Source of the DNA: Calditrichota bacterium | GTDB taxonomy: Bacteria > Calditrichota > Calditrichia > RBG-13-44-9 > J042 | Direction: 5' to 3' | DNA: 37,095 nt | NCBI GenBank assembly: GCA_013150955.1 | Contig: JAADJD010000053.1 | Span: forward strand, 1 to 37,095 | Part shown: positions 1 to 37,095 of the stretch, piece by piece | Layout: each line of letters opens with the position of its first letter | Numbering within the stretch: position 1 is the stretch's first letter | Notes under the pieces: generated by a model | Told to the model about the DNA's origin: nothing | The model's database searches: none | What the model saw: the letters and a program-made list of their open reading frames with translations, nothing else | Program-made: the position numbers and the translations under genes

Positions 1-447
1 TGGTTTGACTTCACCTTTTGATGGTTCAGGTAATAAAAATATTTTTCTTAACAAAATTGATAGAGGGTGAAAATCTGTTTGATTTAAGATTTTGCCTGTA
101 ACTCCTCCAATTCTTTTTCCAGAGTCAGCTTCGAAGATTTCCACTATTGATTGAAGATATTCTTTATGAAGGATAACATCGTCGTCAAAAAAGCTAACGA
201 TCTCAGTGGAGGCATGTTCTATTCCAATGTTCCTTTGTAAAGTTAATCCCGGCTTGGATTTGATTTGAAGGAGTTCGATCTTTTTTTTTCTGCACCTGGT
301 TTCAAATTCTTCCAAAGTGTGAAACGGCTCGCTGGCGTCTACAATAACGATTTTTTGGGGAAGCCTTGTTTGTTCAAGAAGGCTATTTAAACATTTATGG
401 AGATCGTGGTATCGATTTTTTGTGGCAATAATTACCGTAATGTTCAT
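1..447 (-). CDS. Family 2 glycosyltransferase, N-terminal part (runs off the window)
   Basis: Reading the reverse strand from the ATG at 447 gives 149 uninterrupted codons to the window edge, so the gene is partial here. The protein starts MNITVIIATKNRYHDL, the usual first beta-strand and nucleotide-binding start of a GT-A fold family 2 glycosyltransferase. Near residue 98 it has the acidic motif SFFDDDVIL, the metal/sugar-nucleotide DxD site. A GLTLQRNIGIEHA segment before it is the typical 'R-N-x-G' helix. The family transfers a sugar from a nucleotide-sugar to a growing glycan on the cytoplasmic side of the membrane; the donor and acceptor cannot be told from this fragment. It lies 12 bases downstream of the GT4 gene on the same strand, so the two are probably one polysaccharide-synthesis operon that continues left of the window. 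Base composition is AT-rich compared with the window's core. Confidence 0.88.
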   Translation of the reverse strand, partial: MNITVIIATKNRYHDLHKCLNSLLEQTRLPQKIVIVDASEPFHTLEEFETRCRKKKIELLQIKSKPGLTLQRNIGIEHASTEIVSFFDDDVILHKEYLQSIVEIFEADSGKRIGGVTGKILNQTDFHPLSILLRKIFLLPEPSKGEVKP

Positions 448-459
448 TTGTTGTTTTGT

Positions 460-1473
460 TCAGTTAAGTTTTAATAATTCGATTAGCAGTTTTTCTCTTT
501 TTTGTAATGGGAAATTTTTTATGACGCGATCCCGGCATTTTTTCCCCCAATTTATAGGTAAATCCATGGCTTTCATAATGGTTTTCGCAGCCACTTCGGG
601 TGAGCGTTCTTTAATAACAAACCCGCAGTTTCCCACCTGACGCGGCATACCATTAACATCGGTTACAATTGGGATACATTCACAAAGCATCGCTTCACAA
701 ACGACATTTGGTAGCCCTTCATGTATCGAAAATTGGGCGTATATTTTTGCTTTTGAATAATGAGCTTTCAGTTCATGGACGTTAGCAAGTGGAAAAATCT
801 CTAAATTGGGCAAATCAGGAAATAATGCCTTCATTTCTTTTGCAACGCCCACCACGCGAAATCTGAATTGCGGTAGCCTTTTTGCAACTTCGACGAAAAA
901 GTCAATCCCTTTGATTTTAAAAACACGAGGCGAATTTATATTCGCAACGGTAAGAACAATATTTTCTTTATTCGATGTACAGAACCATGTATCGGGATCG
1001 AATCCGAAGTCAACGACTTTGATCTTTGATTTGATATTTGGAACAAATTTTTTTGCTTGTGAAATCAGTCGTTCATCCACAGGCAACAAATAGGTTGCAT
1101 TTTTTATAGCATAACCGGCGCAACATTTTCGAAATGGATTTGAAAAAACGCCATATTCTAATTCGGGAATATATGTTGTATCGTACCCTCCTAACGCAAT
1201 GTACACCTTTTTGCTTAAAATTTTGCCTAATATGGTAGGGATGAATGCATGATAATCAGCAAACCAGATATATATTACTTTCGCGCTCCAAATATGCCTT
1301 AAAAGCCATGAAAAAATTTTTATTTGACCGATGAGGTTATTACCAATTCCTTTTTTAGGATCATAAAAGAAATCTTTTACACGGAAATGTTGTTTCAGAA
1401 TATTTAAATCTTTTTTTACAAATGATCTTAATCCTTTATGGATAAATAAAATTTTCAAAACAGGTACCTGCAC
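460..1473 (-). CDS. Family 4 (GT-B) glycosyltransferase
   Basis: The protein (337 aa) has a Rossmann-type start (LKILFIHKGL), a central linker, and a C-terminal GT4 donor-binding domain. Around residue 255 lies SIHEGLPNVVCEAML, the E-x7-E motif of retaining family 4 transferases. After it comes IVTDVNGMPRQVGNCGFVI, the usual 'G-G-x-x-E/G' turn region. Its likely role is adding a sugar to a cell-surface polysaccharide; the specificity is unknown. The GTG at 1473 opens the frame. A TTG at 1458, behind an AGGT sequence and giving the more typical LKILF start, is an equally good or better start. A stop codon lies just upstream in the same frame, so no longer start exists. The gene is AT-rich (18 G/C in the 60 bases 1261-1320). 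It precedes the GT2 gene by 12 bases in the same direction. Confidence 0.88.
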   Translation of the reverse strand: MQVPVLKILFIHKGLRSFVKKDLNILKQHFRVKDFFYDPKKGIGNNLIGQIKIFSWLLRHIWSAKVIYIWFADYHAFIPTILGKILSKKVYIALGGYDTTYIPELEYGVFSNPFRKCCAGYAIKNATYLLPVDERLISQAKKFVPNIKSKIKVVDFGFDPDTWFCTSNKENIVLTVANINSPRVFKIKGIDFFVEVAKRLPQFRFRVVGVAKEMKALFPDLPNLEIFPLANVHELKAHYSKAKIYAQFSIHEGLPNVVCEAMLCECIPIVTDVNGMPRQVGNCGFVIKERSPEVAAKTIMKAMDLPINWGKKCRDRVIKNFPLQKREKLLIELLKLN

Positions 1474-1541
1474 ATCTTTTAAGGTAAATTAAAATTTAAT
1501 ATAATACTTTCCACTCATCTATAGGTTTATTTTTTCACGAC

Positions 1542-1577
1542 AAAAAAACGAGGAACCTTTGAGATTCCTCGTTTTTT
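1542..1577 (-). terminator. Intrinsic terminator (usable on both strands)
   Basis: A perfect 13-bp inverted repeat (stem core ACGAGGAA / TTCCTCGT) is flanked by A-runs on one side and T-runs on the other, with a 9-base loop. On the minus strand it follows the LamG gene by about 40 bases and ends in a T-run, so it should stop that transcript before the glycosyltransferase operon. It lies between two genes of the same direction and marks an operon boundary. Confidence 0.85.
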
Positions 1578-1614
1578 GGTTCAGATTGGAAATTCGGTTT
1601 TATTTAAAACTAAA

Positions 1615-2430
1615 TTAAAATCCCCAACCCCCTTCATGATAAAGCTTTAATACATCGGCATGGGATAAAACCCCTTTGTAAATCCTTAAATCATCAATTT
1701 TTCCCGTAAAAGTCATGTTTTCGAAATCCATTTTTCCAATAATCGCCGGAAATTCATTGTGTACCATTGGGCCACCGCTACCGTTATAACGCCCTCCGGC
1801 TTCTTCTCCGTTGATGTAAATATTCATGTCCATTGGCCCTCGAATCACAACGACAACGTGATTCCATTCTCCAATTTTAAATTTCCCTTCACTCAATTTT
1901 TGTTGGCGATTTTCAGGAGATGGGTGGCCTCCATCTCCGTAACCCACTACGATCTGTGTGTCAACAGCCGTGCGTATCCAGAACCCGTAGTAATTGCTGG
2001 TATCTGTGAAATTGTCTGAAACGAAGATACCTTCTCGTATATTATGGAAAGTTTCTTTATAAAACCAGAAAGACACAGAAAGTGGAGTATATAAATCATT
2101 AAACACATTCCCTAAATCGATGTAGCTGTTTCCGTCGAAGTAAAAGCAGCCATTGGGGTTACCGAATCGGTCTGAATCGGGGACGGCGTTTACAACCTTG
2201 CCGTGATAACCATTGCCACTGGCATCCATTGCATCCCCATCGAGGGGATAGTAAGCCAGCAAGGTATCGGGCGCAGTCACCGGTTCGGGAATGTCAAATG
2301 TGATGCTGTCGATGTTGGCCAGATTCAAAGTGATCACGCTACCATCTTTTAAGTGAATGTAGATGGTTTGGGCGTGAATCCACAGGGGTACGATGAATAA
2401 TCCCACTAAAATGAAAATGAGCTTTTTCAT
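1615..2430 (-). CDS. Secreted LamG-domain (concanavalin A-like lectin/glucanase fold) protein
   Basis: The protein (271 aa) opens with a clear signal peptide (MKKLIFILVGLFIVPLWIHA, cut before Q). Next is a short module around residues 22-48, HLKDGSVITLNLANIDSITF, the same type as in the next gene. Residues about 60-268 form a LamG/pentraxin-like jelly roll: LLAYYPLDGDAMDASGNG, the SFWFYK strand, WNHVVVVI, and DDLRIYKGVLSHADV. In this family such domains bind glycans or act as adhesion modules. The ATG at 2430 has a good Shine-Dalgarno (CGGAGTG, 5-8 bases away). Unlike other secreted proteins here it has no C-terminal T9SS sorting domain. The gene is 24 bases downstream of the small sorting-domain protein (2455-2931), so they are probably cotranscribed. 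No catalytic residues were recognised; a binding role is inferred. Confidence 0.85.
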   Translation of the reverse strand: MKKLIFILVGLFIVPLWIHAQTIYIHLKDGSVITLNLANIDSITFDIPEPVTAPDTLLAYYPLDGDAMDASGNGYHGKVVNAVPDSDRFGNPNGCFYFDGNSYIDLGNVFNDLYTPLSVSFWFYKETFHNIREGIFVSDNFTDTSNYYGFWIRTAVDTQIVVGYGDGGHPSPENRQQKLSEGKFKIGEWNHVVVVIRGPMDMNIYINGEEAGGRYNGSGGPMVHNEFPAIIGKMDFENMTFTGKIDDLRIYKGVLSHADVLKLYHEGGWGF

Positions 2431-2454
2431 CGATTCACTCCGTTGTTTTATGAA

Positions 2455-2931
2455 TTAACGAATTAATAACATTTTTCGGGTTAGAATGTTGCCTTCGAAT
2501 CGAATCTGATAAAAATACATGCCACTAGCAACGGGGTGACCGTGATTGTTCCTGCCGTCCCAGGTGAGTCGATATTTCCCGGCCTTTTGCTTGTGGAAGG
2601 TCAATTTTCGCACTTCACGTCCGCGAATGTCGTAAATGGCAATGGTTACCTCCCCACCGCGGGGCAGCTGGTATTCGATGGTGGTGCTGGGATTAAATGG
2701 GTTGGGAAAGTTCTGCAGCAACTTCAGGGTCTTTACCGTTTGCGACCTGGATTTCTGAGAACCGGTTACAGCTTCTGCACTATCGATCTCGAATGTAATT
2801 TTCTGGATACTGTCCACAGGAATGTTAAACACGTGACCATCCTTTTGATGGATAATGATGAAAGTTTGTCCCTGCACGGAGTACAGTGCCCCAGTAATCA
2901 TCACGCTTAAAAGAAAAAGGGTCTTCATCAT
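2455..2931 (-). CDS. Small secreted protein: KDG module plus T9SS type A sorting domain only
   Basis: The start is taken at the ATG at 2931 (or the adjacent ATG at 2928), because AGGGA sits 5-8 bases upstream and a signal peptide (MKTLFLLSVMITGALYSVQG) follows directly; the longer frame from 2967 would bury it. The mature protein is about 135 aa. It has a 'HQKDGHVFNIPVDSIQKITF' module like the one in the neighbouring LamG protein, a short linker, then a complete C-terminal sorting domain. That domain has NFPNPFNPST, then VTIAIYDIRGREVRKL, W-D-G-R-N-x-x-G, PVASGMYFYQI and a basic end (RKMLLIR). Such domains direct export through the type IX system and attachment at the surface. There is no separate functional domain between the two modules, which is unusual. 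It could be a remnant, an adaptor, or a partner of the LamG protein. Confidence 0.85.
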   Translation of the reverse strand: MMKTLFLLSVMITGALYSVQGQTFIIIHQKDGHVFNIPVDSIQKITFEIDSAEAVTGSQKSRSQTVKTLKLLQNFPNPFNPSTTIEYQLPRGGEVTIAIYDIRGREVRKLTFHKQKAGKYRLTWDGRNNHGHPVASGMYFYQIRFEGNILTRKMLLIR

Positions 2932-3359
2932 TTGATCCCTGTTGTTTTTATCCAATGTTGGAATCAATCAAGGAGACAGGCCTTTTAAAAAAGGATCTCC
3001 CTTCTTTTCAAATCTGCGTTAAAATTTTTATTGAATGGTTAACAAAAATATAAATTTCATCGTGAAAAATTTCAATCATTTTCGGTGAAATTTTTAAAAA
3101 AGAGTGCATATTCACGTCTAAATACCCGCTGGAAAGTCGGTTGAAAGGTATGATCTTGCGGGCTGGAAAATAAGGACAGAGATTGCTTTTGGGCCGCAGG
3201 AGGCAGCAGCATTTAGGTAGAAAAACGGCTTGCTTTTGTTTGCCGTATTTTGGCAGGAATGATTTAAAAGACTGTCAACCAGAGGGGGGAATTCATCATA
3301 AAAAAAGGGAATCGCTAACCGATTCCCTTTCCATTTTCTATGTCTTCACCAAATAATTT
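2932..3359. other. Intergenic region (428 bases) between the KDG/T9SS gene and the NuoI-like gene
   Basis: This stretch holds no convincing gene. It should contain the promoter of the two-gene operon at 1615-2931, and it is AT-rich near 2990-3110. Its right end carries the terminator of the NuoI-like gene (listed separately). No RNA gene or recognisable operator was seen. Confidence 0.6.
3300..3331 (-). terminator. Intrinsic terminator of the NuoI-like gene
   Basis: An 11-bp perfect stem (AAAGGGAATCG / CGATTCCCTTT, 3304-3314 and 3320-3330) encloses a 5-base loop. On the minus strand it is followed by a run of seven T (3300-3306 read in reverse), and it lies 30 bases after the stop codon of the gene at 3360-3878. 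Confidence 0.88.
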
Positions 3360-3878
3360 TTACTGAATGATCAACTTTTCGCCTTTGTTCCGGTGATAAT
3401 TTCCGTCTTTGGTCAGATCGTACATTTCCAGCAGCTTTTCTTTATCCCAGATAAGTGCCTCGCGACTATAATCGGCAAAGTCGTACACCTCGGTGAGTTC
3501 GATGGCTTCGCGAGGACAGGCTTCTTCGCACATACCGCAATAAATGCAGCGCAACATATCGATTTCGAACACTACCGGGTATTTCTCCCGATCATCCCAG
3601 GGCGCCACTCCGCCAATGATGTGGATGCAGTTTGCGGGACAGGCGGATGAGCACATCTCGCAGGCCACACACTTGATGCGCCCTTTTTCATCTTTATTTA
3701 ATCGGTGTGCCCCCCGGTAACCCGGACGGGGTACCCAGCGTTCTTCCGGAAATTGGATGGTGAATTTTTTCTTCGGAATGTGGCGGCCAGTAATACCCAA
3801 TCCTTTTAAGATGTTGGGCAGATAAATCCGTTCCCAGAACGTCATCCTGGGCACACGCAATTTTTTAACCTTTATCAT
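3360..3878 (-). CDS. nuoI: NuoI-like 2x[4Fe-4S] ferredoxin-type subunit of NADH:quinone oxidoreductase (complex I)
   Basis: The protein (172 aa) has two classical C-x2-C-x2-C-x3-C-P motifs, CVACEMCSSACP near residue 70 and CIYCGMCEEACP near 112, which each bind one [4Fe-4S] cluster (N6a and N6b in complex I). The start resembles NuoI (ILKGLGITGRHI, then the GYRGAHRL segment). The EVYDFADYSRE segment after the second cluster is also typical of NuoI. In complex I this subunit passes electrons in the peripheral arm to NuoB next to the quinone site. The start is supported by AAGGGG 8 bases upstream. No other nuo gene is in the window; a terminator closes it on one side and a 450-base gap lies on the other, so it seems to be transcribed alone. 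It may serve a complex I encoded elsewhere or another ferredoxin-linked enzyme. Confidence 0.85.
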   Translation of the reverse strand: MIKVKKLRVPRMTFWERIYLPNILKGLGITGRHIPKKKFTIQFPEERWVPRPGYRGAHRLNKDEKGRIKCVACEMCSSACPANCIHIIGGVAPWDDREKYPVVFEIDMLRCIYCGMCEEACPREAIELTEVYDFADYSREALIWDKEKLLEMYDLTKDGNYHRNKGEKLIIQ

Positions 3879-4016
3879 GATCGGGCCCCTTTTTCCGCTT
3901 CGGTTCTTGTTCTTTTTTTCACGGCCTTGAAATATAATAATTATCGGAAGAATTCAAAAATTAATTTGAATTTTTCGATTTCTTCAGTCAGACGGCGATG
4001 CTTTCTGACAGTTAAT

Positions 4017-4190
4017 CCCAGATGATGCATTCGCCTACGAATCACACGAATGAACACCAATAAAAATAATATAATGCACTTGATTCCATCTGGATGAAAA
4101 TGCTTTCGTGGATATATTCGATATATTCGCTATTTTGTTGATTCTATTCGAATTCATTCGCGTGATTCGTGTTTTAACGCATGATTTGGG
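4017..4190 (+). repeat. Dispersed ~170-bp inverted-repeat element, copy 1
   Basis: The left end (CCCAGATGATGCATTCGCCT, then CGAATCACACGAATGAAC) and the right end (ATTCATTCGCGTGATTCGTG through ATGATTTGGG) are imperfect inverted repeats of nearly 40 bases. Between them is an AT-rich centre containing ATCTGGATGAAAAT. The same arms and centre recur at 14630-14796 (reversed) and 30150-30314. It fills most of the 450-base gene-free gap at 3879-4330; the rest of the gap shows nothing recognisable apart from the promoter and ribosome-binding site of the next gene. Confidence 0.8.
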
Positions 4191-4330
4191 TCAATTTTAA
4201 CCATCCCGCTATGGGGCATTTCGGGCGTAAGATAATTGAGGCCGAGAATCCTTTTTTCATTGGATTCGGAAGGGGGGAATTCTAAATTTCATGGATCATT
4301 GGTAAACGTTTCCAGAGAGAAAGGGTGACC

Positions 4331-5761
4331 ATGCAGGTATCGCCGGAGCTGGATCGGTTGTTTGAAAATTTATTGGGTTCAGAAAAGGAAAAAATTTATG
4401 GCCAGATAGGTCAGCAACTGGCCCATGCCATCCGATTTAACCCCCTCAAAGGCCCGGTAGACGCACAGGCTGAATTGTTAAAAGAACAGGGTTTTGGGTT
4501 TGAACCTCTGGAGGGATTGCCCAATATTTACCGCATCACCCATCAGCCGTATCCCATCGGGAAAAGTCTCTCCCATTTTGTCGGGCATATTTATGTGCAG
4601 GATGTGGCTTCGATGATTCCCCCCCTGGTTCTGGATCCGCAGCCCGGCGAATGGGTTCTGGACATGTCTGCGGCACCGGGATCGAAAACCACGCAGATGG
4701 CTGCCATGATGGCCAATCAGGGGGTGATTCTGGCCAATGATGTGGTGATGAAGCGCATCCGGGCATTGATTAATAATTTACAGCGGATGGGGGTTACCAA
4801 TACCGTTGTTTTTAAATGGTTTGGGGAGCAATTTGGAAATCAGTATTTTGAACAGTTCGATCGGGTTTTGCTGGATCCGGCCTGTTCGGGACTGGGAACG
4901 TTGCACAAAAATCCCGAAGTCCTGTCCTGGTGGACGCCCAATCATTGTATCCGCCTGGCGTCCAGTCAGCGTAATCTAATCATCAGCGCAATTAAGGCGT
5001 TAAAACCCGGCGGGATTCTCACCTATTCCACCTGTACGCTAACACCAGAGGAAAATGAAGAGGTCATTGATTTTGCGTTAAACCATTTTCCGGTGGCACT
5101 GGAACCCATTCATTTGCCGGGATTAAAAACGCGACCCGGATTGACCCAGTTTGAGGGACGACGGTATCACCCCGATCTGCAAAAGGCTGTTCGGCTGTAT
5201 TCGTTCGAGAATGATACCGAAGGATTTTTTATTGCTCGCCTGCGCAAGCTGGAGGGATTGGAACCCCCGCGTTTGAAAAAACCCCGGCAGGCGTTGCGGA
5301 TGGAGTTTCTAACTGCCAGAACCTCTCCGGTTAAAAAGTATCTGGATTTTTTGACCCGACAGTTCGATTTTCCACGGGAGACTTTCGAAAGATTTGTTTA
5401 CCAGTATCAACGGCGAATTGTGGCTCTCAGTCGCGATGTGGCATCGTTTCCGTTTTACGGGAAGCCGGTGCAAATGGGATTGGTGCTGGCGCATATCATG
5501 AGTCAGGGCGCAAAGTTAACCACCGAAGGAGCCCAGCTGCTGGGTCATCAGGCGCGGAAAATGGTGGTGGATTTACCCGATTTGACCATGCTCCAGGCCT
5601 TTGTGAATCGCCAGGAGGTGGATCTGCCCGTGCCAGGCAAAGGCCAGGTGCTGGTGCGGTATCGGGGATTGGTGATTGGATACGGACTGGCGGATGGTGG
5701 GCGATTGAAAAGCCAGTTCCCGAAAGGCGAGTGGCCGTTTCATCTGGTGGATGATTCCTGA
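4331..5761 (+). CDS. rsmF: 16S rRNA (cytosine-C5)-methyltransferase, RsmF/NOL1-NOP2-Sun family
   Basis: The protein is 476 aa, almost the length of E. coli RsmF. The S-adenosylmethionine site is MSAAPGSKTTQ (residues about 112-122). The two catalytic cysteines of m5C methylases are present: C185 in LLDPACSGLGT (motif IV, releases product) and C235 in TYSTCTLTPEENE (motif VI, nucleophile). The C-terminal 150 residues look like the RsmF tail, including a PUA-like segment ending VRYRGLVIGYGLADGGRLK. RsmF methylates C1407 of 16S rRNA in E. coli; the target here is inferred by family. The ATG at 4331 is chosen over the GTG at 4325 because AAGGG lies 5 bases before the ATG. RsmF versus another NOL1/Sun paralogue (RsmB lacks this tail) is fairly secure from the tail. 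Confidence 0.85.
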   Translation: MQVSPELDRLFENLLGSEKEKIYGQIGQQLAHAIRFNPLKGPVDAQAELLKEQGFGFEPLEGLPNIYRITHQPYPIGKSLSHFVGHIYVQDVASMIPPLVLDPQPGEWVLDMSAAPGSKTTQMAAMMANQGVILANDVVMKRIRALINNLQRMGVTNTVVFKWFGEQFGNQYFEQFDRVLLDPACSGLGTLHKNPEVLSWWTPNHCIRLASSQRNLIISAIKALKPGGILTYSTCTLTPEENEEVIDFALNHFPVALEPIHLPGLKTRPGLTQFEGRRYHPDLQKAVRLYSFENDTEGFFIARLRKLEGLEPPRLKKPRQALRMEFLTARTSPVKKYLDFLTRQFDFPRETFERFVYQYQRRIVALSRDVASFPFYGKPVQMGLVLAHIMSQGAKLTTEGAQLLGHQARKMVVDLPDLTMLQAFVNRQEVDLPVPGKGQVLVRYRGLVIGYGLADGGRLKSQFPKGEWPFHLVDDS

Positions 5762-5899
5762 GGTGGCCTTCAGCAACGTGTCCTTGATGGTTTCAGAAGT
5801 GGATTGCCGTTATTCGGCGCCATTCATGGATGGTAGCATTTAAACAAAATGACGTTTACACCGTAACTGGCATTAATCAATCAAAGCGGGTGTACGGGA

Positions 5900-8452
5900 T
5901 TGTTCAAACGGGGTATGAAACTGCTGGCAGTTTTCCTTGTACTGTTGGGGAGTCCCGGTTTATGGGCCCAGGAGGCCTCCCTCACCCCACCCGACACCGC
6001 CCGTTCCGATACCCTTTTGACAGACGAGATTTCGGCTGAAGACAGCGGGCTGGAAGGCCCGGTGAAATACTGGGCCGAATCGATTTATTTTTCGGTGCCC
6101 AATCAAACCACAACGCTCCTGGGGAATGTCAAGATTGAATATCAGAACATCACCCTGACGGCAGGTAAGGTGGTAATTGAATGGGACAAGAATCGATTGA
6201 TTGCCGAGGGCGTTCCCGACTCCACCGATTCCCTGGGAAACGTCATTTATAAAGATCTGCCCGTGTTGACCGAGAAGGGCAATGAGCCCATCCGTGGGCA
6301 ACGGCTGGAATACAATTTCAAAAATCAGCGGGGAAAAATTCTGGTTGCCCGCACCAAAATGGAGCCCGGTTATTATCAGGGACAGCTGATTAAAAAGGTG
6401 GGAAAGAAAACATTGCTCATCCGCGATGGATATTTTACCACCTGTGAGCTGTCCGATCATCCGCATTTTTATTTTAAGAGCCAGAAGATGCGGGTTATTG
6501 TGAACAAGCGGGCGGTGGCCAAACCGATCGTGCTGTACATCGCCGATGTGCCGATTGCAGCGGTGCCGTTTGGGGTTTTTCCGCTGGAGCGTGGCCGGCG
6601 CTCGGGTTTTATTTTACCCAAATATGGGGAGAGCCGTTTTGGAGGGCGCTATTTGCGGCAGTTTGGATTTTACTGGGCAGCATCCGATTACTGGGACGCC
6701 ACCCTGCTGGCAGATTTTTACGAAAGAACCGGAATGGCTTTCCAGGGGGAGCTGCGTTACAAAAAACGATATTCGTTTGATGGTAACGTGAACGGGGTGT
6801 TTATGCCCCGGGACATTGCCACCGGGCGTCCCCTGCGTCGCTGGCGGATTAGCTTTGCGCATTCGCAGCGGTTGGGGCAAACGGCCACCCTTTCGGGAAG
6901 GGGAACGTTCGTGAGCGATCGAACGTTTCAGCAACAGTATTCCCCGGACATTCGGCAACGCCTGAACCAGAGTCTCACCACCAATATTAATTTCCGAAAG
7001 AGCTGGCCCACGTCAAAGAATTCGCTTTCAGCTTCTCTGACCCGCGTGCAAAATCTGCAAACCGGTCAAATCGACTATGAATTTCCCAACGTGGTATTTT
7101 CCATGCCTTCTCGCAGTTTGTTTCCCGTGCGGAAGGGGGCCCGGCGACGCTGGTACAATGAGATCCGCTACAGCTATCGCACCAACCTGAAATCCAAAGG
7201 CGTCATCCCTGGCGAAGAAAGTGTGGGGGTGCAACGTAGCGTCAAATCGGCCTGGGTACATACGGGTAACATCAGCTTTTCGTCCCGGGTTTTGCGCTAT
7301 TTTTCAGTGCAACAAAGTGCTCGCTTTCAGGAGTTGTGGGTTCCAGAATACCTGGAATATCGCTGGGTCGATTCATTGAATGCGGCGGTACCGGATACGG
7401 TGAAAGCATTCCGTGCGCGTCATACGTTTTCATTCAACATGGGGGCGCGGACGAAAATTTACGGTATCTGGAATATTCCGCTCAGTCCCTTGCGAGTCAT
7501 TCGTCACACCATGGAGCCATCGGTAAGTTTCTCCCTTTCGCCAGACTTTACCAATCCGGCATATGGTTACGTGCAGGTTTTTCGGGATAGCACCGGCCGG
7601 GTGATTAAAAAGGATCGGTTTGCAGGTAATTTATTTGGAGGGACTACCGGAAGTGCTGTTCGGAATGTGAATATCTCGGTAAATAATCTGTTTCAGGGAA
7701 AGTGGATTCGTCACAAAGAAGAGAAGAAGATCGATTTGTTTCGCGTGTCCTTGCGAACCTCGTATAATTTCCTCAGAGATAGTTTAAAATGGAGCGACAT
7801 TAATGCCAGCCTGAACTCTCTGCTCAGTCGCCGCCTGAAGATCAATGCCAGTGCCACCTATTCGCTGTATCAGGCGGGGGCGGATGGCCGGCGGACTGTC
7901 GATCGGTATGTCTGGGAAGGAAAGGGATTCGCACTACCGCGGCTGTTGCGCTGGAATGTGTCCGTAAGTACGGAGTTCCAGCTGCGCCCGCCAGAAGATA
8001 AGGATGAAAAGAAAAAAGACGTTGCGCCGGACACAGCAGGTGTCATCGGTGGCGTCCCTCTGGGAGGCGGTCCGCTGGTGACAGACATTACCCGGGATCC
8101 CGAGCTGGAAGCGTTGGCCCGATTTAAACTTCCCTGGCAATTGAACGTGCGTCTGGACTATCGCTACAGCTGGAGCGCTCCCCGTTTCTTAAACCGGAGC
8201 CTGGATGCCCAGATCGAGGCCCGGGTTCAGTTGACCCGAAACTGGCGGGTGAATTACAACGCACAGGTGGATTTCATCAACAAAACCCTGTCCTATCAGC
8301 GATTTGCCATCTACCGCGATCTGCATTGCTGGGAAATGAGCTTTTCCTGGCAGCCCACATTTGGTTTTTACCAGCTGGAGATTCGGGTGAAAGCGTCCGC
8401 TCTCCGGGATCTGAAAATTACCAAGACGGCCGGCGGCCGGGCGGTGTTTTAA
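5900..8452 (+). CDS. lptD: LPS-assembly outer-membrane protein LptD (OstA/Imp)
   Basis: The protein is 850 aa from the TTG at 5900, or 845 from the ATG at 5915; a signal peptide (MKLLAVFLVLLGSPGLWAQ) follows either start, and neither has a strong ribosome-binding site. Residues about 55-200 form the periplasmic OstA/LptA-like beta-taco (YFSVPNQTTTLLGNVKIEY, then LTAGKVVIEW). The rest is a long run of amphipathic beta-strands of an LptD barrel, with PFGVFPLERGRRSGFILP at the junction and DLHCWEMSFSW near the end. LptD with LptE inserts lipopolysaccharide into the outer leaflet. Only two cysteines exist, C182 (TTCELSDH) and C810 (DLHCWEM). They correspond in place to one of the two long-range disulfide pairs of E. 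coli LptD, and this reduced pattern fits non-proteobacterial LptDs. It is 138 bases after rsmF; joint transcription is possible. Confidence 0.82.
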   Translation: MFKRGMKLLAVFLVLLGSPGLWAQEASLTPPDTARSDTLLTDEISAEDSGLEGPVKYWAESIYFSVPNQTTTLLGNVKIEYQNITLTAGKVVIEWDKNRLIAEGVPDSTDSLGNVIYKDLPVLTEKGNEPIRGQRLEYNFKNQRGKILVARTKMEPGYYQGQLIKKVGKKTLLIRDGYFTTCELSDHPHFYFKSQKMRVIVNKRAVAKPIVLYIADVPIAAVPFGVFPLERGRRSGFILPKYGESRFGGRYLRQFGFYWAASDYWDATLLADFYERTGMAFQGELRYKKRYSFDGNVNGVFMPRDIATGRPLRRWRISFAHSQRLGQTATLSGRGTFVSDRTFQQQYSPDIRQRLNQSLTTNINFRKSWPTSKNSLSASLTRVQNLQTGQIDYEFPNVVFSMPSRSLFPVRKGARRRWYNEIRYSYRTNLKSKGVIPGEESVGVQRSVKSAWVHTGNISFSSRVLRYFSVQQSARFQELWVPEYLEYRWVDSLNAAVPDTVKAFRARHTFSFNMGARTKIYGIWNIPLSPLRVIRHTMEPSVSFSLSPDFTNPAYGYVQVFRDSTGRVIKKDRFAGNLFGGTTGSAVRNVNISVNNLFQGKWIRHKEEKKIDLFRVSLRTSYNFLRDSLKWSDINASLNSLLSRRLKINASATYSLYQAGADGRRTVDRYVWEGKGFALPRLLRWNVSVSTEFQLRPPEDKDEKKKDVAPDTAGVIGGVPLGGGPLVTDITRDPELEALARFKLPWQLNVRLDYRYSWSAPRFLNRSLDAQIEARVQLTRNWRVNYNAQVDFINKTLSYQRFAIYRDLHCWEMSFSWQPTFGFYQLEIRVKASALRDLKITKTAGGRAVF

Positions 8453-8689
8453 TTAAAACGGCGAGGGGATTCTCGCTAAATAGACATGGAAATAACAATC
8501 TTTTTTATAAAATGCACAGTGCAATGTTTCACATTCTTTTAGATGTTCTTTCAAGCAAGTTCTTTGGAAGATAAATTGTTCGAGTTCTTTGCGCAGTTTT
8601 TTATATTCTTCAAAAATTGACTGGTGTTTGTTTATAAATTCTTCAAGATTTTTAATTTTTTCATCGATTTCTTTTGTAAGATCATTCAT
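8453..8689 (-). CDS. Small coiled-coil protein with a Cys/His-rich C-terminus, unknown function
   Basis: I do not recognise a family. The 78-aa protein begins with a charged heptad-like helix (residues 1-43, likely coiled coil). It then has a cluster of potential metal ligands: C45, H49, C53, H57, C58, C65 and H68. The spacing C-x3-H-x3-C-x4-C-x6-C suggests a zinc or iron-sulfur site, but no named motif fits. Its ATG overlaps the stop of the thymidylate kinase gene by four bases (ATGA, 8686-8689), which indicates translational coupling and argues that it is real. It is AT-rich like the kinase and unlike lptD, whose stop codon ends exactly at 8452, so the two convergent genes are back to back with no spacer. 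Confidence 0.65.
   Translation of the reverse strand: MNDLTKEIDEKIKNLEEFINKHQSIFEEYKKLRKELEQFIFQRTCLKEHLKECETLHCAFYKKDCYFHVYLARIPSPF
8461..8476 (-). terminator. Possible weak terminator at the convergent junction
   Basis: A short hairpin (GCGAG, 6-base loop, CTCGC) is followed on the minus strand by CG and TTTTAATT. It overlaps the last codons of the small gene and lies just beyond the lptD stop. The stem is only 5 bp, so this is a tentative call. Confidence 0.3.
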
Positions 8690-9384
8690 GATTCCACAGA
8701 TTCAAAAATTAATTCTTCAGATTCATTTTCAATTGTTTTGGTTTTTTCGGTAGCTTTTGATTGGGTATGGGTTAGATAGGGATTAATAATGTCGTTTATT
8801 ATATTTTTTAAATTTTCAAATACCTCTTCCTTTTTTCTTGATGCATCCACAATTTGTACATATGAGGCTTTCATACTCAAAAATATTTCCCGAACTTTTT
8901 CTAAATATTCTTCCTGTTCGAAAAGATTAATACTTTCGTTACGCAAATGTCGAATACGAGAGAGACCTATTTTAACTGCGACATCAAGAATAATGACAAG
9001 ATCGGGTCGCACGGCTATTTTTTCATTTTCTTTTAGAATCATTTTTTTATCTAAACCTCGAGCACTTTGGTATGCTATTGAAGAGAAATAATATCGGTCC
9101 ATAAACACAAGCATTTTCTTGTTCAAGGCGGGTTTGATGTTTTTTTCACAGTCATAAATCCGATCGTTTAAAAATAAAAGAAATTCTTCTTTTGGAGAAA
9201 CTTTATACCGGCCATTAATTGCCAATTCTTTTATTTTTTTTCCATAAGGACTATCGGATGGTTCTTTAAAAACGGCGACTCTTATGTTTTGTTTGGTGTA
9301 ATAGTTTTTCAAAAGCTCAATTTGTGTTGTTTTTCCAGCACCATCAATGCCTTCAATGGCAATTAAAATACCTTTTTTAAGCAT
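8686..9384 (-). CDS. tmk: Thymidylate kinase (dTMP kinase)
   Basis: The protein is 232 aa from the ATG at 9384, which has GAGGGG a few bases upstream; a longer frame reaching 9537 would run into the preceding gene and adds no conserved sequence. The P-loop is EGIDGAGKTTQ (residues 11-21). FKEPSDSPYGKKIKEL matches the 'REPGGTP-G-IR' dTMP-binding region. DRYYFSSIAYQ (96-106) is the DR(Y/H) motif, and SRIRHLRNESINLFEQ (142-157) is the lid. The reaction is dTMP + ATP to dTDP, needed for DNA synthesis. The last 30 residues are a polar, acidic tail not typical of the family. The gene is far more AT-rich than its neighbours (16 G/C in the 60 bases 9181-9240), suggesting transfer. It may be the only tmk or an accessory copy; a deoxynucleoside kinase with shifted specificity is the alternative. 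Confidence 0.85.
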   Translation of the reverse strand: MLKKGILIAIEGIDGAGKTTQIELLKNYYTKQNIRVAVFKEPSDSPYGKKIKELAINGRYKVSPKEEFLLFLNDRIYDCEKNIKPALNKKMLVFMDRYYFSSIAYQSARGLDKKMILKENEKIAVRPDLVIILDVAVKIGLSRIRHLRNESINLFEQEEYLEKVREIFLSMKASYVQIVDASRKKEEVFENLKNIINDIINPYLTHTQSKATEKTKTIENESEELIFESVES

Positions 9385-9451
9385 TTTCCCCTCAGAGTAA
9401 TTAGTTTTTTTAAAATGTATAAAGTCAAATCGATATTTGAAAGTATTTTTG

Positions 9452-11479
9452 CTAATAATTTGATATTTTTGCCTCGATGATCTTATCGTAAGGCAAAATC
9501 CGATCCACCACATCCATTCCTTGAATAACCCGCCCAAAGGCCGTATAACGCCCGTTCAGATGGGGTTGCGGCGTGTGCGTGATAAAAAATTGACTGCCCC
9601 CGGTGTCCTTGCCCGCATGGGCCATCCCCACCACCCCCCGATCGTAAAATAAATCATTATATTCACAGGGAATGGCATAGCCCGGGCCGCCCCAGCCATC
9701 ACCTCGGGGATCGCCTCCCTGGATGACAAATCCCGGCACTACCCGATGGAAGAACAGGCCATTGTAAAATCCCTGTTGAACCAGATGGAGGAAATTGGCC
9801 ACCGTTATGGGGGCCTTGTCGGGGTAAAGTTCGATCAGGATATTTCCTTCCGTTGTTTTCAGCAACACCCGTGGACGGGAATGCGGATCGATGGGCGGAA
9901 AGTCCCAGCGGGTGGAGGCGCGGGTTGGAGTCTCCGGCAGCGGCAAAGTAGTATCCTGAAGGATGCGCATCAGGGCCCGGTGGGCCGCCAGCCGAATGGG
10001 TGGGAAGGGATTCCGCAGCTCTTTTTCCAGCAACGGAATCGCCTGGTGGCTGTTCAGGCTGTCCAGTGCGCGGATGATAGCCTCCATAGCCTCTACATCG
10101 CGGGGTGCCTGTAACTGGGCGTAAACTTCCAGCAACGGTTGAATGGTGAGCGTATCCTTGAGCACGCTCATCTGAATGGCGGCAATGGTGGTGATGGCCG
10201 GATCCAGCAAACGCAGCTTTTCGATAAGAAATCCCGTGGTTACCTCGGGACGCCCTTTCAGGGCTTCCAGCGCCATGCTTACCTGAGAAAAGTTTCGGGA
10301 GTCTGCCAGTTCCAGCAGCATTTCCGTGGCCTCCTTACGCTGGATTTCTTGCAGGGCACGGATGAAGTAGACATTTTGTGGCCAGGGCGTGTGCTCGTAC
10401 CGTTCGTCGATGTATCTCAGGGCCTCTGTGGGGCGCAACCGGGCCAGGGCCACCAGGGCTTCGCCCCGAATGCGCCAGTCCACCGCATCCCGCAAAACTT
10501 TTCGCAATTGGTTGATTGCAAATACCGTTCTGTAGGTGGAAAGGGATCGGATGGCCTGAATCACCACGTAGGGATGATCGTTTTCCAGTTCGCGGGCAAT
10601 TGCTCGCTGAAAATCAGGCTGGGCGGTGCGTTCCAGCAGTTGAAGGTGAGTTAGCTGGGCGAACCACACGGAATCGGGTTCCTGCTGCAGGAAGGTGCGG
10701 GTGAATTGGCGCGATTTGTAGAAACGGTAAGCTTCATTGACCGCATCAAATTTCCGAAGCGGTTTAAAATCGGGCTGATTCATCAGGGAAATGATACGTT
10801 CCAGTCCCCGATAGGCAAAGTGGCGCACCCGGCCATCGGGATCGTTTCGGGCTTCCAGCAACGGGAACAAACTGGTGGGCGAAGCCATGCGGAAAAGGGC
10901 ATAAGCCGCCGACCAGCGAACTTCGGGATTAGAGGAAAATTTTAATAGAATCTCCAGCAGTGCACCATTATTGTAGGGCGGATAATTGCGATAGGCCAGC
11001 AATCCAGATGCAATGGCCGCAGAAAACTGGGCGTTGGGCTCCACATTTCGAAAGAGGTAGCGCCTTAAGGCGGAAAATGAACGATCCGTACCGCATTTTC
11101 CCAGTGCATCCAGCAAAACCCGCCTGTGGTGCATGGGGGGATTGGTGTTTAAGTAATTCAGGAGAACCGTTTCTGCCTGTGGAGAAAAGGTTTGACCCAG
11201 GGCAAAGATGGCGGCCAGTCGGATGGTATCCTGTTTATCCGAGAGTCTATCGGCCAGCAGGGGAATAAAACGGGTGTCCTGTAAACGTCCCAGAACGTCC
11301 ACCGTGGCCAGCCGAATCTTCCAGTCGGGGTGCTGAATCCAGGCATTCAATTTGGTACTATCTGGCTGGCGGGTGTATTCCATCTGACGCAATTCGTTGA
11401 GTATCAATTGATTTTCCAGCTGTCCACATGATGCCACCAGAAAAACAATCAGAATTCCCCAATAACGGTATCGGGACAT
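9452..11479 (-). CDS. Lipoprotein with HEAT repeats and a C-terminal cyclophilin-type peptidyl-prolyl isomerase
   Basis: The 675-aa protein starts with a lipoprotein signal ([11 protein letters not shown], modified Cys at residue 18), so it should be membrane-anchored and face the periplasm. Residues about 30-520 are a long helical HEAT/PBS-type solenoid (repeats such as [42 protein letters not shown]). Residues 535-675 are a complete cyclophilin domain: [20 protein letters not shown] holds the catalytic Arg, followed by [23 protein letters not shown]. Cyclophilins catalyse cis-trans isomerisation of X-Pro bonds. Here the solenoid probably presents client envelope proteins to the isomerase. 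The start has GGAGAAG upstream. A fused HEAT-cyclophilin arrangement is known in Bacteroidota-type genomes; the in vivo clients are unknown. Confidence 0.88.
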
Positions 11480-11723
11480 GGGCTCTTCTCCTGTTTATTA
11501 CCAGCACAATTTTAGACAAATGGTTCGGAAAAACCAATACGCTGAGGTGGAATCCCTTCCAGATTTCCATAGAAATGATGTTCAAATGTCGGCAGAAATA
11601 AGAGCGGACTTTAGGGGATCCGGGCGAATAAGGAAGGGGAGTTGAAATTTTGATTTTCTTTTTTTACTTTGAGATTATTTTAACTCGTAACAAACCATTC
11701 AACAAAATGGAGGTTTTCGGTTA

Positions 11724-14615
11724 ATGTTAAAATGGCTACTCGTGTTTGGGATTCAGGTAACCCTTTTCGCACAGTCGATGATTCCCGTTGATTACACACG
11801 GGAGTTTTTTACAGGAGGGAAACGGGATGGGATGAAAACGGCCTCACCCGGATTATCTGGTAATTATGGATGGCTCTTTTCCCGATATTCCTGGTCGTTG
11901 TATGAAAATCCAAGGCCGGAGGTCAATGTGGATCTGGCAAGGCCATTAGACTATGCCGGAGATATCAATGGAGATGGAAAAACGGATCTGGTCGTATGGG
12001 AATACATTGGAGATGAACGCACCCCGGATCCAAGTGATTTTCTCTACAAAACTGTGGTCTTTTTTGGAGGGAACGATTCACCTTACGACTACGATCAACT
12101 CTTGTACGGGGCAAAATTGATCCCAGCGGGAGACCTGAACGGCGACGGTTTCGCCGATGCCATTGACTATCGCCTGGATGGCGTGATAGAAGTTTACCAG
12201 GGGACGCCAACGGGGTGGATAAATACAGGGGTTTCTTTAAGCAGCTCGCTTGGTGAAGATCCCGCAATCATTGGATTTCATGATTTAAACGGGGACGGTT
12301 TTCAGGATGTGGTGTTCTGGAGATGGAGTTGGGATTATTTTGCCGTGTTGTGGGGCAGTTCCAATTGGCAAGATATTCAGATCGTCCATTTTTTCCAGAA
12401 TCGTAAGGGGGTACCCCGAATTGTTGTGGGAGACGTGACCAATAATGGAAGGGATGAGCTGATCCATTTTGATGTGTATTACACCAAAAGCTTTTTAACA
12501 ATCCTTGAATTCCCATCGGTCACAGAAAAGAGGGTTTTGCAGGAAAGCGAAATCATTCGTACAAACCGTTGTGAACTGGCCACGTTGAATGGGGACACCA
12601 CGAAAAGTTTGATCCTGATTGATTATGATAGGAGTTTTGTTTTGCGGACAGACACGTCGGCATCGGGGATTTTTTTAACCGAAGAAGCGTTGTTTGGCGA
12701 GGGGGAATTGATCACCGTGAGCGACATCAATGGTGATGGTTATACTGATTTTTACTGGGAATACCCGGATGGAAGTAGGCGCATTGCCATAAGTCCTCGA
12801 AATTTAATCGATCCCCTTCCCGACGAGCGGATGATTCATCTAACCGCATCTGAACGTTTCCCCCACTTATCATTTACCGAGACACTGGTTGGAGATGTGA
12901 ATGGGGACGGTTTGAATGATCTGCAATTAGGTGTTGATCTGCCCGACCAGATTGGAAGGCGGTTTTTGATGGGGGATTCAACTCTGAATTTCTCCAGAAA
13001 GGATATTCTTTATGCAAAGGAATCCTTTTTTGGAGAGATCATCGGAACCTGCAATCTGGGAGATTTGAATCAGGATGGGATTGAAGACTTTTGTATGCTA
13101 ATGAAAAGGGGGGAGGTGTGGATTTATTATGGCGGCGATTTTCAGCATGCCGATCCAGATGTGGTTTTAAAAAGCGCACTGGGTTTGACCGGTGCCTACA
13201 ATGCCGTTGGGGGTGATTTTAATGGCGATGGTTTTCGGGATGTGGCCGTGATATTTTATGGGGATGCAAATTCCACCTCTTCCCTGGAAATCTTTTGGGG
13301 AGATTCCCGGGGGGTGTCTACCCGATCTGGACATGTGGTGAAAACTGCGGATTTCCCGGGCGAAATAAAAAACATCAAGTTTTTTTCCTTAGTGAATGCC
13401 GGGGATATCAACAACGATTCCTTTGATGATCTGGTTTGCGGGTCCATTTCCAGGGCGGAGTCCGGATCCATGTCCTATACCGAACGGGATATTTTCATTT
13501 TCTGGGGAGGGAAACAGTTAAATCAATCTCCGGATCAACACATCCGTTACGAATATATGTGGACCGGCAGGATGTTAATCCCCCTGGGGGATTTGAATGC
13601 TGATGGAATCGATGACCTGGGTGTTGTCTCCATTGAAGAGATGGGCAAAATTTATATTTATTTTGGTTTTAACCGTTCGGAGCGGGACAGTCTAACACCC
13701 ACCCCGGATTTGGTTTTGGCTCCAGATCGCGTGTCCGGCAATTTTTTCGTATTCGGTCTGGGGGCGGATGTTGGCGATTATAACGGTGATGGATACCCGG
13801 ATCTTGCGACCAAGACATTTCGGGATAACGATGGCGGCATCCCATATATCTGGATTTTTTATGGTGGCCCCATGCTGGACGATTCCTCGGACGTGATTTT
13901 GAGCCTTTTACCGGATGCTTTCGGCTTACCGGAAGATGGGTTTAATCGATATGGAACGCTTGGCGATCTCCAGTTCGTTCCTGATGTCAATGGGGATGGA
14001 AAAGATGAAATTTATGTGGGTTCTCACGCCTTTCGCCCGTCGCCGGATCGGCAGGAGATTACCAACGCCGTATTGTATTTTGGTGGTCAGGAAGATTTCA
14101 CCGGACCGTCTGTTGTCTTCCAGGCGCCCAATCAGAATACCGGAATGGGGTTTGACCTGAATTATTATTCAGGCAAATCGGCCATTGGTGATTTTAACGG
14201 AGATGGTTTTCTGGACCTGATCCTGGTTCAGCGGATGGACTGGAATGATGCCTATGCCCCCAGCAAGGTTTACTGGTTTGAAGTTCGCGATATTGTTGGA
14301 CTGGACTCCCCGGAGAGTAACCGGCAACACCCTCAATCTGTTTACTTGCATCCGGTCTTTCCCAATCCTTTCAATTCCCGGACAACCATTCGGATCGACC
14401 TGAAACGGGCGGCCCGGGTGAGCCTTCAGATTTTTGATATTCAGGGGCGCCACATTCAAACGCTTGTGGAAAACGAAATGGCGCCCGGTCGGCATCGCAT
14501 TTTCTGGAATGGGCGGGATCGGGCTGGTAAGGCCGTTCCCGGTGGGGTGTACTTTGTGCGGCTGGCGGTAGAGGGAAACCGCATCCTGAGCCGAAAACTG
14601 GTGTTGATACGATAG
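11724..14615 (+). CDS. Secreted FG-GAP/VCBS repeat protein with T9SS sorting domain
   Basis: The 963-aa protein has a signal peptide (MLKWLLVFGIQVTLFAQS). At least a dozen FG-GAP-type repeats follow, each with an EF-hand-like calcium loop D-x-N-x-D-G-x-x-D: DINGDGKTDL, DLNGDGFADA, DLNGDGFQDV, DINGDGYTDF, DVNGDGLNDL, DLNQDGIEDF, DFNGDGFRDV, DLNADGIDDL, DYNGDGYPDL, DVNGDGKDEI and DFNGDGFLDL. These fold as one or two integrin-alpha-like beta-propellers. Residues about 875-963 form a T9SS type A sorting domain (VFPNPFNSRTTIRI, LQIFDIQGRHIQTL, PGGVYFVRL, SRKLVLIR). The expected location is the cell surface or outside the cell, with calcium-stabilised binding or adhesion. GGAGG lies 10 bases before the ATG. 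No enzyme domain was found. Confidence 0.9.
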   Translation: MLKWLLVFGIQVTLFAQSMIPVDYTREFFTGGKRDGMKTASPGLSGNYGWLFSRYSWSLYENPRPEVNVDLARPLDYAGDINGDGKTDLVVWEYIGDERTPDPSDFLYKTVVFFGGNDSPYDYDQLLYGAKLIPAGDLNGDGFADAIDYRLDGVIEVYQGTPTGWINTGVSLSSSLGEDPAIIGFHDLNGDGFQDVVFWRWSWDYFAVLWGSSNWQDIQIVHFFQNRKGVPRIVVGDVTNNGRDELIHFDVYYTKSFLTILEFPSVTEKRVLQESEIIRTNRCELATLNGDTTKSLILIDYDRSFVLRTDTSASGIFLTEEALFGEGELITVSDINGDGYTDFYWEYPDGSRRIAISPRNLIDPLPDERMIHLTASERFPHLSFTETLVGDVNGDGLNDLQLGVDLPDQIGRRFLMGDSTLNFSRKDILYAKESFFGEIIGTCNLGDLNQDGIEDFCMLMKRGEVWIYYGGDFQHADPDVVLKSALGLTGAYNAVGGDFNGDGFRDVAVIFYGDANSTSSLEIFWGDSRGVSTRSGHVVKTADFPGEIKNIKFFSLVNAGDINNDSFDDLVCGSISRAESGSMSYTERDIFIFWGGKQLNQSPDQHIRYEYMWTGRMLIPLGDLNADGIDDLGVVSIEEMGKIYIYFGFNRSERDSLTPTPDLVLAPDRVSGNFFVFGLGADVGDYNGDGYPDLATKTFRDNDGGIPYIWIFYGGPMLDDSSDVILSLLPDAFGLPEDGFNRYGTLGDLQFVPDVNGDGKDEIYVGSHAFRPSPDRQEITNAVLYFGGQEDFTGPSVVFQAPNQNTGMGFDLNYYSGKSAIGDFNGDGFLDLILVQRMDWNDAYAPSKVYWFEVRDIVGLDSPESNRQHPQSVYLHPVFPNPFNSRTTIRIDLKRAARVSLQIFDIQGRHIQTLVENEMAPGRHRIFWNGRDRAGKAVPGGVYFVRLAVEGNRILSRKLVLIR

Positions 14616-14629
14616 CGCATTGTGTTTAA

Positions 14630-14796
14630 CCCAAATCATGTATTTAACCGCGAATCACACGAATGAAACCGAAATATATCCACAAAAAAGCGAATAAATC
14701 ACGAAAACAAGTTTTTCATCCAGAAACAATTCAATTTATTTCATTGATTTTATTTATGCTAATTCGCGAAATTCGTGGTCTAATGTATAATCTGGG
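14630..14796 (-). repeat. Dispersed ~170-bp inverted-repeat element, copy 2 (reverse orientation)
   Basis: Read on the minus strand this copy starts CCCAGATTATACATTAGACC, has CTGGATGAAAA in the centre and ends ACATGATTTGGG. That is the same order as copies 1 and 3, so the element is directional and this copy is inverted. It begins 15 bases after the stop codon of the FG-GAP gene and ends before the ferritin terminator. Confidence 0.8.
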
Positions 14797-14823
14797 TTTG
14801 TTGGACCGTGTGGAAAAATGAAA

Positions 14824-14862
14824 GCCCCCGAAACCCATCTTATGCCGTGCGGTTCCGGGGGC
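14824..14862 (-). terminator. Intrinsic terminator of the ferritin gene
   Basis: A 12-bp G+C-rich stem with one mismatch (GCCCCCGAAACC at 14824-14835 and GGTTCCGGGGGC at 14851-14862) encloses a 15-base loop. On the minus strand it is followed by TTTCATTTTT. It lies 23 bases downstream of the ferritin stop codon. Confidence 0.75.
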
Positions 14863-14885
14863 GGTGAAGAGGGATTGTTTTCCAG

Positions 14886-15377
14886 TTATTCTTTCCGTTC
14901 ACCCAGTTCTTTGTCCAGCCAGTACAGGCTTTTCCCATCTTCGCCGATCAAATCCAATTTGTCCAGAATGGTTCGAAACAGATTTTCCTCTTCGATTTGT
15001 TCTTCTACAAACCACTGCAGAAAGTGGAATGCGGCATGGTCTTTTTCCGCCAGACACAGATCCACAATCCCGTGAATGGTTTTGGTAACGTTTTGTTCAT
15101 GTTGCAGGCTTTTTTCGAATACGCTGCGGAAAGAAGGGAAATCCATTGGTGGCTGATCCACGGCGGGTGTTTCCGGTCGGGTGCCCGTTACCAGCAAAAA
15201 TTTGAAGATTTTCATCATGTGTTCACGCTCTTCTTCGGACTGCAGATAAAAGAAATGCGCCATTCCCGAAAATCCTTTATCCTCGCACCAGGCTGCCGCA
15301 GCCAGATAAAATTGCGAAGCATCTGCCTCCATTTTTATCTGTTTGTTTAACGCATCGATGACTTTGGGCTTTAGCAT
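14886..15377 (-). CDS. ftn: Non-haem bacterial ferritin
   Basis: The protein is 163 aa and collinear with E. coli FtnA. The diiron ferroxidase ligands fall at exactly the FtnA positions: E17, E50, H53, E94 and Q127, with E130 nearby. Conserved stretches include HFLQWFVEEQ and SLYWLDKEL at the end. It stores iron by oxidising Fe(II) and depositing it inside a 24-subunit shell, which also limits oxidative damage. The start is the ATG at 15377, with AAGGAG 8 bases upstream; the longer reverse frame to 15563 has no family support. It is transcribed divergently from yhbY. A good terminator follows. No Fur-type box was identified with confidence. Confidence 0.92.
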   Translation of the reverse strand: MLKPKVIDALNKQIKMEADASQFYLAAAAWCEDKGFSGMAHFFYLQSEEEREHMMKIFKFLLVTGTRPETPAVDQPPMDFPSFRSVFEKSLQHEQNVTKTIHGIVDLCLAEKDHAAFHFLQWFVEEQIEEENLFRTILDKLDLIGEDGKSLYWLDKELGERKE

Positions 15378-15627
15378 CGGGGAACTCCTTGTTTTTATTG
15401 AATGTTGATTTAATCGATATCTCAAAATAGGAAGGATTTTTCCGGGGCGCAACGGGTTTTCCATTTGATTCCTGTTGGGGAATGAACCCGCTGGCAGTAA
15501 CCGAACGCTGCCAACGTGTGGATGGCGAAAGAATAGGCAGCATGGGGTGTTTTTCTTTTCCATCGCATTGAATGCCTTTTCTCCCTATATTTTGGCCCAA
15601 ATTTTTAGATATGGAAAAGGGGACATC

Positions 15628-15906
15628 ATGTTAACGGGTAAACAGAAACGGGCACTGCGTGCCCGGGGAAACCGATTAAAACCGGAGCTCTGGATAGGAA
15701 AAGAGGGGATTTCCGATGGCACCATCCAGACGCTGGAAAATTCTTTTAATACCAAGGAGCTGGTAAAGGTCAAATTGCAGGAAAACTGCCCGCTTTCCCG
15801 GCATCAGGTGGCCGAGATCCTCTGTCAGCGGACCGGAGCCGAACTGGTTCAGATTCTGGGAAATACCATTTTGCTATTTCGACCGTTACCGGAGGACGAA
15901 AAATGA
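15628..15906 (+). CDS. yhbY: YhbY-family (CRM domain) RNA-binding protein
   Basis: The protein (92 aa) is a single CRM/YhbY domain: LTGKQKRALRARGNRLKPEL at the start, the IGKEGISDGTI loop, then ELVKVKLQ, and QILGNTILLFRP at the end. YhbY proteins associate with pre-50S ribosomal particles and are thought to help ribosome assembly. The ATG at 15628 follows AAAAGGGG with 5-base spacing; the longer frame from 15475 lacks support. The stop codon overlaps the ATG of the transporter gene (ATGA, 15903-15906), so the two are translationally coupled even though their roles look unrelated. Confidence 0.9.
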   Translation: MLTGKQKRALRARGNRLKPELWIGKEGISDGTIQTLENSFNTKELVKVKLQENCPLSRHQVAEILCQRTGAELVQILGNTILLFRPLPEDEK

Positions 15907-16814
15907 GCGCCGGGCAGGGGCGTTATGTTCCCTTGCTCTTTTTGATGACCCTCCTGTTTGGTGGCTCTTTTGTTGCAACCAAGATTGCCCTCGAAGGCCT
16001 TGGTGTTTTTCAGGTGGTGCTGGGGCGCTATGCCCTGGCTTTTCTGGTGATTCTGGCGGTGTTCTGGAGAAAACGGCACTATTTTTTTATCCCGCGGGAA
16101 GACTGGAAACATTTTCTCTTACTCACGGCCATTGAACCCATCGGGTACTTCATATTCGAGACCTATGGCGTCCGGCTAACCTCTCCCTCCAATGTTGCGT
16201 TGATTATTGCCACCATTCCGGGATTTGCGGTGATTTTTGCCGTGTTTCTGCTTAACGAACGTCCAACCCGAAAAACACTGGCGGGCATTGCCCTGTCCTT
16301 TGTGGGAGTTTATGTCATTGTGCAGGCGCAGCAGACCACTGCATTAGCCCCTCACCCTCTGCTGGGCAGCCTGTTTACCCTGGGGGCGGCCATGTGTGCC
16401 GGCTTGTACAATTCTCTGGCCAGGCGACTCACCCGCCGGTATCATCCCATTACGCTAACGTTCTACCAGAGCCTGGTAGCCACCTTTTTCTTCTTTCCAT
16501 TGGCACTGGGTGAACTCTGGCTGGGAGGAGAACCGGTTTTGAACCAGCGCGTTTTGATCAGCCTGTTGTATCTTTCGCTGGGGAGCTCGGTGCTGGGTTA
16601 TTTTTTACTTAATTATGGGCTATCGCGGCTGGGCGCATCCCGGGTGGCCATTTTTTCAAATTTTATTCCCGTGGTAACCATTTTTGTGTCGTATCTAATT
16701 TTTGGAGATATGCTGCGGCGGGTACAGTTCGTTGGCACAGGCCTTATTTTAATCGGAATTTATCTTACCTATCGCTACACGCTGGTACCCGATGAACCCA
16801 GGAGCGCTCGCTAA
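15903..16814 (+). CDS. EamA-family (drug/metabolite) transporter
   Basis: The 303-aa protein has about ten hydrophobic segments arranged as two EamA halves. Signature pieces are LFGGSFVATKIALEG at the start, PSNVALIIATIPGFAVIFA in the first half, LARRLTRRYHPITLTFYQS at the start of the second half, and SRLGASRVAIFSNFIPVVTI near the end. Such proteins sit in the cytoplasmic membrane and export or exchange small metabolites such as amino acids or purines; the substrate cannot be predicted. Its start overlaps the yhbY stop, and glycerate kinase follows 87 bases later on the same strand. Confidence 0.88.
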   Translation: MSAGQGRYVPLLFLMTLLFGGSFVATKIALEGLGVFQVVLGRYALAFLVILAVFWRKRHYFFIPREDWKHFLLLTAIEPIGYFIFETYGVRLTSPSNVALIIATIPGFAVIFAVFLLNERPTRKTLAGIALSFVGVYVIVQAQQTTALAPHPLLGSLFTLGAAMCAGLYNSLARRLTRRYHPITLTFYQSLVATFFFFPLALGELWLGGEPVLNQRVLISLLYLSLGSSVLGYFLLNYGLSRLGASRVAIFSNFIPVVTIFVSYLIFGDMLRRVQFVGTGLILIGIYLTYRYTLVPDEPRSAR

Positions 16815-16901
16815 CGGAATGATTCGATTGAAAACCTTTCCTGGCTTGCATTGAAACAGGATTTTGTTATTTTGCATGGAGAAATGGAGAATGGATGAAT
16901 T

Positions 16902-18227
16902 ATGACTCCGCTGCGAGAACAGGCCGAACGGATTGTCCTGCAGGCCATCGAGGCGGTGAAACCCTGGCCCCTGATCCATTCCCGGGTACATGTACAGGGG
17001 AATGTTTTACAGATTGATCGACATCGCTGGGATTTGTCCGCGTTTGACAACCTTTGGGTCATTGGTTTCGGGAAAGCCTCCGCCTACATGGCGCAGGCGC
17101 TGGAAGATCTGCTGGGCGAACGGATTACCGGCGGAATGGTGATTGTCAAATACGGACATGCGGCCGGGTGCCGGCGCGTTCGGATCCGGGAGGCAGGGCA
17201 TCCCGTGCTGGACGAACAGGGGCTGGCGGCCACGCAGGAGTTATTGCAGCTGGTTCGCCAGGCCGGGGAACAGGATCTGGTGCTTTGTTTGATCTCCGGT
17301 GGGGGATCGGCGTTGCTGGAAAGCCCACCGGCGGGGATTCACCTGGATGATCTACAGCAAACGTTTCGTTTATTGCTGGAGAGTGGTGCTACCATTGAGG
17401 AAATGAATGCCGTCCGCAAGCATCTGTCCCGTGTTAAAGGGGGGCAGCTGGCACGGGAAATTTATCCTGCCACCTGTGTTAGCCTGATTATTTCCGACGT
17501 GATCGGGGATCCGCTGGATGCCATTGCCTCGGGACCCACCGCGCCCGATCGGACGACATTTCAGGACGCCTGGAGGGTGATCAATAAATATGGGCTGGTG
17601 GACCGGTTACCGGCATCTGTGCGAACGTATTTACAACGGGGAATTTCCGGGAACGAACCGGAAACCGTTTCCGAAACCGACCCCCTCTGGCAGCGGGTCA
17701 CCAACATCGTCATTGGAAATAATCGGCTGGCTTTGCAGCGGGCGGCGGAAGTGGCCCGGCAACTGGGCTATCAACCGTTCCTGCTAACCAGTCGGGTGCA
17801 GGGCGAGGCCCGGGAGGTAGCGCGGGTGCTGGCCGCCATCATCCAGGAAATTCAGACCACCGATCAGCCCGTGCGCCGACCCGCCTGCCTGCTGGTGGGT
17901 GGCGAAACCACCGTGCAGGTCACCGGTAGCGGGAAAGGAGGCCGCAATCAGGAGCTGGCACTGGCATTATTGCTGGCCATGGGAAAACAGGCATTGCCTT
18001 ATGCATTTGTCAGCTGTGGTACCGATGGCACGGATGGCCCCACCGATGCCGCCGGTGGATGGGCCGATCCCTCCTGCTGGACGGCCATTGAAGACCGGGG
18101 CCTGGATCCCCTCCCCTTTCTGATCAACAACGATGCGTACCCATTCCTGGAAACGATCGGTGGCTTGCTGAAAACCGGTCCAACCGGTACCAATGTGATG
18201 GACATTATGGTGGGGTTGATTCCCTGA
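16902..18227 (+). CDS. gckA: Glycerate 2-kinase, GckA/TtuD (MOFRL) family
   Basis: The 441-aa protein matches the MOFRL-type glycerate kinases. It has LWVIGFGKASAYMAQAL near residue 50, LISGGGSALLESPPAGI near 142, RKHLSRVKGGQLA near 175, SDVIGDPLDAIASGPT near 204, and the C-terminal MOFRL signature GKGGRNQELALALL near 345 with CGTDGTDGPTDAAGG. The reaction is D-glycerate + ATP to 2-phosphoglycerate, feeding glycerate from serine, glyoxylate or sugar-acid breakdown into lower glycolysis. It is cytoplasmic. Its TGA overlaps the ATG of rsmG by one base (TGATG at 18225-18229), so the two are coupled. The related hydroxypyruvate reductase name sometimes given to this family is a historical misannotation. 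Confidence 0.9.
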   Translation: MTPLREQAERIVLQAIEAVKPWPLIHSRVHVQGNVLQIDRHRWDLSAFDNLWVIGFGKASAYMAQALEDLLGERITGGMVIVKYGHAAGCRRVRIREAGHPVLDEQGLAATQELLQLVRQAGEQDLVLCLISGGGSALLESPPAGIHLDDLQQTFRLLLESGATIEEMNAVRKHLSRVKGGQLAREIYPATCVSLIISDVIGDPLDAIASGPTAPDRTTFQDAWRVINKYGLVDRLPASVRTYLQRGISGNEPETVSETDPLWQRVTNIVIGNNRLALQRAAEVARQLGYQPFLLTSRVQGEAREVARVLAAIIQEIQTTDQPVRRPACLLVGGETTVQVTGSGKGGRNQELALALLLAMGKQALPYAFVSCGTDGTDGPTDAAGGWADPSCWTAIEDRGLDPLPFLINNDAYPFLETIGGLLKTGPTGTNVMDIMVGLIP

Positions 18228-18943
18228 TGCATCAGAGGCGTAATTCCGGTTCGGTGGAACAGCCCGATGAACGCCAGCGGGTGCAGGCCCTTTTCCCGGA
18301 GTTTACCCTGCAGCAATGGCAGCAGCTGGACGCCTTTGTCGACCGGTTGCGGGAGTGGAATCAGCGGGTGAACCTGGTGTCCCGGCGAGATGTGGATCAT
18401 CTGTGGGAACACCACATTTTGCCCTCCTTGCTGCCGTTGAAGATGGTGAACATTCCGGTTGGTAGCCGCTGCCTGGATATGGGAAGCGGCGGCGGTTTTC
18501 CCGCCATCCCATTAAAAATTGCCCGCCCGGATCTGGAATTCCTGCTGGTGGAATCGGTCCGTAAGAAAAGCCTTTTCCTGAGGATGATCATTCAGGAACT
18601 GTCCCTGGAATGCATTGCGGTCATGAATCAGCGGGTCGAGTCCCTGCATTCCCTGGAGGCGTTTCAGGAAGCATTTGACTGGGTCACGGCACGGGCCGTT
18701 GCCGATCTGGCCACGTTGCTGGAATGGGGACATCCCCTGCTCAGGAAGGGCGGAACATTCCTGTTCTGGAAAGGTGAAGCGGACGAGCCGGAGTTAAAAA
18801 TCGTTGCCGAACGGTGGCAATTTCCGTATCAGGTAATATGCCCGGAATCCCGCTTCGCCGACTGGAAATCGCTGGAAGGTTTGCGATTTTTTTTACTGGA
18901 GAAAACCGCTTCCCCGGTTGTGCCCCGGGGCCGGAAAGGTTGA
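18227..18943 (+). CDS. rsmG: 16S rRNA (guanine-N7)-methyltransferase RsmG (GidB)
   Basis: The 238-aa protein has the RsmG hallmarks: WNQRVNLVSRRDVDHLWEHH near residue 45, the methyl-donor site CLDMGSGGGFPAIPLKI near 83, and VTARAVADLATLLEW near 150. RsmG methylates N7 of G527 in the 530 loop of 16S rRNA, and its loss gives low-level streptomycin resistance in other bacteria. It follows glycerate kinase with a one-base stop/start overlap, so its translation probably depends on the upstream gene. It is not next to mnmG (gidA) or parAB, the common context in many bacteria, at least on this side. Confidence 0.92.
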   Translation: MHQRRNSGSVEQPDERQRVQALFPEFTLQQWQQLDAFVDRLREWNQRVNLVSRRDVDHLWEHHILPSLLPLKMVNIPVGSRCLDMGSGGGFPAIPLKIARPDLEFLLVESVRKKSLFLRMIIQELSLECIAVMNQRVESLHSLEAFQEAFDWVTARAVADLATLLEWGHPLLRKGGTFLFWKGEADEPELKIVAERWQFPYQVICPESRFADWKSLEGLRFFLLEKTASPVVPRGRKG

Positions 18944-19137
18944 ATAGACATCAGGCAAGATCTGTTGAAGCAGTGGCGATTGGCCGGAGAACGACTGAGA
19001 AAACGGAGCATCCCGTTTCTGGCAATATCTAACCCGTATAGCCCCGGCTGCGGGATTAAGCCTCTCCACTTGTAATTTTAACGGAAATCCCTTAAACTAC
19101 CATCTTTTTGAACGCAAAGAATCAGGGGAGAGATGTC

Positions 19138-21903
19138 ATGAATCTTCGTCAATTCGGGATCATTTTGTGGATAGTGATTTTGTTAATGGGTCTGTCGGCC
19201 CTGGTGGGACAAACAAGTTCGGTACCGACGCCCAAGGACGTATTGGGGATCGAGGTCGGGAGTCGACCCCTGCGGCATGCGGAAGTCCTGCACTATTTCC
19301 GTACGCTGGCAGAAGCCTCTCCGTCGGTGAAATTTTTTGAGACTGGCACCACGTATGAGGGACGCCAGCTGTTTGTGGTGGCAATCGCCACCCCTGAACG
19401 GTTGCAGCAGCTGGATGATATCCGTCAGCGCCTGGAAAAACTGTGGGATCCCCGAAAGTTATCTTCCCGTGCCGAATACACCGCCATTCTGGAAAACACG
19501 CCAGCCATTGCCTGGATGATGTATGGCATTCATGGCGATGAACTGTCCAGTACGGATGCCGCGGTGCGCCTGGCCGATTTTCTGGCCAGGGGAGAGGATC
19601 CGGTGGCCCGGAAGATTTTAGAGGAGCTGGTGGTATTCATCGATCCCATGGAAAATCCAGATGGCCGGGAACGCTATCTGGCTCAGATTCAGCAGTGGAC
19701 GGGGAAGGTCCTCAGTGGCGATATGGACAGCATGCCCCATCGGGGGATGTGGACCCGGGGCCGCGGCAATCACTATTTATTTGATCTGAATCGCGACTGG
19801 TTTGCGCTGGTTCATCCCGAAACCCGTGCCCGGGTAAAGGCCATTCTTCACTGGCACCCGCAGCTGGTGGTCGATGCGCACGAGATGGGGGCCTATTCCA
19901 GCTATTTTTTCCCGCCCCCTCGCAATCCGATTCATCCCTATGTGCACCCCATCATTCGCAAGTGGTGGCAACGGCTGGCGAAAGATCAGGCGCGAGCCTT
20001 TGATGAACGGGGCTGGTCCTATCAAACCGAGGAACTTTTCGATGAGTGGTATCCTGGCTATGGCAGTTCCTGGCCCTATTTTAGTGGCGCGGTGGCCATT
20101 TTGTATGAACAGGCCCGTACCGACGGCTCGTTCGTGCAGCGGCCGGATGGTACCATCCTCACTTTTCGGGAAGCGGTGGACCATCATTTCACCAGCTCGG
20201 TGGCCAATTTGCACACCGCGGCAAACCATCGAAAGGAGCTGCTGGCGGATTTCCATCGCGTGCGACAGGCGGCGTTAAAAGCAACTTATGCCGGTAAGGA
20301 TCGCGTCTTCCTGTTGCCGCCGGGGAATCATCCCGAACGGGTGCAGCATCTGGTGAATATTTTACGGGAACAGAAAGTGGAAGTGGAACGGGCCGTGCAG
20401 TCATTCCATGTGAAGAACCTGCGGGATTACTGGGGCAGGCAGTGGTCCCGGAAAGAAATGCCGGCTGGCACCTACATCATTCGGCTCCAGCAGCCGCAGG
20501 GGATACTGGCCCAGGCGCTGCTGCAATTCGATGTGCCCTTTCCGGTAGATTTTCTTAAAGAAGAACGGGAAGCCATTCTGCGAGAAGGCGGAACCCGGAT
20601 TTATGACATCAATGCCTGGTCCCTGCCGCTGTTATTTGGGGTGGAAGCGTACGTGGCAACAACCGTTCCCCGCATTCGCACGGAGAACGTTTCGGCGGTG
20701 GCAGAAGACGATATTTCCCCGGTTGAAATGGGTTCGTATGGATACGTGCTGGATGCCCGGTCGGATGCGGCCATGCGGGCACTGGCGCTGATGCTGGAGA
20801 AAGAATTTGTGGCCCGGGCCACCACGAAAGCCTTTGAAATGAACGGAAAAACCTTCCCGGCCGGTGGTGTGGTGTTCCGCCGCTCGGAAAATCCCGACAG
20901 TCTGGATCCCGTGGTGGAGAAGATTGCCCGCCAGACCGGTGCGCAATTTTATCCGGCGTTTTCGTCTCACACGCCCGTGGGACCGGATCTGGGTGGAGAA
21001 CAATTTAAACTGCTGGCCAAACCGCGGGTGGCTTTACTCACCGGCCCGGGAGTTACCCTGACCGCTTTCGGCAGTCTGTGGTATTTGCTGGATCAGGAGT
21101 TGCAAATTCCGCACGCTCTGCTCAATCACATTCGTTTGCCGGATGCCGATTTACGAAAGTACAATGTGCTGATCCTGCCACCGGCAAATGGCTCCCATAA
21201 AACCTATTTTCGGATGCTGGATACGGAACAACGCAAGCGGTTAAAAGCGTGGGTGGAGCAGGGGGGTACCCTGATCGCCATTGGGAACGCGGCCGCTTTT
21301 CTGGCCGATACGGCGGTGGGCATCAGCAAGGTGGAATTGCGCCGGCAGGCATTGAAGAAGCTGAACATTTATCAACAGGTGTGGCAGCAGGAACAACAGT
21401 TGTGGGATTTTCAAATCGATAGCCTGCGTTTCTGGAAGGAACCCCTGCAGGCCGAAACTCCACCGAAAATAAAGCCACCTTCGAAAGCCGAGCTCAAGGT
21501 ACTGGAACAGCTGGATGCGCGCTGGCGGAAATTCCGTCCCCGGGGAACCTTTTTGCGGGTCAATCTGGATCCGCAGCACTGGTTAAGTTTTGGTGTGGGA
21601 GATCGTATCCCGGTGCTGTTCCGAAATGGGTATGCCTATCTGGCCATGGATCCGGTTCAAACGGTCGGCCGCTTTGGAGATGCCGGGAGCCTACGGATCT
21701 CTGGCCTGTTGTGGCCGGAGGCGCGAAGCCGCTGGGCTGGCACGGCATATTTAACACGAGAATCCCTGGGGAAAGGTCAGGTCATTTTATTTGCCGATGA
21801 GCCCTTCTTTCGGGCCTATTTGCGGGGTGCGGGACGTCTGCTGATCAATGCCATTGTGCTGGGGCCCGGCATGGGGGCAGAAAGCCCGGGGATTTACCGG
21901 TAA
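19138..21903 (+). CDS. Secreted M14-family zinc carboxypeptidase with C-terminal glutamine-amidotransferase-like domain
   Basis: The start is the ATG at 19138 with AGGGGAG upstream; a TTG at 19108 only adds residues before the signal peptide (FGIILWIVILLMGLSALVG). The 921-aa protein has a peptidase M14 domain at residues about 45-370. Zinc ligands are H132 and E135 (GIHGDE) and H248 (VVDAHEMG). R177 (NPDGRER) and N218-R219 (DLNRDW) bind substrate, and E324 (ILYEQARTDG) is the catalytic base. Residues about 629-725 resemble a class I glutamine-amidotransferase-like fold (VALLTGPGV ... KYNVLILPP ... LKAWVEQGGTLIAIGN), probably without catalysis. It likely trims peptides in the periplasm or outside the cell. 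It lacks a T9SS sorting domain, so Sec export alone is expected. Large M14 proteins of this plan are common in Bacteroidota and relatives. Confidence 0.88.
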   Translation: MNLRQFGIILWIVILLMGLSALVGQTSSVPTPKDVLGIEVGSRPLRHAEVLHYFRTLAEASPSVKFFETGTTYEGRQLFVVAIATPERLQQLDDIRQRLEKLWDPRKLSSRAEYTAILENTPAIAWMMYGIHGDELSSTDAAVRLADFLARGEDPVARKILEELVVFIDPMENPDGRERYLAQIQQWTGKVLSGDMDSMPHRGMWTRGRGNHYLFDLNRDWFALVHPETRARVKAILHWHPQLVVDAHEMGAYSSYFFPPPRNPIHPYVHPIIRKWWQRLAKDQARAFDERGWSYQTEELFDEWYPGYGSSWPYFSGAVAILYEQARTDGSFVQRPDGTILTFREAVDHHFTSSVANLHTAANHRKELLADFHRVRQAALKATYAGKDRVFLLPPGNHPERVQHLVNILREQKVEVERAVQSFHVKNLRDYWGRQWSRKEMPAGTYIIRLQQPQGILAQALLQFDVPFPVDFLKEEREAILREGGTRIYDINAWSLPLLFGVEAYVATTVPRIRTENVSAVAEDDISPVEMGSYGYVLDARSDAAMRALALMLEKEFVARATTKAFEMNGKTFPAGGVVFRRSENPDSLDPVVEKIARQTGAQFYPAFSSHTPVGPDLGGEQFKLLAKPRVALLTGPGVTLTAFGSLWYLLDQELQIPHALLNHIRLPDADLRKYNVLILPPANGSHKTYFRMLDTEQRKRLKAWVEQGGTLIAIGNAAAFLADTAVGISKVELRRQALKKLNIYQQVWQQEQQLWDFQIDSLRFWKEPLQAETPPKIKPPSKAELKVLEQLDARWRKFRPRGTFLRVNLDPQHWLSFGVGDRIPVLFRNGYAYLAMDPVQTVGRFGDAGSLRISGLLWPEARSRWAGTAYLTRESLGKGQVILFADEPFFRAYLRGAGRLLINAIVLGPGMGAESPGIYR

Positions 21904-21930
21904 ACGAATGATGAGCTGTCCGGGTGCACC

Positions 21931-23748
21931 TCAAATCATCGCCCGGGCAGCATTGTTTTGATGGGCCTGGATGAGCTTGAGCATTTCCCCGATGTCCAGA
22001 ATCATGATCACCCGACCATCGCCCAGAATGGTGGATCCGGCGATGCCAGGGGTGTTCTTTAAATAAGCGCCCAGCGGTTTGATCACAATTTCTTTCTGGC
22101 CCAGCAGATCGTCGACCACCAGGCCAAACACCCGGTTGGCAATGCCAACTACCACCGTGTAAAATCGATCCAGCTGATGGTTCCCGGGCACGTTGTAAAT
22201 GTCCCGAATGTAGACCAGTGGGAGGACTTTCTCCCGCAAACGGATAACCTCTTCCCCGTGAATGGAGTGGACTTCATCCCGGGACGTTCGAACCACCTCA
22301 ATGACCGAACTGAGGGGCACGGCAAACACCTCGCCAGCAACCTGCACCAGCAATCCCTGAATGATGGCCAGCGTTAGCGGCAGTTTGAGGATAAACTTGG
22401 TGCCCACGCCCACCTGGGATTTTACGGTAATCATCCCATTCAGCTTGGTGATGTTGGTTTTGACCACATCCATGCCCACACCGCGACCGGAAACACTGGT
22501 CACCTGTCGGGCGGTGCTGAATCCTGGCATGAAGATCAGATTGTAGACTTCCGCTTCCGACAGTTCCTTGGCGTCTTCGGCACTGATGATTCCCTTTTCC
22601 ACGGCCTTTTGTTTGATCTTTTCGGGATCAATGCCCCGTCCATCGTCTTCAACCTCGATGATGATGTGGTTGCCTTCGTGCCCCGCAGCCAGTCGAATCA
22701 TTCCCTTACGGGGCTTGCCCAGTTTTTCCCGCTCTTCCGGGCTCTCAATGCCATGATCCACCGAATTGCGGATCAGGTGCACCAGCGGATCGCTGATTTC
22801 TTCAATGACCGATTTGTCCAGTTCGGTTTCCTCCCCCTCCAGCACCAGATCGATCTCTTTTTTGAATTCGCGGGAAAGATCCCGTACCAGGCGGGGAAAT
22901 TTGTTAAAGATGCGCCCGATTTGAACCATTCGGGTTTTCATAACCGCAGATTGCAATTCGGAGGTGATGAAATCGATCTGGGCGGTGGTATCCACCAGTT
23001 CCTGATAGTTGGTTTCTGCTTTTAGATTGTTAACAATCTGCGCCAGGCGGTTTCGACCCAACACCAGCTCGCCCACCAGGTTCATGAGATTATCCAGCCG
23101 TTCCACATCCACCCGAATGGTGGAGTCGATCACTTTGCCCAGCTGATGATGGCGTGAAAGATAGGATTTGCTAACGGCATTGGCGTCGCCGCTGGAATTA
23201 CCGTTTTGCGGTGTCGCTGCGGTTTCGGAAGCGGGTTTGGTCGCACTTTTTTTCTTCCGTGATTTTTTCCGCTTTTTGGTTGGCGTTTCCGAAGCAGTCG
23301 GTTCCGGTTCTGCGGCAGGTGGGGGTGCGGTTTCGCCAGGATTCTGCCCCTCGGCGATCGCCTTGAGCTTGTTCAGTATCTCATCCAGCGGAATTTCCTG
23401 AATCTGTCGGTCGATCACCTGCTGAAGCAGCACTTTCATCTGGTCGTAGGCTTCCAGCAGGGTGTCCATCATCCAGGGTTGAAAGGTTAGCTGGCCTTTG
23501 CGCATTTTATTGAGCACATCTTCAAATCGATGCGCCAGAGTGCTCATCTGGTCAAAACTCAGAAATCCCGAAGTCCCTTTGATGGTGTGCACCGCCCGAA
23601 AGATCCGGTTGATCAGGTCGGGATCTTCCGGCTGCGCTTCCAGCTGGATGAGATCCTGATCCAGGTTTTCCAGAATTTCCTGGGTTTCCACCACAAAGCT
23701 ATCCACAATTTCCAGCATGTCTTCGCTGAACATGGGATGATTACTCAT
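21931..23748 (-). CDS. cheA: Chemotaxis histidine kinase CheA, lacking a recognisable P2 domain
   Basis: The 605-aa protein starts at the ATG at 23748 (AAGGAG 8 bases upstream). Domain order: Hpt with phospho-accepting H54 (RAVHTIKGTSGF, residues 1-125); a linker at about 126-195 rich in Pro, Ala and Lys, including KKRKKSRKKKSA; dimerisation helices (200-275); ATPase with N box LIRNSVDHGIESPEER (325-340), G1 VEDDGRGID (366-374) and G2 GRGVGMDVVKTNI (421-433); and a CheW-like domain (465-600). It autophosphorylates from ATP and passes phosphate to CheY proteins. The P2 domain that docks CheY is not visible; the basic linker takes its place. The first 8 bases overlap the end of the CheZ-like gene. 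It is the last gene of the operon and converges with the peptidase gene, 27 bases away. Confidence 0.93.
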   Translation of the reverse strand: MSNHPMFSEDMLEIVDSFVVETQEILENLDQDLIQLEAQPEDPDLINRIFRAVHTIKGTSGFLSFDQMSTLAHRFEDVLNKMRKGQLTFQPWMMDTLLEAYDQMKVLLQQVIDRQIQEIPLDEILNKLKAIAEGQNPGETAPPPAAEPEPTASETPTKKRKKSRKKKSATKPASETAATPQNGNSSGDANAVSKSYLSRHHQLGKVIDSTIRVDVERLDNLMNLVGELVLGRNRLAQIVNNLKAETNYQELVDTTAQIDFITSELQSAVMKTRMVQIGRIFNKFPRLVRDLSREFKKEIDLVLEGEETELDKSVIEEISDPLVHLIRNSVDHGIESPEEREKLGKPRKGMIRLAAGHEGNHIIIEVEDDGRGIDPEKIKQKAVEKGIISAEDAKELSEAEVYNLIFMPGFSTARQVTSVSGRGVGMDVVKTNITKLNGMITVKSQVGVGTKFILKLPLTLAIIQGLLVQVAGEVFAVPLSSVIEVVRTSRDEVHSIHGEEVIRLREKVLPLVYIRDIYNVPGNHQLDRFYTVVVGIANRVFGLVVDDLLGQKEIVIKPLGAYLKNTPGIAGSTILGDGRVIMILDIGEMLKLIQAHQNNAARAMI

Positions 23749-24613
23749 TGCCAGAACTCCTTTTTTCCCGATTTGCATTTGAAGCCGGTGACGGAGACGA
23801 ATCCGGGGAAATGTTCCCCTGGAACAACTGGTCGATTTCTTCCTGCAGGAACGTGGGATTTTCCACGGATGCCGAACGGGAGAAGATGGCGTCGGCGGTT
23901 TGCTGGCGATGATCATCGCGCGTGTAGGAGGCCTGCGGATCGAATGGCAGCGGTTGCACCGAAACCGGCTCGTTTTCGGATGGAGAGGCGACGGGGGCCT
24001 CCAGTCGGTTCAACAATTGTTCGATGCGTTCCTGTACCGATTCGATCAGGTGGTTCACCGCGGCAATCTGCTGGGAGGTAATGTCCTGCACCTGCAGGGA
24101 GAACATGATGTTGCTGGCGTTTTCTTTGACATCGTTAATCTGTTTAAGCGAACGGGTAAAGGTTTTCCGCAGCGCCTTCAGGAGAGTCTTTTTCTCCTCC
24201 TGTACCGCCTTTGCCTGCCGAATCCATTCCGGGGTACCCATCGTTTCCGGATCCATGTCCAGCAGTCGATCCAGTTTACGTTCCAGCCGGTTAATTTTTC
24301 GGTGGAAATCGGTGGCCTGGTTCAGGCTGGATTGTACTTCCCCCAGTTTAAACAGAATATCGTCCAGAATGTCCAGGATTTCGTTAGTGGCCAGTTCGGT
24401 TGCGCGGGTCACATCGTTTAGCTGCGAGGAGGCGCGCGGCATTTTGGTGGTGCTCTCTCGCAGCGATCGATTCATGTCCTGCATCAACGGCACGATGTTC
24501 TGCACGAATCCGAACAATTCCTCTAAAAATGGGATGACGCGCTGGCCAAATATAAAGAGCGCCTTCAGCTCGTTGATCCTTTCCAGTATGCGTTCCATCT
24601 GTTGCGGATTCAT
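23741..24613 (-). CDS. cheZ: CheZ-like CheY-P phosphatase
   Basis: The 290-aa protein is almost wholly helical up to residue 205, consistent with the long CheZ four-helix bundle. The segment LQVQDITSQQI (173-183) aligns with E. coli CheZ QDFQDLTGQVI. It keeps the two residues that matter for CheY-P dephosphorylation, Asp and Gln four positions apart (D177, Q181). After a flexible, Pro/Ser-rich linker, FLQEEIDQLFQG (255-266) resembles both the CheZ C-terminal CheY-binding helix and the FliM N-terminal CheY-binding peptide. The role inferred is removing phosphate from the CheY proteins encoded just upstream. It overlaps the upstream cheY by 4 bases (ATGA) and cheA by 8 bases, so all are made together. 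Overall identity to proteobacterial CheZ seems low, and its stretch of residues before position 60 is not obviously CheZ. Confidence 0.8.
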   Translation of the reverse strand: MNPQQMERILERINELKALFIFGQRVIPFLEELFGFVQNIVPLMQDMNRSLRESTTKMPRASSQLNDVTRATELATNEILDILDDILFKLGEVQSSLNQATDFHRKINRLERKLDRLLDMDPETMGTPEWIRQAKAVQEEKKTLLKALRKTFTRSLKQINDVKENASNIMFSLQVQDITSQQIAAVNHLIESVQERIEQLLNRLEAPVASPSENEPVSVQPLPFDPQASYTRDDHRQQTADAIFSRSASVENPTFLQEEIDQLFQGNISPDSSPSPASNANREKRSSGNE

Positions 24614-24987
24614 TTCTCCCCCGTTGCTTTAATCACCTGTTCAATTTTTTCCTTTAATGATTTTAGTGAGAACGGTTTCACAATGTAGCTGTTTACCTGA
24701 TATTCATAGGCTTTCATCACGTCGTCCTGCCGATCTCGTATGGTAATCATGATCACCGGAATGTGAGACGTTCGCTCGTGCTTCCGGATGGCCTGCACCA
24801 GTTCCAGTCCGTCCATTTCCGGCATGTTCCAGTCGGTAATTACCAGATCCACCGGCTCCCGTTCCAGATAGTGCCAGGCCGTTTTCCCATCGCCGGCTTC
24901 CAGAATGTGGGTAACGCCCAGCTTCTTCAGCACACTTCCCAGAATACGCCGGACGATGATGGAATCTTCGACAATCAAACATTTCAT
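24610..24987 (-). CDS. cheY: CheY-type single-domain response regulator (second of two)
   Basis: The 125-aa protein is a lone receiver domain. The acidic pocket is E7-D8, the phospho-acceptor is D52 (LVITDWNMPEMDG), the switch Thr is T82 (IPVIMITIR) and the conserved Lys is K104 (YIVKPFSLKSL). The lone domain fits a diffusible output protein. It has no DNA-binding or enzyme domain. It starts 7 bases after the other cheY and its stop overlaps the CheZ-like start (ATGA). The DWNMPEMDG variant is typical of CheY proteins acting on flagella or gliding motors, but the target cannot be told here; it could also act as a phosphate sink. Confidence 0.92.
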   Translation of the reverse strand: MKCLIVEDSIIVRRILGSVLKKLGVTHILEAGDGKTAWHYLEREPVDLVITDWNMPEMDGLELVQAIRKHERTSHIPVIMITIRDRQDDVMKAYEYQVNSYIVKPFSLKSLKEKIEQVIKATGEK

Positions 24988-24994
24988 AATCGCG

Positions 24995-25360
24995 TCAGTT
25001 GATGTATTTCGACACTTCGTATTGAATCCGCTTCTGGCCGAACGGCTTGATCAGATACGAATTGGCGCCCAGTTGCATGCCTCGCTGGATGTCCTTTTCG
25101 TCATCCAGGGACGACAGGATGATCACCGGAATTTCCGCGTATTCGGTATCTTCCCGAATGGTCTTCAGCAGCTCGAAGCCATCCATGTTGGGCATGTTCA
25201 GGTCGGTGATGATCAGATCCACTTTTTCCCGGGGTAACTTTTCCAGGGCATCCATACCATCTCTGGCGGCAACGACCCGGTACCCCTTGGCCCGTAAGGC
25301 AAACGTTAAAAACTTACGGATGGATTCCGAATCATCGACGACCATGATGACCTTATGCAT
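24995..25360 (-). CDS. cheY: CheY-type single-domain response regulator (first of two)
   Basis: The 121-aa receiver protein starts at the ATG at 25360, with AAGGAG 7 bases upstream, overlapping the end of cheR by 8 bases. Key residues are D9-D10 (MVVDDSES), phospho-acceptor D53 (LIITDLNMPNMDG), S83/S84 (IILSSLDD) and K105 (YLIKPFGQKRI). The switch residue is Ser, where the other CheY here has Thr, and the two differ clearly in sequence, so they are not a recent duplication. One may act on the motor and the other as an adaptation factor or phosphate sink. Phosphate would come from CheA in the same operon. Confidence 0.92.
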   Translation of the reverse strand: MHKVIMVVDDSESIRKFLTFALRAKGYRVVAARDGMDALEKLPREKVDLIITDLNMPNMDGFELLKTIREDTEYAEIPVIILSSLDDEKDIQRGMQLGANSYLIKPFGQKRIQYEVSKYIN

Positions 25361-26234
25361 AGTGACACTCCTTCTTATACACAATTGTCTTCGTAAAATG
25401 AACCGGTTTAAATGCATGGGACACGCCGTAGAGGGATTCGGAATAGCCCAGCAGTAAATATCCGCCGGGATTCAGGCTGTCGTACAACGAATTGACCACC
25501 TGGCGTTTGGAGCGTTCGTCGAAGTACAGCAGGACGTTGGCGCAGATGATCACGTCCATTCCGCGGATTTGCTGCATGTTCCAGCGATCCATCAGATTCA
25601 ATTGCCGAAATTGAACCATCTGTCGAATTTCGGGTGCAATCTGGTAACCGGTGCTTTGGGGCTGAAAGTAGCGCTGCAGCAGTCCCGGTGCAATTTTCCG
25701 GACGGCGTAGTCCCGGTAAAGTCCCTGTCGCGCTTTCTGGAGAACCTGACTGTTGATATCGGTGGCCAGGATCTCGACCCGAATGCCTGTCAGTAGCGGT
25801 CGAAATTTTTCCTGAAGCAGGATGGCCAGCGTGTACGGTTCCTCGCCCGTGGAACAGGCCGCGCTCCAGATCCGAATGCTCTTGCCCGGCCGTTGACGGG
25901 CCCGCCGGAACAGTTCCGGAAAAATGTGCCGCTCCAGTGCCTCCAGTTGGGCCTCGTTCCGGAAAAAGAACGTCTCGTTAATCGTAATCTGATTGATCAG
26001 TTGTTGCAATTCGCTATCCATCAGCCCATTTTGAATTTTGCGAACGTAGGTTTCAAAATCGTTAATGTTCAGCGCTTTCAATCGCTGGTACAAGCGATTC
26101 TCCAGGAAATATTTCTTATTGTCCGGAAAAAAGATGCCGGTTCGCTGATAGATAAAATCCCGCAAACGCAAAAACGTTGGCTCGGACAACGTGATATTCG
26201 AGCCCGACAGCTCTATGTTGGTTAATATTCCCAT
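25353..26234 (-). CDS. cheR: Chemotaxis protein methyltransferase CheR
   Basis: The protein is 293 aa from the ATG at 26234 (GAGAG upstream, 13 bases after the HEAT gene stop); a longer frame to 26297 overlaps the upstream gene and is less likely. The N-terminal helical domain has RLRDFIYQRTGIFFPDNKKY and TINETFFFRNEAQLEAL. The SAM-binding fold has IRIWSAACSTGEEPYTLAI, then VEILATDINSQVL, VIICANVLLYFD and GGYLLLGYSESL. CheR adds methyl groups to receptor glutamates for adaptation. No methyl-accepting receptor or CheB methylesterase is nearby, so partners must lie elsewhere in the genome. Its last 8 bases overlap the first cheY. Confidence 0.92.
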   Translation of the reverse strand: MGILTNIELSGSNITLSEPTFLRLRDFIYQRTGIFFPDNKKYFLENRLYQRLKALNINDFETYVRKIQNGLMDSELQQLINQITINETFFFRNEAQLEALERHIFPELFRRARQRPGKSIRIWSAACSTGEEPYTLAILLQEKFRPLLTGIRVEILATDINSQVLQKARQGLYRDYAVRKIAPGLLQRYFQPQSTGYQIAPEIRQMVQFRQLNLMDRWNMQQIRGMDVIICANVLLYFDERSKRQVVNSLYDSLNPGGYLLLGYSESLYGVSHAFKPVHFTKTIVYKKECHYA

Positions 26235-26247
26235 TTTTGCTCTCTGC

Positions 26248-27594
26248 TTATTCCGATTTCGAGTGTTCTCTGGCGTTACTGGAAACGGGTGTTGCATTCA
26301 CCGCCTGTTGAAGGTCGGGTGCATTTAACCAGTCGTTGCCTTTTACCTGTAAAATTTCCATGGCATAGTTTTGGATGGATGGATCGGGATCGTTCAGCGC
26401 TGCCAGTACCAGTTTCCCCAGGCAGGGGGAGCTCAGGCTCTTCGCGATGTCAATGACCGCCATTTTGGTTTCATCGTTCAGTTCGCCAAAATGCGCTTCG
26501 ATGTATTGAATGGCTTCTTGAATTTCGGGCAGGTTGCAGGTCGTCTCTTCCTGCGCCGAAAGGTGGGCGATCAGCCCGATGATAAATTGACTGCCGGCGT
26601 CAATGTTCAACTGGCCGGCTTTCATGTGGTTTAATAGTGCGGGGACGACCGCCAGACCACTCTTGAGAAAGATCTGAAAAATTTGCAGATCCAGTCCGTC
26701 GTCCAGCCCGATTTTCGGGATCAGATATTCCAGAAGTTCCGTGGTGGGGAACATCTGCAGTCCCTGCACGGCGGCCTTCAGGTAATTGATATCCAGATCA
26801 TCCAGCATCTGGATGAAGTACGGTTTCAGGGATTCTGGAAGAGCGGGTTTCTCGGGTAATGATTTTATGATGTTGACGATGGATTGCAGGATGACCGGAC
26901 GGGCCAGTTCGTTGACCCGTTCCGCCTGTCGGATCAGTAGATCTAACAGCTCGGGATCCTGTTTTTCGGCGATGGCTTCGGCGGCGGCCAGTTGAACCAC
27001 GGGGTCTTCGTCCTCTAAAGCGGTTTCAAAAAACTGTTTATCGACCCGGTGGGGAAAATGACGAAACGCCGCCACAATGTTGGGCCGCGCATATGCCTTT
27101 TGCGGATAAAGTTCCAGCAACCGGTCTGCGTGGGCTTCCAGTTGAAGTTGTCCTATGGCGTCTACCGCAGCACAGATGACGTTGGGGTCGCTGTCTGTTA
27201 AGCGCGCCGCGATGCGGTCTCCCAGGTGCCGGGCGGGCATCAGTGCCAGAAGATCGATGGCAAATTTGCGAACGTCTTTGTCGCCATGGTCAATGTACGG
27301 AGCCAGCGCGTCCACTGCCGGTGCGCCAATTTTCACCAGCAGATCCCCTGCCAGATTCCGCACCACAATGTTTTCGCTGGTAATCAAACGGGCGACCTGT
27401 TCGATCACTTCCGGTGTCGGATGGGCCAGCACAAACTGCGCCGCGGCGTCGCGGACACCCCGGTCTGAATCGGCCAGCAAATCAACAACTTTTATGGCAA
27501 CTTCCGGTGGGCAATCCTGTTCAAATAGCTGTTCGATGGTTTCCCGCCGAACGGTGGGATTCGAATCCTCTAAGCGTTGAATATATGCTTGCAT
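26248..27594 (-). CDS. HEAT-repeat protein heading the chemotaxis operon
   Basis: The 448-aa protein has no signal peptide or membrane segment, so it is cytoplasmic. It is a HEAT/PBS-lyase-like helical solenoid over nearly its full length, with repeats such as SNPTVRRETIEQLFEQ, DRGVRDAAAQFVLA, NIVVRNLAGDLLVKIGAPAV, KDVRKFAIDLLALM, DPNVICAAVDAIGQL, DPVVQLAAAEAIAEK and PSIQNYAMEILQVKG. Such solenoids bind proteins. It is the first gene of the chemotaxis operon (GGAAGGG before the ATG), 13 bases ahead of cheR, so it is probably made in the same amounts as the signalling proteins. A scaffold or adaptor role for the array or for the methyltransferase is inferred from position only. It is unrelated in architecture to the HEAT-cyclophilin lipoprotein apart from the repeat class. 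Confidence 0.88.
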   Translation of the reverse strand: MQAYIQRLEDSNPTVRRETIEQLFEQDCPPEVAIKVVDLLADSDRGVRDAAAQFVLAHPTPEVIEQVARLITSENIVVRNLAGDLLVKIGAPAVDALAPYIDHGDKDVRKFAIDLLALMPARHLGDRIAARLTDSDPNVICAAVDAIGQLQLEAHADRLLELYPQKAYARPNIVAAFRHFPHRVDKQFFETALEDEDPVVQLAAAEAIAEKQDPELLDLLIRQAERVNELARPVILQSIVNIIKSLPEKPALPESLKPYFIQMLDDLDINYLKAAVQGLQMFPTTELLEYLIPKIGLDDGLDLQIFQIFLKSGLAVVPALLNHMKAGQLNIDAGSQFIIGLIAHLSAQEETTCNLPEIQEAIQYIEAHFGELNDETKMAVIDIAKSLSSPCLGKLVLAALNDPDPSIQNYAMEILQVKGNDWLNAPDLQQAVNATPVSSNAREHSKSE

Positions 27595-27923
27595 AAAAAC
27601 CCTTCCCTGTTACGTCCATCTTCCCTGATTAATCTTCCAATTAAAACCGTACGAGGTCCCTACAACCTCCCTAACGGGCTGTTGCCAAAGAACGCTGCAT
27701 TCTCAAACCGATTTCTCCAAAATATTCGACGTTCGTTCGGGGAACTTAAATATTTGGGAATTTTCCGGTGGTTGTGAACAGGCCAGACTATTCGCCGGCA
27801 GGGGAAAACTTTATCCATTGCATTTCCGGGGGCAATATTTTAGCTTAAAATTTTCAGTGAATGGGCTGAACATCGGGCCAGCCCCGGTAGCCAATCCAAA
27901 AGAAAACAAAAGGGGAGCGTTTC
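27595..27923. other. Divergent intergenic region between the chemotaxis operon and transketolase
   Basis: This 329-base gap must hold the promoter of the minus-strand chemotaxis operon and that of transketolase on the plus strand. AAGGGGAG just before 27924 is the transketolase ribosome-binding site. I see no repeat, RNA gene or sigma-54-type promoter in it. A short plus-strand frame at 27577-27777 has no gene-like features. Confidence 0.6.
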
Positions 27924-29906
27924 ATGAAACAGGAAGCACGGGACCAGCGAGCCATCGCAGTGATTAAGGGATTGGTAATGGATGCCACCCGAAAGGCCAA
28001 TTCAGGCCATCCCGGTGGTCCCATGTCCATGGCCGATTACGCGTACATTCTTTTTAAAGAATATCTGGTGTTTGATCCCGATGATCCCCGGTGGTTTAAC
28101 CGGGATCGATTTGTCCTTTCTGCAGGGCATGCCTCCATGTTGCTGTATTCCCTGTTAACCTTTGTGGGCTATCTGGATCTGGACGATTTAAAGCAATTTC
28201 GCCAGTGGGGCAGCCGAACGCCAGGACATCCCGAAGTGCATTTAACCCCTGGGGTAGAGGCCACTACCGGTCCCCTGGGACAGGGATTGGGAATGGCGGT
28301 GGGCATGGCCATTGCGGAAACCCTGTTGCGGCATCAGCTGGGGGAGGATGTTGTCAACCACTTTACTTACGTCATTGCCAGCGATGGCGATTTCCAGGAA
28401 CCGATTGGCCTGGGAGCCGGGGCACTGGCCGGTCATCTGGGACTCGGCCGGTTAAAGGTGTTTTACGATTACAACGAAATTCAAATCTCCGGTTCGACCC
28501 ATCGGGCCGATAGCACCGATTACCGGAAGGTGTTTGAGGGATTTGGCTGGCAGGTGCTGGAAATTAATGGGCATGATCACCAGCAGATTCGACAGGCTTT
28601 GCAGGAAGCGCGGTCCCAGCTGGAGCGACCCACCTTAATACTGGCGCATACCCGAATTGCCAAGGATGCCTTCAGCATGGAGGGGCTGGCGGAAACCCAC
28701 GGTGCCCCTCTGCCTCCGGAAGAGATACAAAAGACCAAGGAAAAACTGGGATTGCCGCCGGAACAATCCTTTTACCTGCCCGACGATGTGCTGCAGGATT
28801 TCCGGTCTCGCTTTCCCCGGTTGCGACAAACCGTTCGGGCGTGGAAAGATCGTCTGGCAAAGAAGCAGCAGGATCCGGTCTTTCGGACCCACTGGAACCT
28901 GCTGTGGGACAGAAACGCCTGGCCGGAGGGGGCATTTCCCACCTATTCTCCCGGGCAGGCGGTAGCCACCCGGAGCGCCTTTGGTAAAGTGCTGGCCTTG
29001 TTGGGGGAAAAGCTACCGAACCTGGTTGGAGGATCCGCCGATCTGGAGCCTTCCAATAACACCCGGGAGTTTATGGAAAAGGTGGGCGATTTTTCCCGCA
29101 CCAATCCTTCAGGGCGCAATCTGGTGTTCGGGGTGCGAGAATTTCCCATGGGCGCCATTTTGAATGGAATGGCCCTGCACGGGGGCATTCGACCATTCGG
29201 GGCTACCTTTCTGGTATTTTCCGATTACGAACGGGCTGCCATTCGGCTTTCGGCATTGCAGGAATTACCGGTACTACACGTCTTTACCCACGATTCCATT
29301 TTTCTGGGGGAGGACGGGCCCACCCATCAGCCGGTGGAACACATGGCTTCCCTGCGGGCCATGCCAAATCTGCTGGTCATCCGTCCGGCCGATGCCCCAG
29401 AAGTTGCAGAGGCCATGCGTGTTGCCCTGGAGCAAACCCACCGGCCCACGGCGCTGCTGCTAACGCGACAGAAAGTACCCGTACTGGAACGCCCAGCCGG
29501 TGCAACACCTGATGCGCTGCGGAGGGGAGCTTATATCATTTTTGGAGATCCGCAGGAGAAGCCGGAGCTCATCATTATCGCCACCGGATCCGAAGTCCAT
29601 CTGGCCGTGGAAGCCGCCCGTCAGCTTTCGGAGTGGCGGGTTCGGGTGGTGAACATGCCCTGCATGGAACTGTTCGAAGAGCAATCGGAGGATTATCGAT
29701 CGCTGGTGTTGCCTCCAGACGTCCGGCGCCGGGTGGCCATCGAAGCCGGGGTGTCTTTTGGATGGGAGCGTTATGTGGGAACCGAAGGGCTGATCATTGG
29801 GGTCGATCGCTTTGGTGCTTCGGCACCGGCAGGGGTGCTGGCCGAGAAATTTGGGTTCACGGTCGATCAGATTGTGAGCCGCATCCGACACGTTTTTAAA
29901 AAGTAA
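27924..29906 (+). CDS. tkt: Transketolase
   Basis: The 660-aa protein is full length. It has SGHPGGPMSMADYAYILF near residue 28, DRFVLSAGHASMLLY near 67, a thiamine-pyrophosphate region VIASDGDFQEPIGLGAGALA near 149, FYDYNEIQISG, and the pyrimidine-domain pieces FGVREFPMGAILNGMALHGG and LGEDGPTHQPVEHMASLR. It moves two-carbon units between sugar phosphates in the non-oxidative pentose phosphate pathway. The cofactor motif reads S-D-G-D...E-P where many family members have G-D-G-x...E-G; this variant seems lineage-typical, not damaging. The ATG is preceded by AAGGGGAG. It is transcribed alone, divergently from the chemotaxis operon, and followed by a 650-base gene-free stretch. Confidence 0.93.
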   Translation: MKQEARDQRAIAVIKGLVMDATRKANSGHPGGPMSMADYAYILFKEYLVFDPDDPRWFNRDRFVLSAGHASMLLYSLLTFVGYLDLDDLKQFRQWGSRTPGHPEVHLTPGVEATTGPLGQGLGMAVGMAIAETLLRHQLGEDVVNHFTYVIASDGDFQEPIGLGAGALAGHLGLGRLKVFYDYNEIQISGSTHRADSTDYRKVFEGFGWQVLEINGHDHQQIRQALQEARSQLERPTLILAHTRIAKDAFSMEGLAETHGAPLPPEEIQKTKEKLGLPPEQSFYLPDDVLQDFRSRFPRLRQTVRAWKDRLAKKQQDPVFRTHWNLLWDRNAWPEGAFPTYSPGQAVATRSAFGKVLALLGEKLPNLVGGSADLEPSNNTREFMEKVGDFSRTNPSGRNLVFGVREFPMGAILNGMALHGGIRPFGATFLVFSDYERAAIRLSALQELPVLHVFTHDSIFLGEDGPTHQPVEHMASLRAMPNLLVIRPADAPEVAEAMRVALEQTHRPTALLLTRQKVPVLERPAGATPDALRRGAYIIFGDPQEKPELIIIATGSEVHLAVEAARQLSEWRVRVVNMPCMELFEEQSEDYRSLVLPPDVRRRVAIEAGVSFGWERYVGTEGLIIGVDRFGASAPAGVLAEKFGFTVDQIVSRIRHVFKK

Positions 29907-30101
29907 CCCTTCTTTGCTGACCCGATCGGCGCCCTGCCATAGGGGTGAAGAGTATATTCCGGGCTCCCACAAAAAGACAGCTGTTCACCGCTATTTCGGA
30001 TTTCCGAATCATTTGCACCTGAAAGACAAATCCAGTGGGAAAAACCATCCTTTTTGGCATCGGTTCCGGTGATTGTCTGGATACGGTGATTTTCCCTTCC
30101 A

Positions 30102-30436
30102 CCCGGATGATGCATCAGACCACGAATTGCACGAATGAACACAAATAAACCCAGATTATGCATTAGCCTACGAATGACACGAATTAAAACGAATAAAAAT
30201 AATAAAATCCATTTGATGATATCTGGATGAAAATGCGTTCCAGGGTTTGTTCATGATTTTGTAGATATTTTTTGGTTTCATTCGCGTAATTCGCGGTTTA
30301 ATGCATTATTTGGGATAAAAACAATAAAATCCACTGGATTAGATCTGGATGAAAATTCGTTTCGAGATTTATTCGTGATTTCATTGATATTTTTGGGGTT
30401 CACTCGCGTGATTCGCGGTTTAATGCGTTATGGGGG
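30102..30436 (+). repeat. Dispersed inverted-repeat element, copy 3, with left fragment and tandem partial copy
   Basis: A left-arm fragment (30102-30149) is followed by a complete element (30150-30314, CCCAGATTATGCATTAGCCT to GCATTATTTGGG). Directly after it is a second centre plus right arm (30315-30436), again with CTGGATGAAAAT and ending TTTAATGCGTTATGGGG. The two right-hand units align over about 115 bases. The 650-base gap 29907-30556 contains this cluster and otherwise nothing recognisable except a 14-base hairpin (TTCGGATTTCCGAA, 29995-30008). Short frames reading through these repeats are not genes. Confidence 0.8.
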
Positions 30437-30556
30437 TTCAAGGGTAACGGCCTTTGGGTCGATAGCATCTGTGCAATATTTTCGCTGTGATTTGCAAATT
30501 GCACATTCGTGCCGTATTTTTACCAACACCCGTAGGGGAGGACGATTCGGCAACCG

Positions 30557-31552
30557 ATGAAAAATTTGTTCTTACTGTTTGCAATGACCTGGGTTGTGGG
30601 GCTCAACTGCATTTCCAACGCTCCCCACGAAAACCCGCTGGATCCAGACAATCCCAACACCTCCCTCACGTTAAAAGGCCAGGTGCTGACCCTGTATCCG
30701 CCCTACCAGGGAATTCCCGGGGTCAACATCTGGCTGGAACCGCTGCATCGATTTACCCAAACGAATCCGGCCGGAGAATTTGTATTTAACGATTTGAAGT
30801 CCGGCGACTACACAGTCATAGCGCATCGGGAGGGATACGATTCCGACACGGTGGCCGTTAATCTGGCAGATCACACGGTGCTGGAGATTTATCTGGATGC
30901 GTTGCCGCAATTCCAGCGCATCTCTTTGACGACCCATCGTTACGGTCGCTATTTTCCGCCGGATGATCTGTACTTTCTACTCATCGATATTTTGGTCAGC
31001 GATCTGGATGGGAATTCGGATATCGTAAAAATGGAGTACGAGATTGCCGACCTGGGTTTTCAGGATACGCTGCGATTGGTGGAATTCCCCGATGCTTACA
31101 CGGCCCGTTTCGTGGTGCAGCGGACGCCGGAGGATTACACCGTACCGTCTCTTCACACCCTGATCGGCAAGGCCTTCACCTTTCAGGTAGAAGATAAACC
31201 GGGAGAACGCACCACCTCGCCACCTTATTATTTGACGCGCATTGTGGAAACGTTACCGGTGGTTGTGCGGCCTACCGGACTGGAAAATATTTCCACCACT
31301 CAGGACACCATTCAATTTCAGTGGGAGTCGGTTTACTTGCCTTATCCGTTTACATTTCGGGTGGAAATCTACCGGCTGGATTTTGGGGTGACCACGCTGG
31401 TGCAGCGGATGGAAGGCATTGCAGCCGATCAAACCATGGTGGCGTATCGAAACGATCTGAAACCCGGGGATCATTTCTGGGTTGTCTATATTGTCGATGA
31501 GTATGGCAACACCAGCCGATCCCGGGAGGGAGCCTTTCGAATTGTACCATAA
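30557..31552 (+). CDS. Envelope lipoprotein with carboxypeptidase-regulatory-like and Ig/FN3-like domains
   Basis: The 331-aa protein starts with a hydrophobic leader ending VVGLNC, with Cys18 as the likely lipid attachment site (the Asn before Cys is atypical). It then has ENPLDPDNPN, a stretch frequent after the lipobox in FCB lipoproteins. Residues about 40-112 form a carboxypeptidase-D regulatory-like beta-sandwich (TLKGQVLTLYPPYQGIPGVN ... GEFVFNDLKSGDYTVIAHREGY). The rest looks like beta-sandwich domains, the last (from about 235) FN3-like. No enzyme motif is present. A GGGGAGG sequence sits 15 bases before the ATG, farther than usual, and no nearer alternative start is in frame. It is followed 20 bases later by the sigma-54 activator, so it is the likely first gene of the module to 36779. 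Confidence 0.75.
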   Translation: MKNLFLLFAMTWVVGLNCISNAPHENPLDPDNPNTSLTLKGQVLTLYPPYQGIPGVNIWLEPLHRFTQTNPAGEFVFNDLKSGDYTVIAHREGYDSDTVAVNLADHTVLEIYLDALPQFQRISLTTHRYGRYFPPDDLYFLLIDILVSDLDGNSDIVKMEYEIADLGFQDTLRLVEFPDAYTARFVVQRTPEDYTVPSLHTLIGKAFTFQVEDKPGERTTSPPYYLTRIVETLPVVVRPTGLENISTTQDTIQFQWESVYLPYPFTFRVEIYRLDFGVTTLVQRMEGIAADQTMVAYRNDLKPGDHFWVVYIVDEYGNTSRSREGAFRIVP

Positions 31553-31572
31553 GTTGCTTGGGGGTGACATTC

Positions 31573-33048
31573 ATGGCGGAAAAAAATTTGTTTGACGCGT
31601 TTTTGAAGATCAGTGAGGCATTCAATTCCATTCAGGACAGTCAATTGCTTCTGGAAAAGGTGATGGATCTGGCCATGGAGACGCTGGGAGCGGAGCGGGG
31701 CTTTATTCTACTGCGCCGATCCGATCGCCAGGGGGAGATTGATGTGGTCACGGCCCGCAACATCTCCCGCCAGAGCATTTCATCCATTCAGGAAATTTCG
31801 TCCAGCGCGGTGAATCAGGTACTGCAGAAGGGTGAACCGGTCTTAACCGTGGATGCGCAAACCGATCAACGCTTTATGGGAGCAGAAAGTGTGGTGTTGC
31901 AAAAGATTCGATCCATCATCTGTGTGCCTTTGCGGCGCAACGGGGATTTGATCGGGGCGATTTACATGGATAGCCGGGTCAGCGAGGTGGAGTTTGACCA
32001 GGACAGCCTGAAATTTCTGGAAGCCTTTGCCCGCCAGATTGTGGTGGCGCTGGAAAATGCCCGCCAGTTTCAATGGCTCAAATCGGAGAATTTGCGTTTG
32101 AAGAAACAGATGCCGCTGAAGCAGATGTTCCCGGAAATCATTGGGCGCAGCCCGGCCATTGTGCGCATTTTTGAGTTGATCCGCGACGTGGCCGATACCA
32201 ACGCCACGGTACTGATCGAGGGGGAAAGTGGAACCGGCAAAGAACTGGTGGCGCGGGCACTGCACTTCAATTCGTCGCGGCGGGAAAAGCCGTTTATCCC
32301 CATTTTCTGCGGGAGTCTGTCGGAAAATCTCCTGGAAAGCGAATTATTTGGCCACCGAAAAGGCGCATTTACCGGGGCCATCGAAAATAAGAAAGGCCTT
32401 TTCGAAGAAGCCGATGGCGGGACCATCTTTCTGGACGAAATCGCAGACATCAGTAAAAATATTCAAACCAAACTGCTGCGGGTGATTCAGGAAGGCGAAG
32501 TGAAACGCGTGGGGGACAATGTAATTCGCAAAGTGGATGTGCGCATCATTGCGGCTACCAATAAGGATTTGTGGGAAGAGGTTCAGGCCGGTCATTTTCG
32601 GGAAGATTTGTACTATCGGCTGAATGTGATCAATATAAAAATGCCTCCATTGCGGGAGCGGGTGGAAGATATTCCCCTTCTGGCCGAGCACTTCCTGCGC
32701 AAATTTGCCGAGAAGAACCGGAAAGACATTGTGGGATTTACCCCCGAAGCGATGAATCTGTTGCAGGAATATCACTGGCCGGGGAATATTCGCGAGCTGG
32801 AGAATGCCATTGAGCGGGCGGTGATACTGGCGCGGGGCAAGGAGATCACTCCCGATTTGTTTTCTTTTCGGAAATCGCAGAATGTGATCATGCCGGGACA
32901 GACGCTTAAGGAAATCGAGAAACAGGCGGTGCTGCAAACCCTGGAAATGACCGGTTACAATCGCACCAAAACGGCCGAAATTCTTGGGGTTTCCCGACGC
33001 TGGTTGCAATACCAGTTGAAAAAATGGGGAATGGTAGATGGAGATTGA
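31573..33048 (+). CDS. GAF-domain sigma-54-dependent transcriptional activator
   Basis: The 491-aa protein starts at the ATG at 31573, behind GGGGGTG; a TTG at 31558 is the other option. Residues about 8-165 form a GAF sensor domain. Residues about 190-420 are the AAA+ domain with Walker A GESGTGKE (217-224), the sigma-54-contacting loop GAFTGA (264-269), Walker B GGTIFLDEI (282-290) and the HWPGNIRELENAIERAV box. Residues 448-490 are a Fis-type helix-turn-helix (GYNRTKTAEILGVSRRWLQY). It should open sigma-54 promoters in response to a GAF ligand or partner. There is no receiver domain, so it is not a classical two-component regulator. Its last 11 bases overlap the kinase gene, suggesting the two proteins work together. 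Confidence 0.93.
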   Translation: MAEKNLFDAFLKISEAFNSIQDSQLLLEKVMDLAMETLGAERGFILLRRSDRQGEIDVVTARNISRQSISSIQEISSSAVNQVLQKGEPVLTVDAQTDQRFMGAESVVLQKIRSIICVPLRRNGDLIGAIYMDSRVSEVEFDQDSLKFLEAFARQIVVALENARQFQWLKSENLRLKKQMPLKQMFPEIIGRSPAIVRIFELIRDVADTNATVLIEGESGTGKELVARALHFNSSRREKPFIPIFCGSLSENLLESELFGHRKGAFTGAIENKKGLFEEADGGTIFLDEIADISKNIQTKLLRVIQEGEVKRVGDNVIRKVDVRIIAATNKDLWEEVQAGHFREDLYYRLNVINIKMPPLRERVEDIPLLAEHFLRKFAEKNRKDIVGFTPEAMNLLQEYHWPGNIRELENAIERAVILARGKEITPDLFSFRKSQNVIMPGQTLKEIEKQAVLQTLEMTGYNRTKTAEILGVSRRWLQYQLKKWGMVDGD

Positions 33049-34672
33049 AGGCTACCGCATTGAAAAAGAATTAAGCCGCGGCCCGATCACCACCGTTTAC
33101 CTGGCGCGTCAGGTGGAACTGGATCGGCTGGTCATCCTGAAGGTCTTGAATGTCCAGTGGCAGCGAGAAGAGGATCTGGTCGAACGGTTCCGTCGGGAAG
33201 CCCGCATATGCGCCCGCCTGCGCCACCCCAACATCATCACCCTGTATGATTTTGGTACCGCAGAGGGATCGTTTTACCTGACCATCGAATACGTGGAAGG
33301 TACCGATCTTCGGCAGCTCATCGAGCAGCACCATCCCATTCCCTTTCCGGTCATCGCATTTATCACCCGGGAAATTTTAAAAGGGCTGGCCTACGCTCAC
33401 GGAAAGGGCGTGATTCATCGGGATTTAAAACCCGCCAATATTGTCATCAGCTGGGAAGGGGAAGTCAAGATTGCGGACTTTGGACTGGCGACGATTGGGG
33501 ATTTGCCATCGGTGACGGAACAGGGAGGAACCGTCGGTACGCCCGCCTACATGTCCCCCGAACAGGCCCGGGGCGAGACACTGGATGCCCGCAGCGATCT
33601 GTTTAGCCTGGGTGCCACATTGTATGAACTGTGCACCGGACGATCCCCTTTTGAAGGCGAAAATCTGGTCCGAAGCATTCAGAAGGTATTGAAGGAAGAT
33701 CCACCCCCTCTGGACACCGTACGCCCGGATATTCCGGAAGCATTTGCCCGCCTGGTTCAGCAGTTGCTGGAAAAATCCCGGGAAAAACGACCGGCCGGAG
33801 CAAAAGCCGTGTTGCAACGGCTGAAGAGCCAGTTTCCGTTTCCGGATGAGGACATCTTGTCCCGGTTTTTAAAATCGCCGGATGCCATATCGGTGGAAGT
33901 GCCCGCGGCGGAAGAGGGCCCTATGCCTCTGGGGAAACGGATTAATCTGTCCTGGATTGTGGCCATGGTGGCCATTGTGATCCTGAGCGGTGGACTGTTT
34001 CTGATGCAGAGTTTGCGGGAACAGGCCCGTCAGCTGCAGGTGGAACCGCCAACGGCTCTGGCGGATAGTGTGGTAGCGTCGGATACGCTGGTTTCTCCAT
34101 CCGGGAACGGGGAAGAGACACCGATTGCGTCCCTGGAATCGGAGCTCGGCACACCGGTGGTAAAAAAAGCAGCCTCTCCGGATGACCGGCGGGGAAACGA
34201 AACGCGCGCACCGGCCCAACTCCCTGCGCCTCCAGCGGAGGCAGCGGTAAAAACGGGAGGGATTTTTCTCACGGTGTATCCCTGGGCGGATGTGTACATT
34301 GATGGGGCCTATCAGGAACGAACGCCATTGAGGGCACCACTACAGTTGCCGGAGGGCGATTATATGCTGGAGTTGCGTAACCCGTACTACCAGGTGTATC
34401 GATCCCGTTTGGCCGTTCGGGCGGGACACATCGATACGCTAAAGATCACCCTGAAGCCTGCGCTGGGGTACCTGGAGTTGCAGGTCAGTCCCTGGGCAAA
34501 AATTTATATTGATGGGGAATATGTGGAAACCACTCCGCTGCAACAACCGATTGCCCTCTCCGCCGGACGACACGTGCTGCGCCTGGAAAATCCCAATTTC
34601 CCGGTCTGGGAAGATACCATCGATATTCGGGCAGGGGAGACAATCTTTCGCAAGATTACCTTACGCAATTGA
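33038..34672 (+). CDS. Membrane Ser/Thr protein kinase with two C-terminal PEGA domains
   Basis: The 544-aa protein has a Hanks-type kinase domain (1-265): ATP-binding K35 (VILKVLN), E54, catalytic loop HRDLKPAN (127-134, D129), DFG at 147-149, and GTPAYMSPEQARGE. The glycine loop is degenerate (S13, G15 and T18, where G-x-G-x-x-G is usual). A single membrane helix follows at about 305-325, then a Ser/Pro/Ala-rich linker. Two PEGA domains (407-473 and 477-543; VYIDGAYQERTPL and IYIDGEYVETTPL) lie outside the cytoplasm and may bind envelope material. The kinase domain should be cytoplasmic. It overlaps the sigma-54 activator by 11 bases, so the activator is a natural substrate candidate. The remaining catalytic residues are intact and activity is expected. 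Confidence 0.93.
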   Translation: MEIEGYRIEKELSRGPITTVYLARQVELDRLVILKVLNVQWQREEDLVERFRREARICARLRHPNIITLYDFGTAEGSFYLTIEYVEGTDLRQLIEQHHPIPFPVIAFITREILKGLAYAHGKGVIHRDLKPANIVISWEGEVKIADFGLATIGDLPSVTEQGGTVGTPAYMSPEQARGETLDARSDLFSLGATLYELCTGRSPFEGENLVRSIQKVLKEDPPPLDTVRPDIPEAFARLVQQLLEKSREKRPAGAKAVLQRLKSQFPFPDEDILSRFLKSPDAISVEVPAAEEGPMPLGKRINLSWIVAMVAIVILSGGLFLMQSLREQARQLQVEPPTALADSVVASDTLVSPSGNGEETPIASLESELGTPVVKKAASPDDRRGNETRAPAQLPAPPAEAAVKTGGIFLTVYPWADVYIDGAYQERTPLRAPLQLPEGDYMLELRNPYYQVYRSRLAVRAGHIDTLKITLKPALGYLELQVSPWAKIYIDGEYVETTPLQQPIALSAGRHVLRLENPNFPVWEDTIDIRAGETIFRKITLRN

Positions 34673-34673
34673 A

Positions 34674-34689
34674 TGGCACAGAAGTTGTA
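34674..34689 (+). promoter_or_regulatory. Possible sigma-54 (-24/-12) promoter upstream of the Kelch gene
   Basis: TGGCAC-AGAAG-TTGTA matches the sigma-54 consensus TGGCAC-N5-TTGCA in the -24 box, the spacing and the TTG of the -12 box, but has T in place of the normally conserved C. It starts two bases after the kinase stop codon and about 50 bases before the likely Kelch start. The gene for a sigma-54 activator lies two genes upstream. It is a tentative call because of the -12 mismatch. Confidence 0.25.
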
Positions 34690-34723
34690 TCATTTATCTG
34701 TGTCAAGGAAGAAGGATGGGAAT

Positions 34724-35992
34724 ATGAAACGCTGGATACATGGGATGAAATGGATTGTGGCCGGACTAATCCTGCCCCTGGCGCTGGTTTGGGGCCAGTG
34801 GGTGGAAGGCCCCTCGATGCCCAAACCCCGGGCCGGTGCCGCAGCGGTGGTGTTCAACGATGCCATCTACGTGTTTGGAGGCAAGACCAATAATAACAAT
34901 GTGTTGAATTCGGTGGATCGCTACGATCCCGCCACCGGGGAATGGCAATCCCGTGCCCTGCCCAATTTTCAGATGCCCCGCTACAACGCTGCTGCCGTGG
35001 TCTTTGAAGGCAAAATTTACCTCATCGGTGGTGTGGGTATGGGGGGACAGGTGCTCAAGTCCGTGGAAGTGTATGACCCTGCGCAAAATAAGTGGTTTAC
35101 TGTGCATCGTATGCACTATCGCCGCCAGGGCCATGTGGCCGTGGTACTGAACGGGAAAATTTGTGTGCTGGGAGGTAGCGAAGATCTGGGGTACGAATAC
35201 GCCGACGACATCGAATGGTACAATCACCCCAACAACAACTGGGAAGAAGCCGAGTCCGAATTGCCGGAAGGACGGGCCGCTCCGTTCATCGGGGTGGTGA
35301 ACAACCGCGTTTACCTGTTTGGAGGCTATTACATTCAGCCAATATCTCAGGCCATTGTGGGTGAACCGGATACCAGCTGGTATTTCACCTGGAGTGAGTT
35401 GCCTCCGCTGCCCGCTCCCCGGGCTTACGGGGGAAGCGTGACCCTGGGAGAGACCATTTATTTAATCGGTGGTGTGGGTAGCGATGGCCGGGCCACCAAC
35501 CGGGTGGAAAGCTTTCGGGTGAACGAAAACGCCTATGCCACTGAACCCTCTCTCCTGACCCCTCGCAGTGGCATGGCAGTCGCCCTGGTCGATAGCGTGA
35601 TTTATGTTATGGGTGGGTACGACGAAAACAATGCCACCATTCTGTCCACCATGGAGATGCTCAACTTACGCTACACGGCCATCGATCGTCCGGAAACGCC
35701 GCCGGGCATCCCGGTAGAATTTGTGCAAATCTGGGGATATCCCAATCCGTTCAATGGACGGATCGCTTTAGATGTTCAATTAAAAACCGCTTCTGAAATT
35801 ACCCTTTCCATATTTAACTTGCGGGGTCAACGGGTCAAACAAATTTTTAAGGGAAGTTTAAGTGCGGGAACGCATCAATTCATCTGGGATGCGCGGGATG
35901 ATCAACAGGCCAGTGTGGCATCGGGCGTTTATTTTGCCGTGGTCAAAGCGGGACAATATGTGCGAAAATTCAAAATTATTTACGTGCGGTAA
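34724..35992 (+). CDS. Secreted Kelch-repeat protein with T9SS sorting domain
   Basis: The start is taken at the ATG at 34724, behind AAGGATGGG; an ATG at 34673 right after the kinase stop is possible but lacks a site and adds a non-hydrophobic leader. The 422-aa protein has a signal peptide (WIVAGLILPLALVWG). About five or six Kelch repeats follow (AAAVVFNDAIYVFGG, AAVVFEGKIYLIGGVG, VAVVLNGKICVLGG, IGVVNNRVYLFGG, GSVTLGETIYLIGGVG, VALVDSVIYVMGG), forming a beta-propeller. The last 85 residues are a T9SS type A sorting domain (WGYPNPFNGRI, LSIFNLRGQRVKQIF, ASGVYFAVV). It should be displayed or released by type IX secretion and bind glycans or proteins. It follows the kinase gene directly and overlaps the next gene by 35 bases. 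Confidence 0.87.
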   Translation: MKRWIHGMKWIVAGLILPLALVWGQWVEGPSMPKPRAGAAAVVFNDAIYVFGGKTNNNNVLNSVDRYDPATGEWQSRALPNFQMPRYNAAAVVFEGKIYLIGGVGMGGQVLKSVEVYDPAQNKWFTVHRMHYRRQGHVAVVLNGKICVLGGSEDLGYEYADDIEWYNHPNNNWEEAESELPEGRAAPFIGVVNNRVYLFGGYYIQPISQAIVGEPDTSWYFTWSELPPLPAPRAYGGSVTLGETIYLIGGVGSDGRATNRVESFRVNENAYATEPSLLTPRSGMAVALVDSVIYVMGGYDENNATILSTMEMLNLRYTAIDRPETPPGIPVEFVQIWGYPNPFNGRIALDVQLKTASEITLSIFNLRGQRVKQIFKGSLSAGTHQFIWDARDDQQASVASGVYFAVVKAGQYVRKFKIIYVR

Positions 35993-36779
35993 GATTCGTT
36001 GTTTACCTGTCTGGCTGGGGATGTTCCTGCTGTTGTTTGCTCCCTTCCGCGCGGTTTCGCAGGTTCAGGACGAAGTGGCCCGTCTGGGGCAGCTGTATGA
36101 ATCCCTCCAGTTTGAAGCGGTCATCCAGACCGGACGCCAGCTGCTGAAACACCCGGAGCAATTTTCCACAGATCAACTGGCCACCATTCATGAGTTCATG
36201 GGATTGGCGCATTTTAGTCTGGGGAATCTGGATTCGGCGCGTTCGCATTTTGTTTCGGAGCTGGAGCTGGATCCCACCCGCCAGTTGGATCCGGTGCGAG
36301 TCTCTCCTAAAATCATTGAATTTTTTGAACAGCTCCGTCAGGAGCTTCACCAATCGAGTGCACAGACAACCTTTGTTCCCTACACCCGTTACGTGTTCAT
36401 CAAAGATCGGCGACCGGGTGCGGCCTGGCGCTCGGCGGTACTGCCGGGATGGGGACAGTGGTATAAACACCAGAAGGGACGGGCGAAAATTATCGGTGGG
36501 GTCTTTCTGGGAAGTACAGTGTTCACCGGTGTGGCGTTTTACTTAGAAAGACGCTCCAGACGGGACTATTTGCGCAGCAAGCTCCCGGATGAGATCCGGA
36601 AGAATTATGATCGGTACAATTTTTGGTACCGGACGCGTCAGATTGGGGTTCATCTGATGGTGGCCGTCTGGGCCATCGCCGTGGGAGATGCCCTGTGGAC
36701 GCCAGCCCCTCCGCTGAAAATTGAACCGACCGTAAGTGGCCCGCAAGCCCCCGGGGTTCAACTCCGGTTTCAATGGTAA
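35958..36779 (+). CDS. TPR-like membrane protein with DUF5683-type C-terminal domain
   Basis: The start at the ATG at 35958 (GCGGGA upstream) gives 273 aa with a signal-like hydrophobic segment (LPVWLGMFLLLFAPFRAVSQ); the frame from 35862 lies deep in the Kelch gene and is unlikely. Residues about 37-130 form TPR-like helices (LGQLYESLQFEAVIQTG, FMGLAHFSLGNLDSARSHF). Residues about 165-245 match the DUF5683 pattern: AAWRSAVLPGWGQWYKHQKG, a hydrophobic stretch (GGVFLGSTVFTGVAFYL), a charged loop and a second one (IGVHLMVAVWAIAVGDAL). It is probably an inner-membrane protein with a periplasmic TPR part. DUF5683 proteins are common in FCB genomes and their function is not established. The 35-base overlap with the Kelch gene means they are expressed together. 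Confidence 0.75.
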   Translation: MCENSKLFTCGKIRCLPVWLGMFLLLFAPFRAVSQVQDEVARLGQLYESLQFEAVIQTGRQLLKHPEQFSTDQLATIHEFMGLAHFSLGNLDSARSHFVSELELDPTRQLDPVRVSPKIIEFFEQLRQELHQSSAQTTFVPYTRYVFIKDRRPGAAWRSAVLPGWGQWYKHQKGRAKIIGGVFLGSTVFTGVAFYLERRSRRDYLRSKLPDEIRKNYDRYNFWYRTRQIGVHLMVAVWAIAVGDALWTPAPPLKIEPTVSGPQAPGVQLRFQW

Positions 36780-36836
36780 TTCTGTTCCTCTACAACCCCA
36801 CGAATTCCACCAATAATCCCAAAGTAATGCATTAAA

Positions 36837-36889
36837 CCCAAATAATGCGATAGCTTACGAATTACACGAATGAACACCAAATAATAACC
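36837..36889 (+). repeat. Remnant left arm of the dispersed inverted-repeat element (copy 4)
   Basis: CCCAAATAATGCGATAGCTT, then ACGAATTACACGAATGAACACC, matches the left arm of the element at 4017 and 30150. No centre or right arm follows. A second shorter piece (36819-36836) and CCACGAATTCCACC near 36798 are further decayed traces. It sits directly after the last gene of the window. Confidence 0.65.
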
Positions 36890-36926
36890 CGTTGTGCTAA
36901 TTCAGGATAAAGCAGGTGTTTAGAAA

Positions 36927-37081
36927 AACCGTTAAAACGGTTAAGAATCAATCGGTTACGTTATCCATTTTCTCCTGGCTAAAGCCAGGAGTTAATAGAA
37001 TTTTTCATTCATTAACACCCAGATTTATCTGGGTGGGCAACTCCTGTAGTAACAATAAGTTATAGAACCGTTTTAACGGTT
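36927..37081. repeat. Compound four-hairpin REP-like element
   Basis: Four short hairpins lie within 155 bases, each with a two-base loop. They are AACCGTT-AA-AACGGTT (36927-36942), CTCCTGGCT-AA-AGCCAGGAG (36972-36991), CACCCAGAT-TT-ATCTGGGTG (37016-37035) and AACCGTT-TT-AACGGTT (37066-37081). The outer two are exact reverse complements, so they act as terminal inverted repeats around the inner pair. This layout resembles the REP palindromes mobilised by RAYT (Y1 transposase-like) enzymes; no such gene is in the window. The stretch 36780-37095 holds no gene. Confidence 0.75.
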
Positions 37082-37095
37082 TGGATTGTCTAATT

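Follow-up and report, generated by a model that had tools for sequence, protein, structure and literature searches.

A divergent CheZ encoded in a Calditrichota chemotaxis operon and its probable role in removing CheY-P

Does a helical protein encoded next to cheY in a Calditrichota bacterium end the CheY-P signal of flagellar chemotaxis, and how far does it resemble the CheZ known from Escherichia coli? The gene lies in the window, by which we mean the whole stretch of 37,095 nucleotides that was analysed. An earlier note on this DNA had proposed a CheZ-like phosphatase with an intact catalytic pair. We consider that the gene probably encodes a divergent, functional CheZ that ends the CheY-P signal of flagellar chemotaxis, and we put the probability of this reading at roughly 90%.

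The cheZ operon and its distribution

The open reading frame had been placed at 23741 to 24613, between cheY and cheA. Its boundaries and its position are exact, with the start of cheA at 23748 and the cheY gene at 24610 to 24987; the strand, which the earlier note did not give, is the minus strand. The features of the locus, in the direction of transcription, are as follows.

26248 to 27594, minus strand: HEAT-repeat protein at the head of the operon (Pfam HEAT_2, 2.3e-25)
25353 to 26297, minus strand: cheR (Pfam CheR, 1.2e-60)
24995 to 25417, minus strand: cheY2, second response regulator (Pfam Response_reg, 4.1e-32), with a probable start at about 25360, within the open reading frame
24610 to 24987, minus strand: cheY1, directly upstream of cheZ and the likely CheZ substrate (Pfam Response_reg, 1.8e-30)
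23741 to 24613, minus strand: cheZ (P0001), 290 aa (Pfam PF04344, 37.3 bits, cut-off 30.7, E = 3.5e-9)
23999 to 24607, minus strand: predicted long helical hairpin of CheZ, helices 3 to 118 and 128 to 205, turn 119 to 127 (AlphaFold2 model)
24071 to 24088, minus strand: catalytic motif QDITSQ of CheZ, residues 176 to 181, with D177 (codon 24085-24083) and Q181 (codon 24073-24071), from the profile alignment to E. coli D143/Q147
23822 to 23851, minus strand: putative C-terminal CheY-P docking helix of CheZ, FLQEEIDQLF, residues 255 to 264, FliM-like (from motif and conservation)
21931 to 23748, minus strand: cheA, 605 aa from the ATG at 23748 (Hpt, H-kinase_dim, HATPase_c and CheW domains)

The operon order is HEAT-cheR-cheY2-cheY1-cheZ-cheA. 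The start of cheZ and the stop of cheY1 share four bases (ATGA, 24613-24610), and the 3' end of cheZ overlaps the start of cheA by a few bases. The same order, HEAT-cheR-cheY-cheY-cheZ-cheA, is found in most FCB loci for which enough sequence is available. The HEAT-repeat gene keeps its head position in most FCB cheZ loci, an orthologue of cheY2 (53 to 97% identical) occupies the same place in most of them, and cheY1 adjoins cheZ there too. The product of cheY1 retains the positions of the E. coli CheY acidic pair, the phospho-Asp, Trp58, Thr87, Tyr106 and Lys109. Elsewhere in the window, the proteins at 2455 to 2967 (minus strand) and 34673 to 35992 (plus strand) carry Por secretion (T9SS) sorting tails; these agree with the earlier description of the organism as T9SS-bearing and have no shown link to cheZ.

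A contig scan that used the catalytic motif as its pattern returned 324 cheZ loci, a number that speaks to spread and not to conservation, as the pattern itself contained the Asp and Gln. Among the best 80 of the 324 loci the labels are mostly Calditrichota, Kryptoniota, Rhodothermales, Ignavibacteria, Kapaibacterium, Chloroherpeton and Bacteroidetes, and a single locus is labelled Gemmatimonadales. In the Rhodothermales member Roseithermus sacchariphilus strain RA a CheZ has been annotated (AWN76_017500), with a locus-tag order of cheA, cheZ, cheY, cheY, cheR (PMC7409140). The gene had been put forward as a good representative of a divergent branch in a family considered mainly proteobacterial. 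The divergent branch stands, but the mainly proteobacterial distribution is outdated given the FCB-wide spread of these loci and the published annotation. A literature search on CheZ together with Caldithrix returned nothing on point. The cheZ of the window is thus mostly ordinary: it belongs to a large group, annotated in part before now, that spans flagellated Calditrichota, Bacteroidota and bacteria of the Ignavibacteria type, and a good annotation pipeline would give it the name CheZ.

Kinship with E. coli CheZ and the catalytic pair

The best family for the cheZ product is Pfam CheZ, and the profile search proposed in the earlier note places it above the curated cut-off; no other protein in the genome matches PF04344. 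The narrower NCBIfam CheZ equivalogs are not reached (21.1 against 350 bits for NF041271, 15 against 257 for NF008368), which indicates a divergent CheZ branch. Neither a CheC nor a CheX domain is among the listed matches of the product. At E ≤ 1e-3, Pfam CheZ is matched by each of the 84 aligned relatives and the next family by 10 of them. When the profile of these 84 sequences is compared with the PDB, the best structure is E. coli CheZ (1kmi) at E = 3.2e-7, followed by a match at 0.0039, and a smaller profile of 21 sequences also reaches 1kmi (E = 1.9e-6). Taken whole, the protein has little similarity to E. coli CheZ, and a phmmer search of the PDB with the single protein gave nothing useful, 1kmi being reached by family profiles only. 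Shuffling and reversal of E. coli CheZ served as a control for coiled-coil bias: against the family profile the native sequence reaches 33.8 bits, the best of 2000 shuffles 13.2 and the reversed sequence 1.3. With the motif columns removed, the corresponding scores are 24.2, 8.6 (again the best of 2000 shuffles) and 2.0. Judged from these comparisons, the product is a real but distant relative of E. coli CheZ.

The segment LQVQDITSQQI, which the earlier note had lined up with E. coli CheZ, is present, and the family profile sets QDITsQ on QDLTgQ. In the alignment of the family profile to 1kmi, D177 corresponds to E. coli D143 and Q181 to E. coli Q147. Conservation of the pair was assessed in homologues that had not been selected by the motif: 60 genomes, the window's own included, were searched with the whole protein, and 21 of them yielded a homologue. 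None of the 21 departs from Q174, Q176, D177, I178, T179 or Q181, so the conservation of D177 and Q181 among orthologues, on which the first proposal had been made to depend, holds throughout this set. Low overall identity with conserved catalytic residues has also been described for proteobacterial CheZ (PMC7750401).

The predicted hairpin and the putative docking tail

The AlphaFold2 model, built on a deeper alignment, has a mean pLDDT of 78, rising above 90 around the turn at 119-127. Beyond the hairpin it places short helices at 234-249 and 256-265, the latter with low confidence. The long antiparallel helical hairpin anticipated in the earlier note is thus predicted for the monomer, but Foldseek, run with two models, did not separate it from other hairpins: with one model 1kmi ranked 16 (E = 0.078), with the other it fell outside the top 50, and many unrelated hairpins were returned. 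A conserved proline (P59) and the catalytic Asp lie 118 residues apart in the window protein and 94 in E. coli CheZ. This distance is 66 to 69 in the Caldithrix-type proteins; almost all of the remaining FCB proteins fall at 102 to 120, with maxima at 107 and at 117-118. A long branch with full support parts the long and short types. CheA divides in the same way, being 71 to 85% identical to the window CheA in genomes with a long CheZ and about 51% or less in the other genomes examined, which suggests that the long cheZ operon is transferred or passed down as one unit. A Calditrichota genome of the same order (G014; loci L004 and L039) has the long cheZ operon plus more distant CheA genes (C366 and C106), and in its operon CheA the N-terminus of the window CheA is matched twice, by two stretches near the N-terminal end.

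The docking motif FLQEEIDQLF is followed by about 26 further residues to the C-terminus. Among the 84 sequences Q257, I260 and D261 are at least 90% conserved and F264 is invariant. The pattern SQ(D/E)(D/E)IDxLF or a near variant occurs in the tail of nearly all relatives, and the chance of the docking motif in a shuffled tail is about 0.03%. The genome's own FliM carries LSQQEIDQLL near its N-terminus, close to the CheZ tail; the N-terminal stretch of the FliM frame reads LSQQEIDQLLSG, and the C-terminal end of E. coli CheZ reads SQDQVDDLLDSLGF. In E. coli, one face of CheY-P is the binding site for both the N-terminus of FliM and the C-terminus of CheZ, and by analogy the CheZ tail and FliM N-terminus would share a face of CheY-P here.

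The tails of Rhodothermales CheZ (L138-L158) contain, in most members, two to five tandem SQDEIDALF-type motifs joined by short linkers. There are five copies in the Rhodothermus-like L140 and L142 and four in L138, L139 and L144; the tandem docking tail of L140 (1348-1569) is coded by a repeat of about 48 bases, and copy number differs among close Rhodothermales relatives. A literature search, with most subscription journals outside it, found no published report of tandem docking motifs in CheZ. We tentatively suggest, at somewhat less than even odds, that the FCB branch of CheZ has turned its tail into an adjustable docking array, of which the window protein has a single motif. If so, one CheZ could capture several molecules of CheY-P, and the number of repeats would tune avidity against FliM. 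An apparent CheZ-CheA fusion in the Rhodothermus-type L141 was rejected: the frame reads through a run of N, an assembly gap that lies within the repeats. A Gemmatimonadales-labelled CheZ of 491 aa (L100, 5046-6518) has a long acidic, partly repeated tail with docking motifs at both ends, and no che genes were seen adjoining its gene.

Probable role in flagellar chemotaxis and known counterparts

FliM and FliN are encoded on another contig than cheZ, amid apparent flagellar genes, and neither CheC nor CheX, sought as an alternative CheY-P phosphatase, was found anywhere in the genome. Among 39 relatives of the same class, 19 have both cheZ and fliM, 14 have neither, 5 have fliM only and 1 has cheZ only (Fisher p = 1e-5, ancestry uncorrected). 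The cheZ-only genome is 72% complete, and three of the five genomes with fliM in which cheZ was undetected are less than 90% complete. Together with the operon, these observations make CheY-P removal in flagellar chemotaxis the most likely role of the protein. CheA would phosphorylate CheY, and CheY-P would bind the N-terminal FliM peptide and drive the flagellar switch. The FliM-like C-terminal helix of CheZ, on a flexible linker, would catch CheY-P, and the dimeric helical hairpin would then insert Q181 into the CheY active site and orient a water molecule, while D177 would help to position the CheY lysine. Hydrolysis of CheY-P would end the signal. Dimerisation, water activation and phosphatase activity are attributed to the protein by analogy with E. 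coli CheZ.

Three other explanations were weighed. The match to CheZ might be an artefact of coiled-coil composition in an unrelated helical protein, as other helical families do score weakly (DUF948 at 5.7e-6, below its own cut-off) and Foldseek returns many generic hairpins. However, CheZ is the best family, with 84 of 84 relatives against 10 for the next; shuffled and reversed E. coli CheZ score far lower than the native sequence; and the gene is flanked by cheY and cheA, and its product carries a CheY-docking-type tail. With the profile match to 1kmi added, this explanation is refuted as far as sequence allows, and we give it a negligible chance. It is also conceivable that CheZ binds CheY-P by its tail motif and yet serves mainly as an adaptor or scaffold whose phosphatase activity is weak or absent. 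Such a role would fit a hairpin length that departs from that of E. coli CheZ and an operon with two CheY proteins, one of which could act as a phosphate sink. We regard it as improbable, since invariance of both catalytic residues and of QxQDITxQ in 21 homologues is not required of a pure scaffold and the genome search found no other CheY-P phosphatase family.

Alternatively, the operon may control something other than flagella, such as pili or gliding, with CheZ acting on a CheY that is no partner of FliM. The operon and the flagellar genes do sit on different contigs (C7 and C63), but the CheZ tail shares its docking peptide with the N-terminus of the genome's own FliM and cheZ co-occurs with fliM. 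Moreover, the other core-matching CheA, a 1849-aa frame on C66, is more like a non-flagellar class, a class assignment that is inferred. We consider a non-flagellar output very improbable, and a phosphatase of flagellar chemotaxis remains the preferred reading.

The least ordinary features of this CheZ group sit in relatives of the window protein, in their differing hairpin lengths and tandem docking tails. What emerges is a conserved, operon-linked CheZ branch outside Proteobacteria, in which the catalytic residues are intact and the hairpin and tail are remodelled. The branch is useful for separating the parts of a CheZ that may be essential, the active site and the docking peptide, from those that may set localisation or affinity, namely hairpin length and docking-motif number.

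With E. coli CheZ (1kmi; PF04344) the window protein shares the D-x3-Q site in a QDxT context, the hairpin, predicted here, a linker and a C-terminal CheY-P docking helix of the SQxx(I/V)DxL type, and both genes adjoin cheY. It differs in its hairpin, where 24 more residues separate the conserved Pro from the Asp, in the roughly 26 residues past its docking motif and in having cheA directly downstream. The R. sacchariphilus CheZ is of the same long type and 39% identical, and the order HEAT-cheR-cheY-cheY-cheZ-cheA is seen in L064, from another strain than RA; its tail has two docking motifs, where the window protein has one. The short Caldithrix-type CheZ proteins (L006-L022) have the same motif, the same docking tail and a cheY directly upstream, but they are 204 to 217 aa long with a shorter Pro-to-Asp distance, and no cheA lies directly downstream in the stretches examined. 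Azorhizobium caulinodans CheZ (PMC7750401) offers a parallel in its D165/Q169 pair and in a reported change of hairpin length, by about 25 residues and matched between the two arms. There, in contrast, the hairpin is shorter and the N-terminal helix longer, and the gene is an orphan outside the cheA cluster.
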